From Archaeoglobus sulfaticallidus PM70-1 (GTDB taxonomy: Archaea; Halobacteriota; Archaeoglobi; Archaeoglobales; Archaeoglobaceae): 64,000 nucleotides of DNA. A model generated the notes under the pieces. That model worked only from the letters and a program-made list of their open reading frames with translations, was not told where the DNA came from and searched no databases. This document shows positions 1-64,000 of the stretch, in pieces. Each line of letters begins with the position of its first letter. The stretch's first letter is position 1. Both the position numbers and the translations under genes were made by a program. The DNA is taken from positions 62,001 to 126,000 of the forward strand of contig NC_021169.1 of assembly GCF_000385565.1 (NCBI RefSeq), written 5' to 3'.

Positions 1-835
1 TGTTACCGAACATGTCCATCATTTTACCGGAGATTCTCAAGAAATAAGTTGAGCTAAGCTGACTCACTGATGCGAGGGTTATTACAACCCATAAGGGATA
101 ATTCAGTACGGATATTATGTAAACTGAAAAGAAAGGAGTGGACATCCCTGATGCAAACCTCCAGAGGGATAGAGAGGATGTCAGTCTAACAAAGTTAATG
201 TTCTTGAAGGGTTCTCTCAGATTTCTCTTGCCTTTCGTCTCAACATCAACATCATCAATTCCAGTTATAAAATACAGACTTACAGCTCCAGCCAAAAATG
301 CTGTCATGAAGAGCAGAATGAACGCTGGAGATCCGAGGTAGTTAAATAAGACTGCAAAGGATAAAACCGCGAATAGTGCGATGAACTTTCCATTCGCAAT
401 TCTCTTTGAATATATCTTACCCCTCATGTTGTCCGGGATTAAATCTCTCATCCAAGAGCTCCATGGCAGGCTCGAAGCTTCTTTAAAGACTGTATATGCT
501 GTGAAAAGTATTACTACAAGCGAAACCGAGTTATCAAAATCAATTGCAAGAGCTATAGCAATCAGCAAAAGGGAAATCCTTGAAAGGAGGTTATAGATTA
601 AACATATCTTTTTTCTACTGTATTTTTCTGCAATGTAAACCGAAGGAATTTGAACGAGTTGGGAGAGATACGGAATTCCTGCAACAAATCCTATTAATAA
701 AGGACTTGCTTTCATCAGTGCCAGATACGAGGATATAATCGGTACAGTAACCAGTGAGAACATTATCTGAGACGCTAATCCATCCCTCAGCAGATTTTTC
801 AAGCTACGATCAATTTCAGGCTCTTCATTTTCCAT
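1..835 (-). CDS. MFS-type permease, N-terminal part (cut by window edge)
   Basis: The reverse strand is open from an ATG at 835 to the window edge, giving 278 residues without a stop. The product is very hydrophobic, with about seven to eight membrane segments. The loop after the second helix has the basic pattern EKYSRKK, as in the cytoplasmic loop between helices 2 and 3 of major facilitator permeases, and PWSSWMRDLIP follows helix 4, as in MFS proteins that transport unknown solutes. The C-terminal half lies outside the window. Substrate cannot be inferred. No partner gene is visible: the next 470 bases hold only a transposase relic. The fold is likely, the exact family is not fixed. Confidence 0.75.
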   Translation of the reverse strand, partial: MENEEPEIDRSLKNLLRDGLASQIMFSLVTVPIISSYLALMKASPLLIGFVAGIPYLSQLVQIPSVYIAEKYSRKKICLIYNLLSRISLLLIAIALAIDFDNSVSLVVILFTAYTVFKEASSLPWSSWMRDLIPDNMRGKIYSKRIANGKFIALFAVLSFAVLFNYLGSPAFILLFMTAFLAGAVSLYFITGIDDVDVETKGKRNLREPFKNINFVRLTSSLSLWRFASGMSTPFFSVYIISVLNYPLWVVITLASVSQLSSTYFLRISGKMMDMFGN

Positions 836-973
836 ATGGTGGTCACGAACACTGTGAAATAATTGTCCAGCATATAAACTTATCGGTAAGCAAGTGATGG
901 GTGCTCTCAGTAAAGATTTGTATGTTAAATTAATTAAATTATAATATTTATACTAAAAAAGCTATTTAAAGAA

Positions 974-1200
974 TGCTTGGCTACGGGCTTCAGAAGGGAG
1001 AAGAAGCTTAAGCTCATGTGTTTTGAGAGAGTCCTCAAATACTGTGAGAACAAGCCAGAAGTTTGTGGATATGAGGCACTTGGGCTTCACAAAGACTAGA
1101 TACAGACATGAAACTTGGTTGAGGAATTGCGTAGAGAGATTCTTTTCCAGGCTTAAGGATAGCAAGATTCTGGAACAGATTTCCTTAGTTCTTGATTAGT
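974..1200 (+). pseudogene. Decayed DDE transposase (IS6-like), C-terminal fragment
   Basis: Three-frame reading of the plus strand gives pieces that fit the C-terminal half of archaeal IS6-like transposases: ASEGRR, then VLKYCENKPEV, then YRHETWLRNCVERFFSRLKD. The last piece contains the third acidic residue (the E of the DDE triad) in its usual E-R/G-FF setting. The pieces lie in different frames and are interrupted by stops, so no protein is made. No terminal inverted repeats are evident. The rest of the gap between 836 and 1303 is AT-rich and holds only the rfcS promoter. A fragment of the N-terminal half of the same transposase type lies at 12750-13017. Confidence 0.7.
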
Positions 1201-1270
1201 TTCAGAGATTGAGAGCTTTATTGTGTGTCCCCTTATACCAATTAAGCTTTAACTGATGCTATAGCACCAA

Positions 1271-1284
1271 AATTTTAATACTTA
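1271..1284 (+). promoter_or_regulatory. TATA-like box of rfcS
   Basis: The AT-rich stretch aattttaatactta ends 19 bases before the rfcS ATG at 1304 and its core lies about 25-30 bases from it. That is the archaeal TATA spacing for a transcript starting at or near the start codon. There is no Shine-Dalgarno before the ATG, which fits a leaderless mRNA. Prediction from sequence only. Confidence 0.5.
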
Positions 1285-1303
1285 AGATTCATCGATAAGA
1301 GTA

Positions 1304-3601
1304 ATGCTCGAATCGGAAATTTGGGTGGAAAAATACAGGCCTAAAACGCTCGATGAGGTTGTTGGTCAGCATGCCATTGTTCAAAGGCTTAAGGGTTATG
1401 TTGAAAAGAGGAACATACCTCATTTACTCTTCGCCGGACCTCCCGGTACAGGAAAGACCGCTTCAGCAATAGCCCTGACAAGAGACCTGTTCGGAGAGAA
1501 CTGGAGAGATAATTTCATAGAGATGAATGCATCGGTTTCTAAGAGTACACCTGTTACGGTCAGAGTTAATGGTGCTGTTGAAAGGTTAACTTTCGAAGAT
1601 CTAGACAGGATGTACTTTAACGGCTGTGGCGATGATGTCGAGTACGCAGATGCCGGAGATCTGGAAGTTCTTACTGTTGATGAAAAATACAGGGTCAGAT
1701 GGGCGAGAGTATCCAAAATAATAAGACACAAAGCCAGAAAGATTCTCAGAGTTCGTGTAGAAGGTGGTGGAGTAATTGAACTGACTGGAAATCACGCAGT
1801 TATGTTGCTTGACAAAAACGGTAGCCTCGTCGCAAAGAAGGCAAGCGAAATAAAAGAAGGGGATTTCTTCATATCTTTCGTGTCAAAACTTGGTGGGTCT
1901 CTTAATAAGCTGTCATTTTCTGACTACCTGCCCCGATCCGTAACTTCGAGAGTTAGGGTTATAGATGAGCTGGAGGTTAACGAGCTTGTTTCATGGTCTT
2001 TCGGTGCTTACGCTGCGGAAGGAGCGGTAAGCATCAGAGGTGACACTTCAGGGCAGGTAGTATATACGTTTGGAAGCAATGAACTTGAACAGATTGGCAG
2101 GATAAAGGAGTTTTCGGAATCTCTTGGACTAAAAATATACGAAACATACACTTCGTCGGGCTTTGATAGGAGCAAGTACTCGGCGAAACAGATCAAAGTT
2201 CTGAGCACGCAGCTTGCTAAGTTTGTTAGAGATAACTTTTACGATGGCTACGGTTTTAAGGCTAAAAACAAGAGAATTCCGGGATTTGTTTATGAATTGC
2301 CGTTTGAAGCGAAGATGGCATTTCTAAGAGGGTTGGCTGACGGCGATGGCTATGGTGAATGGGCAAATATTGTGAGGATTTCCTCAGCGTCGAAAGATTT
2401 GCTGATAGATGTGGCATGGCTTTCCAGAATGACGGGTATAGAAAGCTCTATTTTCGATAGAGAGGTTAGATTAATCTGGAAAGGTGGCATGGGTTATCAG
2501 AAATCTGAGTTGTTGCCAGCGGAGATATTCGTGAATTTCTTTGAAAGAATAAGCGATAAAATCGAAGGTAACTGGCGCTACGAAATGAGGCATCAGCTAT
2601 ACGAAAACAGGAAAACAGTTTCAAAGCAAACACTGAAGAAAATTCTGGACATGGTGGATGTAGAAAGTTTGACTGAGAAGGAAAAAGAAGTCTTGAAAAA
2701 CTTGAGAAACCTCGTTAATTCAGATTTACACGTTCTCAGGGTCAGGGAGATAGAGGCTGTGGATTACAACGACTTCGTATACGATGTCTCAGTGCCCGGT
2801 AACGAAATGTTCTTTGCTGGAAATGTACCGGTACTTCTACACAATTCAGACGAGAGGGGTATTGATGTTGTTAGACACAAGATAAAGGAGTTCGCTAGAA
2901 CGGCTCCAATTGGAGATGCTCCGTTCAAGATAATATTTCTGGATGAGGCTGATGCCCTTACTGCTGATGCACAGGCTGCTTTGAGAAGAACGATGGAGAT
3001 GTACTCAAAGATATGCAGGTTCATTCTAAGCTGCAACTATGTTAGCAGAATTATCGAGCCAATACAGAGCAGATGTGCTGTCTTCAAGTTCAGGCCGATA
3101 TCGGAGGAGGCAATGAAGAAGAAGCTCCTCGAGATCTGTGAGAAGGAGAATGTTGAGATAACCGAAGATGGTTTGCAGGCTCTGATATATGTCTCAGGAG
3201 GAGACTTCAGGAAGGCCATAAACGCCCTTCAGGGAGCTGCGACTTTCGGAGAAAAAATTGATGCTGAGGTCATATTCCAGATCACGGCAACCGCCAGACC
3301 TGAGGAAGTGAAGGATTTGCTTGAGCTGGCTTTATCAGGAAACTTTCTGGAGGCAAGAGAGAAGCTCGAACACCTGCTCATAGAGTACGGCATGTCTGGA
3401 GAGGATGTCGTGAACCAGCTTTTCAAAGAGATCATATCCTCCAGCCTTGATGAAAGGCTGAAAGTCGTTCTGATCGATAAGCTTGGAGAGATTGATTTCA
3501 GATTGACTGAGGGATCCAATGAGAGAATCCAGCTCGATGCATACCTTGCATTCCTATCAACCATAGCGAAAAGGAAAAAGGAAAAAGTTGAAAAGGAGTG
3601 A
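1304..3601 (+). CDS. rfcS: Replication factor C small subunit (clamp loader ATPase) with intein
   Basis: Small subunit of the archaeal clamp loader, which opens and places PCNA on primed DNA. The precursor has 765 residues, of which residues 77-514 are an intein; the spliced product of 327 residues matches the usual RfcS length. Walker A GPPGTGKT is at residues 45-52. Walker B LDEAD, the sensor-1 region (FILSCNY) and the SRC arginine-finger motif (QSRC) follow the intein, then the three-helix lid and the collar domain used for oligomerisation. RfcL is not in the window. An enoyl-CoA hydratase gene follows 15 bases downstream but is functionally unrelated. The start ATG is supported by a TATA box about 28 bases upstream and by the conserved WVEKYRPKTLDEVVGQ opening. 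Confidence 0.97.
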   Translation: MLESEIWVEKYRPKTLDEVVGQHAIVQRLKGYVEKRNIPHLLFAGPPGTGKTASAIALTRDLFGENWRDNFIEMNASVSKSTPVTVRVNGAVERLTFEDLDRMYFNGCGDDVEYADAGDLEVLTVDEKYRVRWARVSKIIRHKARKILRVRVEGGGVIELTGNHAVMLLDKNGSLVAKKASEIKEGDFFISFVSKLGGSLNKLSFSDYLPRSVTSRVRVIDELEVNELVSWSFGAYAAEGAVSIRGDTSGQVVYTFGSNELEQIGRIKEFSESLGLKIYETYTSSGFDRSKYSAKQIKVLSTQLAKFVRDNFYDGYGFKAKNKRIPGFVYELPFEAKMAFLRGLADGDGYGEWANIVRISSASKDLLIDVAWLSRMTGIESSIFDREVRLIWKGGMGYQKSELLPAEIFVNFFERISDKIEGNWRYEMRHQLYENRKTVSKQTLKKILDMVDVESLTEKEKEVLKNLRNLVNSDLHVLRVREIEAVDYNDFVYDVSVPGNEMFFAGNVPVLLHNSDERGIDVVRHKIKEFARTAPIGDAPFKIIFLDEADALTADAQAALRRTMEMYSKICRFILSCNYVSRIIEPIQSRCAVFKFRPISEEAMKKKLLEICEKENVEITEDGLQALIYVSGGDFRKAINALQGAATFGEKIDAEVIFQITATARPEEVKDLLELALSGNFLEAREKLEHLLIEYGMSGEDVVNQLFKEIISSSLDERLKVVLIDKLGEIDFRLTEGSNERIQLDAYLAFLSTIAKRKKEKVEKE
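1532..2845 (+). other. Intein with LAGLIDADG homing endonuclease, inside rfcS
   Basis: In-frame insertion of 438 codons between ...FIEMNA and SDERGIDVV, a contiguous motif in intein-free RfcS proteins. The first intein residue is Ser, the last two are His-Asn, and the +1 extein residue is Ser, all competent for class 1 splicing. The block B histidine is in TGNH (precursor residues 161-164). Two endonuclease motifs are seen: a degenerate one around GAYAAEG (234-240) and a good one, LRGLADGDG (341-349), preceded by KRIPGFV. The C-terminal blocks VYDVSVPGNEMFFAG and VPVLLHN are intact. Both acidic catalytic positions of the endonuclease look present (E and D), so it may be active. The element looks complete rather than decayed. 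Confidence 0.95.
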
Positions 3602-3616
3602 GTTGATATCCCGGCC

Positions 3617-4405
3617 ATGGATTTTGAGAACATCGAGTTTGTTGTTGATGATGGTGTAGCGAGAATAATCCTCAACAGGCCAAAAGAACACAATCCCCTG
3701 AGTCTGAAGACTGCTAAGGAGCTTGCTGATGCACTCAAACTGTGCGAACGGGATGATATCAAGGTTATCATAATATGCGGCAGAGGGTCAAGCTTCTGCG
3801 CCGGACTTAATGTCAAGGAAACGCTTGAGAACCTCGAACAGATAAGGGACAGAAAGAACTTCCAGGATCTTGGAGATGTCTTCAACTTTGGGATTATCAA
3901 GAAGATGAGGGATCTGCCGAAGCCAATAATTGTGCTGACGAAAGGCTTTACCTTTGGAGCCGGATTAAGCATAGTTCTTGCTGCAGATTACGCAATAGCA
4001 TCCGAAGACACGATATTCTTCAGCGGATTTATCAGACTGGGATTAAGCCCGGACATCGGAACATCATACTTCATGCCAAGGCATGTGGGGATAAAGAGGG
4101 CTTTTGAACTCATGTGCCTTGGAGAGACCTTCTCAGCCAGGAAGGCTTACGAATGCGGGATCGTCAACGAGGTTGTTAAGCCAGATGAGCTTGAATCCAG
4201 AGGAGATGTGATTGCAAAGAAATTCCTCAAGGCCCCAAAAGATGCCGTGGCGAGGATAAAGCAGCTTTTGAACATAGCCTTCGATAACCCGCTTGAAGAG
4301 CATCTCAGAATAGAGATGGAGCATACATATCAGACAATGCTATCCGATGACTTCGAGGAGGGTTTGAGGGCGGTTATCGAGAGAAGGGAGCCGAGATTCA
4401 GGTAG
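3617..4405 (+). CDS. Enoyl-CoA hydratase/isomerase family protein
   Basis: A 262-residue crotonase-fold protein. The two oxyanion-hole segments are visible: SSFCAGLN (residues 58-65) and GFTFGAGLS (110-118). The usual second catalytic glutamate region reads IRLGLSPDIGTSYFMPR, with Asp146 where many hydratases have Gly and no glutamate at the first catalytic position. That pattern resembles PaaG-type isomerases more than classical hydratases, so double-bond isomerisation is as likely as hydration. It sits 15 bases after rfcS, but shared function is not implied. A role in fatty or aromatic acid oxidation fits a lineage rich in acyl-CoA enzymes; the substrate is unknown. Confidence 0.88.
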   Translation: MDFENIEFVVDDGVARIILNRPKEHNPLSLKTAKELADALKLCERDDIKVIIICGRGSSFCAGLNVKETLENLEQIRDRKNFQDLGDVFNFGIIKKMRDLPKPIIVLTKGFTFGAGLSIVLAADYAIASEDTIFFSGFIRLGLSPDIGTSYFMPRHVGIKRAFELMCLGETFSARKAYECGIVNEVVKPDELESRGDVIAKKFLKAPKDAVARIKQLLNIAFDNPLEEHLRIEMEHTYQTMLSDDFEEGLRAVIERREPRFR

Positions 4406-4426
4406 CTTTTTGACTCACTTTTTGGC

Positions 4427-5821
4427 TCAACCATTCAGGGCAAGCTCCGCAGCCATAAACCCGCTGAGCAGCGATGTCGGAAAACCTCCGAAGAGCGGGA
4501 TGGAAAAGGAATAGAGTCCTGCAACATACAAACCAGGAATGTCTGTTTCAACCAGACATCTCGGATAAGCGTCGCTCCAGTCCCATCCTGCTACCGAGCC
4601 CCTGTATCTGCCACCCCAGACCTCATAGGTTATCGGGGTGGAGGAATCAACTATTTTAATTTTATCGATATTGACAGCTTTTACAACCTCAACCAGCTCT
4701 TCTGAAACCTGCTTTTTGAATTCATTGTACTCCTCTTTTGATTCAAATTTGAACTCATCATAGTCCATTGCCGCACGGATCATCACCGATCCCGGGCAGA
4801 ACTCGTCGCTAAGGTTGTGTAAAAAAGTGATCTCAATTTCCTTATCGTAAAATCTGTTTTCTGACAGGTTGTTCGATTCATCAAGGGAGGGATAGTACAG
4901 TATGTGGTCCGAGTCAGCCTTCATATCTGTCAGACAGTACACTGTGAGCGTTGAACCTCCTGGCTTCAAGTCCTCCAGGCTTTTAACCCTCACATCCAGA
5001 ATCTCCGACAGCTTTAAGGGATCCATGCACGAAATGAGCTTATCGGCAAAATAAACACCTCTGCTGGTTTCTATTCTGAATTTGTCTCCCGATTCGATGC
5101 TTCTTACTGCAGTATTTTTAACGATTTTAGCTTTCAAATCAGCAGCCATGCCATCAATTATTCCTTTAAATCCTATTTCCGGATACCAGATCCCTTTGTC
5201 GATTATGTTCCACATCAGAATGCATGATGCAAGGGACTGCTCTGAGTCCTTAGGGCCTAAAGCAGATAGTATGTTCAGCAGGATTTCGTTATCTATGTAT
5301 TCAGAGAAGAACTCTTTTGCTGAAGGTGTTTTTTCTAAATCTGGCTCAAAGTTTGCTGGTCTGAGAGAGTTCAGTACCCCATTCCCGATCCTGTCAAAAT
5401 CGATCTCAAAAAATCTGCCCCTCCAGAAGAACCTGTTGCTCAACAGACCAATAGCCCTCCTTATGTCCTCAATCGCCCTCTCGACATCCTGATGTGGAAA
5501 CAGCCTTTTAAGCTCCCTCTCCACAACATCAAGGCTGTCAATTCTGAAATCGATCTCTCCAGCCTTTATCCTGTAGCTCTTTCTGCGGAATCTGGTATAT
5601 ACCGAAAACCTTGACAGCAGAGACCTCACAAGCTCCGGATACGAAAAACCCAGTGGGCCTGTTAGAAACATACAGCCTTCCCTTTTAAAGGAGTAGGATG
5701 TTCCTCCTGCTCTATGCAACTTTTCAATCAAAATTGATTTACCTAACAGCGAGGATGCAGCCAGCCCGGAAATTCCAGCACCTATGACTGCAACATCGAA
5801 TTCTCCCATTCTCATAACCAT
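4427..5821 (-). CDS. FAD-dependent NAD(P)/FAD oxidoreductase, phytoene-desaturase/amine-oxidase fold
   Basis: About 464 residues. The N-terminus has the dinucleotide-binding motif VIGAGISGLAA, followed by an acidic strand end and GGTSYSF. The C-terminus has the FAD-contact segment GLYVAGLYSF and a GGFPTSLLSGFMAAE helix, as in carotenoid desaturase/isomerase-like proteins. The open frame has four possible ATG starts. I chose 5821 because GGGAG lies five bases before it and the upstream PAS/GAF gene stops at 5823, so the two genes would be translationally coupled. Substrate is unknown; a polyprenoid or lipid is a guess from family resemblance only. Confidence 0.8.
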   Translation of the reverse strand: MVMRMGEFDVAVIGAGISGLAASSLLGKSILIEKLHRAGGTSYSFKREGCMFLTGPLGFSYPELVRSLLSRFSVYTRFRRKSYRIKAGEIDFRIDSLDVVERELKRLFPHQDVERAIEDIRRAIGLLSNRFFWRGRFFEIDFDRIGNGVLNSLRPANFEPDLEKTPSAKEFFSEYIDNEILLNILSALGPKDSEQSLASCILMWNIIDKGIWYPEIGFKGIIDGMAADLKAKIVKNTAVRSIESGDKFRIETSRGVYFADKLISCMDPLKLSEILDVRVKSLEDLKPGGSTLTVYCLTDMKADSDHILYYPSLDESNNLSENRFYDKEIEITFLHNLSDEFCPGSVMIRAAMDYDEFKFESKEEYNEFKKQVSEELVEVVKAVNIDKIKIVDSSTPITYEVWGGRYRGSVAGWDWSDAYPRCLVETDIPGLYVAGLYSFSIPLFGGFPTSLLSGFMAAELALNG

Positions 5822-5822
5822 T

Positions 5823-8609
5823 TTAGCTCCCATACCCTCTCTTCAGGAACTCCCTTATATTCTCGGATTCGAGCCAGCCTTCATCCAGAGCGGAGATTAT
5901 TTCCAAAATCCTATCAACCTGTTCTTTTATCAGCTTTTTGGCTCTCTCATCGCTTATCATCGTATCCGCAATTCCGGAAATCCCGAAGAGTGGATTCCTT
6001 ATCTTGTCAACCAGAATTGCAAACTTCTCAATATTATCATTTATCTGCTCAAAAGCCCTCTGCCTCATTTCAGACAGGATTGCTTCATGCAGTGCCACTG
6101 CAAGCTGCGCTGAAATATCCACTATAAACTCCATCTTTTCATCAAAGGCTTTTCTTCTCTTAGATGCCAGAAACAGCACACCAACAGGTTCATCCTTCGC
6201 CATTAGGGGCATGCAGAGGTATGATGTCAGACCAGCTCTCAGAAGCTGTTTTTCAAGTTCCGAAAACTCATTTAGCTCGAGCAAATCATCGACTCTGGTC
6301 TTCTCGATGCGTACCATCTTTAGGATTTTATCAATTTCATCAGATTTGATATTCGAGCTTGTCGCTACAGCTTCAAGCCCATCTTCCCTGTATGCGAGGA
6401 TGGCTACAACATCACACCTTACAAAATCTCTGATACTCTCAACCACTGGTTTTAAACTCTCGTTCAGGGGTTTTCTGGCAAGTATGCCTTTGTCGAGCTC
6501 GTGAAGGATTTTCAATCGCCTGACATATGCTTTCTCTTTCTCCTCCATCAGTTTCTTTTCGGTTATATCCCTTATAATGCTGAGGATCATATCGGGCTTG
6601 CCATCCACCTCTATAAGGTTTAACAAAATCTCGAGCCACTTTATTTCGCCATCGACCCTCACTTTTAACTCCATCTCTGATTTTTTCTCACTGATTCCTC
6701 TGTAAAATCGCTCCATAAAATACGGCAGGTCTTCCTCATCGATTATACCAATTTCAGTGAACTTTCTGCCAGTTATTTCCTCCCGGCGAGTATTGAGGAT
6801 CTTCAATGCTGATTCGTTGCAGTCTATGATCCTTGCGTCCATATCCATTATAATGATCCCGTCCATTGAACTCTCGAAGATCAGCTTGTACCTCATCTCA
6901 CTTTCTTTTATGACCTTCTCAGCCTCCCTCATCTCAGTCATGTCAATCAGAGAGATTAAGCTCATGTTAGGATTCATCATTGAGATTATAAGCAGGACAT
7001 GCTTAACCCTCCCTTTAGCATCGATGAGCTTCACCTCATAGCTTTTTGGAGCAAGCTTCGGATCTATTCTTCTGAGTTTATGATAGCGTAGTATCTTTTC
7101 CCTATCTTCTTTGGCTGTGAACTCGATCCAGCTTTTACCTAAAAGGCGTTCTTTCGGTAGAGCGAAAAGCTTTTCGGCAATTCTGTTTGCGTAGCTTATC
7201 GTGGTATCTTCTTTCACGATAATCATTGCAGTTCCCGTGCTTTCAATAATTGTTCTCTGCAGTTCATCCACTCTCTTTTTTTCCAGAATCTGTTGCATGT
7301 TAACTGCAAAGAATTTCGTAAGCTCTGCATCGGCTTTTGTGTAATTGGAGCTTTTATTAGCAAGACCTATCATAAATCCAGTATTATTCTTGAAAACTGG
7401 GACGGCAAGGAAATTGTTAATCGGAACATGCCCTTTCGGAAGTCTGAATTCACCTTGATTTATTATCAATGTCTTTCCTTCTTTTATTGCCTCAGCCCAC
7501 AAACTCCCCTTGCTGACCTGAAAATGAATTTCATTCCGCCTGCATTCCGCCATGACATCCCTCGACCATACGAGAGCTCTGAAGTCATCGGCACCGAACT
7601 CTCCGAAAAACCCATACTTGCTATCAGTCAGCTTCACAACCTCATTCAAAGCCTCGTGCAGCAGTGTGTTCGTATCAACCTCCATTGTCGATAGCTTTAA
7701 TAAAAACTGCATCGCCTTGTTTACTCTCTCGGCATTCTCTCTAGCCCTGTGGTCAGCAATCGCAAAAGCCAGGTTTTCTGCAAGCTCCTTCAGCAGATTT
7801 ACCTCATCTTCATCAAAAACATCCTTCTCTCCAGCATAGATGTTCAGGACCCCAAATACTTCATCTTTGTACACGAGTGGAAGAGATACTGCCGAACCAT
7901 ACCTCGTATCCCTTAAGATGGGCTTCTTGGTTTTTATCGCTGCTGAATCTGCAGTTCCTTCCAAATCCCTCTGACCTTCATCTTCATTCCATGACAAGTC
8001 AGGGAGTTCAACATCCCCCTCGCCAGCTTTTGCAACGGGTTTTATATCATCTGGCGTCACATATCCTATCCAAGCAAACCTGTAGCCTCCTTCATCAACA
8101 ATAATCTGACATGCTTTGTTCAGCAATTCGTTTTCCCTTTCACAGTGGATTATTGCACCGTTCACCCTGCAAAGAACTCTTAACGCCCTTTTCATCCTTC
8201 GCTTGGCTATTTCGAGCTTCCTTCTTTCGGTAATATCCCTCACAATTTTGGCAAATCCCATCAGATTACCGTTACTGTCTCTCAAAGAGACAGTAACTAT
8301 TTCCGCAAGAAATCTGGAGCCGTCTTTTCTCAGCATGACCCCTTCTTTAACATACATTCCCTCTCTGAGCGCAATCTTCAATTCATCATCTGGCTCACCA
8401 CTTTCAACATCCTCCTTGCTGAAAAGGATTGAAAAATGAGTGCCAACCACATCTTCAGCCCTGTACCCCATAAGTTTCTCTGCAGACTTATTCCAAGAAA
8501 TGATCTTCCCGTTAGCATCCAGAAAGAATATGGCATAATCCTGAAGGTTGTCCAACAACGAGTCCTCACAACTTTCGAATAAATCTTTTGAACCAGGATT
8601 ATTATCCAT
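5823..8609 (-). CDS. Multi-domain PAS/GAF sensor protein with pseudo-histidine-kinase C-terminus
   Basis: A 928-residue soluble sensor. Order of domains by eye: PAS (about 20-125, ending in GFAKIVRDITERR), GAF (150-290), GAF (295-440), PAS (450-560), PAS (575-690, ending in ILSIIRDITEKK) and GAF (705-850). The last 80 residues resemble a HisKA dimerisation helix pair: VDKIRNPLFGISG stands where kinases have HELRNPL, so the phospho-accepting histidine is replaced by Asp. No ATPase domain follows; the protein ends in the tail DEGWLESENIREFLKR. I believe similar tails occur in Archaeoglobus proteins annotated as HTR-like (memory, not checked). No response regulator is adjacent. Start chosen at the first ATG; an upstream TTG is possible. 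Confidence 0.88.
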   Translation of the reverse strand: MDNNPGSKDLFESCEDSLLDNLQDYAIFFLDANGKIISWNKSAEKLMGYRAEDVVGTHFSILFSKEDVESGEPDDELKIALREGMYVKEGVMLRKDGSRFLAEIVTVSLRDSNGNLMGFAKIVRDITERRKLEIAKRRMKRALRVLCRVNGAIIHCERENELLNKACQIIVDEGGYRFAWIGYVTPDDIKPVAKAGEGDVELPDLSWNEDEGQRDLEGTADSAAIKTKKPILRDTRYGSAVSLPLVYKDEVFGVLNIYAGEKDVFDEDEVNLLKELAENLAFAIADHRARENAERVNKAMQFLLKLSTMEVDTNTLLHEALNEVVKLTDSKYGFFGEFGADDFRALVWSRDVMAECRRNEIHFQVSKGSLWAEAIKEGKTLIINQGEFRLPKGHVPINNFLAVPVFKNNTGFMIGLANKSSNYTKADAELTKFFAVNMQQILEKKRVDELQRTIIESTGTAMIIVKEDTTISYANRIAEKLFALPKERLLGKSWIEFTAKEDREKILRYHKLRRIDPKLAPKSYEVKLIDAKGRVKHVLLIISMMNPNMSLISLIDMTEMREAEKVIKESEMRYKLIFESSMDGIIIMDMDARIIDCNESALKILNTRREEITGRKFTEIGIIDEEDLPYFMERFYRGISEKKSEMELKVRVDGEIKWLEILLNLIEVDGKPDMILSIIRDITEKKLMEEKEKAYVRRLKILHELDKGILARKPLNESLKPVVESIRDFVRCDVVAILAYREDGLEAVATSSNIKSDEIDKILKMVRIEKTRVDDLLELNEFSELEKQLLRAGLTSYLCMPLMAKDEPVGVLFLASKRRKAFDEKMEFIVDISAQLAVALHEAILSEMRQRAFEQINDNIEKFAILVDKIRNPLFGISGIADTMISDERAKKLIKEQVDRILEIISALDEGWLESENIREFLKRGYGS

Positions 8610-8715
8610 ACTTAAAATTAACAATATAGTTCTTTAACCTTTTGCTGTTGAGTTTCGTTTCAATTTCTTCATTCCAATTTCGAATTGGTGAATATACAAC
8701 CACACAATTATACAA

Positions 8716-9300
8716 TCACATCATTCTTCTTTCAACATACCTTCCCCTCTCCTCGATCTCCGCAGCCCTCTTCAGAACCTCCTCAGCCTTTTCGTATTCC
8801 CTATATCCTGAAATAAATGCTTCCTTCAGATCAATCCAGTTTTCGAAGTACGCCTTCAGAGACTCAAAGTAGATATGAACGTCCACACCCTTGGGCTCTA
8901 TCCTGTCATCGTAAAAAGATAGTCCAAAATCTATGAAGTAAACCCTGCCATCTTTGTAAATCAAATTCATAGGCGTTATGTCGCCATGTATTATCCCCTT
9001 TCTGTGGAGCTTTGCCGTGAGTCTTCCAACCTCCCTACTCAGTTCCTCGTTCATTATCTCCTTCAAGGGTGTGCCTTTGATTCTCTCCATAATGATTGTA
9101 TAACCATCAACATCGAGGACTATCGGTGTTGGTACACCACACCTTCTCGCCGAGGCGATTATATTCACCTCGGTTTTTACTCTACTCTTTCTCAGGATGC
9201 TGTCCAGCTTCTCAATTCGATATCTCTTTCTTCTTCTGATCTTGTGAACCACATCCTCAAAAATCCTTACTTCTGCCTCTCCGCCAAGATAGACGATCAT
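8716..9300 (-). CDS. bud32: Bud32, Kae1-associated atypical protein kinase of KEOPS
   Basis: Small kinase/ATPase (194 residues) that activates Kae1 in the KEOPS complex for threonylcarbamoylation of A37 in ANN-decoding tRNAs. Motifs: the invariant Lys region near RVKTEVNIIASARR, the catalytic loop IIHGDITPMNLIY and the metal-binding FIDFGLS. The start ATG at 9300 is one base after the Kae1 stop, matching the tightly coupled or fused Kae1-Bud32 arrangement of archaea. Longer in-frame starts inside kae1 are possible but would add an uncharacteristic extension. KEOPS subunits Pcc1 and Cgi121 are not in the window. Confidence 0.96.
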   Translation of the reverse strand: MIVYLGGEAEVRIFEDVVHKIRRRKRYRIEKLDSILRKSRVKTEVNIIASARRCGVPTPIVLDVDGYTIIMERIKGTPLKEIMNEELSREVGRLTAKLHRKGIIHGDITPMNLIYKDGRVYFIDFGLSFYDDRIEPKGVDVHIYFESLKAYFENWIDLKEAFISGYREYEKAEEVLKRAAEIEERGRYVERRMM

Positions 9301-9301
9301 G

Positions 9302-10270
9302 CTACCATGAAACCTCCACATCCTCTATTCTGAAGTTGGGCTTTACTGTTGACTCCTCGATGGATGTCCTGTATCCACTACGATACATCAGCAATCCGAG
9401 ATGGGCTATCATGGCACCATTGTCGCCCATCAGATGTTTTGGTGGAGCATAAAAACTCGCATTCCTGTCCTCGCACATAACCCTCAGCATCTCCTGCAAC
9501 CTGCTGTTGGCTCCCACACCACCAACGAGCAGAAGCTCATCCTTGTCCAGATACGCCATGGCTCTCTCGGAAACCTCAGCCAGCATCGCAAAGGCAGTTT
9601 CCTGAAAGCTGAAGGCTATATCCTCCATCCTTCTACCAGTATCGAACAGTTTCTGGGCTGATGTCACCATCCCGCTGAAGGAGAAGTCCATGCCCTTGAC
9701 GACATAGGGCAACTCGTAGTATTCTTTCCCCTTTCTGGCAAGCTCTTCGATCTTGGGGCCCCCAGGGTGCTTCAACCCCATATATCTCGCAAGCTTATCG
9801 AGGGCGTTGCCCAGTCCAATATCGAGCGTTTCTCCGAACACCCTGTATCTGCTTCCCCGCTTGGCAATTATCTGCGAATTCCCCCCGCTGACATAAAGCG
9901 CAATGGGATCTTCAGCCCCAGTTTTCCACCGTCCAACCTCAACATGAGCTAAGCAGTGATTAACACCCACAAGCGGTTTTTTAAGCCTTAAAGCAAGAAC
10001 TCTTGCCGCAGTGGCAACGATCCTCAGGCAAGGCCCCATACCCGGACCCTGAGAGAATGAGATAACATCAATCTCTTCCGGATTTATTTTCGAGAATACT
10101 CTATTTAAAAGGTTACCTATCTTCTCTGAATGGTGTAACGCTGCCTCCCTCGGGTGTATTCCCCCCTCTTTTGGAACATAGGGATCGCTTTCGAGGAGTA
10201 TTACATCCTCCTCATCAACAACACCTATGCTCAAACTCCACGCGGTACCTTCTATCCCGAGAGAGATCAT
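9302..10270 (-). CDS. kae1: Kae1, tRNA threonylcarbamoyladenosine (t6A) synthase subunit
   Basis: ASKHA-fold catalytic subunit (322 residues) that transfers threonylcarbamoyl from TC-AMP to A37 of tRNA. The metal-binding histidines are in NHCLAHVE (H105 and H109). Other conserved stretches are SQGPGMGPCLR, LYVSGGNSQII, MDFSFSGM and GGVGANSRL. Full length for the family. It is followed at once by bud32 and preceded by ribosomal proteins eS31 and eS24, an archaeal operon theme linking translation and tRNA modification. Confidence 0.97.
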   Translation of the reverse strand: MISLGIEGTAWSLSIGVVDEEDVILLESDPYVPKEGGIHPREAALHHSEKIGNLLNRVFSKINPEEIDVISFSQGPGMGPCLRIVATAARVLALRLKKPLVGVNHCLAHVEVGRWKTGAEDPIALYVSGGNSQIIAKRGSRYRVFGETLDIGLGNALDKLARYMGLKHPGGPKIEELARKGKEYYELPYVVKGMDFSFSGMVTSAQKLFDTGRRMEDIAFSFQETAFAMLAEVSERAMAYLDKDELLLVGGVGANSRLQEMLRVMCEDRNASFYAPPKHLMGDNGAMIAHLGLLMYRSGYRTSIEESTVKPNFRIEDVEVSW

Positions 10271-10286
10271 TTCTTAAAATTAAAAA

Positions 10287-10436
10287 TTATTTCTTGAATT
10301 CAGTATATCCGCACTTCCCACAGGAGAGTCTGTCCTTGTGTTCCGCGAGAAATACGCCCTCTCCACATCTCGGGCAGAACTTCCTCTTCCTGATTAGCTT
10401 CTCGCCCTTTATCTCATAGAACTTTGAGACTGTCAT
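10287..10436 (-). CDS. rps27ae: Ribosomal protein eS31 (S27ae), zinc-finger protein
   Basis: Short gene of 49 codons between eS24 and kae1. The product carries a four-cysteine zinc ribbon, CPRC...CGKC, in the arrangement of archaeal S27ae, with a basic N-terminus ([10 protein letters not shown]). It is a small-subunit protein near the head of the 30S particle; the eukaryotic homologue is made as a ubiquitin fusion. The start ATG at 10436 is eleven bases after the eS24 stop. The zinc-ligand spacing, size and position next to eS24 make the call firm. Confidence 0.93.
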
Positions 10437-10447
10437 AAAATCCCTCC

Positions 10448-10753
10448 TTAACTTCCCTCTTCCGACTCAGATTCGCTTTCAAAATTCCTCGCGATTATGT
10501 GCTTTGGCTCGGTCTTTTTCAGATCCTCAACGCTGTTATAGATCTTGACATAGCAGATCGCTTCACCATGCCCGAACTGTGGCTTTATGTAGCTTACAAC
10601 TATCTTCTCCAGTTCGGTATTGAAAAGTCCTGCAACCTTCTCCCTGATCTCATTCCTAGATGGTGTTGGACTGTTCTGATACTTAACCCTGAGGTATATC
10701 TCCTTCCTGTTAAGCAATGGGTTTATGTTCTCCCTTTCAACCTCAACTTCCAT
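10448..10753 (-). CDS. rps24e: Ribosomal protein eS24
   Basis: 101 residues, a typical length. The pattern NPLLNRKEI near the N-terminus, [12 protein letters not shown] and the segment [14 protein letters not shown] are the classic eS24 signatures. The C-terminus ends in an acidic serine/glutamate tail. The ATG at 10753 is chosen because GGTGAG stands three bases before it; a TTG one codon upstream is also open. Belongs to the rpo7-spt4-dephospho-CoA kinase-eS24-eS31-kae1 operon. Confidence 0.96.
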
Positions 10754-10766
10754 CAACTCACCTCCA

Positions 10767-11354
10767 TTAGCCTGATCCTTCCCCCATAACCAAATCCATT
10801 ACCAGATCTCCATCCTCAAGTTTCTCCATCCTTTGCAGTATGTCAGGTATAATATTTTTTTTCTCTTCGCTGATGACCACCGCAACGATTCCCTCCCTCG
10901 GCTGACCATAAAGCAAAAGGGAGTTTAGCGGCAGCATGTAAACCAGCGGCAAAACTGCCAAATCCTCCTCCCCCTCAACCACAATCAGAACCTTTTTTGG
11001 AAGCAGACTGACTGCCTCGATTAACTTCTCAACCAGATCAAGAGTTATGTAAGCCTGGGGGTTCACGACATCAAGCCGTACGTACCCCTCAGTCTTGCTC
11101 TCGATAAAGCTGATAACCTCTTCATCGATTTCATTTCTTATTGTCTTGAAATCAATTACCACAATATCCGGATTGTAGCCAGCCTTGAATATGTAATATG
11201 TGACGAGGTCACCAACACATATCAGCGGACTGTACTTTCCAAGCTCCTCGATCTTCTCTACCGTATCCTCGCCCTTGCCTGTATAAAGCCTTCCATGTGG
11301 TTTAGCGAGGTAATCTCTCAGACTATCCGGGAGTTTGAGTCCCTTTACTGCCAT
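10767..11354 (-). CDS. GTP-dependent dephospho-CoA kinase
   Basis: Archaeal DUF359-family enzyme (195 residues) for the last step of coenzyme A synthesis, using GTP rather than ATP; it is unrelated to bacterial CoaE. Recognised from LICVGDLVTYYI near residue 45, the DFKTIRNE segment, VNPQAYIT and VVEGEEDLAVLP with the GQPREG motif. No P-loop is present, as expected for this family. It sits between spt4 and eS24, its usual archaeal location. Another CoA gene, coaD, is near 58.4 kb. Confidence 0.93.
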   Translation of the reverse strand: MAVKGLKLPDSLRDYLAKPHGRLYTGKGEDTVEKIEELGKYSPLICVGDLVTYYIFKAGYNPDIVVIDFKTIRNEIDEEVISFIESKTEGYVRLDVVNPQAYITLDLVEKLIEAVSLLPKKVLIVVEGEEDLAVLPLVYMLPLNSLLLYGQPREGIVAVVISEEKKNIIPDILQRMEKLEDGDLVMDLVMGEGSG

Positions 11355-11359
11355 CCCAA

Positions 11360-11548
11360 TCAGTCAACCTTTATCGCGTACTTGCCGGGTATCTTTACAC
11401 CGAGCTTCTCTGCAATCTGGCTTTTTTCAGGGTCGATTATGACAACATATCCGTACCATTCCTTGGTTAGATCGGAGCTTCCGCAATTCTTGCAGACCAC
11501 AGACTCGTGGCTTATGTACTTGCACTTCTTACACGCGTAATCTACCAT
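11360..11548 (-). CDS. spt4: Transcription elongation factor Spt4 (RpoE'')
   Basis: 62-residue zinc protein: CKKC...CKNC with 13 residues between the pairs, followed by GYVVIIDPEKSQIAEKLG and the end GKYAIKV. Spt4 pairs with Spt5 and promotes processivity of the archaeal RNA polymerase. The ATG at 11548 follows GGTGAGTGTA, a good Shine-Dalgarno, so I prefer it to the GTG three codons upstream. It lies eleven bases after rpo7, the standard archaeal rpoE1-spt4 pair. Confidence 0.96.
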   Translation of the reverse strand: MVDYACKKCKYISHESVVCKNCGSSDLTKEWYGYVVIIDPEKSQIAEKLGVKIPGKYAIKVD

Positions 11549-11558
11549 TACACTCACC

Positions 11559-12131
11559 TCATATGTTCTCCTTTTCCTTCATGAGCTTCTGAATGTCCTC
11601 ATCGATCCACTTAAGGTTTCCAAGCCAGGGCTGTCTCATCGTCAGACCAATCTTGCTCTTCTCCGGCTCTCTTTCTTTCAGACTTAGCGCGACAATCCTT
11701 GCCCTGACAAAATCCCCTTCCTGGAGAGATTTCTTGGTCTCTTTACCAATGAGTCGTTTGTTCTTGTCATCGAACACGACATAGTCCTCGGTTATCTGAC
11801 TCATGTGAATTAAGCCATCGAGGGGGCCGATGTTAACGAACGCTCCAAACTCAACTATTTCGATAACCTCCCCCTCGATGACCTCCTGCATTAACGGCTT
11901 GAATGTGATCGCATTAAAAACAACATCAAAATAAACCGCTCCATCTCCTTCTATGATCCTGCCGTCACCTATCTCCTCGATGCTCTCAATTCCGACTATC
12001 ATTCCATACTCTTTGTCCAGCTTACCCTCAAACTGCTCCCAGAGCAGATCCTCAATTACTTCCTCAATATCCTCCTCAAATCTTGTCGGGGGGACTCTCA
12101 CAGTATCCCTAATCTTCATTCTCGCGTACAT
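11559..12131 (-). CDS. rpo7: DNA-directed RNA polymerase subunit Rpo7 (RpoE')
   Basis: 190 residues. The N-terminal tip domain begins with KIRDTVRVPPTRF and the C-terminal half is an S1/OB fold (GEVIEIVEFGAFVNIGPLDG, then HMSQI). It forms the RNA polymerase stalk with Rpo4. I place the start at 12131, where GGTGAT precedes MYARMKIRD. It is the first gene of a seven-gene operon. Only about 43 bases separate its start from a decayed IS200/IS605 end, so its promoter may lie within or next to that relic. Confidence 0.96.
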   Translation of the reverse strand: MYARMKIRDTVRVPPTRFEEDIEEVIEDLLWEQFEGKLDKEYGMIVGIESIEEIGDGRIIEGDGAVYFDVVFNAITFKPLMQEVIEGEVIEIVEFGAFVNIGPLDGLIHMSQITEDYVVFDDKNKRLIGKETKKSLQEGDFVRARIVALSLKEREPEKSKIGLTMRQPWLGNLKWIDEDIQKLMKEKENI

Positions 12132-12173
12132 CAGCATCACCAGAAATTACAGCAAATAACATGGATCAGACAA

Positions 12174-12360
12174 TGTGAACTACTCCTCGCTCATGCAAGG
12201 AGCTTCGTGGGGAGTTTGCTTCTCGAAGGAAGCCTTATCCCCACAGGCTGGTTCACACAGCCACTATCCGTTATCCTCCCTGAAGGAAGGACTCACGGAC
12301 TACTTTCACACCAGCCCTTATGGGCTGTCCAGCCCTTACGGCTGTTACTAGGTTGTTATA
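12174..12360 (-). mobile_element. IS200/IS605 (TnpB-type) right-end relic, copy A, no ORF
   Basis: On the minus strand this stretch ends in GAAGCTCCTTG-catga-GCGAGGAGTAGTTCAC, a hairpin plus GTAGTTCAC tail like the right ends of archaeal TnpB elements, where the omega-RNA overlaps the end of tnpB. Upstream of the hairpin one frame reads NQPVGIRLPSRSKLPTKLLA then stop, resembling a TnpB-type C-terminus. Several nested inverted repeats (for example around 12316-12343) add structure. No TnpB or TnpA coding region remains. Copy B at 12518-12700 has the same end with compensating stem changes. From 12361 to 12517 I see only AT-rich sequence with TATA-like stretches. Confidence 0.6.
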
Positions 12361-12517
12361 CAGTTGTATACACAGAGTATTTAAACATATCTACCCACCC
12401 ACCGGACGTATCCACATTAGCATACTATAAATACTAAGAATTATGCATTTTTATGCTAAAAGTAAAGGAAATGTAAAAAGAGCTAAAAGCATTTGAAAGG
12501 AACAAAATACCTTTGGA

Positions 12518-12760
12518 AAGTGAACTACCCCTTGCTCACACAAGGAGCTTCCTGCTTCCTCCACCGAACTTACCATCATCGGTAGCTCTTTCAGCCGACC
12601 TAGGCAGAGGTTCGGTGTCCACAGGCATGACTTCGGGCCGTCCCATCCCTAGGCTACCTTGCGGTAGCGAAAGGAAGTATAAAAGAGAGGGTATAAATAG
12701 CTTGCGGGCTCTCATCCCCTCCCTTTCGGAAGAGGACTTCCCGCCCGCATTTGTTAAAAT
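12518..12760 (-). mobile_element. IS200/IS605 (TnpB-type) right-end relic, copy B
   Basis: The minus strand shows a GTAGTTCAC end preceded by the hairpin CTCCTTG-tgtga-GCAAGGGG. The last codons before it read MPVDTEPLPRSAERATDD and then GGGSRKLL, which resembles the C-terminal tail of archaeal TnpB proteins. A second inverted repeat, GCGGGCGGGAAGTCC with GAGAGCCCGC, lies at the other side (12711-12755), so the relic may be a short non-autonomous element of about 240 bp. The ORF on this strand is not considered a gene. It directly abuts the transposase fragment starting at 12750. Confidence 0.6.
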
Positions 12761-13017
12761 ACTGTGTATAGCGACATACATTCAAACATCCTCAGTTAGA
12801 AGAACTGCCAGAATTTTATCTGAACTTTATCCAGTTCCATACTGATGTTTTCGAAACTGGATAAAGAAATTTGAAGAGAAATTCGATAACAGCTGAGAAA
12901 ACAAAGAAACCTGATAGCTACTGACGAGACAGTTGTCAAAGCCAAGAGAAAGAAATACTATGTCTGTGCAACCGTTGATGTTGAAAAGAATGAGCTAATT
13001 CTGATGAGAGTGAAATT
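12750..13017 (+). pseudogene. Decayed DDE transposase (IS6-like), N-terminal to middle fragment
   Basis: Pieces in two or more frames fit the first half of an archaeal IS6-like transposase: SSVRRTARILSELYPV (helix-turn-helix part), WIKKFEEKFDN, then ATDETVVKAKRKKYYVCATV, which carries the first Asp of the catalytic triad, and DVEKNELILMRV. Stops and frame changes occur near 12843 and 12892. The similarity stops at about 13017, so the second and third catalytic residues are missing here. The complementary C-terminal piece of the same family is at 974-1200. Confidence 0.75.
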
Positions 13018-13067
13018 CTGTTTCAGTTCTATAAAATTAATACCGCTTGTAGAATTATTATTAGATG

Positions 13068-13166
13068 ATGGTTAAAAAAAGATACCCTAAAGATGTTGAA
13101 GTAAATCTCAAGAGAATACGAAAGGAAATAGCAGAAATAAAAAGAATTTTAAAAAAACTGGAATAA
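13068..13166 (+). CDS. Candidate microprotein, charged coiled-coil, 32 aa
   Basis: A short frame from tandem ATG codons at 13065/13068 gives a 32-residue, strongly basic, helical peptide. It starts MVKKRYPKDVEVN and continues with a heptad-like run ending RILKKLE. The stretch ctataaaattaa at 13029-13040 lies about 30 bases before the start, the normal archaeal distance for a leaderless transcript. It ends ten bases before the convergent dockerin gene. No family is recognised. It may be a real small gene or a cut-down remnant; codon composition alone cannot decide. Confidence 0.4.
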   Translation: MVKKRYPKDVEVNLKRIRKEIAEIKRILKKLE

Positions 13167-13176
13167 AATAATTAAA

Positions 13177-15711
13177 TTAAAGTTCGTCAACTTTCCCTAT
13201 TAGGTAGTAGGCTATTTTGGCTAAGTCACCTATATCTACTCTTCTGTTTCCATTGAAGTCTGCTCTAAGATCTTGCGGCATCTTTCCTAAGACAATATAA
13301 GCTACATAGCTAACGTCACCTATGTCAACTTCGTTGTTATCGTTGAAGTCACCTTTTACAGCTACAACTAGCAGCTTTGAAAGTGAATTTGTCGACCCAT
13401 CGTTATCTATTACTGTTAACGTTACAGTGTAGTTTCCAGAAGATGAATAGACATGGGTGATAATTGGCTGATTAGTTGTTGTTATGTTTCCATCCCCGAA
13501 GTTCCATGTGTAATCTACAATAAAGCCATCTGGGTCGTAGCTTAATGATGCGTTAAACTCAACCTCCTCGTTTATTGTCGCTGGAGATGGGATTATCGTG
13601 AAAATTGCCACTGGCTGTGTATTGGAAACCTGAGCTTTAGCGATTGTTGATTTCAAACCTTGAAGTGCTAAATGAATTCTGTACCCTCCTTCCTCGAATA
13701 CGTGACCAGCTCTTGAGATAATAACAAGACTGATTGCGTATCCATCTTCCTCAGATGGTCTGGAGAAATCCGAGGATAGAGACAGGGTTAGGATGTAACC
13801 ACCCTCAACTAGCGGAGTTGAGATTGTTACATTCCTCACCTCAGTTGAGTTCCAGTTTCCTGCCAGATCTCTTCCATAAACCCTAAACTGGTAAACTCCA
13901 TTGCTTAACCCTGTCATGTTCAGATACCAGTTTGTTCCACGTCCATTCATGGTTATGTTAACCCCATTCCACTCAAGAAGGGCTGTTGCAAGAGGTTCAT
14001 TTGAAGTTACGTTCACAAATATGTAGCTTTGGCTCAACACCGAGTTGCTGGTTGGAGTTGGAGCAACAAAGGTTATTACTGGTGGGGTTGTATCTGATGG
14101 CTGAACTGAAAGTCCTCGTAACTGTTTGTTTGAGGTTAAGTGGAGCCTGTAGTTTTCTTCTTCTATTATAATGCACATCCCAGAAATTACTGTCAGATCA
14201 ATAACAAATCCATTATCCTCCTCCATATCGGACGGATTGGCTGTTACCAGTATCCTCAGAACGTAGTTATCCTCAACTAGCGGAGTTGAGATTGTTACAC
14301 TCCTCACCTCAGTTGAGTTCCAGTTTCCTGCCAGATCTCTTCCATAAACCCTAAACTGGTAAACTCCATTGCTTAACCCTGTCATGTTCAGATACCAGTT
14401 TGTTCCACGTCCATTCATGGTTATGTTAACCCCATTCCACTCAAGAAGGGCTGTTGCAAGAGGTTCATTTGAAGTTACGTTCACAAATATGTAGCTTTGG
14501 CTCAACACCGAGTTGCTGGTTGGAGTTGGAGCAACAAAGGTTATTACTGGTGGGGTTGTATCTTGAGATTCGTAGAGAGTTATGTCCACACCTGTAACAC
14601 TGGTTCCTCTAACGTTTATCGCGTCAGCCATGCTCCAGTCAGTTCTGTTTATGGCAACTCCAAAAGGCTCACCTTCATCGTAGGTGCCATTTCCGTTAAC
14701 ATCCATAAAAGCGCTAACGTAGTAAATACCCTCCGTTACATTGATGGAATAACTTCCCGGAGCGGAGATGTTTTCAAAATAAAGGGGTGCTGCTCCTTCC
14801 CAAGGCATCTCATAGAATACTTCAATGTATATCTCACCACTCTGAGTGCCGTAATAGTAGACTGTACCCGAAATGGAGTATTCGGAAAGATCTGGCGGTG
14901 CATTTCCATACGTAAGCGGCAGGTAATCGGTGCTGTGGGCATTTATGTTGTAGGGAGTGTCGCAGATGCCATCACCATCGTCATCTATACACGTATCGCT
15001 AAAACCATCTCTGGAAGGGGTGAACCACGCATTGCCTCCAAGATAACTGCCACCTATTATATTAGTGCCTGCCTGCTTGGTTGTGTTCCAGACACTGTAA
15101 AAGTTTACCTGAGAATATACGTTCTTGGTGTTGTTGAAGATGTTGTTGTAAATTGTGTTGTTTGGATAATACTCTACAGTGTTTTCATAGTTTATTCCGA
15201 TGTAATTTCCCACCACTTCTGAATCTACAAGTGTTAAATTACGTGTGTAGTATCCTATGGTTATTCCGACATCGTTGTCTGCAATTGAGCAATTTTTGAT
15301 GGTTATATTGTTAGAAGACTTCAAGATTATTCCATCGCCGTAGTTGTCAATCAGATGCACGTTTATGAGCGTAATGTGGGATACATTCTGCAAATACACT
15401 CCCATACCCCAGTTAGTAACTGTGATGTTGGCCAGAGTTATATTCGTCAGACTTTCGCCTGATTTGTAAACCAATATGCCGTATCTGTTACTGGAAGAGC
15501 TGCTCACGCCATCTATTTTATATCCTCTACCATCCAGGATTACATCGCTGGTTTTAATCCAGATGCAAGTAGTGGCTGTGCTGTTAACGATGTCATTGGC
15601 GAGATGGTAGTAGCCAGGAGAGCTTATTGTTGTGCAGGAGGTAACTTCTGTCGCTGACACGTTAGTGAGAAAAATCAGGAGGATTGCAAGCCCTATTACG
15701 AGTCTGAGCAT
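13177..15711 (-). CDS. Secreted multidomain protein: beta-helix, Ig-like repeats, PKD and C-terminal dockerin
   Basis: 844 residues. A signal peptide (MLRLVIGLAILLIFLTNVSA) is followed by a NosD-like right-handed beta-helix (about 20-260) ending in a Ca-binding CIDDDGDGICDTPYNI loop, and a carboxypeptidase-regulatory-like domain (about 275-385). Then come two almost identical Ig-like units starting with TTPPVITFVAP, each followed by a diverged spacer domain, a PKD domain (ATINEEVEFNASLSYDPDG, WNFGDG), and a C-terminal dockerin with two Ca-binding loops: DFNDNNEVDIGD and DFNGNRRVDIGD. Dockerins bind cohesins; no cohesin is seen in the window. The ATG at 15711 follows GGGTGAGT and avoids overlap with the upstream lipoprotein gene. 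Probably an extracellular or surface binding protein. Confidence 0.88.
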   Translation of the reverse strand: MLRLVIGLAILLIFLTNVSATEVTSCTTISSPGYYHLANDIVNSTATTCIWIKTSDVILDGRGYKIDGVSSSSSNRYGILVYKSGESLTNITLANITVTNWGMGVYLQNVSHITLINVHLIDNYGDGIILKSSNNITIKNCSIADNDVGITIGYYTRNLTLVDSEVVGNYIGINYENTVEYYPNNTIYNNIFNNTKNVYSQVNFYSVWNTTKQAGTNIIGGSYLGGNAWFTPSRDGFSDTCIDDDGDGICDTPYNINAHSTDYLPLTYGNAPPDLSEYSISGTVYYYGTQSGEIYIEVFYEMPWEGAAPLYFENISAPGSYSINVTEGIYYVSAFMDVNGNGTYDEGEPFGVAINRTDWSMADAINVRGTSVTGVDITLYESQDTTPPVITFVAPTPTSNSVLSQSYIFVNVTSNEPLATALLEWNGVNITMNGRGTNWYLNMTGLSNGVYQFRVYGRDLAGNWNSTEVRSVTISTPLVEDNYVLRILVTANPSDMEEDNGFVIDLTVISGMCIIIEEENYRLHLTSNKQLRGLSVQPSDTTPPVITFVAPTPTSNSVLSQSYIFVNVTSNEPLATALLEWNGVNITMNGRGTNWYLNMTGLSNGVYQFRVYGRDLAGNWNSTEVRNVTISTPLVEGGYILTLSLSSDFSRPSEEDGYAISLVIISRAGHVFEEGGYRIHLALQGLKSTIAKAQVSNTQPVAIFTIIPSPATINEEVEFNASLSYDPDGFIVDYTWNFGDGNITTTNQPIITHVYSSSGNYTVTLTVIDNDGSTNSLSKLLVVAVKGDFNDNNEVDIGDVSYVAYIVLGKMPQDLRADFNGNRRVDIGDLAKIAYYLIGKVDEL
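13804..14095. repeat. 292-bp direct repeat, unit 1 (inside dockerin gene)
   Basis: This segment matches 14272-14563 base for base except at one position (t versus c in the stretch gttacattcctcacc / gttacactcctcacc, changing Asn to Ser). It encodes one Ig-like domain of the secreted protein. The neighbouring spacer segments are clearly diverged, so the identity is confined to this unit. Confidence 0.97.
14272..14563. repeat. 292-bp direct repeat, unit 2 (inside dockerin gene)
   Basis: Second copy of the unit at 13804-14095, same orientation, starts 468 bases apart, one mismatch. Such identity over 292 bp including third codon positions points to a recent duplication or ongoing gene conversion. 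Confidence 0.97.
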
Positions 15712-15712
15712 G

Positions 15713-16069
15713 CTACTCACCCAGTTTAATACCAACGAGTTTGAACTTCCTCAACACCTTCTTCTCCTCAGCGTCAACTATTATCAGTAGATTCTCAGTT
15801 TTTATCTGATACAGTGTTTTGTTCGGCAAGTTTCCGTAGATGGCTGGGTATTTTTTAGCGAGCTTCGTCAGGTTTTGAGGAGTAAGCATTGTTACGCTGG
15901 CATTTTCCACTCCCGCAGTTTTCAGGATTTCCGTCTCGTTTACCGTCTGCTTTACTTTTTCACTTACTTTGCTTACCTCAGTTTTGTTCTCGGTAGCTTT
16001 GTGTTCAACACTTGAACATCCGGGTAAAAATGCTGCCAGAAAAAGTAAAAGTACTGGTAGAAACCTCAT
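15713..16069 (-). CDS. Small predicted lipoprotein
   Basis: 118 residues with a lipoprotein-type signal: hydrophobic MRFLPVLLLFLAAF followed by LPGC, giving Cys18 as the likely lipidated residue. The mature part is rich in Lys, Glu and Thr, then a compact segment with repeated beta-strand character near the C-terminus (TLYQIKTENLLIIVDAEEKKVL). No known domain is recognised. It lies seven bases after the beta-propeller gene and one base before the dockerin gene start, so the three are surely one transcript. It could anchor or organise the other two secreted proteins at the membrane; that is inference from the operon. Confidence 0.75.
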   Translation of the reverse strand: MRFLPVLLLFLAAFLPGCSSVEHKATENKTEVSKVSEKVKQTVNETEILKTAGVENASVTMLTPQNLTKLAKKYPAIYGNLPNKTLYQIKTENLLIIVDAEEKKVLRKFKLVGIKLGE

Positions 16070-16075
16070 GGTTCA

Positions 16076-17506
16076 TCATGGGTGGAACACTATCACGTCT
16101 TCAGCAGGCATTCCGTCGCCGAAGGTTACATCAGCAGTGCTGAAGGTTGTGGAGTCAACGTCAACCTCTATGATAAGGTTGTAAGCCACACCTTCCCACA
16201 GCTCAAGCGTTTGGGTTGCACCCAGCAGAACGTTAAACTTTCCATTCCCAACCACATCGTTGAAAGTTTCCTGATAAACCGTCTGACCATCCACATTCTT
16301 GACAGTCACACGCATGCTCGCAGTTGAAACGGGGTTTCCATTCAAGTCCGTAATACCGCCCTTGAGGTTGACTATGGTGGGTTGCTTTGTCGTGTATTTT
16401 AAATCCCCATTTGTGGCATCGTAATAGCTTATGTGCGGATATCCGTTGGAATCCAGTGCAAGGGATGTATATTTTCCAACGTCTCCCTCGCTATCAACAG
16501 TTTCAATATGCCATCCATTAGCGTCCTTGTATGCATATTTTAAATCCCCATTTGTGGCATCGTAATAGCTTATGTGCGGATTTCCGTTCGAGTCAAGGGC
16601 TAGTGATGGATGTCTGCCACCTCCACTGCTGTCAACTGTTTCAATAACTCGCTCCCATTCATGCTGAATTGGGTTGAAAAACATTTCTGCATACTTTATC
16701 TCGCCGAATGTGTTGTTGTAGTAATAGCAATAGCTTATGTGCGGATTTCCGTTCGAGTCAAGGGCTAGTGATGTGTAAGGGTATACCATCCAAGTGGAAC
16801 ATCCAACTTCAACGAATACGGTATGCCACCCGAAGATGTCCTTATATGCATATTTTATACTACCATTATTATAAGAATAGCTTATGTGCGGATTTCCGTT
16901 CGAGTCAAGGGCTATCGATGTACCTATGCCTCCATCATCAACAGTTTCAGTATGCCAGTTGCCATTGGAATCCTTCCATGCATACTCTAAATTAAGGAAT
17001 GTAGCATTACAGTAGCTTATGTGCGGATTGTCATTGGAGTCTAGTGCTACCGATGTATACTCTCCAACAACTATACCTCTGTCAAATCCGCTCTCAACAG
17101 TCTCAATATGCCAGAAGTAATCCCCCAAGTAATCTGTACGTGGGTAAGTATACTTCAACTCACCTACCGCTCCCACAAAAGTCCAACTAAAATTATGGTA
17201 GCTTATGTGCGGATTTCCGTTCGAGTCAAGGGCTATCGACGTATCTCTGAAATCTTTTGCTCTATCAACAGTTTCAATATGCCATTTGCCATTGGAATCC
17301 TTCCATGCATATTTCAATTCACTGTTTGTAGGATTTAGGACTGACGGATAATAAACGTAGCTTATGTGCGGATTGTCATTTGAATCCAGTGCTATCGACG
17401 TATATTTTCCAACGTCTCCTTCGCTATCTACAACCTCCGCATTTGCCCCTACTGCCAGCACTCCAAGGGCCACTACAAGCAGGGTAAACACAAACACTCC
17501 TTTCAT
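16076..17506 (-). CDS. Secreted seven-repeat beta-propeller protein
   Basis: 476 residues. The ATG at 17506 begins a signal peptide (MKGVFVFTLLVVALGVLAVGANA); the longer open frame would place 21 residues before it. Seven repeats carry the motif (T/P)S-ALDSN-(G/D)NPHISY, each followed by a strand such as LKYAYKD and WHIETVDS. This spacing suits a seven-bladed propeller. The C-terminal 100 residues form a beta domain (GGITDLNGNPVSTASMRVTV...) like carboxypeptidase-regulatory folds. No enzyme motif is seen, so binding or structural function is likely. First gene of the propeller-lipoprotein-dockerin operon. Confidence 0.85.
   Translation of the reverse strand: MKGVFVFTLLVVALGVLAVGANAEVVDSEGDVGKYTSIALDSNDNPHISYVYYPSVLNPTNSELKYAWKDSNGKWHIETVDRAKDFRDTSIALDSNGNPHISYHNFSWTFVGAVGELKYTYPRTDYLGDYFWHIETVESGFDRGIVVGEYTSVALDSNDNPHISYCNATFLNLEYAWKDSNGNWHTETVDDGGIGTSIALDSNGNPHISYSYNNGSIKYAYKDIFGWHTVFVEVGCSTWMVYPYTSLALDSNGNPHISYCYYYNNTFGEIKYAEMFFNPIQHEWERVIETVDSSGGGRHPSLALDSNGNPHISYYDATNGDLKYAYKDANGWHIETVDSEGDVGKYTSLALDSNGYPHISYYDATNGDLKYTTKQPTIVNLKGGITDLNGNPVSTASMRVTVKNVDGQTVYQETFNDVVGNGKFNVLLGATQTLELWEGVAYNLIIEVDVDSTTFSTADVTFGDGMPAEDVIVFHP
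16426..17402. repeat. Seven imperfect DNA repeats encoding the propeller motif
   Basis: The plus-strand core agcttatgtgcggat recurs at about 16426, 16567, 16733, 16881, 17014, 17199 and 17359, usually continuing with a version of tccgttcgagtcaagggct. Intervals are irregular (132 to 185 bases) and the sequence between is coding, so this is protein repeat structure. Confidence 0.9.
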
Positions 17507-17560
17507 CACCACCACCCGAAAGAGAAGAGAAAAACACCACCGGAATGCTTTGCCCCCTGA

Positions 17561-17594
17561 GAAGAGCAAAACATCCCGAGATGTTTTCCTCTTC
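17561..17594. promoter_or_regulatory. Hairpin-forming inverted repeat in the leader of the propeller gene
   Basis: GAAGAG-c-AAAACATC and GATGTTTT-c-CTCTTC face each other with a four-base loop and one mismatch. It is 55 bases before the propeller start codon and just downstream (for the minus strand) of the AT-rich block at 17613-17645, which could be the promoter. So the hairpin would sit in the 5' leader. On the plus strand it is followed by pyrimidines, which would look like a terminator for anything reading from the left. Confidence 0.5.
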
Positions 17595-17655
17595 CCTTTT
17601 TCTTTCCTTTGTTAGATATTTTAAAATTTTTAATATTAAACGTTTTCTCATTTTT

Positions 17656-18449
17656 ATGAGATATGTGTTTTTCCCGAAATTATTTCCCACTTCAACAAAC
17701 TCCTGTGTGAAACTCGATGAAAAAGCGATAAAATGGATAATAAGAGAAAAAGAGAAAGGAACATCAACCAGAACAATAGCAGAAATCGAAAACATAACTC
17801 CAAGAAGGGTAAATCAAATCTACAAGCGATACAAAGATACCGGAAAGATTCCAGAGCCAAAGAAACTAGGAAGACCGAGGAAGGAACTATCCGAAGAAGA
17901 AATAAAAGCTATAAAAGAAGCATACGAAGAATACAGGTGTAATGCAATAGTTCTCCAAACAATCTTAAAGAAGAAAGGATATAGCATAAGCAAGAACAAG
18001 ATTCGAAGTTGAAGATGCTGGGTTATGCAAGAGAAGAAAAGAACAAAAAGAAGAGAAACAAGGGCTACGAAAGAAAGCACTCCGTCTGATGACATACAGG
18101 TTTTTCTATAATGCAAGGATAATAGCCTATTTAGACGACGCATCCCGTTTAATTGTTGGTTATGAAGTATTTGAAAATGCAACAACAGAAAATGCTCTAC
18201 AAGTTTTAAAAGAGGCTATAGATAATTATGGCAAACCAGAATCAATTCTAACGGATAGATGAGCAGTTCTACGCATCGGCAGGAGAGAAGAAGGCTAAAG
18301 GGAAATCGAAGTTTGAGGAATTTCTGGAAGAGAACAGGATAAAGCATATCGTGTAAGTAAACCATCCACAAACGAATGGAAAAATAGAAAGATTCTATGG
18401 AACCCGGATATTGAGTTACTGCTGGAGGTGGTTTGATGGCGAGAAATAA
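17656..18449 (+). pseudogene. Decayed IS481-like transposase
   Basis: Frame 1 (17656-18012) encodes an intact N-terminal helix-turn-helix region: KGTSTRTIAEIENITPRRVNQ, then KLGRPRKELSEEE. After a stop at 18012 the reading continues in other frames with the catalytic core: RIIAYLDDASRLIVGYEVFE, PESILTDR, then HPQTNGKIERFYGT with the final catalytic Glu. At least three frame changes or stops break it (18012, near 18260, near 18356). The first catalytic Asp region (usually HTDW) is damaged near 18095. A TATA-like block precedes the ATG. The gap 17507-18483 holds nothing else apart from the hairpin at 17561. Confidence 0.8.
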
Positions 18450-18483
18450 TTTTAGGAAACTACAGATTCACGATACTCAAGCA

Positions 18484-20796
18484 TTAGCCCACCACTTCCT
18501 TCGTAACCCTTGATATGTCCATTCCTGAGATGTATTTCACTGCAGGAATGAGGGCGAGATAGACTATGGCGAAGATCATTATGATTGATATAAGATATGT
18601 TCTCGGATATACCACCATCGGGAAGTAGTAGAGTTCAGTCTGAAAAGACTGGTAGTAACCGTATGCAGAGGCATAGGCTATTGGCAACCCCACCACAATC
18701 GAGATGATCGAAATGACTGTGTTCTCGATAAAGATGCTCATCGCTATCTCCCTGTTGGTATAGCCGATCATCCTGAGGGTTGCAAATTCCCTCCTCCTCT
18801 CAATAACACTTATGTTCGTCGTGTTGAATATCGCTGAGAAGCCCAGCGATGCTCCGAAAAACAGTGAGAAGAATATAAAGGCGTAGAAGAAGCCCATCAG
18901 TTCCATCATGTCCTCTTTTGCTTTCTGGACCGTGTAAACCTTCCTAACCCCATCGATGCGCTCTACCTTGGATTTCACTTCTTCCAGCGATCCTTCCTTA
19001 ACCCTCACGACTATTTCGTTGAACCCATCATAAAACTCCAAGCTCATATAGCTGACTGGCATCAGCGGTAGCTTCTCTATTCCAACAACCTCAACCTCCC
19101 TCTCACCGAAGTCGGTGTATATCTTTATCTTCTCCCCTTCCACAATGGAAAGGTTTTTTGCTATGAGACTGGGCAATATAATCCCTTTAGGTGGGAGCAG
19201 TTTCTCTCCCCTCTCGTTGTAGATGTTGTAGAGATCGTTGTAGTCTGTAGCTACCAGCATTACAGCTTTTGTCTTTCCCTTCTCGATCAGAATTGTCTCC
19301 TCAACAACCGGATGAGCTTCAATTACCCCCTTGATCTTCTTTATCTCCTTCAGCTTTTCTTTGCCGTTATAGTCCTCCAGAGATACCTTGATATCGTAGG
19401 ACAGAATCTTGTTGAACTCCAGATCCATGACATAGTCCATTGAATCCACGAACACCATCGAATTCATGATCAGTATCAGGCTCGCGATGATGCTGAAGGA
19501 TGAGAAGATCATTCTCCTCCTGTTCCTGAATACATTTCTGATCGAGAGCTTGATCAAAAGATTCAGTTTGACCAGCCTTTCTGCAACCTCAACAAGCTTA
19601 TCCCCAAAACCATATCTGTACAGTTCCTCTGTGTATCCCCTCAGCGCCTGAACGATGCTGATCTGGGATGCGTTTCTGGCTACAAAAAATCCGGATATGA
19701 TGGGAGTGAGGACGCCAACCACAATGCTGTATCCAAAGATATCGTAGTGCGGGAGGGATACATAGTAAGGCAGATTGAGGAAGTCGATGTAGCTAGAGGT
19801 TAAGATGCTGGCGGACATAAATCCCAGAATAACGCCAAGAGGTGTTGCTGTAAAGCCGATAATTACCGGATATGTGAGGTAATGGAGAACTATCTCGGAT
19901 CTCCTCAACCCCATAGCCCTCAGAACGGCTATGTTTCCGATCTGCTCTCTTATCATCCTTGTCAGAAGGATGTAAGTCGCGAATACAGCAATGATCATGA
20001 AAAAAGAAGGGAACAGTATTGCCAGGCTCCTGAACCCCTTCAGATCTTCTTCGAGCAACTTCTTGCTCGGCTGATTGTCGGATATGTAGTAGTAAACCAC
20101 ACCGTAGCCTTTGAGAGTACTCAAAGCCCTGTTCAGCACCTCATCCCTGGTATCCTCCGAGACGACCCTGATCTTTACCTCGTTGTAATCGTAACCCAGC
20201 CTTTTTAACAGATCCTCCTTTACAAAGACTACTCCATAAGAGCCCGGAGATGTCACGATTGATCCTTCCTCGACTATCATGATGTACTCTGGTGAGTAAA
20301 CGAGTCCACCGATTCTGGGGTTTATTCTGTTCCCACCAAACTCTAACTCCATCGTGTTTCCGACATTCAGACCATAATACTCAGCAAATTTTTCTAGGAC
20401 TAAAAACGAAGAGTATTCTCCCTCTGATATGTACAGCCTGTTTATCTTTGGCTGTGACTCCGGAATCGAAATGATCTTTACGGGAATCCTTTTACCGTTG
20501 ATTATTGCCTCTCCATCAATTGCTATTCTCCTCTCCACCTCAAGAACACCATCGATTTTTCTGATTTTGGCTAAGGCCACATCATCAACCCTCATGACCT
20601 CTATGGAGAGGTCTTCAAAGTTCGTTTTTGTGTAGAATGTCTGATAGGTGTCACTCAGGTACAGGTAGGACAGGTAGAAGGATAGAAAGAGCATGATTCC
20701 AAGCATTAAAACGACTGTAACAGCCAGAAACATCCACTTCTGCGACCTTATATCCCTGAATACCTTCAGTCGCAGTACCTTACCACCTGATCTCAT
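18484..20796 (-). CDS. ABC transporter permease, FtsX/MacB-type, two-domain
   Basis: 770 residues. An N-terminal membrane helix (WMFLAVTVVLMLGIMLF) is followed by a large extracytoplasmic domain, three helices of a first FtsX domain (with AVLRAMGLRRSEI), a second anchoring helix and extracytoplasmic domain, and a final three-helix FtsX domain (FATLRMIGYTNREI). The two 'LRxMGxxxxEI' coupling motifs contact the ATPase. The start is uncertain: 20796 overlaps the ATPase gene by 17 bases, longer starts exist upstream. Substrate unknown; the family exports lipoproteins, peptides or drugs, or acts mechanically. Confidence 0.9.
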   Translation of the reverse strand: MRSGGKVLRLKVFRDIRSQKWMFLAVTVVLMLGIMLFLSFYLSYLYLSDTYQTFYTKTNFEDLSIEVMRVDDVALAKIRKIDGVLEVERRIAIDGEAIINGKRIPVKIISIPESQPKINRLYISEGEYSSFLVLEKFAEYYGLNVGNTMELEFGGNRINPRIGGLVYSPEYIMIVEEGSIVTSPGSYGVVFVKEDLLKRLGYDYNEVKIRVVSEDTRDEVLNRALSTLKGYGVVYYYISDNQPSKKLLEEDLKGFRSLAILFPSFFMIIAVFATYILLTRMIREQIGNIAVLRAMGLRRSEIVLHYLTYPVIIGFTATPLGVILGFMSASILTSSYIDFLNLPYYVSLPHYDIFGYSIVVGVLTPIISGFFVARNASQISIVQALRGYTEELYRYGFGDKLVEVAERLVKLNLLIKLSIRNVFRNRRRMIFSSFSIIASLILIMNSMVFVDSMDYVMDLEFNKILSYDIKVSLEDYNGKEKLKEIKKIKGVIEAHPVVEETILIEKGKTKAVMLVATDYNDLYNIYNERGEKLLPPKGIILPSLIAKNLSIVEGEKIKIYTDFGEREVEVVGIEKLPLMPVSYMSLEFYDGFNEIVVRVKEGSLEEVKSKVERIDGVRKVYTVQKAKEDMMELMGFFYAFIFFSLFFGASLGFSAIFNTTNISVIERRREFATLRMIGYTNREIAMSIFIENTVISIISIVVGLPIAYASAYGYYQSFQTELYYFPMVVYPRTYLISIIMIFAIVYLALIPAVKYISGMDISRVTKEVVG

Positions 20797-21481
20797 CGGG
20801 ATCAACCGGGTCTTCAACTTCAACCACTCTGTCCACCCCACCATCCTTCAGATAGACTATCTTGTCAGCGATCTCAGCAATAATCGAGTTGTGAGTGACG
20901 AGGATGAGGACCATCCTTTCCTGCCTGTTTATCTCCCGCATAACCTTCAGAATCATCTTTCCGGTCTCGAAATCCATGCTACCTGTGGGCTCATCAGCCA
21001 GAATCAGGGGTGGGCTTTTCACCAGAGCTCTTGCTATCGCAACCCTCTGCTGCTCTCCACCACTGAGCTCTGAAGGGAAATGATCTGCTCTATCTCCCAG
21101 CCCTACAATCTCAAGAACCTCATCTGCAGATCTTGGGTTATCAACCAAATCCGATGCGAGCATCACATTTTCTCTCGCGGTTAAAGTTGGGATCAGGTTA
21201 AAAAACTGAAAGATGAAACCTATGTTCTGCCGTCTATGCATGGTCAGCTCTTCCTCACTCAGAGACGACACCTCAATGCCATTGAAGAATATTCTGCCCT
21301 TGCTGGGTTTATCCAGTCCGCCGATCAGGTTCAGCAGGGTTGTTTTCCCGCATCCAGAAGGGCCGAGAATGACGACGAACTCTCCCCTTTCTATCTCCAG
21401 AGTTACATCTCTCAACGCAACAACATCCACTGCACCCATCCTGTAGATCTTCCACACATTCTCGATCTTTATCATCCGCAT
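20780..21481 (-). CDS. ABC transporter ATP-binding protein, LolD/MacB-type
   Basis: 233 residues. Walker A GPSGCGKT (40-47), Q-loop region [16 protein letters not shown], signature [15 protein letters not shown], Walker [10 protein letters not shown] and the H-loop LVTHN are all present, so it is ATPase-competent. The [15 protein letters not shown] and NLIPTLTA segments are characteristic of the LolD/MacB branch that works with FtsX-like permeases. Coupled with the permease gene downstream, with the NEW3-domain protein 11 bases upstream. Confidence 0.95.
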
Positions 21482-21492
21482 CTATCCTAATT

Positions 21493-22935
21493 CTACTTTT
21501 TCCGCCTTTTCTTTTTCAGCAGATATGCTACAATAAGCAAGGCGATCAATCCAGCAAAGCCGAAGATGTAGGAGCTATCCTTCGGAAAGACGTACAGTGT
21601 GAATGTCTTTGTTACTGAATGCTTTTTGTAAGCCATATCCATATAGCTTATCTCCGCCTTCACCTCATGCAGACCGGGCTTTCCAGCTTTCAGATCCAGG
21701 TTAGCCGTTGCCGAATCTCCACTCTCCAGTGTTCCAATGAAGTAACTATTCTTACCTTCAAAACCTTCGGGAAGAGTCAGTTTCACATAAACAGCCTTTG
21801 CTGATCGCTTTCCGCTGTTCTCCAGCTGCAATGAGAGTTTAAAATTGTCTCCCCCGAGTATTCTTTGAGGTGAGGTGTAAACTCCAGCAATATCTATGCT
21901 TATCCTGCCCGGATCCTTGACGAAAACCTCGATATCTGATGTCTGTGCAAAATCATCAGCTTCAAGCCTTAAGCTGAATCTGTAGCTTCCGGGTTTGGCA
22001 TAATCTTTTGCTGTGATACTGTAGTTTATGATTTTGGTCTCTCCAACCTCAAAATACCCGAGAAACTTCTCCTTCTCTCCGACAAACTCATCAGGGAAGT
22101 CCAGTCTCGCCCTCAGATTCTTTAAATCGCAGTTGCCGGAATTTCTTATCTGGATTGAAATAACAAAATCCGAATCGGGATATATCTTATCCGGAATGTC
22201 TGATGTCAAGGAGATCATGGGTTTCTTTAGGACTTTCAGTGTTAGCGGGAGCTTGTCGGTTCCTTCGTTGTTGAGGGTATCGACATAATCGATTACGAGG
22301 TACAGCCCATAGTTTCCAGCCCGGACATCATTTGCGGATAGCCTGAACGAAATCTCCTTTTCCTCTCCAGCCTTCCACGAGTCGAAAACAGAGCTGTCAG
22401 CAACTATGCCTTCAGGAGTTTTGAATCCTATTCTGATGTTCCCCAAGTCCCCGCCGAGGTTTTTGATCCTGACTCTGTACTCTTTATCCTCATTTGCAGA
22501 GATTTCGAAATAATCCTTCTCTATCGAGAAAATCGATTTCTCAGAGACCATTAAAGCAAAAACCGAATTTATGCTTTTCCATGCACTGAGATTGACATCA
22601 TAGTACTTCAGATCTACATCAATCTGATATATCCCCGGCTTTTTCGCGTAGGCCTTTACCTGTGCTGATGTGCTCCCCGATGCCAGATCTCCAAGCCTCA
22701 GATCAAGACTGGATTTCTCATCATAGAAGGAGAAATCCTTTTCGCTCTCAGACAGAAACAGCTCGAGTCCCTTCACCTCTCCTCCAGCATTGGATATATC
22801 GATGGAGATCACGAAATACCCGGTAGTTGGGTTCTGAGGGATTGTGTGGTAGCTCAGGGAAATGAGCGATTGTGCTATTGCAGGATTTACAAGCAAAAGC
22901 GAACAAAGCAAAGGAATCAGAAATTTAATTTTCAT
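21493..22935 (-). CDS. Membrane-anchored extracellular protein with repeated NEW3/S-layer-type beta domains
   Basis: 480 residues: signal peptide (MKIKFLIPLLCSLLLVNPAIA), about four Ig-like beta domains with the theme 'IRNSGNCDLKNLRARLDFP' and 'LENSGKRSAKAVYVKLTLP', then a C-terminal membrane helix (IFGFAGLIALLIVAYLL) and KKKRRKK. Such COG1361-type proteins often sit beside archaeal MacB-like transporters. It could serve as the extracytoplasmic adaptor where bacteria use MacA, which is inference. The ATG overlaps the TetR stop region (TGAATG), indicating coupling. Confidence 0.8.
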   Translation of the reverse strand: MKIKFLIPLLCSLLLVNPAIAQSLISLSYHTIPQNPTTGYFVISIDISNAGGEVKGLELFLSESEKDFSFYDEKSSLDLRLGDLASGSTSAQVKAYAKKPGIYQIDVDLKYYDVNLSAWKSINSVFALMVSEKSIFSIEKDYFEISANEDKEYRVRIKNLGGDLGNIRIGFKTPEGIVADSSVFDSWKAGEEKEISFRLSANDVRAGNYGLYLVIDYVDTLNNEGTDKLPLTLKVLKKPMISLTSDIPDKIYPDSDFVISIQIRNSGNCDLKNLRARLDFPDEFVGEKEKFLGYFEVGETKIINYSITAKDYAKPGSYRFSLRLEADDFAQTSDIEVFVKDPGRISIDIAGVYTSPQRILGGDNFKLSLQLENSGKRSAKAVYVKLTLPEGFEGKNSYFIGTLESGDSATANLDLKAGKPGLHEVKAEISYMDMAYKKHSVTKTFTLYVFPKDSSYIFGFAGLIALLIVAYLLKKKRRKK

Positions 22936-23484
22936 TCATACCTCCTCCTTTTTCCTGCATTTAATCAGATCTAGTGCGATTTTCTTGTAGTCATCAACAT
23001 CTCCAATATCATAAAAGAGAGAGTAAATACTCAATCCGTCAAACAGGGCCATTATAGCAATGGCAACTTTTTTTGGATCAGCAATGTCTTCTTTCATGAA
23101 GAGCGGAGTTACAAACTCCATGGCCTCATCAAAGGCCTTTTTGAAGTAATCGTACTCCCCATAGACCATGACTTTCCCGCTGAGATAGGCTATAAAACGA
23201 ACGATGTTTGGTAATTTCAAGAGATTCTGGCACATTCTGTCCAGAAGCTCATCCACGCTTCCTACGCCCTTCAAGCTCTCGAAAATCATTTTATAAATTA
23301 AGCCCATAACCTCCTTTTCGAGGTTGTACTTGTTTTTGAAGTGGTAGAAGATCAATCCCTTGGATACTCCAGCCTTTTTTGCTATCTCATCCACCGTTAC
23401 CTCATGAGGGGGTTTTGCTGTGTATACCTCTAAGGCAACCTCAAGTATTCTCTTTTTCACTTCATTGACTGACCGGTCAGTCAT
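22936..23484 (-). CDS. TetR-family transcriptional regulator
   Basis: 182 residues. The N-terminal domain has the TetR helix-turn-helix: VTVDEIAKKAGVSKGLIFYHFKNKYNLEK (about 29-57). The C-terminal region is a helical ligand-binding domain of unknown specificity. First gene of the operon with the NEW3-domain protein, ATPase and permease, so it probably represses the transporter and is released by an exported compound. An 18-bp palindrome overlaps its start codon. If the ATG were wrong, a GTG at codon 9 would put the palindrome fully upstream. Confidence 0.93.
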   Translation of the reverse strand: MTDRSVNEVKKRILEVALEVYTAKPPHEVTVDEIAKKAGVSKGLIFYHFKNKYNLEKEVMGLIYKMIFESLKGVGSVDELLDRMCQNLLKLPNIVRFIAYLSGKVMVYGEYDYFKKAFDEAMEFVTPLFMKEDIADPKKVAIAIMALFDGLSIYSLFYDIGDVDDYKKIALDLIKCRKKEEV

Positions 23485-23514
23485 ATAGTTACTCTGATTA
23501 GGTAGTACTTAAAG
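23466..23514 (-). promoter_or_regulatory. Promoter and TetR-type operator of the ABC operon
   Basis: TGACTGACCGGTCAGTCA (23466-23483) is a perfect 18-bp palindrome containing the TGACCGGTCA core typical of TetR-family sites. It overlaps the start codon and the first codons of the tetR gene. A TATA-like ctttaagtact (minus strand) lies at 23504-23514, about 29 bases before the ATG, so transcription should begin at or very near the ATG. A repressor bound here would block initiation. The site thus suggests autoregulation of the whole operon. Confidence 0.75.
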
Positions 23515-24357
23515 CTACTTGATCAGATGAGTACCATCGCAGCTTCCAGCTCTGAATCTAAAACCCTCCCTGCAGAACGCGTAGCTTATCCCCATCTCCT
23601 CGCATTTCTCCTTAACAGCATTTAGAATATCTCTTCTTATCTGAGCAGGAAGATAAAAGGAGTTTTGGATCTTTTCACCGAGATTCAGATAGATGTTCCT
23701 GAAAAAGCTCAGCTCTGGATTTGAGCTGATAACTCTTTTCAGAGAATCGTATCTGAGCTTCAGCGTTGATGAAACAACATGATCGACAAAATCACATGAG
23801 TTAAGTATGCTATCAATTTCATTTTCAGTCTTGAAGGGTATTACCGGATCGAGCCTCAGAATAACCGGAATATTGTTATCCTTCAGCACTTTCATAGCCC
23901 TGATTCTCATCTCTGGATCAACAGCATTTGGCTCAAATGTTCTGAAAAATTTCAGGGTTGATATCGATACGCTGACAGCACACCTCATCTCACTAAGCAA
24001 ATCAACATCCCTCGCAACGATATCGCTCTTTGTGACGATCAAAACCCTCATATCGTATTCCTTCAGCAACTCCAGAATTTTTCTCGTGATCTCAAGCTTT
24101 CTCTCCACTCCAGGATACGGATCACTCGAATTCGACATAGAGATTATTGAGTTCTCCGGAATTTTTTCGAGGTCTTTCTCAACCCTCTTAATTACATCCT
24201 TTTTTGTTCTGAGGCTGTAAAAGTTTGGTATGTATGTTGAATAGCAGTATGTACACTTATGCGAGCATCCGGTATATGGATTCAGCGAGAATTTTTCTGG
24301 ACATGTGCAGAGCTTGGACTTCCAGGGATCAAACGGCTTTATGATGTCCATTCTCAT
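23515..24357 (-). CDS. Radical SAM protein, spore-photoproduct-lyase-like (COG1533)
   Basis: 280 residues. The [4Fe-4S] motif is CSHKCTYC (Cys31, 35, 38), preceded by SLNPYTGC, the hallmark of COG1533 proteins. The SSDPYPGVER segment, VTKSDIVARD and RLDPVIPF follow in family order. Biochemical role unknown: the family includes spore photoproduct lyase but archaeal members are mostly uncharacterised. It lies upstream of the tetR promoter, same strand, only 30 bases apart. Confidence 0.88.
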   Translation of the reverse strand: MRMDIIKPFDPWKSKLCTCPEKFSLNPYTGCSHKCTYCYSTYIPNFYSLRTKKDVIKRVEKDLEKIPENSIISMSNSSDPYPGVERKLEITRKILELLKEYDMRVLIVTKSDIVARDVDLLSEMRCAVSVSISTLKFFRTFEPNAVDPEMRIRAMKVLKDNNIPVILRLDPVIPFKTENEIDSILNSCDFVDHVVSSTLKLRYDSLKRVISSNPELSFFRNIYLNLGEKIQNSFYLPAQIRRDILNAVKEKCEEMGISYAFCREGFRFRAGSCDGTHLIK

Positions 24358-24363
24358 ACACGC

Positions 24364-24906
24364 TCATAATTCGCTTTTAAAGCTTTTAAAGTAGTACTCT
24401 CTGTTGATCCACGGTATGAGAGCGTTTATAACTGAAATCCGTGTGAGATCCACTCTCGAGATCTTGCCCTTGGTCAGAAAGTATATCGCCCCTGTCTTCT
24501 CACCGAGGTTTTTTATCCCTGTAAGCTCGTCCATCACATCCCCAACCTCTCTCCCCTTCAAGACCTCCTCCACGACAAAAGGAGGATACTCAAATCCCGG
24601 GCCGAAGCCTATCGAAACCCTGCTGCCGTCATAGACTGCAGAAACCTGAAAATCTATGAATCCGGTAATCGTGTTTTTGAACGAGAACAGGCCAGCCTCA
24701 ACGCCTACTGCAAAATCGAATTCTTCTGAATAGCTGTTCAACGCCCTGTTTATCGCTCCCTCGATCGTTCTGTTATTGAACGGCTGGCTCTCAACACCAG
24801 AATCAACGCTTCTGGACTCAACTGTTACATCATCAAAGTACAGTTCAAAAGCCTGCTTAACCCCCTCAACCTTGAGCGGGTTCCTGGATCCAACAACAAC
24901 CCTCAC
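24364..24906 (-). CDS. Inosine/xanthosine triphosphatase (DUF84/YjjX family)
   Basis: 180 residues. Opening VVVGSRNPLKVEGVKQAF and later GVEAGLF and NLGEKTGAI are the conserved signatures of DUF84 NTPases, which hydrolyse non-canonical purine nucleotides (ITP, XTP) to protect nucleic acids. The start is GTG; no alternative fits the conserved first residues. Runs into the radical SAM gene with six bases between. Divergent from tmcA. Confidence 0.9.
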   Translation of the reverse strand: MRVVVGSRNPLKVEGVKQAFELYFDDVTVESRSVDSGVESQPFNNRTIEGAINRALNSYSEEFDFAVGVEAGLFSFKNTITGFIDFQVSAVYDGSRVSIGFGPGFEYPPFVVEEVLKGREVGDVMDELTGIKNLGEKTGAIYFLTKGKISRVDLTRISVINALIPWINREYYFKSFKSEL

Positions 24907-25013
24907 AGAAGGAGGTTAAGCCAGAGGTTAAAAAGGTTTTATGTCGGCAATTCGACAGTTAAAACCTGAAAGCACACCAAAAATTTTATGCAGGCTGGGT
25001 GGAGTTTAGAAGG

Positions 25014-27353
25014 ATGACGGAGTTAAAGCTCGCCGATCTGCACGAGGAGATCAAAAAAGCTACCGAGAAATCGATTAAGAATAATCACAGATTTATGGTC
25101 TTCCTATGCTCGGAGGATCACGATAGGCTGATTAACCTTTCCAAGAAAATTTTTGAGTACTATCTTAAGATATGCCCAGACTGCATACCAAAAGGCTTCA
25201 GGCTGTTGCTTGCTGGAAGGACGAGGTTTATTGAGATAGTAAACAACACCAATCTGTTCAATTTTGTGAAGAACAGAAAGATACACTTCAAGGAATCTGA
25301 AAATGTGCTTGGAGAGACCTACTCAGCACTTGTGATCGACCTTACGGAGGGCTTCAACCCGAACGATCTCGGAATAATCATTGAAACGATTGAGAAAGGT
25401 GGTATAATAATCGTTCTCTCACCTCCAGTAGATAAGTGGAATAACTTTATCAGCAAATGGCACAAGGAGCTTGTCAGCGAACCATACAGCATAGAAAGCG
25501 TTATTCCAAGGTTCTACAGAAGATTTATAGCCCACACATTAGAGGCTAAGGGAACGATCATATACGATGCAGATAAATCCAAGATCGTCAAGAGATTCCA
25601 GGAAGGACAGAGAGAAGATGAAAAGGAGATCGTCATTCCGGAGAGGAGGAACATAAAGAAGAAGCTGTACAAGCTATGCGCAACCCAAGATCAGGTTAAC
25701 GCCCTTTACGAGTTCGAGACTTTCTTTGACAGAAAGCGGGAGAAAAAGGTTGCCGTGATCACGGCAGATAGAGGGAGGGGTAAGACAGCGATACTCGGTA
25801 TCCTGACCCCCCATCTGATCTCCAGAATGCAGAGGGTTCTTAAAAGGGCTATAAGAATTATGGTGGTCGCGCAAACCCCTCAATCAGTTCAGACATACTT
25901 CAGATTTTTAACGATAGCCCTGAAGAGGCATGGTTTCGTTGATCACAAGATAAAGGAGTCCTCGGGAATGATTACCGTTGTCACGGGCAAACACCTTCGC
26001 GTGGAGTATGTTGTGCCGAGGAGGGCTATAGCAGAAGCCAGATATGCGGATGTCGTGATCGTTGACGAGGCTGCGAGCATAGATGTCAACACGCTGTTTG
26101 AAATCCTGAAGGACACAAGGTATGCGATTTTCTCGTCCACAATACACGGATATGAGGGCTCAGGAAGAAGTTTCAGTGTGAGGTTCCTGAAAAGGCTTGA
26201 GATGGATGAAAGCGTTGAGATTCAGAAGATAAGCCTTGAGGAACCGATAAGGTATGCCAAAGGAGATCCTATTGAGAGATGGCTCTACAAGACCCTCCTC
26301 CTTGACTCAAAGCCTGCTGCACTGAATGAGGAGGATATTGAAGCTATAAAGGATGGAAAGCTTGAGTTCGAGTACATAGATAAGGATGCGTTCATAGAGA
26401 ATGAGGATCTGCTCTACGACTTCTTCGGCATATATGTCCTCGCTCACTACAGAAACCGACCTTCAGACTTAGTCATCCTGTTCGATATGCCGAATCACAT
26501 CGCCTTCAGGGTTAGCGTTAATGGCAAAACAGTGTGCTCGCTGCATGTCGCTATTGAGGGGTCGATAGAGGAAGATGTGATAGCGAAGATGTCAGAAGGC
26601 TACAAACCAAAGGGTCAGATAATTCCAGATGTAGTGTTGAAACACCACTGGGACTACAGCTTTCCAAAATATAAGGGGCTGAGAGTTGTCAGGATAGCAA
26701 CACACCCTGATGTGATGGACATGGGGATAGGCACATTCGCCCTCAAGAACCTGCTTGAATGGGCATATACAGAGGGATACGACTGGGTTGGATCGGGATT
26801 TGGAGTATCCTCCGAGCTTCTGAGGTTCTGGAGCAGAACAGGGTTCATACCGGTACACATAACCCCTCAGAGGAATGAGATCTCTGGAGAGTACACGGTT
26901 GTCGTCATTCAGGGACTGAAGGATGAAATTAGGGAAAAACTATGGAGTTTGAACTCTGATTTTGTCAAGAGGGTTGTTGAATACCTTTCCGATGAGCTTA
27001 AGGATCTGGACTTCGAAACGGCATACCTCCTCCTGCATTCTCTGCATAAAAGCTACGATGCAGAGAAGCCCAAGCTGACAGAAACAGATGTGTCGAGGAT
27101 GGAAAAGTACATCGAGGGCATAAGCCTGTACGAGTATGTCTCCGACATTGCCAGACCCATCGTGAGGTACTACTATCTGTTAAGCGACAGCAATAGGGTG
27201 AAGCTGGATGAGCTCGAAGAGAGAGTATTAATCCAGAAGTGTCTCCAGCTGAAAAGCTGGTGGGAGTTTGAGGAGCTTTTGAAGGAAGGAAGGGTTTACA
27301 ACCTGATGCACTCGGCAATAGTCAAGATATGGAAGTGGTTCGTGTCAGGGTGA
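25014..27353 (+). CDS. tmcA: tRNA(Met) cytidine acetyltransferase TmcA
   Basis: 779 residues. Installs N4-acetylcytidine on tRNA, with ATP/GTP and acetyl-CoA. Domain order: N-terminal DUF1726 region (1-190), RecD-like helicase core with Walker A ADRGRGKT (251-258) and Walker B VIVDEAA, GNAT acetyltransferase domain (VRIATHPDVMDMGIGTFALK) and C-terminal tRNA-binding region. I place the start at the ATG at 25014, with GGTGGAG ten bases before; a GTG five codons upstream is open. An aaattttatg stretch about 33 bases before could be the promoter. Coupled to the ASCH gene downstream. Confidence 0.95.
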   Translation: MTELKLADLHEEIKKATEKSIKNNHRFMVFLCSEDHDRLINLSKKIFEYYLKICPDCIPKGFRLLLAGRTRFIEIVNNTNLFNFVKNRKIHFKESENVLGETYSALVIDLTEGFNPNDLGIIIETIEKGGIIIVLSPPVDKWNNFISKWHKELVSEPYSIESVIPRFYRRFIAHTLEAKGTIIYDADKSKIVKRFQEGQREDEKEIVIPERRNIKKKLYKLCATQDQVNALYEFETFFDRKREKKVAVITADRGRGKTAILGILTPHLISRMQRVLKRAIRIMVVAQTPQSVQTYFRFLTIALKRHGFVDHKIKESSGMITVVTGKHLRVEYVVPRRAIAEARYADVVIVDEAASIDVNTLFEILKDTRYAIFSSTIHGYEGSGRSFSVRFLKRLEMDESVEIQKISLEEPIRYAKGDPIERWLYKTLLLDSKPAALNEEDIEAIKDGKLEFEYIDKDAFIENEDLLYDFFGIYVLAHYRNRPSDLVILFDMPNHIAFRVSVNGKTVCSLHVAIEGSIEEDVIAKMSEGYKPKGQIIPDVVLKHHWDYSFPKYKGLRVVRIATHPDVMDMGIGTFALKNLLEWAYTEGYDWVGSGFGVSSELLRFWSRTGFIPVHITPQRNEISGEYTVVVIQGLKDEIREKLWSLNSDFVKRVVEYLSDELKDLDFETAYLLLHSLHKSYDAEKPKLTETDVSRMEKYIEGISLYEYVSDIARPIVRYYYLLSDSNRVKLDELEERVLIQKCLQLKSWWEFEELLKEGRVYNLMHSAIVKIWKWFVSG

Positions 27354-27358
27354 TGCAC

Positions 27359-27670
27359 ATGCAGAGCATCAACTTCGATTCAAAGTTCGTCGAGATGATC
27401 AGGCTCGGCAGGAAAAAAAGCACGATAAGAAGGGGAATAAAGATTTTCAGTAAGGGAAGTGTGGTTAACCTCACGAGCGATGGCAGGGTTTTTGGAAAAG
27501 CGAGAATTATTAAGGTGATCGTTAAAAGGCTCGACGAGATAGGAGAAGAAGATGCAAAGCTGGATGGATTTGAATCGAGAGAGGAGCTTTTTTCCGAATT
27601 GAAAAGGATTTATGGTTCCATAGATGAAAAAGAGTTTTTCACGATCATACATTTTGAGGTTATCGATTAG
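27359..27670 (+). CDS. ASCH-domain protein, possible N4-acetylcytidine amidohydrolase relative
   Basis: About 103 residues in the ASCH fold. The N-terminal signature GRKKSTIRRG aligns by eye with GRKTITIRDE of E. coli YqfB, which hydrolyses N4-acetylcytidine: the catalytic Lys and Thr positions are kept, while the glutamate position seems to be Asp (in LDGFES). It overlaps tmcA: an ATG lies in TGATG at the tmcA stop, and a second at 27359 has GGTGA five bases before. I use the second. Coupling with the enzyme that makes ac4C suggests a shared role; that is inference. ASCH proteins can also just bind RNA. Confidence 0.8.
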   Translation: MQSINFDSKFVEMIRLGRKKSTIRRGIKIFSKGSVVNLTSDGRVFGKARIIKVIVKRLDEIGEEDAKLDGFESREELFSELKRIYGSIDEKEFFTIIHFEVID

Positions 27671-27684
27671 GAGGATTGCTTAAG

Positions 27685-28818
27685 ATGATGTTCGATATAA
27701 TGGAGAAGCCGTTCATAATCTTCTGGGAGCTTACGAGAGCCTGCAAACTGGCATGCAAGCATTGTAGAGCGAAAGCTCAGAGAAAAAGACATCCAGATGA
27801 GCTCAATTTTGAAGAGGTAAAAAAGGTTATCGGCCAGATAACCGAGTTTAGCAAACCGTATCCGCTGGTTGTTATCACAGGCGGAGATCCACTGATGAGG
27901 GAAGATGTGTTTGATATAGTGAGGGAAGGAGTTAGCAAGGGGCTGAGGATCGCTATCGCATTCAGCGGTACGGATCTCGCTGACGAGAGTACACTCGAGG
28001 AGTTGAAGAGGGCTGGAGTTGCGAGGGTTGCGATAAGCATCGATGGTAGCGAGAAGGTGCATGACTCCTTCAGGGGAATTAAGGGAACATTCAGGATGTC
28101 GATGGACATACTCGAAAACGCCAGAAACATCTCGCTGTCAACCCAGATCAACACAACGGTCACTAACCACAACATAATGCACTTGCATGAAATAGCAAGA
28201 ATAGCGATAGAAAATGAAGTAACGCTATGGGATGTCTTCTTCGTTGTTCCAACAGGAAGAGCCAGGATGGAATACCTGCCAACATCACAGCAGTTCGAGG
28301 ACATACTGAACTGGCTTTACGATCTCTCCATGCTGAAAAATCTGAATGTTAAAAGCTCTGCTGCGACCCATCTTAGAAGGATCGAGATCCAAAGAAAGAA
28401 GGGTATTAAGTATGTCTCTGATTTCTATTTCAGATTGCTTGATGAGCTAAAGAGCCTCCCGGAAATGAAAGATGGAGGTAAAATAATTGGCCATTCCAAG
28501 AGCATAGCGATGGATGGAATAAAGAGAATGATGGGGATTACAGACGGAAGAGGAATGTTCTTCATAAGCCATATAGGCGAGGTCTATCCAAGTGGATTCC
28601 TGCCGATCAATGCAGGAAATATCAGAGAGATGAGCTTAAAGGAAATATACTGTAAATCAGAGATATTTACCCAACTGAAAAATCCAGATTTACTGAAAGG
28701 AAAGTGTGGGAGATGTGAGTTCAGGAAGATCTGCGGAGGTTCCAGAGCGAGAGCATACGCCATGTCAGGAGACTATCTGGCTGAGGAGCCGAGGTGTATA
28801 TATCAGCCTGAACATTGA
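27685..28818 (+). CDS. Radical SAM/SPASM protein (NirJ/AhbD-like, TIGR04053-like)
   Basis: 377 residues. The AdoMet-cluster motif is CKLACKHC (Cys20, 24, 27) followed by RAKAQ, then VITGGDPL and SIDGSEKVHD. The stretch DVFFVVPTGRA and a C-terminal cysteine cluster CGRCEFRKICGG mark the SPASM/twitch region, which would bind a second Fe-S cluster. The family is close to the alternative haem enzymes NirJ/AhbC/AhbD and to uncharacterised TIGR04053 proteins; I cannot tell which. Start ATG at 27685 follows GGAGG; a TTG three codons before is open. It begins 14 bases after the ASCH gene. Confidence 0.85.
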   Translation: MMFDIMEKPFIIFWELTRACKLACKHCRAKAQRKRHPDELNFEEVKKVIGQITEFSKPYPLVVITGGDPLMREDVFDIVREGVSKGLRIAIAFSGTDLADESTLEELKRAGVARVAISIDGSEKVHDSFRGIKGTFRMSMDILENARNISLSTQINTTVTNHNIMHLHEIARIAIENEVTLWDVFFVVPTGRARMEYLPTSQQFEDILNWLYDLSMLKNLNVKSSAATHLRRIEIQRKKGIKYVSDFYFRLLDELKSLPEMKDGGKIIGHSKSIAMDGIKRMMGITDGRGMFFISHIGEVYPSGFLPINAGNIREMSLKEIYCKSEIFTQLKNPDLLKGKCGRCEFRKICGGSRARAYAMSGDYLAEEPRCIYQPEH

Positions 28819-28866
28819 CATGCTCCCCGCACTAAAGTGTAATCATCGGTCCAGAACCATCTTTCA

Positions 28867-29848
28867 TTAGCCCTGACTTTTAGACTTCCAGAACCTCGGA
28901 TACATATCCCTGTCCATTATAACCCGCTCTGTCTCAACCATTATGCCGCTTTTGGCATTCAGCATTCTCTCCGAGTCTGCCAAGGCCTTGCCAATGGCCA
29001 CAACCTCATTCTTTAAAGTGAAAATTGCCACATCATCTCCGGCTTTTATGCCCTTCTCTATGTAGCATATCCCTCTCGCAGATAAATCCGCTCCATAGCA
29101 TATAGCCGAGACGGCTGTATCCTTAACAACAACCTTTTTCATATCCTTTACAGCAATTTCCATCGGCTTGATTATCTCCCTCAAGTATCTCTCTTCTCCC
29201 GTTTCCTTATATATCACATAGGCATCCAGCAAATCGTGAAGTGTGAATGCTGAGTTCTCATCAAACAATCCCGTCTTAGTTCTCCTCAGCTCCTGCATAT
29301 GTGCTCCGGTGCCTATTACCTCGCCAATATCCGTGCAGAGCTTTCGGATATATGTGCCGGCCTCAGTTCTAACTCTGAAGAGAACATCCCTGCCATCTAC
29401 CTCAAGTATCTCGGATTCGTATATCTCCCTTATTCTCAAAACCTTTTTAACCGCAGATTTCAGAGGTGGTCTCTGATAGATCTTCCCCTTAAACAGGTTA
29501 AAGGCCTCCCTTATCCTTTTCTCACTCGCATCCCCATGTAACCTCATCAAAGCCACATACTCCTTTCCGGATGTTTGCAGGAATCTAACAAGCTTGGTTG
29601 CGTTCTCTATGAACACGGGCAGAACACCGGTAACCTTCGGATCCAGAGTTCCTGCATGTCCAGTTCTGCTTACTTCAAGAATTTTTCTGACCCAGACCAC
29701 CACTTCATGGCTTGTAGGGCCAGACGGCTTGTCAATGCAGACCACACCATTCCTGATGTAGTCCTGAATGGGGTCTTTTGTAGGGATAGCACCCATACCT
29801 CTCATCAGTTTCGGCTGTTTCCTTGATCAAAAATTCCTCTTCCCTCAT
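28867..29848 (-). CDS. cbf5: Cbf5 pseudouridine synthase (H/ACA RNP, tRNA U55), with apparent frameshift
   Basis: Catalytic subunit of archaeal H/ACA RNPs. Frame A from the ATG at 29848 gives MREEEFLIKETAETDERYGCYPYKRP, the expected Cbf5 N-terminus; the rest, from PIQDYIRNGVVCIDKPSGPTS to the end, is in frame B. The two join at a run of four C (minus strand; GGGG at 29770-29773 on plus): with three Cs, KRP-IQDY would be continuous. The body has the catalytic Asp in RTGHAGTLDP, the TruB fold and a C-terminal PUA domain. Without the correction the longest frame would start MRGMGAIP and lack the conserved N-terminus. Possible causes: sequencing error, real mutation, or programmed frameshifting. 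It follows cmk by 19 bases. Confidence 0.85.
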
Positions 29849-29867
29849 CTTTCCAGCTTTTGATTTT

Positions 29868-30431
29868 TCAACTACCTTTATCCTGATTACTTTCTCGCGC
29901 ATTCAGCTTTTGATCCAGTGCGGTCAGAATTATCTCAACTATCTCCTTGGCCCCGAAGTTCGCGGAATTTATAACCACATCGTAAATCGAGTAGTCCCTG
30001 ATGTCTATACCATAGTACTTCAAGTACCTCTCCATCTCTATCTGCTCTCTCCTCAATGTTTCATCTCTTGCAACCTCAAACGGCTTTTTCTCTCTGCTGG
30101 CAATCCTCTGAAACCTCACATCGTCTTTGGCAAACAGAAGAACCTTCAGATCAGCATCCTCAACCATCCATCCAGACAGCCTTCCCTCAACAATACAGCT
30201 ATCCCTCTTCACCGCCTCTTCTTTTTGCGTTCTGTCTATCAGCATATCTATCTCAGGATTGGAGTCTGCATATCTTCCGAATTCATCCAGTGTCATTCCT
30301 CTCTCTCTTGCCAGCTTTCTGAACATCATTCCCGCAGATATTACCGGCAGGTTCAGCCTTTCAGATAGTAATTTCGCTATGGTAGATGTTCCAGTCCCCG
30401 GTGCTCCAGAGATCGTTATCTTTACCCCCAT
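29868..30431 (-). CDS. cmk: Cytidylate kinase (archaeal type)
   Basis: 187 residues. Phosphorylates CMP/dCMP. P-loop GAPGTGTST near the N-terminus in the order VKITISGAPGTGTSTIAK, then SAGMMFRKLARERG and VEGRLSGWM, which are the archaeal Cmk signatures. Start at the ATG at 30431 fits the family; the longer frame adds 30 residues from the DUF106 end. Conserved neighbour of secY/DUF106 and cbf5. Confidence 0.94.
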   Translation of the reverse strand: MGVKITISGAPGTGTSTIAKLLSERLNLPVISAGMMFRKLARERGMTLDEFGRYADSNPEIDMLIDRTQKEEAVKRDSCIVEGRLSGWMVEDADLKVLLFAKDDVRFQRIASREKKPFEVARDETLRREQIEMERYLKYYGIDIRDYSIYDVVINSANFGAKEIVEIILTALDQKLNARESNQDKGS

Positions 30432-30448
30432 AATCCATTTCCTCTTGT

Positions 30449-31033
30449 CTACATTCTTAGCACTTTTCTTATTACCTGCCCAACAACGATCGAGCACAGC
30501 AGATACCAGAAAATCCACCACGGGAAGAACAATACCGGATCCCCAATATGTATCTTTTCCGCAGCAAACGGGACATTGATCAGGATGTTCTCAACCTTAA
30601 CCTTTGCGTACAGCCACATAAAGATTGGCAGAGTTACGACCATCGTGTAGAACATTGGCTTCATCTGCATACCCATCATTTCGCTCTGTATCTTGTTGAT
30701 CTCCTCTCTTTCACTCTCAAGCTGCTTCAGCTTGAACTTGTTGTCCTGTTTCATGGCTTCCATGTACTCCTTCTGAAACTTCGCCATCTTCTTCTGCATT
30801 TCCTTAAGCCTATTCGTATCCACAGTAAATTTCTGAATAATAGTTGAGTAGCTTGCCGTAACCACCGACAGAATGAGGATTACCTCATATATCGGCATTA
30901 TCTTTGCTAAAGGATCGAGAAATGGAGATACGAGATTGCCAAGCTCCCTCCTGAACTCAGGGCTTATGAATATGCCTATGAAGAACACAATTCCGAGGCT
31001 TAAAAAAAATCTTGAGATGAATTTTTTTGGCAT
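30449..31033 (-). CDS. DUF106 membrane protein, YidC/Oxa1/EMC3-like insertase
   Basis: 194 residues with an N-terminal signal-anchor, a second helix before a long cytoplasmic coiled-coil (LKEMQKKMAKFQKEYMEA... through KLKQLESEREEINKIQSEMMGMQMKPM) and two further helices. This is the archaeal Ylp1/DUF106 layout of the Oxa1 superfamily, thought to insert membrane proteins with SecYEG and SRP. It lies immediately after secY. The ATG at 31033 has GGTG six bases upstream; the longer frame's GTG start is less likely. Confidence 0.9.
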   Translation of the reverse strand: MPKKFISRFFLSLGIVFFIGIFISPEFRRELGNLVSPFLDPLAKIMPIYEVILILSVVTASYSTIIQKFTVDTNRLKEMQKKMAKFQKEYMEAMKQDNKFKLKQLESEREEINKIQSEMMGMQMKPMFYTMVVTLPIFMWLYAKVKVENILINVPFAAEKIHIGDPVLFFPWWIFWYLLCSIVVGQVIRKVLRM

Positions 31034-31054
31034 TTTTAACACCTCTTTTATCCG

Positions 31055-32530
31055 CTACTCCTCCCCAAGAAATCTCCTCAGCATCGGGTGCATCTCTGTC
31101 ATCTGCTCCTTGGCAAGGTCTTCATAGAGCCTGTAGGCAATGCTGACTGCAAGCAAAAGCCCAGTTCCACTGACATTCCCTATCGTACCAAGCATGTTGG
31201 CAATCAGAGTAAGCAAACCAATCAGAGCTCCACCAAGGATCGTAACCTTCGGTATGTACCTGTTGAGGAACCTCTCGAGTATCTGCGGACTCTTTCTGAA
31301 TCCGGGTATCTGCATTCCACTTCTCGCAATCTGGTTGGCTACCGTTTTGGCATCCATACCGCTTGTCTGTGCCCAGAACATGGCGAACAGTATGCCTCCG
31401 ACTATCAGTATGGTCGCATCTATGACCAGATGCAGTAAGATAAACCAGTCCGGCAGGTCGGCAAAGTATGGGTTCTGCTTCACAAGAGATGGTATCCAGT
31501 TTTGAGGACCTCTAACGGGAGAGAGCAGATACATCAACCCGTTTATCGGTGTGCCTCCAACATACTCTCCAAGGAAGGTTATTCCATTGTTGTAGAGTAC
31601 CATCCCCATAACAACAATGTTCGCCTGCAGCGCTCTGACGAAAATCATCGGGAGAACGCTGGTATATACGAGCTTTATCGGGAACCTCCCTCTCGCTCCC
31701 CTGACCATCTGATGCGCAAGCGGGATCTCAACCCTCGTTCCCTCAGCAAACACGACGAGGAAGATTATTATTATCGTCGTTATAAGAGCGAGGATCCCAC
31801 CATTTATCAGCAGATATGATATTCCTGAGAGTGTCAGTAACTGATCTGCCGGTATGTTCTGAGCGATCCAGACCCATCTCGGGATTATTCCCGGAGGCAT
31901 CTCTCCAGCAGGACTTATCCAGTTGAACAGACCGATAATTATGGACTGAGAAATTCCAGCAAGGATGAACAGCGAGACACCACTCCCTATACCCCATTTC
32001 GAAACAACTTCATCCATGTAAACGATCAGAACGCCACCGATGAAAAGCTGGAGGAATATCAGGAAGCTTATAACCCCCGGAGATACACCAAGAGCGTTTG
32101 CTATATCCAGATTGGGCTTCAGCAAACCTCCAACTATCTGCGGTATCGCCTCCACGGCGATCATAACAAACACGAGGAACCTCTGGAAATCCTGATAAGT
32201 TGCCCGGTCATCCGGGTTCGTGAGGTCGAGCTTTATTATGCCTGCCCCAACGAGGAGCTGGAGTATGATCGATGCTGTGACGATTGGGCCTATACCGAGC
32301 GTCAGTATAGAACCAGAGGCTCCGGCGAAAAATGCTCTGTAATGCTCGAAGATGTCTATAGAGTCTGGAGACAGTCCGAAAACCGGAATGCCTGAAAGAA
32401 TGAAATAGAGGATAAGGATGCCAACAGTCCATGAGAATTTACTCTTGAAAGGAACATGAGTTTTTGGTCTTTCTACACTAGGTATTCTCTCAAAATAAGG
32501 CTGTAATGACCTTAAAACCTGTTCTACCAT
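31055..32530 (-). CDS. secY: Protein translocase subunit SecY
   Basis: 491 residues, ten predicted membrane helices. Central channel of the Sec translocon. The plug region follows the first helix (PVFGLSPDSIDIFEHYRAFF), and loop motifs such as ARGRFPIKLVYTSVLPM (helices 6/7) and the C-terminal MHPMLRRFLGEE are as in archaeal SecY. It is the last membrane gene of the ribosomal superoperon, after uL15. Adenylate kinase, often between secY and DUF106 in other archaea, is absent here. Confidence 0.97.
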   Translation of the reverse strand: MVEQVLRSLQPYFERIPSVERPKTHVPFKSKFSWTVGILILYFILSGIPVFGLSPDSIDIFEHYRAFFAGASGSILTLGIGPIVTASIILQLLVGAGIIKLDLTNPDDRATYQDFQRFLVFVMIAVEAIPQIVGGLLKPNLDIANALGVSPGVISFLIFLQLFIGGVLIVYMDEVVSKWGIGSGVSLFILAGISQSIIIGLFNWISPAGEMPPGIIPRWVWIAQNIPADQLLTLSGISYLLINGGILALITTIIIIFLVVFAEGTRVEIPLAHQMVRGARGRFPIKLVYTSVLPMIFVRALQANIVVMGMVLYNNGITFLGEYVGGTPINGLMYLLSPVRGPQNWIPSLVKQNPYFADLPDWFILLHLVIDATILIVGGILFAMFWAQTSGMDAKTVANQIARSGMQIPGFRKSPQILERFLNRYIPKVTILGGALIGLLTLIANMLGTIGNVSGTGLLLAVSIAYRLYEDLAKEQMTEMHPMLRRFLGEE

Positions 32531-32560
32531 CCCAATTCACCTTTAAAAAAATTATGGTGG

Positions 32561-33079
32561 TTATTCAGTTACCACCGCACCACCTACAGCCTCAATTTTC
32601 TCAACTGCCTTCGGAGTCGCGTATTCTACTTTCACTTTCATCTTCTTGTTCACAATTCCTCTGCCAAGGAGCTTGTAGTATCCTATGGTTGAGAGGTCTA
32701 TTGAGAATGCATCCTCTTCCTTTTCTGCAAGCCCGAGTTCGTTCAGCTTCTCGATGATGTTGTTCAGATCCCCAACATTGAGTTCGGGGCGAGACTTGAG
32801 GTAGAGGTATGCGTAGTCATCCAGCTTGCCGTCATCCTTCAGCTCCCTCAGAGTTTCAAACAGATCCTTTTTGAGCCTGTACTCCAGCTTTATGTTTTCT
32901 GGTCTCCTGAATCCATGCTTTCCAATCTCATATCCTTCTTTTATCGCCTTCAGATACTTGTGCTTAAGGATTCCAGCGTTCCCTGCTCCGCCTCTGCTCC
33001 CCCTTCCTCTCCTCTTCTTGTGGGAGCCGCCTCCACAGGTTCTGCTTCCTCTGATCTTTTTAATCTTCTTCTTGGGCAT
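32561..33079 (-). CDS. rpl15: Ribosomal protein uL15
   Basis: 172 residues. The N-terminus is basic and glycine-rich (SRTCGGGSHKKRRGRGSRGGAGNAG), which threads into 23S rRNA, and the C-terminal globular part ends in EKIEAVGGAV, the family's usual ending. Thirty bases precede secY, its standard neighbour. Confidence 0.97.
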   Translation of the reverse strand: MPKKKIKKIRGSRTCGGGSHKKRRGRGSRGGAGNAGILKHKYLKAIKEGYEIGKHGFRRPENIKLEYRLKKDLFETLRELKDDGKLDDYAYLYLKSRPELNVGDLNNIIEKLNELGLAEKEEDAFSIDLSTIGYYKLLGRGIVNKKMKVKVEYATPKAVEKIEAVGGAVVTE

Positions 33080-33093
33080 ACAATCACCTTGAG

Positions 33094-33555
33094 CTACCTC
33101 ATTTTATACAGGAGTTTGTTTATATTTTCACCTTGATAACCCAGCTCGCCATTCGGATAGTGCCACTTAATATTCTTCAAACCACCTCTTGGAGGGTGAA
33201 GTCTGAAGACGGGCTTCATCTCTGCATCCTTAAGGCTCACTTTTCCTTCCATAACCGCCTTCGCAAAATCCTCAATCGTCTCATAGCCTGTCTTTTCCTT
33301 TATGTACTCATCAGTAACCCTTCTGTTTCCTGCAAGTCTCCCTCTCAGTCTGATCAGCCTGGCAAGAGATTCCGCAGTTATCTCCCCATATGCGACATAA
33401 TCCTTGACCTTCCTGAGCATACCAATATATGTCTCGTTTTCCGGCACGATAACGCAATGATACTTCTTGTGCAGCCTGAGCATTTTTAGCGTATCCCTTA
33501 TGCTCCTCCGGATATCATGCCTGCCCCTGAGCCTCACAACCGCATAGTACTTCAT
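33094..33555 (-). CDS. rpl30: Ribosomal protein uL30 (L7/L30 family)
   Basis: 153 residues, archaeal-length. The core [32 protein letters not shown], with the uL30 fold, and the C-terminal [11 protein letters not shown] tail. Between uS5 and uL15 as in other archaea. The ATG follows a GGTGATATA leader and the gene ends 14 bases before uL15. Confidence 0.96.
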
Positions 33556-33559
33556 TATA

Positions 33560-34159
33560 TCACCTCTTCATATACATTGTCTGCTTTAAAGCCTCGTAAG
33601 TGGCTTTTGCGAAGTTGATCGTTGTTCTCGTGTTTCCTCTCGTGAATGTCCAGACATCGCTCACCCCGGCAAGTTCAAGGACTTTCCTTGCCATGTCTCC
33701 AGCCACTATTCCCAGACCCTTCGGGCCCGGAATTAAAGTTACCCTTACACTGCCAGCACTGCCGGTAACCTTGAACGGGATCGAGTGGTCTCCTCCACAG
33801 CCACACTCCCAGGATCCACAACCCCTGTTCACCTTAAAGATATTGAGCTTCGCATCTTTTATCGCCTTCTGTATTGCCGGAGCAACCTGAGATGCCTTTC
33901 CACTTCCAATCCCAATGTAACCATCCCTGTTCCCAACTATGGCCGTAACCCTGAAGCTCGTTCTTCTGCCACTGTCGGTCATTCTCTGAACAAGATTAAT
34001 CTCAAGAACCTCATCCTCAAGATTCGGAAGCAGGATATCTACGATTTCAGGTTCTTTAATCGGCAAACCGCTTGCGATAGCGTCATCTATCGTTCTTATC
34101 TTCTCCTCCGCAACGAGCTTGCCGAGTCTTGTTTTGGGAACCCATTCTTGGACATTCAT
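33560..34159 (-). CDS. rps5: Ribosomal protein uS5
   Basis: 199 residues. The double-stranded RNA-binding-like N domain ([21 protein letters not shown]) and the C domain containing [36 protein letters not shown] and [11 protein letters not shown] are as in archaeal uS5. Start overlaps the uL18 stop by four bases (ATGA), so translation is coupled. Confidence 0.97.
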
Positions 34160-34719
34160 TCAACCATCTCCATTATCTTTGATTTTATCTCATCAACATG
34201 ATCCGGCAACTGCGACGGGCTCAAGCCCCTCTTTTCATAGCCCTTGAAGCCTCCAGCCTGCTCATAGTATGCTTTGATGTGTTCACCTCTGATTCTTGAA
34301 TCATCAGGGAATACCTCTTCCGAATGCGGAACTTCCAAGCCGCTTTCAACAGCCCCTCTCAGCACTGCAAAGACCCTTGAACCCCTTGTAGGTGTTTTCA
34401 GACCTATGTCTAACACAGCCTCACTGACACCAGCTTTCTGAGCTTTCTTGCCTATCAGCAACCCTGTGAGGTATGCTGCGGGTGTGTTGTTGGCATCTCC
34501 TTTCCATCCAAGCTTCTGAAGCTCATAAGAGTCTGCATGAGCAATTACCCTGTCACCTTCCGGAGAGTATTCTATTATCTGAGCTATTACCATCTTATTG
34601 GTAATCCTGACAACCAATCTCGGCTTTCTTGAAAGCAGTAACTTCAACCTCTTCCTGTAGTTGGTCTTACCCTCTCTTCTCCTTCTTAAAGGAACCCTGT
34701 AACGAGGACCCCTGGCCAT
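34156..34719 (-). CDS. rpl18: Ribosomal protein uL18 (5S rRNA binding)
   Basis: 187 residues, archaeal length. Begins [24 protein letters not shown], with the basic 5S-binding arm, and contains [16 protein letters not shown] and [16 protein letters not shown]. The ATG comes right after the eL19 TAA. It joins uL5 in the 5S RNP. Confidence 0.97.
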
Positions 34720-35172
34720 TTAATCACCCCTCAACAAATTGTTAGTTTCTATATACAACTCCAGATGAGCTACAGACCTGAACTCACCGCCCTTTGCCTT
34801 TCTGTACAGCATTCTGTAAGTCCTTGTATCGAGCTTTCCTTCGACCTTCAATTCTTTAAGCCTTCTCCTCAAAGCCCTTATTCTGATGATCCATTTCCTC
34901 TTCCTAGACATCCTTGCACCCTTTCTTCCCTTCCTTCTACCATGTCCTCTTCTCCTTCCCTTCTTCCTCTGCAAAGCCCTCTTCCTTGCTCTGGCCCTGC
35001 TCACTCCCTTGACAGGCTTTCTTTTTATTGCACCGCTCTCGATGAGTTCTCTGATTTCCTCTTTCGTGCTTGCCTCAGCTATCGATTCAAGCTGATCTGG
35101 ATCCAACCAGACTGCATTCTCTCCACATTTCAGTACGGAAGATGCAAGCCTTCTCTGAATCTTTAAATTCAT
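34720..35172 (-). CDS. rpl19e: Ribosomal protein eL19
   Basis: 150 residues. MNLKIQRRLASSVLKCGENAVWLDP opening, the basic helix GVSRARARKRALQRKKGRRRG and the C-terminal YRMLYRKAKGGEFRSVAHL are eL19 hallmarks. The ATG at 35172 has GGTGA six bases upstream that doubles as the eL32 stop region; a GTG three codons earlier is open but less likely. Confidence 0.96.
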   Translation of the reverse strand: MNLKIQRRLASSVLKCGENAVWLDPDQLESIAEASTKEEIRELIESGAIKRKPVKGVSRARARKRALQRKKGRRRGHGRRKGRKGARMSRKRKWIIRIRALRRRLKELKVEGKLDTRTYRMLYRKAKGGEFRSVAHLELYIETNNLLRGD

Positions 35173-35177
35173 AATCT

Positions 35178-35582
35178 TCACCTTTGTGATGGATTTAATA
35201 TTTTAATACCCAATTCCTTGGCTTTATCTTCAATCATAAGCCTCTTCTTGAGGCCAACACATGATGCGATCCTGATAGCCTGTGTCTCAGCATCAACATT
35301 TTCAAGCTCTTTCGGATTGTGAACTAGAACCTCTATGTAACCGCTTGGATGGTATCCCCTAACTTCAGCTGGTGAGGCGAAACCAACCATCACCGGCTTC
35401 TTTCCAGCGATCCTCAGCCTCATCTTGTTATCCATACCCCTCGGTCTTCTCCAGCTTTTCCTTCTGAGCCTCAGCTTCTTATGAGACTCGTACCTTCTGA
35501 ACTCTGGCTTCCTGGCCTTCTGCCTTCTCCTAACCTTAAGAAGCCTTCTGATCTCAGGTGAGAGATTCGGTTTATCCACCAT
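35178..35582 (-). CDS. rpl32e: Ribosomal protein eL32
   Basis: 134 residues, basic. Recognised from FRRYESHKKLRLRRKSWRRPRGMDNKMR and VGFASPAEVRGYHPSG with the LVHNPKEL segment. Lies between uL6 and eL19, as in most euryarchaea. Start ATG has GGTGATATT upstream. Confidence 0.96.
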   Translation of the reverse strand: MVDKPNLSPEIRRLLKVRRRQKARKPEFRRYESHKKLRLRRKSWRRPRGMDNKMRLRIAGKKPVMVGFASPAEVRGYHPSGYIEVLVHNPKELENVDAETQAIRIASCVGLKKRLMIEDKAKELGIKILNPSQR

Positions 35583-35591
35583 AATATCACC

Positions 35592-36134
35592 TCATGGTTT
35601 TTCAACGATATATATCCCATCTTGGAAGATTCTCTGGTCGAGGTTCTTAATCCTCGTTGTCTGTTCGAGATTTGCAGCAGTCTGTCCGCACTCTTCCTTA
35701 TCGATCCCCGTAACGATGATGTCGTTGCCCTGAATCTTTACCTCACATCTACCCACTATCTTCGACCTTCTCGGATGCTTCTCTCCAAGGAAGTTCTCGA
35801 TCACAACTTCCCTACCCTCAACCCTGAGCTTTACCGGGAAGTGAGCGTAAACAACTCTGAGCTTGTACTCAAAGCCCTCCGTCACGCCTTTAATCAGATT
35901 CCTTATGTGAGCGGCAAATGTACCAACCATCGCCTTCTGCTTTATCTTTCCGTCCTCTGTGTATACTCTAACCTTCGAATCCTCTTTGACGATCTTAACT
36001 CCCCTGAATTTCAGATACCTTGAGTTCTCTCCCTTCTGTCCTTTTGCCTTGATAGTGTAGCCCTTAACATCGTCACCTTCAATCGATACTTCCACCCCTT
36101 CTGGGATCTCAATGATGCGTTCATTATCGGCCAT
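35592..36134 (-). CDS. rpl6: Ribosomal protein uL6
   Basis: 180 residues with two related beta-alpha domains. [16 protein letters not shown] near the N-terminus, [30 protein letters not shown] and the C-terminal [26 protein letters not shown] are characteristic. The ATG at 36134 is preceded by GGTGG; the GTG three codons before is an alternative. Confidence 0.96.
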
Positions 36135-36145
36135 TGTCACCACCT

Positions 36146-36538
36146 CTAGTACACATAAGCTAAAAGCACTCCACCAAGACCTTTCTCCCTTGCTTCCCTC
36201 TGGGACATTACTCCCTTGACTGTTGAGACCACCAGGATTCCGAAGTCTTTTCCTGGGAGAAATCTCTTCTCGAACTTCTCATACTCCGTTTTCTTCGCAC
36301 TCATCCTCGGCCTGATCGCACCGCAATCGTTTATCCTCTTCGTGAGGGTTATCCTGAAAGCACCTCCCTTGTGATCGTCAATGTACTCGAACTCCTTGAT
36401 GTATCCATAATCCTTAAACACCTTTAAGACATTGCCAACGAGCTTTGAGGCTGGCCTTACCTCACAAACATCATATCCGGCTTTTTCCGCATTCTTTATT
36501 GCGATCATCGTATTTGAGAGCGTATCGCTCAGGCTCAT
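36146..36538 (-). CDS. rps8: Ribosomal protein uS8
   Basis: 130 residues. [21 protein letters not shown] start; the C-terminal [30 protein letters not shown] is the 16S-binding signature with the conserved STxxGxMxxxxA loop. The ATG at 36538 has GGTGA six bases before it. Confidence 0.97.
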
Positions 36539-36556
36539 GATCTTCACCTACCTCGA

Positions 36557-36709
36557 TTACCAGTACTTCTTAAATCCCAGTTCCGGGGCTATTTCCCTAA
36601 AGCACTGCCTGCAAAGGTACAGCCTGTACTTCCTAACAAGTCCAGCCTTTCTACCGCACCTTCTACACTCGTTGGCCCCTCTGCCGAACACCTTCTCACT
36701 CTTCTTCAT
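36557..36709 (-). CDS. rps14: Ribosomal protein uS14, zinc-binding
   Basis: A 50-codon gene between uL5 and uS8. The product starts [14 protein letters not shown] and carries the CxxC...CxxC zinc ribbon (CRRC and CRQC with RKYRLYLC between), then [13 protein letters not shown] at the end, the archaeal uS14 ending. Its ATG follows the uL5 stop by one base. Confidence 0.95.
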
Positions 36710-36710
36710 T

Positions 36711-37211
36711 TTATTCAACCTCCACACCAAGTTTCTTCAAAAACTCGATAGTTTCTTCCTTGGTTATCAGATGGTTCTTCCCAATTTTCGATCTGGAAAT
36801 TCTCCTTCTCTTAACCCTGTAGCCCCTTCTTCTCAAGGACACACAGACATCCATTCCGAAAATACCAACATCAGGATCGTAATCCACTCCAGGGAGATCT
36901 ATATGCTCATGAATTCCAAATGAGAACTCTCCAGCGTTAACCTGTTTCCTCTTCAGCTTGTTCTCCTTAACAACAAGTGCCCTCTTCAAGAACTCCTCAG
37001 CCTTCTCTCCCCTGAGTGTGACTTTCAACCCGATCGGTTCTCCCTTCCTTATCCCAAAGTTCTTTATGGTCTTAACAGCATGTGTTATCGCTGGTTTCTG
37101 CTCTATAAGCTCCTCAAGGAGCTTGCTCGCTCTTTGAAGTCTCTCGCCACTCTCTCCAATCCCCATATTTATGACAACCTTATCTATCATCAGCTCTCTC
37201 ATCGGGTTCAT
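36711..37211 (-). CDS. rpl5: Ribosomal protein uL5
   Basis: 166 residues from [22 protein letters not shown]. The longer open frame adds 60 residues from the eS4 region and is discarded; the ATG at 37211 is four bases after the eS4 stop. Core motifs [18 protein letters not shown] and [25 protein letters not shown] are archaeal uL5. Part of the 5S RNP with uL18. Confidence 0.96.
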
Positions 37212-37215
37212 GCGA

Positions 37216-37914
37216 TCACACTCCCAAGTCGATAACTGGCTTGGATGCCGATTTATCTCCAACAACGAATATGTAGTCCTCGATTGTTGTGATATCTCTC
37301 TCCTCTCCCTCCACAGTAACAAGATTCGGTGCAGAACCTCTGACGACCTTGTAGCTCTTGAGTCTTCCAATTTCTCCAGCGTGAGTGCCACCGATGATCA
37401 TAACAAGTGCTCCCTCTTCAAACTTCAAATGCTCAAGTATTTTCTTGCTCGGTATCTCAAGCAGAAGGCTGTCCTTTGTTTTGAACTCGTTGGTCGCAAT
37501 GATGTTGGTTCCATCGAACAGGTTCAGCTGAACCTTTCCGCCTTTGAGGAGCGTCTTCCCAGTTATCTTGTACAGCTTTCTGTCCGAGTCCTCAATCTCC
37601 CTGGGTATGTATCTTCCCTTCTCGTCGAAGACTATTCTGTAGCTCTTGTCTATCTTCGGTATTGATACAACATCGAACAATCCTACCGGAAACTTGTAGT
37701 CCTTCCTGACCTTCCCATCCACAAGTATATCTCCGGAAGCGATTATTCTCCTCGCCTCTCTGGCATTGTCCGCCAGTCCGAGAAAATCCCTTACGACTAT
37801 GAGCAGTGGTACTGCAGACCTGTCATGCGGTCCGGGAGATGCCTTTACCGTCCACTTCTTAACCTTTCTCGCAATTTTCAGTGTTTTTGGAGCAGATAAT
37901 CTCTTTTGATGCAT
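37216..37914 (-). CDS. rps4e: Ribosomal protein eS4
   Basis: 232 residues. MHQKRLSAPKTLKIARK at the N-terminus, an S4-type RNA-binding domain (PLLIVVRDFLGLADNAREARRIIASGDILVDGK) and a C-terminal KOW motif (GALVMIIGGTHAGEIGRL). Absent from bacteria; conserved between uL24 and uL5 in archaea. Confidence 0.97.
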   Translation of the reverse strand: MHQKRLSAPKTLKIARKVKKWTVKASPGPHDRSAVPLLIVVRDFLGLADNAREARRIIASGDILVDGKVRKDYKFPVGLFDVVSIPKIDKSYRIVFDEKGRYIPREIEDSDRKLYKITGKTLLKGGKVQLNLFDGTNIIATNEFKTKDSLLLEIPSKKILEHLKFEEGALVMIIGGTHAGEIGRLKSYKVVRGSAPNLVTVEGEERDITTIEDYIFVVGDKSASKPVIDLGV

Positions 37915-37918
37915 AAAT

Positions 37919-38287
37919 TCACCTCGCTACCTTCTCAAGCTTTCTCTTCCTAACATCATCAACTTCTCCAAGGCTCACTATCATCACATTCGATGGATGA
38001 ATGGGAACTGCAACCTCTGTTCCATCGACTTTCGTTGTTGTAACACCATCCACCTTGATCCTCAGCCTCTTCATGTCAACCTCGATTACCTTTCCTTCCT
38101 GCCCGGCAAACTCTCCTCTCATTATCCTTACTTTGTCTCCCTTCTTGATCCTTATCGTTCTTCTGCCATATTTTTTCCTTAATTCCTTGGATAATGTGGC
38201 ATTGAGTAGCCTGTGCCTCTCATGGAGCTTTGATGTCTTGTACAGCCACCTTCTCTGCTTTCTTGGCTGTTTTGATTTTGGAATCAT
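37919..38287 (-). CDS. rpl24: Ribosomal protein uL24
   Basis: 122 residues. RRWLYKTSKLHERHRLLNATLSKELRKKYGRRTIRIKKGDKVRIMRGEFAGQEGKV has the KOW motif (KVRIMRGEFAGQEGKVIEVD). One of the assembly-initiating 50S proteins. The start is an ATG following GGTGGTATC. Confidence 0.96.
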   Translation of the reverse strand: MIPKSKQPRKQRRWLYKTSKLHERHRLLNATLSKELRKKYGRRTIRIKKGDKVRIMRGEFAGQEGKVIEVDMKRLRIKVDGVTTTKVDGTEVAVPIHPSNVMIVSLGEVDDVRKRKLEKVAR

Positions 38288-38296
38288 GATACCACC

Positions 38297-38695
38297 TCAC
38301 ACGATTGCTGCTGCGAGAGTTCCGATTCTCGAGAACCTCTCTGCAGCCTCTCTCGCAACAGCACCTCTTATTTCACTCCCCTTCGGGTTTCCGTTTGGAT
38401 CCGTGATTACAGCCGCATTATCCTCAAACTTAACCCTTGTCCCATCAGGCCTCCTGAACTCCTTCCTCTGCCTGACGATTACCGCATAATGCACCTGCTT
38501 CCTTATTTCTGGAGTTCCCTTCTTGACACTCACAACGACAATATCTCCAACTCCAGCAGCGGGATACCTTCTCCTGACTCCCTTGTATCCTTTCACGGCA
38601 ATAATCTCAAGCTCCCTCGCACCGGTATTATCCGTGCAGACGAGTCTCGCCCCAGTAGGCAACGCCCTCGGGATCTTGGATTTTCTCGCCTTCAT
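38297..38695 (-). CDS. rpl14: Ribosomal protein uL14
   Basis: 132 residues. [22 protein letters not shown], the [15 protein letters not shown] segment and the closing [11 protein letters not shown] mark uL14. Its ATG overlaps the uS17 stop (ATGA), so the two are coupled. Sits at the subunit interface beneath the factor-binding site. Confidence 0.97.
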
Positions 38696-39021
38696 TCTGT
38701 CACCTCTGAGACTTTTTCAACTATAACAAACGATTTTGTTTTGCTCAGAGGTCTGCATTCGATGATCGTTACAGTATCGCCTACCTTTGCGTTGATGCAT
38801 GGTGGATTGTGAGCGTGCAGTTTGGATCGTTTCTTCATGTACCTCTCGTACTTCGGGATGTATCGTATGTGCTCTCTCTGGATTACCGCCGATTTTTCGT
38901 AGGTCTTCACCACTTTTCCCCTAAGCATCTGTCCCCTCACGGGAAGCTTCCCATGAAATGGACAATTCTCATCATCACATTCTTTTTCAGGGGGTTTAAC
39001 ATCATATCCTATGTCTCTCAC
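38692..39021 (-). CDS. rps17: Ribosomal protein uS17
   Basis: 109 residues. Typical archaeal N-terminus ([30 protein letters not shown]), with a short cysteine-containing extension before the OB fold, and [30 protein letters not shown]. No ATG is suitable: both possible starts are GTG (39030 or 39021). I take 39021 from the usual MxRDIG start; GGTGA precedes it closely. Confidence 0.93.
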
Positions 39022-39026
39022 ACTAA

Positions 39027-39341
39027 TCACCTTTGCTTTATCTTAAATTTCCTCAAATTTCCTTTAAACCTCTTAATTATCAACAAACCTCTTTTTATTC
39101 TTTCTTCAGGACGGTACGCGATGAGATTACCATCCAGCTCAACACATGAATCACCAACTCTGAGCTTAAACTTCCTGTCCGCTTTTGCAATTCTTTTATA
39201 TCCCCTATCTGTCCTGATCAGCAGGGTTTTCATCGTTTCGTCAACTATTTCCCCCGCTAACCCTACCTCGTATCTGTTAGGGCTGTCAACCACCTCACAC
39301 TCAAGTCCTATGAGTTCGTGTGCGATGATCAGTTCATTCAA
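39027..39341 (-). CDS. rnp1: RNase P protein component 1 (Rpp29/Pop4)
   Basis: 104 residues. Sm-like barrel protein of archaeal RNase P; with Rpp21 it helps the catalytic RNA. HELIGLECEVVDSPN, the GLAGEIVDETMKTLLI core and FKLRVGD are the family motifs. It starts at TTG (39341), overlapping the uL29 stop; the only ATG nearby (39337) is in another frame and stops at once. In the archaeal superoperon it sits between uL29 and uS17. The translation factor gene sui1/aIF1, often adjacent, is not found here. Confidence 0.92.
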   Translation of the reverse strand: MNELIIAHELIGLECEVVDSPNRYEVGLAGEIVDETMKTLLIRTDRGYKRIAKADRKFKLRVGDSCVELDGNLIAYRPEERIKRGLLIIKRFKGNLRKFKIKQR

Positions 39342-39535
39342 GCTCTGTATCCCTCCTCCCTGAGAGCGAGCTTGACCCTCGCTATGTCTTTCCTTATCGC
39401 CCTGACGATTCCCGGATTCTCAATCGATCCACCCGATCTAACCTGAGTTCTAACTCTGAGCAACTCGTTTTCCAGCTCTCTCAGCTTCTTTATCTTCTCT
39501 TCCCTACTCATCTTCCGGATTTCGTTCATCTTCAT
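39338..39535 (-). CDS. rpl29: Ribosomal protein uL29
   Basis: 65 residues forming a helical hairpin: SREEKIKKLRELENELLRVRTQVRSGGSIENPGIVRAIRKDIARVKL. The ATG overlaps the uS3 stop by four bases (ATGA). Small, helical and placed after uS3, as always. It borders the exit tunnel near uL23. Confidence 0.96.
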   Translation of the reverse strand: MKMNEIRKMSREEKIKKLRELENELLRVRTQVRSGGSIENPGIVRAIRKDIARVKLALREEGYRA

Positions 39536-40272
39536 TGCTCATCCCCTCTCTCAGTGCTTTCAGCCTCTTTTTTAGCTTCAGAAGGCTCAGAAGCTTCAGA
39601 GGCCTCAGTTTCCTGAGTAGGCTGACTCTCCGGGCTTTCCTGAGCCTCCTTGCTCTCAACCTCTTCAACCTCTGGCCTGCTCTTCTCCTTGACGCTGAAC
39701 TCATCCGGAAGTTCTGCATCTGGCGGAATTATTCTGACCTTAATGCCCATCACACCGAGCTTCTTTATCGCAACATCAAACCCTGTCTTTACCGCTGAGA
39801 TGGCTGGCTCACCGGTGTGAACCATAGTTCCCGCAAGGAACTTCTCAGTTCTTGCTCTCTCTCCAGTTAGCTTTCCACTGATCTCTATTTCGCATCCCTT
39901 TGCTCCAGCCTCCATTATTCTGTACAGGAACCTGTATCCAGCCTTTCTGAAGTACCATCCCCTCTCAAGCGCTCTTGCGAGGAGAGATGCCATGAGCTGT
40001 GGGTTGAACTCGGGCTTTTCAATTTCATCCACGCTAACCTGTGGGTTATCGATGCCGAACTCCTTGAGCTTCTCCGTGAGGTTTCTTATCCTCCTACCAC
40101 CTTTTCCAATAACCAAACCCGGTCTTTCAACGAACAGGGTTATCTGTGTTCCCAGAGGTGTTCTCGTTATATCCACACCACCGAAACCGGCATTCCTGAC
40201 TTCCTGAGCCATCCATTCCTTAACCCTGAACTTCTTCAGCCTTTCCTCAACAAACTTTCTTTCTACAGCCAT
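39532..40272 (-). CDS. rps3: Ribosomal protein uS3
   Basis: 246 residues. KH domain with GKGGRRIRNLTEKLKEFG and the C-terminal domain GAKGCEIEISGKLTGERARTEKF. It ends in an unusual acidic, Ser/Glu/Pro-rich tail of about 50 residues (VESKEAQESPESQPTQETEA and so on), probably disordered. ATG overlaps the uL22 TAA by one base. Confidence 0.97.
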   Translation of the reverse strand: MAVERKFVEERLKKFRVKEWMAQEVRNAGFGGVDITRTPLGTQITLFVERPGLVIGKGGRRIRNLTEKLKEFGIDNPQVSVDEIEKPEFNPQLMASLLARALERGWYFRKAGYRFLYRIMEAGAKGCEIEISGKLTGERARTEKFLAGTMVHTGEPAISAVKTGFDVAIKKLGVMGIKVRIIPPDAELPDEFSVKEKSRPEVEEVESKEAQESPESQPTQETEASEASEPSEAKKEAESTERGDEQ

Positions 40273-40733
40273 TATCGCACCTCTGCTACAAATTCTACAG
40301 TTGTAAGGGTCTTAAATTTCGGAGTTGCCCTACCAAACGCTCTTGGGGTGAACCTTTTCAGAACCCTACCCTTTTTAGCCTGAGCATGGGTTATGATAAG
40401 CCTATCCTTCTCGATTCCCTTGTAGTCCGCGTTCGCCTCCAGATTCTTTATGACCTTCAGTATATACCTTGCTGCCTTCTGCGGATATCTGCCCGCGAAC
40501 CATTTATCCAGCCCACTCTTGTGCCCGACCTTCTTGTAGTACTTCTTGAACCTTACAGCCCTCTTCATCTCTGCAACCTCTTCGAGGAACCTTATCGCCT
40601 CGTCAATCTTCATACCCTTTATCTCAGAGCATATCTCAACCGCATGTTTGAAGCTGATTGGCATCTCGTATCCCATTGCCTTCGCAGCCTTTGTGGGATC
40701 TTCTGGCTCGTAAGCATACCTGACTCTCGCCAT
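40272..40733 (-). CDS. rpl22: Ribosomal protein uL22
   Basis: 153 residues. RVRYAYEPEDPTKAAKAMGYEMPISFKHAVEICSEIKG at the start and ITHAQAKKGRVLKRFTPRAFGRATP with the extended tunnel loop near the end. Lines the exit tunnel. Normal archaeal length. Confidence 0.97.
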   Translation of the reverse strand: MARVRYAYEPEDPTKAAKAMGYEMPISFKHAVEICSEIKGMKIDEAIRFLEEVAEMKRAVRFKKYYKKVGHKSGLDKWFAGRYPQKAARYILKVIKNLEANADYKGIEKDRLIITHAQAKKGRVLKRFTPRAFGRATPKFKTLTTVEFVAEVR

Positions 40734-40744
40734 GCTATCACCCT

Positions 40745-41146
40745 TTACTTGAGCGGTACGAATTTACTGCTCCTCGTAGCACCGACACCCGGACCGCTGT
40801 GCTTTATGAATGTCCTCGTCTGAGCGAACTCTCCGAGCCTATGACCGATCATTTCCGGCTTTACCTCAACCCTGACAAAGTCCTTGCCGTTGTGAACCAT
40901 GATTATCTTGCCAACCATTTCTGGCAGAACTATCATATCCCTGCAGTGAGTCCTGACAGCATCCTTTTTCTTCAGCTTTCTCAAGAGCTTCTCTTCCTGC
41001 TCAGTAAACCCTCTCAGGATCTTTCTCCTCTCTCTTGCTGGCAAAAGCTGAGCAAACTGCTCAAGCGTCATCTTCTTCAGCTCATCAAGCGTATAACCAC
41101 GATACTTGAAATCTTTCGGCCTTACAACCTTGCTTTTTAATGCCAT
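40745..41146 (-). CDS. rps19: Ribosomal protein uS19
   Basis: 133 residues. [34 protein letters not shown], with the archaeal extension, then [35 protein letters not shown]. The ATG at 41146 is six bases after GAGGTGA; the GTG three codons upstream is less likely. Located in the 30S head. Confidence 0.97.
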
Positions 41147-41151
41147 AAATA

Positions 41152-41862
41152 TCACCTCTTGGCTCCGGTTCTTCTTGCAGCAATACTACCAACCTTCCTG
41201 CCCGGTGGAGCATTTCTGCTGACCGTCTTTGGCTTACCAGTATGCTGGTGCTTACCTCCACCGAATGGGTGATCCACAGCGTTCATCGCAACTCCTCTGA
41301 CCACTGGCCACTTTGCAGCCTTGCTCTTGTACTTGTGATATTTCTTACCCGCCTTAACGAATGGCTTGTCCGTTCTTCCTCCTCCGGCAACAACACCAAT
41401 CATCGCTCTGCAATTCGGGTTGAACCACTTCAGCACACCAGAGGGCATCTGAACGAGCGTTCTTGTTTCCTCATGGGAAACAACCAGTGCGAAAGTTCCA
41501 CTGGCCCTGACGAACTTGCCACCATCACCCGGGTTGGATTCTATGTTGCAAACCGGACTGCCCTCGGGGATGTTTTTCAGATAGGTTATGTTCCCTGGCC
41601 TTAACGAAACTTTCTCTCCGCATTCGATTATGTGTCCAGTTCCCATACCCTCTGTGGCTATTATATATCTCTCACTACCATCTGGAAGCTTCACCTTAGC
41701 AATAGGAGCATTTCTGGCAGGATCGTGTTCTATGTCGATAACCTTCGCTTTCACTAATCCTTCGAAGTTTATGTGCTTCAGATCAGCCTTATACTTGTGT
41801 GAGGGAGCCCTATATGTCGGGGTTCCTTTCCCCCTGTTTTGAGATTTTATCCTCTTACCCAT
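41152..41862 (-). CDS. rpl2: Ribosomal protein uL2
   Basis: 236 residues. Conserved C-terminal loop [22 protein letters not shown], whose histidine reaches toward the peptidyl transferase centre, and the SH3-like core [20 protein letters not shown]. Archaeal-length. ATG has GGTGG upstream. Confidence 0.98.
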
Positions 41863-41874
41863 TAAACCACCTCA

Positions 41875-42120
41875 TCAGAACACACCAAGTTTTGAAAGTA
41901 TTTCTTCAGCCGAATAATCGGGAGTTAGCTTGATGTACGCCTTTTTCTCTCCCTTGGGGGTTATGAGGGTGTTAACCTTCTCAACCTTAACCTCAAACCT
42001 CTTCTCAATCTCTTCCTTTATCTGCTTTTTATTCGCCCTTTTGTCAACTATAGCTGTAAGAATGTTTTTGTCTATCTCTGTAGAGGTTTTTTCTGTGACT
42101 ATAAAGCACTTAATCAGCAT
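41875..42120 (-). CDS. rpl23: Ribosomal protein uL23
   Basis: 81 residues. FIVTEKTSTEIDKNILTAIVDKRANKKQIKEEIEKRFEVKVEKVNTLITPKGEKKAYIKL is the usual uL23 core. I start it at the ATG at 42120, which has GGAGG seven bases before and overlaps the uL4 stop. It is at the tunnel exit and contacts SRP and SecY. Confidence 0.96.
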   Translation of the reverse strand: MLIKCFIVTEKTSTEIDKNILTAIVDKRANKKQIKEEIEKRFEVKVEKVNTLITPKGEKKAYIKLTPDYSAEEILSKLGVF

Positions 42121-42872
42121 AACCATCCCTCCAAAGCTTCAATTGCGGATTTGGTCCAGACAGTAAGCCTTCCAGCCTTTGCTCCGGGTGCGAGGAGTTC
42201 TACATTAAGGTTTCTCGCCACCACAACATCAACACCGGCAAGATTTCTTGCAGAGTTCAGAATGTCAGACTTCTCTCCAGCAACGATCAGCACACTCTTC
42301 TTCACAATGTATCTCCTCCCCCTCATCTTTCCTTTTCCAGCCCTGTATCTCTTTCTGGATTTAGCCCTCTCAACATCCTCGTAAACACCGATTGCCTTCA
42401 GAGCTTCCACTACTTCCTTGGTTTTCTTCAGGTTCTGGAGGTCATCAACCACAATCTTCGGAAGCTCTCCGCTGAATATGTGTGGCCTTTCTGAAACAAG
42501 CTGAGCGTTAACGGTTGCTGCAATCGCAGAGCAGAGAGCTTTTCTCATCTCTTTCTTGTTTATCTTCTCTTCCCAGATTTTCTGAACCTTTGGTGGGTGT
42601 GCCCTCCTGCCACCAACAGCCTGCGGAACTTTTACAGCCCTGCTGCCGGTTTTAAGCCTTGGAACCCTGGCATAACCATGTCCCGGACCCCAGTTTTCAG
42701 CGGAATAGTTTATTCCCGCAAGGGGGCTGGGGCCATATGGCTGCCTCCTCCTGCTCTGGAGGGAATGAATGGCTTTCCTTATAATATCCGGCCTGTATTC
42801 TGTGTCGAAAACGGATGGCAGTTCTATTTCCTCTACAACCTCTCCTTTAAGATCGTAAACCTTTGCCTTCAC
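42114..42872 (-). CDS. rpl4: Ribosomal protein uL4
   Basis: 252 residues. KAKVYDLKGEVVEEIELPSVFDTEYRPDIIRKAI at the start, then GPGHGYARVPRLKTGSRAVKVPQAVGGRRAHPPKV (tunnel extension). The start is GTG: of the two open GTGs, 42872 has GGTGA at five bases and gives the usual MKAKVYDL opening. It overlaps uL23 by seven bases. Confidence 0.96.
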   Translation of the reverse strand: MKAKVYDLKGEVVEEIELPSVFDTEYRPDIIRKAIHSLQSRRRQPYGPSPLAGINYSAENWGPGHGYARVPRLKTGSRAVKVPQAVGGRRAHPPKVQKIWEEKINKKEMRKALCSAIAATVNAQLVSERPHIFSGELPKIVVDDLQNLKKTKEVVEALKAIGVYEDVERAKSRKRYRAGKGKMRGRRYIVKKSVLIVAGEKSDILNSARNLAGVDVVVARNLNVELLAPGAKAGRLTVWTKSAIEALEGWLC

Positions 42873-42877
42873 AAAAA

Positions 42878-43867
42878 TCACCTGCCCTGCTTGGATGTTG
42901 TGCTCACATAAATCACATTGACTCCATCATACGCTGCTGAAGGTGGTCTCACAGCATACCTAAACCTCACGAGCCTCTTAACGCTGCCCGGCACACTGCC
43001 AGAGACCATCACATAGTCTCCCCTGACAACACCGTAGTGCACAAAACCACCGTTGGGGGTTACTTCCTCACCGTTCTCTCCCATCTTTATTATCCTCTTG
43101 TTGAACTCCGTCCTCTGGTGGAATCCCATCTGACCTGCCTGAGGAACAGTCGGTCTGACATGGTGGGGGTTCCATGGACCGAGGTTTCCGATCCTTCTGT
43201 GCTTGCTGCTCCTTGCATGCTTTGCGTTCAGTGTTATAACGCCCCATCTCTTAACAGGACCCTGAAATCCCTTACCCTTTGTGATGGATGTAACATCGAT
43301 GATCGAACCTTCTTCAAAAACCTCAAAAACCCTGATTTCTCCACCAAGCTTCTCCTTCACATATCCAAACGCTGTCTCAACATCCCCGCCCACTTTCTGC
43401 TCCATTATCTCTGGAGTCTTCTTTGGCACACCGGTTATCTTGTAGGGCTGTGTGTATGTTATGAGCCTGAAATGATCTACCTTATCGAGATCTATGTCGT
43501 CAGCATTTCCATTAACCTTCTTCGGAATGTTTATTCTCCTACCAAGCTGATTGTCAAGATTCTCTGCCCATATCTCGCTCATGATCTCAAAGCCATAGGG
43601 TGTTTTCCTGTAAGCTCTGAACCCTGCAACCTTCAGCGGCGGGGTTTCCAGTACCGTTACGGGCACTACTATTTCCTCCCCATATGTCGGGGAATTCCTC
43701 CTATCATCCACAATCACGACATGCGTCATACCGGCCTTATAGCCGGCAAAACCGAGTGGCTTTGTTTCACTGTGTTCGGGCCAAGCCCTTATCCTTGGTA
43801 TGATACTCTTGGCTCTCTTTCTCGGGGAAAATGCCATCGAACCTCTTCTCGGTCTGTGTTCTTTCAT
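42878..43867 (-). CDS. rpl3: Ribosomal protein uL3
   Basis: 329 residues, archaeal length. MKEHRPRRGSMAFSPRKRAKSIIPRIRAWPE at the start; VTSITKGKGFQGPVKRWGVITLNAKHARSSKHRRIGNLGPWNPHHVRPTVPQAGQMGFHQRTEFNKRI is the rRNA-binding core. First ribosomal gene of the superoperon. Its ATG has GGTGGTAGGTA upstream and two tandem 11-bp repeats at 43894-43915. Confidence 0.97.
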   Translation of the reverse strand: MKEHRPRRGSMAFSPRKRAKSIIPRIRAWPEHSETKPLGFAGYKAGMTHVVIVDDRRNSPTYGEEIVVPVTVLETPPLKVAGFRAYRKTPYGFEIMSEIWAENLDNQLGRRINIPKKVNGNADDIDLDKVDHFRLITYTQPYKITGVPKKTPEIMEQKVGGDVETAFGYVKEKLGGEIRVFEVFEEGSIIDVTSITKGKGFQGPVKRWGVITLNAKHARSSKHRRIGNLGPWNPHHVRPTVPQAGQMGFHQRTEFNKRIIKMGENGEEVTPNGGFVHYGVVRGDYVMVSGSVPGSVKRLVRFRYAVRPPSAAYDGVNVIYVSTTSKQGR

Positions 43868-43893
43868 TACCTACCACCTTACTTCCTATTATT

Positions 43894-43915
43894 TAATTAA
43901 CCTCTAATTAACCTC
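43894..43915. promoter_or_regulatory. Tandem 11-bp repeat in the promoter region of the ribosomal superoperon
   Basis: TAATTAACCTC occurs twice, head to tail, with no spacing (plus strand), in the 69-base gap between the SPOUT methyltransferase stop and the uL3 start. On the transcribed strand this reads GAGGTTAATTA twice followed by aaat, 27-48 bases before the uL3 ATG, exactly where BRE and TATA elements are expected. One unit is a helical turn long. It may be a duplicated TATA/BRE or an activator site. Confidence 0.5.
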
Positions 43916-43936
43916 ATACACTCTTATTCTTCCCAT

Positions 43937-44692
43937 TCAACCCTTCAGGGAGTTTATTATCGCCAGCGTAGCGATTATCGCCTCTTCCAGCCTCACAGTT
44001 TCGGTACCCTGATTCGGTATCGAATTTATTGAGGGTATTCCATCGAGTTTTATCTTCAACCTCCTCGCTATCTCGTGAACCCCCTCTTCAGGATTTCCGA
44101 AGAGGAGCGTTGAGTTTTGGTTTATCTCCTCCAAGCTCTCACTTATCGGTTTCCCTCTCCTCGAGAGGATCACCGAATTATCGAGTATCCTTCCAAGCTT
44201 TACCTTCTCTACCCTGTATCCCCAGTATTCCCGGGGTTCGGCTTCTTCCACAACCAACGGGGTCTTCGAACAGACCCTGACGGTAACGCGGGCCCCCTTG
44301 GGTTTATCACCCTTCATCAGGGCCAGGGCAGGTAAACCAACATCCACCCATAGCGTTCCGTCAGGCCCAACCTTCCTTACAACCCCATCCCTTAACTCAC
44401 CGATTTTTAAATGTTTCGGCTTATGGGATGGGATTGCTAAAGGGGGTAAAGCTCCAGCGTAGCTCAGCGATTTCTTTATCGGGAAGAGGCTTTTTCTCAG
44501 ATACTGCGGGGTTTCTAAGTACTCCAGTATATCTTTAATATAGCCTGAATCATCCTTTCTTGGATCGTGGTAAATGTAAATCTTTTCTACCCTAAATATA
44601 GCACAGTATCTTGCAATCTGCCAAACCTTGTATGCTTTAATCTTCTCATCGTTTTCGTTTATCAGAGAGGAAGAGGGAATGGCTATGTTCAT
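43937..44692 (-). CDS. SPOUT-superfamily RNA methyltransferase (COG2106)
   Basis: 251 residues. Opening IAIPSSSLINENDEKIKAYKVWQIARYCAIFRVEKIYIY is the signature of the archaeal/eukaryotic SPOUT1-like family. An OB-like insert (GELRDGVVRKVGPDGTLWVDVG) precedes the knotted C-terminal part with LLFGNPEEGVHEIA and PNQGTETVRLEEAI, the AdoMet-binding loop. It always precedes uL3 in archaea, which suggests a ribosome-related substrate, not proven. Its ATG lies about 26 bases after a TTTAAAT box. Confidence 0.9.
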   Translation of the reverse strand: MNIAIPSSSLINENDEKIKAYKVWQIARYCAIFRVEKIYIYHDPRKDDSGYIKDILEYLETPQYLRKSLFPIKKSLSYAGALPPLAIPSHKPKHLKIGELRDGVVRKVGPDGTLWVDVGLPALALMKGDKPKGARVTVRVCSKTPLVVEEAEPREYWGYRVEKVKLGRILDNSVILSRRGKPISESLEEINQNSTLLFGNPEEGVHEIARRLKIKLDGIPSINSIPNQGTETVRLEEAIIATLAIINSLKG

Positions 44693-44744
44693 TGCAGGAA
44701 TTAAACGGAAAGGATTTAAAAAATGTTTGAGTGAAAGAACTGAA

Positions 44745-45395
44745 TCAGAGATTCAAAAACCATTCAATCAGTATTTCCGTATTCCTATTCAGATCATCAA
44801 TATATTTGTCCGTGTCTTCAACTATTCTATCTTTCACCTCATCATCCAGGCTACCTTCAGACTCGAGCCAGTTTCTGACTGTATCTTTGGTAACCTCGAG
44901 ATGGAACTGAACCGCGACATTCTTCCTCAGGATGAATCCCTGATTCTCGACATTATCTCCTTTAAAGACTATCTTGGCATCCTCCGGGATATTAAATGTG
45001 TCCTGATGCCACTGAAAAACCACCATCTCATCCGGGAATGGCAAATCTGCCACCTTTCGAACACTATACCAACCCAGTTCTTTTTTATACTTGTAAACAT
45101 CAGCACCGAACGCATTTGCTATTAGCTGTGCTCCAAGACAGACCCCCAGAACAGGTTTCTTTCCATCAACCAGCCTTATAAGCTCCATTTCCTTTTTCAG
45201 ATAGGGATGCTTGTCATCTTCATACACACCCTGCGGGCCGCCAAGAATTATGAAGTGTGTGTAATCCAGATACTCAGAAACTTCCTCGATCTCCTTTGCC
45301 ATAACATAATCGAACTCTATATTTCTTGCCTCAAAGATGTTTTCGATGTACTCAAGTCCTTCATTTTTCGCATTCTTAATTGCCAGGACCCTCAC
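44745..45395 (-). CDS. Class I glutamine amidotransferase (GATase1) domain protein
   Basis: 216 residues. Catalytic triad positions are visible: Cys86 in GVCLGAQL and His164/Glu166 in FHLEVT. The GGPQGVYED segment near residue 52 matches stand-alone amidotransferases of COG0518, often annotated as GMP-synthase-like. No synthetase partner (guaA) is adjacent, and the family includes gamma-glutamyl hydrolases of small molecules, so the substrate is open. The start is GTG. Confidence 0.85.
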   Translation of the reverse strand: MRVLAIKNAKNEGLEYIENIFEARNIEFDYVMAKEIEEVSEYLDYTHFIILGGPQGVYEDDKHPYLKKEMELIRLVDGKKPVLGVCLGAQLIANAFGADVYKYKKELGWYSVRKVADLPFPDEMVVFQWHQDTFNIPEDAKIVFKGDNVENQGFILRKNVAVQFHLEVTKDTVRNWLESEGSLDDEVKDRIVEDTDKYIDDLNRNTEILIEWFLNL

Positions 45396-45497
45396 GATCT
45401 GAGGTGTGCTGCGCTGACAATATATTTTTTTCTGGTGAAATAAGTGAACTGATCAGTACAGCGACACAGGCGCCTTACCTATACATAAACAGCACAA

Positions 45498-46883
45498 TCA
45501 GGCCCTCGCAAGCTGCTGACCGATAACCCTATCCAGCTCTTTCAAAAACCGGTCAACCTCGGACTCAGGAATTAAAGCTCCCGCAGCTATGCTGTGTCCT
45601 CCACCCTTTCCGCCAATCTTTTCGGAAACGAGCTTTATCGCCTTCGCCAGGTTCACACCCCTGTCAACCAGCCTCTGCGTGGCTCTTGCCGAAACCTTAA
45701 TACCTTCATCGTTTCTGGCAAGGGCTATAATCGGCTTGTTCAGGTTCGCCTTTGAGAAGCACATTCCGGCAACAATGCCCACAATTGTGTCGAGAATCAT
45801 GTCCTTCGCATCGAAGTACTGAATGTTCTCAAGCTCGACTATTCCTATCTCATCCACCAGCCTTATCCCTTCCGACAGGTTCCTCCTGTGGTTCTGAAGC
45901 AGGGTTCTCGCTCTTTTAAAGGCTCCATCTCTATCTCCTAAGCAAACTTTCAGGCCTACATCTTCATATCCATATCTGGCAGTTGCATTCAGGAGCGTTG
46001 AGAATTCCATCGCATCCCTGAGCTCCGTTCCTTCCTCCTCATGAGACAGTATGTATGTCTCACCGACTATTCTCTTAATTGATTTGAACGGTATACCAGC
46101 AGATATGCAGAGCTTCACGATCTCGTTAACTGCTCTCTTCCTCTCCTCCTCAGAAAGGTCTATCCACTTTTTCCACTCAGAGACTTCTATGCCAAGTGAG
46201 TCGAGGAAGTTTATTGCCCCGGCTTCATTCCCGCTTATTCCCGGGAGGTAGGGGTCGAACGTGTACTCGAGCATCTTGACCACAGGCCTCGTCTGCTTGC
46301 CGAAGAATCTCAGGTCTTTATGGACTGCGAGAACCTTTCTTTTTATTCCTTCATCTATAACGATTCTGTTCAGCCCGAGAAGTCTGCCCTCTCTCGAGTC
46401 CTGAAGGTCACCTACTGCACCAACTATGGAGAGGGGGATTAAATCTACATTCATTGCGAAGAGCCTGTTTCCGAGGTATCTGGACAGAATATAGGTTGTG
46501 GTAGCCCCGGAAAGCTCATAGCTGCCATCAAATCCGAAGCTATGGGGGTTCAACTGTCTCTTGTTATCCATTACAGGGAGATGGTGGTCTGTTATAACAA
46601 AATCAATTTTTTTATCGATTATAGAATTTATCTGCCCGCTGCCAAGGTCGGTAAACCAGGTAAACTTATTCTCATCTGCTATTTTTTCTATCTCGGAATC
46701 GGATAGCTGTTTGACAAAAACAACTTCATTTTCTATTCCCAGCCTGTCCAGGGTTATTCTGGCTATTGATCCAGAAGTGATACCATCAGCATCGATGTGG
46801 GTGACAATAAGGACTTCATCAGACCTTTTTATCAATGAGGAGATGTATTCTGCTCGCTTTAGCATTTCATCAGGTATTTGCAT
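45498..46883 (-). CDS. DHH-family phosphoesterase, archaeal RecJ-like (GAN-type)
   Basis: 461 residues. DHH motifs: IVTHIDADGITSGS (metal-binding His and Asp), FTDLGSGQ, VITDHHLP; the C-terminal DHHA1 domain has GGKGGGHSIAAGA. This is the layout of archaeal RecJ-like exonucleases, of which the GINS-associated nuclease GAN is one. Roles may be in Okazaki fragment or RNA trimming. GINS genes are not in the window, so GAN identity is not proven. ATG at 46883 chosen; a TTG one codon earlier is open. Confidence 0.88.
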   Translation of the reverse strand: MQIPDEMLKRAEYISSLIKRSDEVLIVTHIDADGITSGSIARITLDRLGIENEVVFVKQLSDSEIEKIADENKFTWFTDLGSGQINSIIDKKIDFVITDHHLPVMDNKRQLNPHSFGFDGSYELSGATTTYILSRYLGNRLFAMNVDLIPLSIVGAVGDLQDSREGRLLGLNRIVIDEGIKRKVLAVHKDLRFFGKQTRPVVKMLEYTFDPYLPGISGNEAGAINFLDSLGIEVSEWKKWIDLSEEERKRAVNEIVKLCISAGIPFKSIKRIVGETYILSHEEEGTELRDAMEFSTLLNATARYGYEDVGLKVCLGDRDGAFKRARTLLQNHRRNLSEGIRLVDEIGIVELENIQYFDAKDMILDTIVGIVAGMCFSKANLNKPIIALARNDEGIKVSARATQRLVDRGVNLAKAIKLVSEKIGGKGGGHSIAAGALIPESEVDRFLKELDRVIGQQLARA

Positions 46884-46976
46884 CAATTCACATTTATCCT
46901 GTTTCTAAATAAAGGTTTTGAGTGGTTTGAAAGTGATTTTGAGGTTGCACAGGAAACATAAGATAGATCCGCTATA

Positions 46977-47693
46977 TTACTTCCTCAGGAATTCATCCCT
47001 GAGAAATATTATGTTTCCCCTACCCTTCTTAATTTTCTCCACGATCCCTCTTCGCTCAAGGTCTGCAATCATCAGACTAACCTTGGCCTCGGAATATCCA
47101 AGCTTCTTTCTTAGTTCCTTCTGCGTTATTCTTCCTCCCTCCTTCATCAGTATGTTCAACACCTCTTTCAGATCATCCGGGAGATCTATATCCTCCATCT
47201 CAACTTCTTCGATCTTTTCTGTTTTCCTCAAACGGGTTTTCCAGAAGTATGCTACAGCCGTTACTGTCACAACAACCACAACAGCCACAACAGCAAGATA
47301 TGACTGGTCAACTTCCTCATCCTTACCCAGCGAGAATTCCACCTTATCCAGACCACTAACATCTGGCGACTCAAGCTTTGGGAACAGAACCATGTCAAGC
47401 ACATATTTACCTTCTGAAACTATCGTGATGTTCTCCTCCCAGTAAAGCAACTCACCATCCTGCCAGTAGTAGGCTTTTATCGTGTAATTTCCGGGAAGTA
47501 TGGATTCAAAAATATAGCTGCCATTCTCGGTAACTTTCTTCTGAACAGGCTTTGTATTTATCTCAACCACAGCCCCATCAAGCGGTTTGAAGTTCTCCCA
47601 TGAGAAAATTTTTCCATGAATTACCGAAGCGTCAGCTACAGGAATCACAAGCAGAGATACTATCAGAATTAGCAACCTGAGCGTTCCATGCAT
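46977..47693 (-). CDS. Membrane-anchored winged-helix regulator with extracytoplasmic beta domain
   Basis: 238 residues. Signal peptide (MHGTLRLLILIVSLLVIPVADA), a carboxypeptidase-regulatory-like beta domain (VIHGKIFSWENFKPLDGAV... through LPGNYTIKAYYWQDG), a membrane helix near 132-151 (YLAVVAVVVVVTVTAVAYFW), a short linker and a cytoplasmic MarR/ArsR-like winged helix (QKELRKKLGYSEAKVSLMIADLERRGIVEK). So it could sense an external signal and bind DNA. Start at 47693 because a TATA-like aatttatag lies 29 bases upstream, giving its own leaderless promoter inside the end of the CcdA transcript. Confidence 0.85.
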   Translation of the reverse strand: MHGTLRLLILIVSLLVIPVADASVIHGKIFSWENFKPLDGAVVEINTKPVQKKVTENGSYIFESILPGNYTIKAYYWQDGELLYWEENITIVSEGKYVLDMVLFPKLESPDVSGLDKVEFSLGKDEEVDQSYLAVVAVVVVVTVTAVAYFWKTRLRKTEKIEEVEMEDIDLPDDLKEVLNILMKEGGRITQKELRKKLGYSEAKVSLMIADLERRGIVEKIKKGRGNIIFLRDEFLRK

Positions 47694-47733
47694 CTCAATA
47701 AAATCCAACCGAAGGCTATAAATTTTTTTCATT

Positions 47734-48393
47734 TTATTCAACTTTAATGATGAATAATTTTACTAAAAGATCTTCAACAAAGCCCATTTTTTCAGCCACT
47801 ATCAGTTCAATCTCGGCCAAGTACCCCGTAACAACGAGCACAACAAAAACCAGAATTATGGCCCCAAAGATTCTGTTTGATGCCTTGGATACTCTAACAA
47901 CCCTCTCTGTCGCTTTCAGCCCTAAAAACAAAATTGATGCTATAGCCATCCCGAAACCGGAGGAATATGCAAGCATAACAGTCAGCCCGGAAGATGATGA
48001 AGCTAAAGACAGCACCGCTCCAAGAATCGGGCCTATGCATGGACTCCAAATAACTCCCAGCCCAGCTCCAAGAAGGATTGAACCTACCACACCACCCGTG
48101 AGATAAATCCTATTGGTGATGCCAAGAGGCAAGCTCTGGAATGGGTTTATGTTCAGCAGGAGCATCGCCCCGAAGATTGCGAGTATAAGAGACGAGATTA
48201 CTCTAAGCTGTCCTTCAATTAGCCCGAAAAAGAACCCCAGTATCGAGAAGGTGGCAGTCATGCTTAATGCTGTTACAAAAGCTCTGACAATATTGGCCCT
48301 TGATACTGCAAAAACTACAGGAATCACAGGTAGAACGCACGGAGAGAGTGCTGAGATAAGGCCTCCGATGAAGGCTATTGGATACTCAATCAT
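47734..48393 (-). CDS. CcdA/DsbD-like thiol-electron transporter
   Basis: 219 residues, six membrane helices. The redox-active cysteines are in SPCVLPVIP (Cys19, helix 1) and WSPCIGPI (Cys119, helix 4), the characteristic pair of CcdA proteins, which move reducing power across the membrane for disulfide reduction and cytochrome c maturation. A membrane-anchored winged-helix regulator follows. No thioredoxin or cytochrome gene is adjacent. Confidence 0.92.
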   Translation of the reverse strand: MIEYPIAFIGGLISALSPCVLPVIPVVFAVSRANIVRAFVTALSMTATFSILGFFFGLIEGQLRVISSLILAIFGAMLLLNINPFQSLPLGITNRIYLTGGVVGSILLGAGLGVIWSPCIGPILGAVLSLASSSSGLTVMLAYSSGFGMAIASILFLGLKATERVVRVSKASNRIFGAIILVFVVLVVTGYLAEIELIVAEKMGFVEDLLVKLFIIKVE

Positions 48394-48408
48394 AAAAATT
48401 TAGAAAAA

Positions 48409-49539
48409 TTAGGAGAGGAATCTTTCGAGCCTTACAAGCATCTCCTCGATGTTTTCTCTTGAAGTTGCGTAGCTAACCCTGACCCATGTACTGTACTTCA
48501 GTCCAAAAGCCGAACCAGGAGTAGTCGCAACATACTCCTTAGCCAGAAATTCCTCACAGAATTTCATGCTGTCCTGCTTGACATCCATGAAGATGTAGAA
48601 TGCACCCTTTGGAGGAGCATACTTTATTCCCAGCCTGTCCAGACCATCCATGATTATGTCCCTTCTAGCCTTGAACTCCGAAACCATCTCGTTCAGAAAG
48701 CTCTGATCACTTTTTATAGCTGCCACAGCAGCATACTGCACAAAGGAAGTTGGGTGGCTGACAGAATGAGACTGTATCTTTGTCATCGCCTTTATTATCT
48801 CCTCCGTTGATGCCGCATACCCCAGCCTCCAGCCAGTCATCGAGTAGGTCTTTGACAGTCCATTGATCAGAATAGTTCTCTCCAGCATTCCATCGAATTC
48901 TGCTATGCTCTTATGCTTACCATCGAAGATTATTTTCTCATATACCTCGTCACTCATAACGAGGATGTTTCTATCAACGGCAAGGTCCCTGATCTTCTTC
49001 AGGAAGGATTCTGGATAGACTACTCCAAGCGGATTGCTTGGTGAGTTTATTATTATCAGCTTGGTCTTGCTTGTTATGTAGTCCTCAACCGGAGCATCCT
49101 CAAATCCCTCAGCATGTGGCACCCAGACAACCTTTCCTCCTGCCATCTTTATGCAGGCTTCATATGTAACCCAAGATGGATCGAGGAGTATAACCTCATC
49201 TCCTTCCTCAACCACCGCCATTATCGCTTCATAAATCGCATATTTAGCTCCGGGAGTGGTTATTATGTTCTCAGGAGCGTAATCAAGCCCGTTCTCATTT
49301 TTCAGTTTCTCAGATATTGCCGAGAGGAGTTCAGGAATACCTCTCGTTGGAGTATAGAATACCTTCCCTTCCTTCATTGCCTTATATGCGGCTTCAATTA
49401 TGAAAGATGGCGTTGGAAAATCGGGTTCTCCAACGCTCATGTCGATTACCGGATTTCCTTCTCGTCTAAGCTTCTTGGCAAGCTCGGACACCCTGAGGGT
49501 TGCTGATGGACTTACAGCATTAACCCTCTTCGTTATCAT
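48409..49539 (-). CDS. aspC: Pyridoxal-phosphate aminotransferase, aspartate/aromatic type (class I)
   Basis: 376 residues. VGEPDFPTP near residue 37, INSPSNPLGVVY, SDEVYEKIIF and the PLP lysine in GLSKTYSMTGWRLGY are the class I fold motifs; RVSYA near the end holds the substrate carboxylate arginine. Similar to archaeal AspC-type enzymes, though aromatic or broad specificity is possible. Next downstream on the other side is CcdA. Confidence 0.92.
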   Translation of the reverse strand: MITKRVNAVSPSATLRVSELAKKLRREGNPVIDMSVGEPDFPTPSFIIEAAYKAMKEGKVFYTPTRGIPELLSAISEKLKNENGLDYAPENIITTPGAKYAIYEAIMAVVEEGDEVILLDPSWVTYEACIKMAGGKVVWVPHAEGFEDAPVEDYITSKTKLIIINSPSNPLGVVYPESFLKKIRDLAVDRNILVMSDEVYEKIIFDGKHKSIAEFDGMLERTILINGLSKTYSMTGWRLGYAASTEEIIKAMTKIQSHSVSHPTSFVQYAAVAAIKSDQSFLNEMVSEFKARRDIIMDGLDRLGIKYAPPKGAFYIFMDVKQDSMKFCEEFLAKEYVATTPGSAFGLKYSTWVRVSYATSRENIEEMLVRLERFLS

Positions 49540-49553
49540 CGTTCTACCACCTG

Positions 49554-49982
49554 TTACTTGCTCTCATCATACTCTCTCAGCCTTCTAACAAGCTTCACCG
49601 CTGCCTCAACACCTCTCTTTGCGTAATCAACCCTCTCCTGAGCGGCAATCCTGCCCATTCCGGGCCCTGCGATTCCGAGGGTTACGGGTTTGTTGTACTC
49701 CAAAGAGAGATCCATAATCTTCCTCGCAGCGTGCTGGGCAACGATCTCATCGTGCTCGGTATCTCCTTCGATTACTGTTCCCACAGTAACCACAGCATCC
49801 ACATCTCCCTTCTCAAGTATCCTCTTTACCGCAATCGGTGTGTCAAAAACACCCGGTACTCTAATAATGTCCGTGATTTCCGCTCCAAGAAAATCAGCAT
49901 GTTCTTTTGCGAGGATTTCCATCATGTAAGTTATATCCCTGTTGAATTCAGCAACAACCAAACCGAGTTTAATTTTTTCCAT
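49554..49982 (-). CDS. ribH: 6,7-dimethyl-8-ribityllumazine synthase
   Basis: 142 residues. Penultimate step of riboflavin synthesis. EFNRDITYMMEILAKEH, the VPGVFDTPIAVKR loop and VGTVIEGDTEHDEIV (catalytic His in the DTEHDE segment) are typical. The ATG at 49982 follows GGTGGTG; the GTG three codons upstream is less likely. Its product is the substrate of RibC, encoded 74 bases upstream. Confidence 0.95.
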   Translation of the reverse strand: MEKIKLGLVVAEFNRDITYMMEILAKEHADFLGAEITDIIRVPGVFDTPIAVKRILEKGDVDAVVTVGTVIEGDTEHDEIVAQHAARKIMDLSLEYNKPVTLGIAGPGMGRIAAQERVDYAKRGVEAAVKLVRRLREYDESK

Positions 49983-50056
49983 CCACACCACCTTCAGAAT
50001 AAATTCAAAATGAATTTAAAAGATTTTTGAGAGTTGAGAATTCCGAAATTTTCCTT

Positions 50057-50518
50057 CTACCTCCTGATCTCACCAACATCCTCATATCCCTGTCTCTGCC
50101 CAGTTCCAGCCAGTCTTTCCAGCCTCTTCGGATTCAGGAGCAAATCCACTGCATTTCTAACATGCTCTCTGACCCTGTTCTCGGCAACCACCAAAAGCTC
50201 CTGCTCATCCTCTGCCTCATCTTCGTGAATCGTCACATCGATCACATGCTTCCCGGTCATGAGCTGAACAAGCTGAAGGGACATGCTCAAAACGATGTAG
50301 CTCAGCTTATCGTTTTCAGTAGCTCCAACCCATCCGCAGGTTATGACAATATCGCATCCCCTTTCATCTATGAGCTTTTTTGCAGCAATCGGCAAATCCT
50401 TGATTCCCGGCACAGTGTACCTTTCATAGGGCAGGGAGCAGATCTTCCTAAGCTCGTTTATTGCTATCTTACCCATGTTTATCCTTGAGAAGGTTGTGTC
50501 AGCTATCCCAACCTTCAT
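50057..50518 (-). CDS. ribC: Riboflavin synthase, archaeal type
   Basis: 153 residues. Archaeal enzyme related to lumazine synthase in fold, not to bacterial RibE; converts two ribityllumazines to riboflavin. VGIADTTFSRINMGK, RYTVPGIKDLPIAAKKL and TCGWVGATENDKLSYIVLS are its signatures. Adjacent to ribH in the same direction, so the last two steps are clustered. The remaining rib genes are elsewhere. Confidence 0.94.
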   Translation of the reverse strand: MKVGIADTTFSRINMGKIAINELRKICSLPYERYTVPGIKDLPIAAKKLIDERGCDIVITCGWVGATENDKLSYIVLSMSLQLVQLMTGKHVIDVTIHEDEAEDEQELLVVAENRVREHVRNAVDLLLNPKRLERLAGTGQRQGYEDVGEIRR

Positions 50519-50522
50519 AGGA

Positions 50523-51644
50523 TCACTTCAGAACTTCAAGTGCGTGATTTATCGCTGGGACTGCACATCCCTTTCTGGTCAATATGTCCTCAACAGCCAT
50601 AAGAGTTGCGACAACCTCCCTCTTCCCTATGTTGCCCATCGTCCCTATTCTGAATATCTTGCCCTTAAGATGCTCCTGTCCACCCGAAATGGTTATGCTG
50701 TACTCCTGCTTGAGCGTTCCTCTGAGTTCCTTGTCAGTTATGCCCTCAGGCATTTTTATTGCCGTAACAGTGTTCGAGTAGCTGCTGTACTCATTCAGCC
50801 TCGGGAATAACTCAAGCCCGGCATTGACAGCCCATTCTCTGACAGCCCTGGAGAACTTCCTGTGTCTCTGAATCCTGTTCTCCAGCCCCTCTTCCTTTAT
50901 CATCTCGATAGCCTCATTCAAAGCGACAAAAAGCGGGACTGCTGGAGTATATGGGGTCTGCCAGTCCTTGAGCTTTTTCTTATATGCCATCAAATCCAGA
51001 TAGAACGGGGCTTTTTCATTGTAAAACTCCCATGCCCTCTCATTTACAGCCACCGCTGCAAGTCCGGGAGGTATGCCGAGGCATTTCTGGGAGCCCACTA
51101 TCGCCACATCAATGCCCCACTCATCCATCTTAACTTCATCCCCACCAACAGAGGTTATTCCATCCATTATAACCAGAGCAGAATGCTTCTTAGCTATCTT
51201 CGCTATCTCCCTTGCCGGATTCAGAATCCCTGTTGAGGTTTCGTTGTGGACAAATGCTACAGCCTCGCTTCCATTCTCAAGGGACTCCTTCACTTTCTCG
51301 AGATCTATTGACTCCCCCCACTCGAATCTCAGCGCATCAACCTCTGTGTATCTCGAGGCAATTCTGCAGAGCCTGTCACCAAACTTTCCATTATCTATGC
51401 ATGTGATCCTGCTAACCTTCGAGAAGCTTGATATTGCAGCCTCCATCCCCGCCGTTCCAGACCCAGAAATCAGATAAACATCTCCATCAGTGCCAAAAAG
51501 CTCCTTCAACCCAAGAGTGCAGTTTTTCATTATATCTGAGAATTCCGGTGTCCTGTGCCCTATCAACGGCTTTGCCATGGCATTCAGTATTCTGCTATGC
51601 ACCTGAACAGGGCCAGGAATCATCAGCAGTTCATCGAATTTCAT
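50523..51644 (-). CDS. Class V aminotransferase (alanine-glyoxylate/serine-pyruvate type)
   Basis: 373 residues. MKFDELLMIPGPVQVHSRILNAMAKPLIGHRTPEF at the start, VHNETSTGILNP and the PLP lysine in GSQKCLGIPPGLA are motifs of this branch, as in serine-pyruvate or phosphoserine-type aminotransferases of archaea. The longer frame starts 33 residues upstream; I prefer 51644 because a cttataaaac TATA-like box lies about 25-30 bases before. Runs four bases into the ribC region. Confidence 0.9.
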   Translation of the reverse strand: MKFDELLMIPGPVQVHSRILNAMAKPLIGHRTPEFSDIMKNCTLGLKELFGTDGDVYLISGSGTAGMEAAISSFSKVSRITCIDNGKFGDRLCRIASRYTEVDALRFEWGESIDLEKVKESLENGSEAVAFVHNETSTGILNPAREIAKIAKKHSALVIMDGITSVGGDEVKMDEWGIDVAIVGSQKCLGIPPGLAAVAVNERAWEFYNEKAPFYLDLMAYKKKLKDWQTPYTPAVPLFVALNEAIEMIKEEGLENRIQRHRKFSRAVREWAVNAGLELFPRLNEYSSYSNTVTAIKMPEGITDKELRGTLKQEYSITISGGQEHLKGKIFRIGTMGNIGKREVVATLMAVEDILTRKGCAVPAINHALEVLK

Positions 51645-51787
51645 AAGCTTCTTGCAGATGGGGAGTTTTATAAGTTTTTGCTGGAACTGTGCTGAAGCTG
51701 ATGCTGAACTGTGCTGAAACATACATATAATCGCAAACAGCAACAGATTAGGACAAAAAAATAAGTATGGGAAAAATTAGTGGCCCA

Positions 51788-53746
51788 CTAGTAGCCCTTC
51801 CATACAGGCCTTTTCTTTTTGACGAAAGCCATCATGCCCTCGGCAAAATCGCTGGTTGGTATGAGCATTACGATCTCCCTCTTGGATAGCTCAAGAGCTT
51901 CTGTGAAAGTCTTTCTGACCGCATTAACAGACTCCTTTATCGCCTTGACAGAAAGAGGTGCGAGCCTCGAGACCTTCTCCACATACTCAATCCCTGCCAT
52001 CTCGAGCTGATCGTGTGGAACGACAACATCAACGAATCCCAGCTCTTCCGCCTCTTCTGGATCGAGCTGATCTCCGGTAAGGCAGTACTTGATAAACTTC
52101 CTGCCGAGCATTGCAACTCCAATCGTCGATGCTATTGGTGGCATAGCACCGATCAATCCCTCTGGCACAGCAAAGCTCGCTTTTTCTGAGGCTATTACGA
52201 TATCAAATAGCAGATTGAGCTCCATCCCACCTCCAAAAGCATAGCCGTTCACCAACGAGATCGTTGGCTTGGTGTACTCCATCAGCGTTGCGACCAGTGG
52301 CAGAGCTACTTTCTCGAAGAAATCCCTGCCATCCGTGAACTTCTTCCACGATCCCATGACAGAGATGTCATCTCCAGCACAGAATGCCTTGCCCTCTCCC
52401 GTAATCAAAACGGCCCTTACATCCTTATCCTCCTCAGCCTTCTTGAACGCCTGATTTAAACCGGTCCACATCTCCTCATTGAGAGAATTCAGCTTATCCG
52501 GCCTTCTCATTGTGATTAACGCATAGTTGTGCCTTTTCTCATACCTGACCGGCCCGAAGTCCACCTGTTCGTAATTCCAAGTGTAGAAGCCCTCTCCGCT
52601 CTTCTTCCCCAGCTTTTTGGCCTCAACCATCTCCACGAGCAGGGGATCTGGACTGTACTCATCAAGTCCCGTTTCCTTAGCTCTCGCTTCAAGAGTCTCA
52701 ACCACCATATCTATCCCGAAATCGTCTGCCATCTCAAGCAATCCCTTGGGATATCCCATACCAAGCACCATTGCCTTGTCTATGTCCTCTCTGGTTGCTA
52801 TGCCGTTCCTCAAAAGCCAGGAGGCCTCGTTTATTGCAGGTGCAAGGATCCTTACTGGATTAACCCTGTATGCCAGGTTTCTGGGTATCTTAACCCTGTG
52901 ATACACTCCCTTGTGCTCGTAAAATCCCCTGCCGGATTTCATTCCCAGTCTGCCTTCCTTTATCATCTCTTCAACGAGTTTCGATGGCTTTACATTAACA
53001 CCCCTCTTCATCATCTCATGGGTAACATAAAAGACGATATCAACCCCGCTGAAGTCGACAACCTCCAGGATACCCATCGGAAGCCCTAACCTGTATTTAA
53101 CAGCGGAATCGATTTCCTCTGGCTTGAATCCCTCCTCTACCATCCGTATGGCTTCAGTGAAAACCCTGAGATTTATCCTGTTGACCAGGAATCCCGGAAC
53201 ATCTTTCTCGACAAGAACATAATCCATGCCAATTGTTTTTGCAAACTCCTTCGTTTTCTCTACCGTCTCATCGCTCGTTCTCTCCCCTCTGATAATCTCC
53301 ACAAGCTTTATCAGCGTTGGAGGGTTAAAGAAGTGCAAACCGATAACGCTTTCAGGCCTTCTGGTGGCAGATGATATGTCCGTGATCGGTATTGTGGATG
53401 TGTTGGTGGAGAAAATCACACCCTCTTTGCAGTTCTCATCCAGCCTTTTGAAGATGTCCTTCTTAACATCAGTATCCTCAATAACAGCCTCAATAACAAA
53501 ATCAGCCTCTTTTGCAGCCTCTTCAAGGTTGGTTGTCGTTTTAATCCTTTTCAAAACATCCTCAGCATTCTCCTTAATCTTCTTTTTGCTTTCAAGCTTT
53601 TTCAGACTCCAGCCGATCTTCTTCACGGCTTTTTCAAGGAATTCGTCCTTGATGTCCACAATCGTGACATTATAGCCAGCAATAGCACACACCTCTGCTA
53701 TTCCGTGCCCCATTGTGCCCGCACCAATAACAAGAACATTCTTCAT
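51788..53746 (-). CDS. Fused 3-hydroxyacyl-CoA dehydrogenase / enoyl-CoA hydratase
   Basis: 652 residues, two enzymes of beta-oxidation in one chain. The N-terminal part has the NAD motif GAGTMGHGIAEV, HFFNPPTLIKLVEI and two C-terminal HACD domains (to about 385); the rest is a crotonase domain starting near VRYEKRHNYALITMRRPDKLNSL with CAGDD and GGGMELNL oxyanion-hole segments, and PEGLIGAMPP. A leader with GGGGGAGATAAG stands before the ATG, and a TATA-like element lies near 53785-53793. Faces a divergent Lrp-type regulator. Confidence 0.94.
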   Translation of the reverse strand: MKNVLVIGAGTMGHGIAEVCAIAGYNVTIVDIKDEFLEKAVKKIGWSLKKLESKKKIKENAEDVLKRIKTTTNLEEAAKEADFVIEAVIEDTDVKKDIFKRLDENCKEGVIFSTNTSTIPITDISSATRRPESVIGLHFFNPPTLIKLVEIIRGERTSDETVEKTKEFAKTIGMDYVLVEKDVPGFLVNRINLRVFTEAIRMVEEGFKPEEIDSAVKYRLGLPMGILEVVDFSGVDIVFYVTHEMMKRGVNVKPSKLVEEMIKEGRLGMKSGRGFYEHKGVYHRVKIPRNLAYRVNPVRILAPAINEASWLLRNGIATREDIDKAMVLGMGYPKGLLEMADDFGIDMVVETLEARAKETGLDEYSPDPLLVEMVEAKKLGKKSGEGFYTWNYEQVDFGPVRYEKRHNYALITMRRPDKLNSLNEEMWTGLNQAFKKAEEDKDVRAVLITGEGKAFCAGDDISVMGSWKKFTDGRDFFEKVALPLVATLMEYTKPTISLVNGYAFGGGMELNLLFDIVIASEKASFAVPEGLIGAMPPIASTIGVAMLGRKFIKYCLTGDQLDPEEAEELGFVDVVVPHDQLEMAGIEYVEKVSRLAPLSVKAIKESVNAVRKTFTEALELSKREIVMLIPTSDFAEGMMAFVKKKRPVWKGY

Positions 53747-53846
53747 CTTATCTCCCCCAGTCTGACATTTTCAATTATTTAATACATTTATACTTTACGA
53801 TTCCTATCCAAAATACTTTTAAATTTTACAATTATGTTGTAACTTA

Positions 53847-54365
53847 ATGGCCAATATTAACGAAATTCATGCAGATAAAAGGATGGTAAAGATACTTGAG
53901 GGAATAGCGAAGGGATTCACTCTCGAGGAGATAGCCAACTATGCTGGAGTCTCTCCAAAAACAGCCTTCAATAGAATCAAAGCCCTTGAAAGCAGGGGTA
54001 TCGTGTTGAAGGAAAGAAGGACATGGAAAATAGATTACCAGAAAGCTGGACTGGACACGATCGGTGTTTTGCTGATAGCGATCCATAACGATATAAAAGG
54101 GTATAAGAAGGTTGTTGAGGCTCTCAAAAAACTCGACTTCGTCGAGAACATCTTCAACCTAATAGGATCCAACTACAACCTGCTCGTGATTGTGAGGTAT
54201 AAGGACCTAAAGGAGGCTTCAAAGGAGCGGGAAAAGTTCTATGAGTGGCTGGATAGAGAGGGAATTAAGGTTGATTCATATGCAGAGTTCATAGGCGAGA
54301 CACTCAAAGAACATAAAAGGACCTTATTCGATGTTTCACAAGATGAGAAAATTTCAAATCCGTGA
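53847..54365 (+). CDS. Lrp/AsnC-family transcriptional regulator
   Basis: 172 residues. N-terminal helix-turn-helix (FTLEEIANYAGVSPKTAFNRIKALESRGIV) and a C-terminal RAM-type ligand domain (VENIFNLIGSNYNLLVIVRYKD). Divergent to the HACD-ECH gene with a 100-bp shared intergenic region, so control of it is a reasonable inference. TTTTAAATTTTAC lies about 28 bases before the ATG: leaderless. Confidence 0.88.
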   Translation: MANINEIHADKRMVKILEGIAKGFTLEEIANYAGVSPKTAFNRIKALESRGIVLKERRTWKIDYQKAGLDTIGVLLIAIHNDIKGYKKVVEALKKLDFVENIFNLIGSNYNLLVIVRYKDLKEASKEREKFYEWLDREGIKVDSYAEFIGETLKEHKRTLFDVSQDEKISNP

Positions 54366-54455
54366 AAATTATGTTAAGAAAGTTTTTAATAAACAGAAAA
54401 GTTATAATAATCTAAATAGAAAAATTTTTAACCTTTTTCAAGTTGATATGCAACT

Positions 54456-54875
54456 ATGAAAGTTAAGAGAGCCTTTCTGATCCTGCTGCTCCTGACCTCA
54501 ACCGCACTGGCGAGCGAGTACATTTTCAGCATGAAAGTAAATGTGAAAATAAGCGAGAGCAAAATCGATATTTCTCCAAAGAGCTTTAACCTCAACCTCC
54601 AGTCAGGAACGGAATATGTCAGGGAAATTACAATCAAGAATTATGGTGAAAGCAGAGAGATCTACTTCGAGAGTTTTATCGAGGGAGAGACCCCAGAAAT
54701 GATGGATGTCGAATTCCACGATACCTTCGGGAACACAATATATTCATCAAATAAGCTCACAATACCGGCAGGAAGCTCTGACAGCCCCGCTGAAGTGAAG
54801 GTGAACGTCCACATCTCAGCAGATGAGTCGGCTAATGGCAGCTACACGATATACATCCAGGCAAAGGAGACCTGA
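54456..54875 (+). CDS. Secreted protein of unknown function, single beta domain
   Basis: 139 residues. A signal peptide (MKVKRAFLILLLLTSTALA) is followed by a beta-sandwich-like sequence, with ITIKNYGESREIYFESFIEG in the style of NEW3/CARDB surface domains, ending in GSYTIYIQAKET. No membrane anchor follows. I see no family match. AT-rich stretch 54376-54440 before it holds TATA-like elements. Confidence 0.65.
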   Translation: MKVKRAFLILLLLTSTALASEYIFSMKVNVKISESKIDISPKSFNLNLQSGTEYVREITIKNYGESREIYFESFIEGETPEMMDVEFHDTFGNTIYSSNKLTIPAGSSDSPAEVKVNVHISADESANGSYTIYIQAKET

Positions 54876-54890
54876 ATCTTAAGTTGAATA

Positions 54891-55289
54891 TTAAAGCCAA
54901 TCCGGTATCTCGATATAACCCTCAGTGGCGTTCACGACTACCTTCATACCTGTTTTTAATTTACTGAGATCCGCTCCATCAACGAGAGGGATGTCGCTTA
55001 TGATTGCTCCTACAGCAATTATGGCCTCCGTTTTTTCGTTGATTATGGCGAGAGGTGCTGAACCTGCTTTCTTCATCCTCAAAAGCACATATGTCCCAAC
55101 AGTAGATCCCCTTCCAGTTGGAAAGGCAAATATCTTTCCTGAAATGTTCTTGCCGTAGATATCGCTATCTTTTGCCTTAACAAGCCCGCTTTCAGGATCC
55201 ACATCACCGAGAAACGAGAAGTTTTTCCTGCTGACAATTAACTCTCCCTCTGCATAGCCTTTTGAAATCGTTCTGCATGGTATTCGCAT
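54891..55289 (-). CDS. Phosphomevalonate dehydratase small subunit (DUF126, aconitase X swivel domain)
   Basis: 132 residues. CRTISKGYAEGELIVS, FPTGRGSTVGTYVLL and IISDIPLVDGADLSKLKTG are the conserved features of the DUF126/AcnX small subunit. In archaea, this subunit with the DUF521 large subunit dehydrates 5-phosphomevalonate in the modified mevalonate pathway for isoprenoids. The large subunit is not in the window, which is unusual as they are often adjacent. Confidence 0.88.
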   Translation of the reverse strand: MRIPCRTISKGYAEGELIVSRKNFSFLGDVDPESGLVKAKDSDIYGKNISGKIFAFPTGRGSTVGTYVLLRMKKAGSAPLAIINEKTEAIIAVGAIISDIPLVDGADLSKLKTGMKVVVNATEGYIEIPDWL

Positions 55290-55387
55290 AAAGGTTGTTA
55301 TTCAGCGGAGTTATATTTCTTTTGTATCAGGCAGCATATAGGCAAACACAGAAACATTTTTAATTCATTCATGCACAATCGAATTGA

Positions 55388-55459
<72 letters not shown>

Positions 55460-55466
55460 CTAAGTT

Positions 55467-55673
55467 TCATTTCAATAATTTTAGCAAATTTTCCTCACTA
55501 ATTGTATGATTCCATAATTGTATCCCAAAAACTTTGCCTCGTTTTTGTAAGAAATTGATAGCCTTGTCAATTATCCTACAGATATAATGACGCTGTCGTT
55601 GAATATCAAGATAACATAAAACGGAAGCCTGAGCTAGAATTACCATAATCTGTTCTGGTATGGTCACCCACAT
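55467..55673 (-). CDS. Unrecognised AT-rich ORF beside tRNA-Ala
   Basis: An open frame of 68 codons ends eight bases from the tRNA 3' end. The product (CYLDIQRQRHYICRIIDKAINFL and LQKRGKVFGIQLWNHTISEENLLK) matches no family I know. It has many Ile/Leu/Tyr residues and a lower GC content than neighbours, so it may be a foreign fragment integrated at the tRNA or a chance frame. The rest of 55460-55785 shows only a possible promoter before the permease. Confidence 0.25.
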   Translation of the reverse strand: MWVTIPEQIMVILAQASVLCYLDIQRQRHYICRIIDKAINFLQKRGKVFGIQLWNHTISEENLLKLLK

Positions 55674-55785
55674 AGAAATGTAATGTTTTTTCGTCAGCTT
55701 AAGATGTGTAAAATTAGTTTGTTATGTCATCACGCAGCAACTCTCCGAAAATTTTTTAATTCCATATAACCGGTGCGAGATTTTA

Positions 55786-57090
55786 ATGGACGACGGAATG
55801 AGTGTCGGAATTGATGAAAAAGTTGAGCCAAAAAAAGCCGTTCTTCTTGGTCTTCAGCACGTTCTCGCAATGTTCGGAGCGACAGTGACTGTACCTCTGG
55901 TCGTTGGAACAGCGATAGGTCTTGAAAGTAATGCCATAGCCCTTATGATTCAGGCAGTGCTTTTGACAATGGGAATAGCAACGCTCTTGCAAACCACAAT
56001 AGGATCAAGATATCCAATAGTCCAGGGATCGAGTTTTGCATTCATTCCAGGGTTGATAAGCATCGGCAAGGGCTTGGGATTGGCAGCGGTTGAAGGTGCT
56101 TTAATTGTTGGTGGTATTCTTGAGGCATTGATTGGTGGTCTGGGAATTGTAGGTAAAGTTAAAAGGCTATTCTCGCCATTAGTAACGGGAGTTACAATAA
56201 TGCTAATAGGTTTTAGTTTAGCCCATGTAGCTGTAAAATACACCTTCAACTTCTTTGCAGATCCTTCTGGCGCTTCAATTCCAAAAGCCTTCTTTATAGC
56301 CTTGATAACTTTTGCAACAACAGTATATGTGGCTTTAAAAGCCAGAGGCCCGTTAAGGGCAATGCCCGTAATTGTTGGAGCTATTGTTGGTTACCTGATC
56401 AGCATACCCCTTGGAATGGTGGATTTAAGCCTGGTTAATGAATTGCCAGTATTCAGCATTCCAAAACCACTGCCATGGGGGATACCCATATTTGAAGCTA
56501 CAGCAATAATCACACTCTTGTTCGCATTTATGGTAAGCATAATAGAAAGTGTTGGCGATTACCACGCAATTTCAGCAATAAGTGGGGCAAAAATAACGGA
56601 CAGGAATATAAACAGAGGAATAATGAGCGAGGGCCTGGCATGTTCAATTGCTGGATTTTTGGGGGCATGTGGAACAACAAGCTATTCAGAGAATATAGGA
56701 CTTGTTGCTCTAACAAAGGTTGCGAGCAGATATGTGGTCCAGATTGGAGGAGTAATACTGATATTCCTCTCATTAATTCCAAAGTTTTCTGGAATACTGG
56801 CTTCAATTCCCGCTCCCGTATTGGGTGGTTTAACTGTAGCACTTTACGGAATGATAAGCGTCACAGGACTCAGACTGATAAAAGAGAAAGTCGAATTCAC
56901 CGACAGAAACATGCTGATAATTGCAAGTGCTTTAATAGTTGGTTTGGGTGCTCCTCAACTCCCACCAGAATTTTTGGAACACTTCCCCAAAATAATTGGA
57001 AGCATTCTAGAATCTGGAATGGCTGTTGGAGCTTTAACTGCTATAATTCTGGATCAGCTCCTGAGGAATAAACCGGGTGATAAAAAATGA
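55786..57090 (+). CDS. Xanthine/uracil permease (NCS2 family)
   Basis: 434 residues with 12-14 membrane helices. Conserved NCS2 parts are visible: [20 protein letters not shown] at the start, [27 protein letters not shown] (with the substrate Glu) and [18 protein letters not shown]. Its ATG follows a TATA-like stretch near 55760. It overlaps upp by four bases, so the substrate is most likely uracil. Confidence 0.94.
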
Positions 57091-57755
57091 TAGAAGATAG
57101 ACGCTGGGAAGGTGTTTATTCCTTTGAGGACTCTCCATTTCTGATGGAAGTGCTTACAGAGCTCAGAGACAAAAACACAGACAGCATAGCATTTAGAAAA
57201 GGGCTGGTTAAACTTGGAAGGTACATGGGTTACGAACTGACAAAAACCATGGAGTTTGAAAAGATCAAAGTTGAAACCCCTCTAGAGGAAACAAAAGGGG
57301 TTATCGCCAAAGACAGGAAAAATATCGTTATCATAACTGTTCTCAGGGCAGCAATTCCGCTAATGGAGGGGTTGATTAAAACATTGGAGCACGCAAGAGT
57401 AGGTATTATCTCAGCTTCAAGAGGAAAACCGCCAGAATTCGAAATAGATGTGAAGTATGTCAAGATTCCAGAGATAAAACCAGAAGATACTGTGATTATC
57501 ACAGATCCAATGATTGCTACTGGATCGACTTTAACTGCGGTGATCCAAGAGATCAAAAAATACAACCCTCCAAAGAGAATAGTAGTTTTAGGAGTACTAG
57601 CAGCCCCGGAAGGAATTGAAAAGATTAAGAAAAAGTTCCCGGAAGTTGAAATATTCATAACAAAAATTGACAGAGAATTAAACTCCAAAGGATACATCCT
57701 ACCAGGTCTGGGAGATGCAGGAGACAGAGCATTTGGTGAACCAACAAAAGTTTAA
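57087..57755 (+). CDS. upp: Uracil phosphoribosyltransferase
   Basis: 222 residues. Makes UMP from uracil and PRPP. PRPP-binding motif [18 protein letters not shown], with ILRAAIPL-like [12 protein letters not shown] earlier and the uracil-binding [11 protein letters not shown] at the C-terminus. Starts within the permease stop (ATGA), so uptake and salvage are coupled. The 250 bases after it show only a possible decayed fragment (weak pieces such as GKDKENWGLEEIISAEKLG on the minus strand) that I could not assign. Confidence 0.96.
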
Positions 57756-58007
57756 ACATTGGCCATAATCATTATCCTAATTTTTCTGCACTAATAATCT
57801 CCTCAAGCCCCCAATTCTCTTTGTCTTTTCCCCAGAAATACAATCAAAGTGCTAAAGGTAAGCCCCTTCTTCAGCTCATCAACTGTTATCTTGGCGATGG
57901 TGGATCGTGTTCACAGGCCAGTATAGATAAACGATCCACAAGATAAACAAAACAACTTTCTGATATTCCAACAACTTTTTTATACTATTTAGTAGTCTAC
58001 CCAAAAT

Positions 58008-58313
58008 ATGGGAGATACCACAGTAACCATAATAGGAGTTATCGTCGGATTCCTTTTTGGTTTAAGTGGGATCGCCACACTGTTCAACATGATGAGCACG
58101 GTCATCACTGAAGCTTCTACACAGCTATCACAGGTTAGTGCCGCATCAACTCTGGTATTGCTTGTCATTGCAATAATCCTCGTCATCAAGGTAAGAATTC
58201 TTTCATCCCTGATCGTGGGAGCTATTATAGGTGCTGTACTCAACTTCATACTCCAGATGAACGGCATAGACATCGTAAATCAGGTATTCTCCATCATATC
58301 ACAGTACATCTAA
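58008..58313 (+). CDS. Small membrane protein of unknown function (101 aa)
   Basis: Two or three hydrophobic helices: TIIGVIVGFLFGLSGIATLF, ASTLVLLVIAIILVIKV and LSSLIVGAIIGAVLNFIL, separated by a polar stretch. No family recognised. A TTATACTATTTAG box lies 25-30 bases before the ATG, so it has its own promoter. Probably an archaeal-specific integral membrane protein. Confidence 0.6.
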   Translation: MGDTTVTIIGVIVGFLFGLSGIATLFNMMSTVITEASTQLSQVSAASTLVLLVIAIILVIKVRILSSLIVGAIIGAVLNFILQMNGIDIVNQVFSIISQYI

Positions 58314-58359
58314 ATCAAAATGATTAAACTTTTATAGTGCAATAAGTAGTAGCGAGGGG

Positions 58360-58806
58360 ATGAAAGTAGCTCTTGGTGGGACATTCGAGCCACTGCATGA
58401 AGGGCACAAGAAACTGATAGATGTAGCGATACAACTCGGCGGAAAGGAAGTAATGATCGGAATCACGAGTGACGAAATGGCACGGCTTAGGATAAGGAGT
58501 GTCCTGCCGTTTAGGATAAGAGCTGAAAATGTCAGGAGATATGTGCTATCAAAATACGGTTTTGAACCATCTATTGTAAAAATAGACAGCCCGTATGGAA
58601 GAACACTCGATGTCGATTTTGATTATCTTGTCGTATCTCCTGAGACATGCAAAATGGCTGAACTCATAAACAGAAAGAGAAGGGAACTCGGTAAGAAGGA
58701 AATTAGAATAGTCAAGGTTGATTTCTTACTCGCAGAGGATGGAAAGCCCATATCCTCCACAAGGATCAAAAGAGGCGAAATAGACAGATATGGTAATCTC
58801 ATTTGA
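58360..58806 (+). CDS. coaD: Phosphopantetheine adenylyltransferase (archaeal)
   Basis: 148 residues. HIGH-type nucleotidyltransferase: GGTFEPLHEGHKKLI, with the ISSTRIKRGEID motif near the C-terminus. Archaeal-type CoaD lacks close similarity to the bacterial enzyme. Second CoA gene in the window beside the dephospho-CoA kinase at 11 kb. ATG preceded by GAGGGG. Confidence 0.93.
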   Translation: MKVALGGTFEPLHEGHKKLIDVAIQLGGKEVMIGITSDEMARLRIRSVLPFRIRAENVRRYVLSKYGFEPSIVKIDSPYGRTLDVDFDYLVVSPETCKMAELINRKRRELGKKEIRIVKVDFLLAEDGKPISSTRIKRGEIDRYGNLI

Positions 58807-58981
58807 AGTCAACATTGATTTCCCCTCTATTTGAAATTTAATGAAATTTAACAATCCTTAAGATAGCTTGAGAAATGCATAGAGAGAGCCAGAAATTTCG
58901 AGTTTACACCCTTCGTGTCCGTTGTAACTCTGGATAAAATCTAAGCCTAAAAAATTTTAACCCCTGCAACAACCTCCCCTC

Positions 58982-60112
58982 GTGAGAATACTCATCGTTG
59001 GTGGAGGAATTGCAGGGAGTCTTTCAGCGATACATCTCGGTAAAGAAAATGAAGTGGTTGTCGTTGAGGAACATCAATCAGCAGGTTTTCCCGTTCAGTG
59101 TGCCGGGCTTATCAGCGAAGAGTGTTACAATATCTTGTCAAATTTCAGTAAGAGATGTTACATTAACAAAATAGATGGAGCTTTCTTCTTCTCCCCAAAC
59201 GGAGATTATCTGGAACTTTACGGAAAACGGAGAGGCGTTGTTATAGAGAGAAAAATTTTGGACTTTGATCTCATAAGTAAAGCCTCCGAAAATGCAAATA
59301 TTTTGATGAAAACGAAATATATATCTTCGAATGGTAAAAAAGCCAAACTGAGGTCAGATTCAGGAGAGATGTTCCTGGAATACGACTTTCTCATAGGAGC
59401 GGATGGTACCTACTCAAGGGTGTCCTCAGAGTACGGCTTCAGGAAACCAGAAGTGCTCTCAGCCATCCAGTTCGAGGCAAATTTTGAGTGTCTTGATGAA
59501 AACATGGTTGAACTCTATTTTGGATCAGAGTACTCCAGCGGATTTTTTGCGTACGCCATTCCCTTGGACAGTACAACAGCAAGAATAGGAGTCGTCACCA
59601 AAGCATCAGAAATCAACGCCGTACACTACCTGAAAAATCTAATAGAAAAGCACCCATCAGCATCCATAAGATTCGGAAAGGCTATTACAGAACTCAATGC
59701 AGGTTCAATACCTGTTGGGTTAAACGAGATCGTCAGGGAAAATGTTTGCCTGATCGGAGATTCTGCCGGGATGACGAAGCCATATACTGGAGGGGGAATT
59801 TACTACTTGCTTAAAGCTGTGGAATGTCTGAGTGAGAATTTCCCATCGCTAAACAGATTCAAACAAGAATATCTGAACAGGATGGGCAAAGAATATGAAT
59901 TCGGAATGAAAATATACAGGCTATACAGTAAGCTCTCAGACAGAGATTACAACGAGTTGCTGAGCTCCGCAAAAGGTTTTGAAGGCTATGCAAGGGAACT
60001 GGACATGGATAGGCCATCAAGCATCCTGAAAGTCTTGCCGGCTATTATGAAATTGCTATTCAAGAGCCCCACACTATACCTGAAGATAGGAAAAGAATTT
60101 CTTATTAAATAA
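58982..60112 (+). CDS. Geranylgeranyl-reductase-family FAD protein, possible prenyl reductase
   Basis: 376 residues; GTG start. N-terminal GGGIAGSLSAIHLG binds FAD; FLIGADGTYSRV and CLIGDSAGMTKPYTGGGIYY are the reductase family motifs. Relatives hydrogenate the isoprenoid chains of archaeal lipids, and one Archaeoglobus enzyme has been described that reduces the menaquinone side chain. The menaquinone genes 600 bases downstream make a quinone-chain role attractive but unproven. No ferredoxin gene is beside it. Confidence 0.85.
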   Translation: MRILIVGGGIAGSLSAIHLGKENEVVVVEEHQSAGFPVQCAGLISEECYNILSNFSKRCYINKIDGAFFFSPNGDYLELYGKRRGVVIERKILDFDLISKASENANILMKTKYISSNGKKAKLRSDSGEMFLEYDFLIGADGTYSRVSSEYGFRKPEVLSAIQFEANFECLDENMVELYFGSEYSSGFFAYAIPLDSTTARIGVVTKASEINAVHYLKNLIEKHPSASIRFGKAITELNAGSIPVGLNEIVRENVCLIGDSAGMTKPYTGGGIYYLLKAVECLSENFPSLNRFKQEYLNRMGKEYEFGMKIYRLYSKLSDRDYNELLSSAKGFEGYARELDMDRPSSILKVLPAIMKLLFKSPTLYLKIGKEFLIK

Positions 60113-60128
60113 TTTCTGAAACCAAAGT

Positions 60129-60338
60129 TTATTCAAAAAATAGAAATTTATCTTTTTTCTTCTTCAGTACCTCTTCCAGTTTCTTGCCTAAAGGATCTTC
60201 ATGAGTATACGGACATGATAGGTAGTGTTCTACAGCCTTTGCTATCGCATCTTTTGTTGCGCTCTCTCCAGTCTTTTTCTTCAACTCCTCAAGCACACTT
60301 TCTGGCAGCACTGTCTGGGCGTGCACGATCTTTACCAT
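60129..60338 (-). CDS. Small conserved archaeal protein (DUF5371-like)
   Basis: 69 residues: MVKIVHAQTVLPESVLEELKKKTGESATKDAIAKAVEHYL, then a basic C-terminus. The pattern resembles small archaeal DUF5371 proteins (family recalled from memory); the helix-rich form with KKKTGESATKDAIAKAV could suit a ribbon-helix-helix-like or antitoxin-like fold. The ATG at 60338 has GGTGAT before it; the longer frame is not credible. Function unknown. Confidence 0.55.
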   Translation of the reverse strand: MVKIVHAQTVLPESVLEELKKKTGESATKDAIAKAVEHYLSCPYTHEDPLGKKLEEVLKKKKDKFLFFE

Positions 60339-60441
60339 CATATCACCTATCATGATAATGATAACGGAGTACTTAAATGTTTTGAAAAACTCATCATGAA
60401 CACGCAAAAAGATTTTTAATTTTTACCGGAGTATTCTTGCT

Positions 60442-60714
60442 ATGTCGATAGAACTGTTGGCTTTGCTGCTAGGAATGATATATGGCTATATCAACCCAGG
60501 CAGGGAGGACAGAATAAACATCCTGAAGAAAGCCGTAATTTTTGGCATAGTTGTAGGGATCATTCTTGGTCTGCTGGTTGGCATAATTTTCCCACCAGCC
60601 GGAATCCTTGTTGCCGGAGCGGGAATGGTTGGCTTCACGATAATTACCCTGTATTTTGCAGTCTTTTTCGTTGTTGGGACGATTATTGGAGATTTTCTTG
60701 AAAGGAAAAAGTAA
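60442..60714 (+). CDS. Small membrane protein of unknown function (90 aa)
   Basis: Two to three membrane helices: the N-terminal LLALLLGMIYGYI, AVIFGIVVGIILGLLVGIIF and TIITLYFAVFFVVGTIIGDFL, ending in ERKK. No family assigned. The stop lies 31 bases before mqnE, so it may lead the menaquinone transcript. A tttttaatttttacc box precedes its ATG. Confidence 0.55.
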   Translation: MSIELLALLLGMIYGYINPGREDRINILKKAVIFGIVVGIILGLLVGIIFPPAGILVAGAGMVGFTIITLYFAVFFVVGTIIGDFLERKK

Positions 60715-60745
60715 GGAAAGTGGAAGAGTATGTCAGAGTAGAGCT

Positions 60746-61765
60746 ATGAGGAGAAAAGAAATCGAGGAGCTTTTCCATCTGGATCTTCACGAAATAGGGA
60801 GGTTGGCGGACAGCATAAACAGAGAGAATGGAAACTATGCAACATTCGTAATAAACCGTCACATAAACTACACCGACATCTGTGTATCAAAATGCCCGCT
60901 GTGTGCGTTCAGCAATAGAGAAAACTATTTGCTATCCACCAGAGAGATTTTAAAGCTTGTAAAGGATGCTGTAGAAAGGGGAGCAACCGAAGTGCACATT
61001 GTCGGAGGGCACAACCCGGAAATCGGGATTGAGTACTTTGAGGATGTCTTTAAATCTATAAAGGATATGTTTGATGTCACAATAAAAGCCCTGACCGCAA
61101 CCGAAGTGGATTTCTACTCCAGAAAGGAGAAGATGAGTGTGAAGGAGTTCCTGTCAAGGCTTAAGTTAGCCGGGATGGATGCTATGCCCGGAGGCGGAGC
61201 TGAGATACTGGTAGATGATGTCAGAAAGATTATAGCTCCAAACAAGATAAACAGCGAGAGGTGGCTTGAAGTCATGAGAATAGCCCACGAAACAGGAATA
61301 AAAAGCAACGCAACAATGCTCTTCGGACATGTGGAAAGCTATAAAGACCGGTCGGAGCATCTATACAAGCTCAGAAAACTTCAAGAAAAGACTAACGGCT
61401 TCATTTCATTCATTCCACTACTGTTCCACCCGGAGAACACTGACCTGAAGAAAAAAGGGTTGGTAACCAACAAATCAAGTCCAGAAGACGTTCTGAAGAC
61501 CATAGCCGTTTCGAGGATAGCTCTGGATAACTTCAGAACCATAAGAGCCTACTGGGTCATGCTCGGTGAGAGGCTTGCAGAGGTAGCGCTGAACTACGGA
61601 GCAAACGATCTCGACGGAACGCTGATGGAGGAGAGGATAACCCATTCTGCTGGGGCAGAGACTCCAACAAGCTTAGAGGTAGAGAGAATCGTTAAAATCG
61701 CGAGAAATGCTGGGAAAATACCGGCTCAGAGAGATACATTCTGTAACATTATAAGGGTGTTCTGA
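60746..61765 (+). CDS. mqnE: Aminofutalosine synthase MqnE (radical SAM)
   Basis: 339 residues. Radical SAM cluster CVSKCPLC (Cys46, 50, 53). VGGHNPEIGIEYFEDVFKSIKDMFDVTIKALTATEV matches MqnE better than MqnC, which has an HLHSLSPPE-like stretch. Converts the chorismate-derived 3-[(1-carboxyvinyl)oxy]benzoate and SAM to aminofutalosine. The longer frame from 60656 is discarded because it overlaps the upstream gene. First of mqnE-mqnA-mqnC. Confidence 0.92.
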   Translation: MRRKEIEELFHLDLHEIGRLADSINRENGNYATFVINRHINYTDICVSKCPLCAFSNRENYLLSTREILKLVKDAVERGATEVHIVGGHNPEIGIEYFEDVFKSIKDMFDVTIKALTATEVDFYSRKEKMSVKEFLSRLKLAGMDAMPGGGAEILVDDVRKIIAPNKINSERWLEVMRIAHETGIKSNATMLFGHVESYKDRSEHLYKLRKLQEKTNGFISFIPLLFHPENTDLKKKGLVTNKSSPEDVLKTIAVSRIALDNFRTIRAYWVMLGERLAEVALNYGANDLDGTLMEERITHSAGAETPTSLEVERIVKIARNAGKIPAQRDTFCNIIRVF

Positions 61766-62544
61766 TGGTGGGTTTAAGGAGTCCGATGAACATCAGGCCA
61801 GACAGAAAGACCAGGATAGGAAAATTCGGATTTCTCAACAACTTCCTTCCATACTACTTCCTCGAGAAGAGCAAGAAGTATGAGATTGTAGAGACAAATC
61901 CGAGAAATATGGTCAACATGCTCCTGAGAAAGCAGATACATTATGCTCCAGTCCCTCTGTTCGCATCACTGAAGAATGGTTTGAAAAACTACAGCTTTTG
62001 TGTGGCTTCCAATGATAGGGTTCTGAGTGTAGTTGTCGTTTCCAAGAAAAAGGAGCTTGAAGGAGATATTGCGATAACAAACCAATCGCTGACAAGCGTC
62101 AATTTACTCAAGATAATCCTAAAAGAAAAGGGTTTGGAGAACAGGCTCAGGGAGTTCGATAGTGGTAGTGCGTGGGATTTGCTTAAAGAATGCGATAATG
62201 CACTTGTTATAGGCGATGAGGCGATAAAGGCGAGAATGGTCTTCAGGGTGGTGATGGATCTTGGAGAGGAGTGGTATGATATCACAGGTTTGCCGATGGT
62301 TTTCGGCATATCTGCATCCCTCAACGGCTTCGACGCAAGCAAAATAGATAGGGATTTGCTTGAATCAACTGAAAAGGGTTATAAAAACATCCATCTGATA
62401 ATAGAGGAGGCTGAAAAACACTTCAAGATGCCTGTAGAGTTTCTGGAGGAGTATTTCAAGACTCTGAAGTTCAAGCTTGGGGGTAAAGAGAGAAGGAGCA
62501 TTGAGCTTTTTGAGGAGTATTGCAGAAAGTATGATCTCATTTAG
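61765..62544 (+). CDS. mqnA: Chorismate dehydratase MqnA
   Basis: 259 residues. Periplasmic-binding-protein-like enzyme: RIGKFGFLNNFLPYYFLEKS, LLRKQIHYAPVPLFASLKNG and LVIGDEAIKARMVFRVVMDLGEEWYDITGLPMVFGI, typical of MqnA. Converts chorismate to 3-[(1-carboxyvinyl)oxy]benzoate, which MqnE uses. ATG overlaps the mqnE stop; an ATG eight codons later (61786) with AAGGAG is also possible and gives a more usual N-terminus. Confidence 0.9.
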   Translation: MVGLRSPMNIRPDRKTRIGKFGFLNNFLPYYFLEKSKKYEIVETNPRNMVNMLLRKQIHYAPVPLFASLKNGLKNYSFCVASNDRVLSVVVVSKKKELEGDIAITNQSLTSVNLLKIILKEKGLENRLREFDSGSAWDLLKECDNALVIGDEAIKARMVFRVVMDLGEEWYDITGLPMVFGISASLNGFDASKIDRDLLESTEKGYKNIHLIIEEAEKHFKMPVEFLEEYFKTLKFKLGGKERRSIELFEEYCRKYDLI

Positions 62545-62552
62545 GTGACTCT

Positions 62553-63575
62553 ATGCGCCTGGAGTTTGATGAGGCTTTAGAATTGTTCGATATCCCGATA
62601 TACGAACTCGGAAAAATGGCTGATGAAATTAGAAAAGAGAGATGTGGAGATGTTGTAACTTTCGTCATAGACACGAACATCAACTACACGAACATCTGCG
62701 TTTCAAAATGCAAATTCTGTGCGTTCTACAGGGACGACGGATTTGTCCTGAGCTACGATGATATTCTGGACAGGATATCAGATGCTGTAAAGCATGGAGT
62801 GACCCAGGTTATGCTTCAGGGAGGGATGAATCCCGATCTCGGGATCGAGTGGTTTGAGGGGCTTTTCAGACTGATAAAATCAAAATTCCAAAACATACAC
62901 CTTCACAGCCTGTCTCCTCCAGAGATAGTGTTTCTCTCAGAGTTGGAAGGGTTGAGCTATCGTGAGGTTCTCGAAAAGCTAAAAAATGCCGGGCTGGATT
63001 CCCTTCCCGGAGGGGGTGCAGAGATCTTATCCGATAGGGTTAGAAGAAAGCTGAGCCCGAAGAAGTGCAGTGCTGATGAGTGGATTGAGGTCATGAGAGA
63101 AGCCCATAGACTTGGAATGAAAACAACCGCCACGATGATGTTCGGGCATGTTGAAAGCCATGAGGACATCGTAGAACACCTCTTCAGAGTAAGGGATTTG
63201 CAGGATGAAACTGGAGGCTTCACAGCATTCATCCCCTGGACATACCAGCCCGGAAACAACGAGTTAACATCAACCATCAAAGAGCCTGCATCCTTCACCC
63301 ACTACCTGAAAATTCTCGCAATCTCAAGAATAGTTCTCCACAACATAGAGAACATACAGGCATCATGGCTAACCCAGGGCTTTGATGTCTCGTTGCTGGC
63401 CTTATACTTCGGAGCCAACGACTTTGGAGGGGTTATGCTTGAGGAGAATGTGCTTAGAGCTACCGGAAAGAAAATTGCCTGCATTAAGGTTGAGGATATG
63501 GTTAGACTGCTGAAAACCACTGGAAGAAAGGTTGCCCAGAGAGACACATACTACAATATCCTGCGATGGTTTTAA
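62553..63575 (+). CDS. mqnC: Cyclic dehypoxanthinyl futalosine synthase MqnC (radical SAM)
   Basis: 340 residues. Cysteines 49, 53 and 56 (CVSKCKFC) bind the cluster; MLQGGMNPDLGIEWFEGLFRLIKSKFQNIHLHSLSPPEI and FTAFIPWTYQPGNNEL are the MqnC signatures. Cyclises dehypoxanthine futalosine in the modified menaquinone pathway. ATG with GGTGA before it. mqnB and mqnD are not present in the window. Confidence 0.92.
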   Translation: MRLEFDEALELFDIPIYELGKMADEIRKERCGDVVTFVIDTNINYTNICVSKCKFCAFYRDDGFVLSYDDILDRISDAVKHGVTQVMLQGGMNPDLGIEWFEGLFRLIKSKFQNIHLHSLSPPEIVFLSELEGLSYREVLEKLKNAGLDSLPGGGAEILSDRVRRKLSPKKCSADEWIEVMREAHRLGMKTTATMMFGHVESHEDIVEHLFRVRDLQDETGGFTAFIPWTYQPGNNELTSTIKEPASFTHYLKILAISRIVLHNIENIQASWLTQGFDVSLLALYFGANDFGGVMLEENVLRATGKKIACIKVEDMVRLLKTTGRKVAQRDTYYNILRWF

Positions 63576-63640
63576 TTGACTGTGTTTTCTAAAATTATTT
63601 TTGACAGAAAATATTTATACTATCAAACTGAATTGCCACT

Positions 63641-64000
63641 ATGAAATCCTATTTGATCTCGTTTATCGCTGGCTTTATATCAGTATTTGTAGCAAACTTT
63701 CTGAGCCTCTTTTTCAGGATTGAGGGGCCAGCAATGGTTTATCTGGCACTGGCCATATCCATACTGCTCTCATCTCTGTACACCCTAACAAAATCCGAGA
63801 AGCTGACAGCAATACACATAGCTGTTTCAGCAGCAACAGCCCTGACTTTAATTGCCGTGATCAGGTTTTCTCCATCAGCAATAATCCTTTTCGCAATCAT
63901 CCTGATCGCTGGAAGCATAATACTTGGAAGGAACAGAAAAGAGGAGGTATCCATAGCTGCCAACTCCTTCCTTACAGTTCTCGGTGTCATCATTGCATTT
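63641..64000 (+). CDS. Membrane protein, N-terminal part (cut by window edge)
   Basis: 120 codons in frame to the window end, no stop. At least four hydrophobic helices: YLISFIAGFISVFVANFL, MVYLALAISILLSSLY, TAIHIAVSAATALTLIAVI and SAIILFAIILIAGSIIL. aaaatatttatac lies about 25 bases before the ATG. Too short to place in a family. It follows mqnC but has its own promoter. Confidence 0.7.
   Translation, partial: MKSYLISFIAGFISVFVANFLSLFFRIEGPAMVYLALAISILLSSLYTLTKSEKLTAIHIAVSAATALTLIAVIRFSPSAIILFAIILIAGSIILGRNRKEEVSIAANSFLTVLGVIIAF

Follow-up and report, generated by a model that had tools for sequence, protein, structure and literature searches.

The question raised by this locus is whether a small ASCH protein encoded in overlap with tmcA removes the acetyl group from N4-acetylcytidine (ac4C), the modification written by TmcA. 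Some hyperthermophilic archaea carry large amounts of ac4C in their RNA, and TmcA is to our knowledge the only ac4C writer in these organisms. The locus lies in a 64,000 nucleotide stretch of the genome of Archaeoglobus sulfaticallidus PM70-1 (a single contig of 2,076,931 bases), referred to here as the window. A first-pass annotation had suggested that the two genes form an ac4C module, in which a relative of the E. coli ac4C amidohydrolase YqfB is produced together with the writer.

The tmcA product is an ac4C writer: the helicase domain of the NAT10/TmcA type, the GNAT domain and the TmcA_N domain are all present, and all Pfam scores exceed the cut-off (PF05127 183 bits, PF13718 138 bits, PF08351 124 bits). 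The ASCH gene does overlap the tmcA stop codon as had been noticed, the A of its ATG being the final base of the tmcA TGA. The extent of 27351-27670 initially given for it is correct at its end, where the frame closes with TAG, but not at its start, since 27351 belongs to the tmcA stop codon and the ATG follows two bases on. The product of 12 kDa matches the ASCH profile with 57.1 bits (gathering cut-off 21.2) and is a single small domain lacking any further RNA-binding module. Coordinates are summarized in Table 1. Divergent from tmcA lies a gene for a DUF84 inosine/xanthosine triphosphatase (24364-24906, minus strand), and a radical SAM/SPASM protein gene (TIGR04053, 450 bits, cut-off 395) is located directly downstream of the ASCH gene at 27676-28818. 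A wider operon was rejected: the DUF84 NTPase gene is not kept at other linked loci and the TIGR04053 gene directly follows the ASCH gene solely in the genus of the window.

Table 1. Position of the tmcA-ASCH gene pair and of selected codons in the window.
Feature	Coordinates	Strand	Remarks
tmcA, NAT10-type RNA cytidine acetyltransferase	24999..27353	+	784 aa, GTG start as called, complete
TGATG stop/start overlap of tmcA and ASCH gene	27351..27355	+	sequence
ASCH protein gene, predicted YqfB-like pocket	27353..27670	+	105 aa, PF04266, AlphaFold2 model
GRKKSTIR codons, residues 19-26, including Lys21, Thr24 and Arg26	27407..27430	+	numbering of YqfB GRKTITIR
D67-A-K-L-D71-G-F73 codons, in place of YqfB His70 and Glu74	27551..27571	+	alignment
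Tyr87 codon, in place of YqfB Tyr89	27611..27613	+	Tyr in 54/54 tmcA-linked sequences

We assessed the linkage of the two genes in Archaeoglobi, other Halobacteriota, Hydrothermarchaeota and Thermoproteota, with Methanococci, Methanobacteria and Thermococci left out. The pair recurs in all of these groups, mostly with overlapping frames. Among 59 Archaeoglobi genomes the ASCH gene is present in 56 and TmcA in 58 (both in 43 of 43 good genomes). In 37 of them, for which the loci were read, tmcA is located directly upstream of the ASCH gene on the same strand; a 38th (G017) shows this arrangement by coordinates alone, and in another (G015) tmcA lies at a distance of about 1.5 kb. In 16 Archaeoglobi genomes (genera g11 and g12 and five genomes of g13) the genes are apart or there is no tmcA beside the ASCH gene. 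The pair was also found in three further Halobacteriota (G170 of family f7, G158 and G182 of family f26), in every Hydrothermarchaeota genome that carries the short form of ASCH (seven of seven, with Ca. Pyrohabitans as the named examples), and in seven genomes of Thermoproteota. Of the linked loci, 50 have a usable start codon in range, and in 47 of these the ASCH frame opens before the tmcA stop codon is complete.

When 18 linked loci from three phyla were compared, TmcA and ASCH were the sole protein groups common to all; the remaining large groups checked were frames that run antisense to tmcA. The genes flanking the pair are mostly ordered differently from phylum to phylum, indicating that the pair is either kept by selection or travels as a unit. 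The check for linkage beyond this genome, for which the first-pass annotation had called, thus turned out in favor of a genuine association. An accidental adjacency or a merely inherited gene order, with which the separation of the genes in 16 Archaeoglobi genomes would agree, can hardly be the explanation given the overlapping starts and the exclusive sharing of these two genes at all 18 loci; chance does not account for a recurrence in three phyla. It is therefore very probable that TmcA and the ASCH protein act together. A single clean origin of the linked group was not recovered: the well-supported branches of the tree of about 100 columns demand at least four changes of linkage, and the tree is poorly resolved. 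No member of the ASCH family was found in the viral contigs searched, and in the open-access literature searched, outside of which most subscription papers lie, we found no description of a link between ASCH and TmcA.

The distribution of the ASCH family was compared to that of TmcA in 371 sampled genomes, with a profile E-value below 1e-15 considered as a good ASCH match. TmcA was present in 84 of 86 genomes with a good match versus 46 of 285 without. The same pattern is seen in Thermoproteota (48/49 versus 25/151, many of the ASCH proteins counted being of a longer, unlinked form), in Hydrothermarchaeota (9/10 versus 0/13) and in Halobacteriota (27/27 versus 21/121, 24 of the 27 being Archaeoglobi). 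The corresponding Fisher values are tiny, yet they overstate the case because the sampled species are related. Many genomes possess TmcA and lack the ASCH family: the family almost requires TmcA, whereas TmcA has no need of the family. Such a pattern is expected of an accessory protein that requires ac4C.

YqfB (NF003443; 9kyf, 9kyh, 1te7) is the closest characterized relative by several measures. It has 103 residues, compared to 105 here, and the same ASCH fold. It was the best PDB sequence in a profile search (E=0.0037), and in a single BLASTP comparison the two proteins are 26% identical (E=2e-4). The AlphaFold2 model of the window protein (mean pLDDT 95.3, 37 sequences) matched YqfB 9kyf best of all solved structures (E 8e-8, TM 0.86/0.88), and the ac4C complex 9kyh was also among the YqfB matches, at TM 0.86-0.88. 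The predicted structure is thus YqfB-like. Behind YqfB followed EF3133, PH0355, ZmASCH and TRIP4. ZmASCH (5guq), a ssRNA-specific RNase of Zymomonas mobilis with the residues Tyr47, Lys53 and Ser128, shares the ASCH fold and the GxKxxxxR motif but is a weaker fold match, its entries giving TM 0.62-0.71 when normalized to the query length. For an unlinked Thermoproteales ASCH protein used as control (L109), YqfB was the top match too, but at TM 0.71/0.81 and with ZmASCH close behind. The curated NCBIfam model for YqfB, NF003443, is matched by 33 of 37 family members and is the only NCBIfam model matched by most members; the window protein scores 25 bits against a cut-off of 93. Three tmcA-linked Thermoproteota members tested did not match this model. 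The tmcA-linked members are basic, with a mean net charge of +5, while YqfB is acidic with -7. However, this was ruled out as proof of RNA binding, the charge of the window protein being ordinary for its region of the genome.

Proper alignment agreed with the comparison previously made by eye: GRKKSTIR occupies residues 19-26 in numbering identical to GRKTITIR of YqfB, and Lys21 and Thr24, as well as Arg26, coincide. The supposed glutamate position is Asp71, corresponding to Glu74 of YqfB. Tyr87 takes the place of the substrate-contacting Tyr89, while His70 of YqfB is replaced by Asp67 and Asp27 by Arg. In YqfB, alanine mutants of Lys21, Thr24 or Arg26 are inactive and loss of Tyr89 impairs activity (PMC6972931). 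The kcat on ac4C of 157 per second drops to 0.07 in E74A and to 23 in H70A, i.e. about 2000-fold and about 7-fold according to the table of that paper; it is not lowered in D27A, and both Glu74 and His70 are 100% conserved among YqfB-like proteins (PMC6972931). With the curated cut-off, Glu74 and His70 all failing, full membership in the YqfB family was rejected.

A set of 132 non-redundant archaeal ASCH sequences shows no variation at Lys21, Thr24 or Arg26 and only Asp or Glu at position 71; Tyr87 is nearly invariant. All 54 tmcA-linked sequences keep Lys21, Thr24, Arg26 and Tyr87; position 71 is Asp in nearly all of them and Glu in two f26 sequences, and the position of His70 is usually Asp. 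The archaeal family has thus kept the three residues essential in YqfB and the sugar-contacting Tyr, has exchanged Glu for Asp and lacks His70. Lys and Arg alone carry little information because GxKxxxxR is common to ASCH proteins including the RNase ZmASCH (PMC5615036); Thr24 in combination with the acidic residue and Tyr is more telling. A YqfB-type ligand pocket in the window protein is supported by the predicted fold and this conservation, and a TmcA-coupled ASCH family with such a predicted pocket is well supported.

The pocket residues are no signature of tmcA linkage, as they are common to unlinked proteins and to a family of ASCH-HTH paralogs, and by themselves they are no proof of ac4C activity. 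The only position that tracks linkage is Asn7, found in 53 of the 54 linked sequences. Most unlinked Thermoproteota have R, V or S instead, and Asn is rare in the long form. Unlinked Archaeoglobi retain Asn7 and are presumably recent separations. The ASCH-HTH paralogs of about 180-210 aa (L064-L072 and L164-L192, e.g. L070:7219-7752) occur in most Archaeoglobaceae, though not in the genus of the window, and in many TmcA-bearing Thermoproteota. They share Lys21, Thr24, Arg26, an acidic residue 71 and nearly always Tyr87 with the linked group, but lack its typical Asn7, are not linked to tmcA in the loci read and carry an extra C-terminal domain, which was HTH-like in one of three tested. Two of three paralogs tested match NF003443 at 34-37 bits, i.e. 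higher than the window protein. They are possibly regulators sensing a modified nucleoside. In two Thermoproteota genomes (L202:6095-7083, L203:5681-6616) a gene for an ArsR-like HTH protein is followed on the same strand by an unlinked short ASCH gene. The other ASCH protein of A. sulfaticallidus (L002:1480-1845, G000:C1 at about 1050.5 kb; 121 aa, GLKTQTRMVW) does not have the Arg position of YqfB and matches no NCBIfam model; its gene is located downstream of a radical SAM gene of the glycyl-radical-activating type.

Our main reading, to which we assign a probability of roughly 45%, sees in the ASCH protein a TmcA-dependent accessory for the deacetylation of ac4C, with the free nucleoside or nucleotide as the probable substrate. 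The protein would share a transcript with TmcA by way of the overlapping reading frames, would bind ac4C in its YqfB-type pocket and would hydrolyze the acetyl group. Thr24 would act as nucleophile and Lys21 as base, Arg26 would hold the oxyanion, Asp71 would take the role of Glu74 and Tyr87 would contact the sugar. The substrate would most likely be ac4C released as nucleoside or nucleotide when RNA is turned over; a free substrate is preferred over RNA because YqfB-type enzymes bind no RNA (PMC9599836). Cytidine may thereby be returned to salvage and acetylated nucleotides kept from building up. Of the module proposed in the first-pass annotation, the TmcA link (recurrent overlap and co-occurrence), the YqfB-like predicted fold and the Lys, Thr, Arg and Tyr residues hold. 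Its interpretation is thus supported in part; the replacement of both Glu74 and His70 by Asp, the low profile score and the presence of the pocket residues in unlinked ASCH proteins speak against a simple transfer of YqfB function.

The overlapping genes also suit a physical partner, since interacting proteins are often encoded by overlapping frames, and an RNA-binding partner of TmcA accounts for the linkage nearly as well as an ac4C hydrolase. Such a non-catalytic protein would present tRNA, rRNA or other RNA to TmcA, acting like Tan1/THUMPD1 for Kre33/NAT10, and its pocket would hold cytidine or the acetylated product without hydrolysis. The co-occurrence agrees with this reading just as well, most domains of the PUA/ASCH group, which includes ASCH, bind RNA (PMC7641849), and the tmcA-linked group is net basic. 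Tan1/THUMPD1 with Kre33/NAT10 or TkNat10 provides an example of a small RNA-binding-type helper of the ac4C writer (PMC9957541), a likeness that holds if the protein is indeed a partner; the Tan1/THUMPD1 fold is THUMP plus ferredoxin-like, not ASCH. Since the sole THUMP match in this genome is ThiI-like (L233:1084-2115, minus strand), no Tan1/THUMPD1-type adaptor was detected that would already fill this role. On the other hand, the invariance of Thr24 and Tyr87 in the linked sequences answers no obvious need in an RNA clamp, as these residues are catalytic or substrate-contacting in YqfB. Several haloarchaeal-type genomes of one Halobacteriota family possess TmcA and neither this ASCH nor a THUMP match, so that a partner is not obligatory, and g11, g12 and most g13 genomes have lost the linkage while keeping both genes. 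We regard the role of a non-catalytic partner as less likely than ac4C hydrolysis, but as the strongest of the alternatives.

It is improbable that the protein acts on RNA itself, either as an eraser of ac4C in tRNA or rRNA or as an ac4C reader. The presumed co-production with the writer and a surface that is basic compared to YqfB are in line with such a role, and TudS/RudS show that a family of nucleoside-level enzymes can have a relative acting at the RNA level (PMC11417400), but a single small domain and the lack of nucleic-acid binding by YqfB-type enzymes speak against it. More doubtful still is a role in handling a different modified nucleotide or in regulating the expression of tmcA, with the likeness to YqfB reflecting no more than common ASCH ancestry. 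The modest identity to YqfB, the pocket residues in unlinked paralogs, of which some carry a putative HTH domain, and the existence of an RNase among ASCH proteins (PMC5615036) would be compatible with this; against it, the family is tied to ac4C by its near-exclusive occurrence alongside TmcA.

With respect to the wider biology, TmcA and a divergent, YqfB-like ASCH protein may form a dedicated, co-translated ac4C writer-plus-remover (or writer-plus-partner) module in several archaeal phyla, a proposal that we make tentatively and would put somewhat below even odds. If RNA is its target, the ASCH protein would be the first eraser of ac4C in archaea. Based on the overlapping genes and the near-exclusive co-occurrence with TmcA in three phyla, the TmcA-tied ASCH family is a concrete candidate for the removal, recycling or control of ac4C in archaea.
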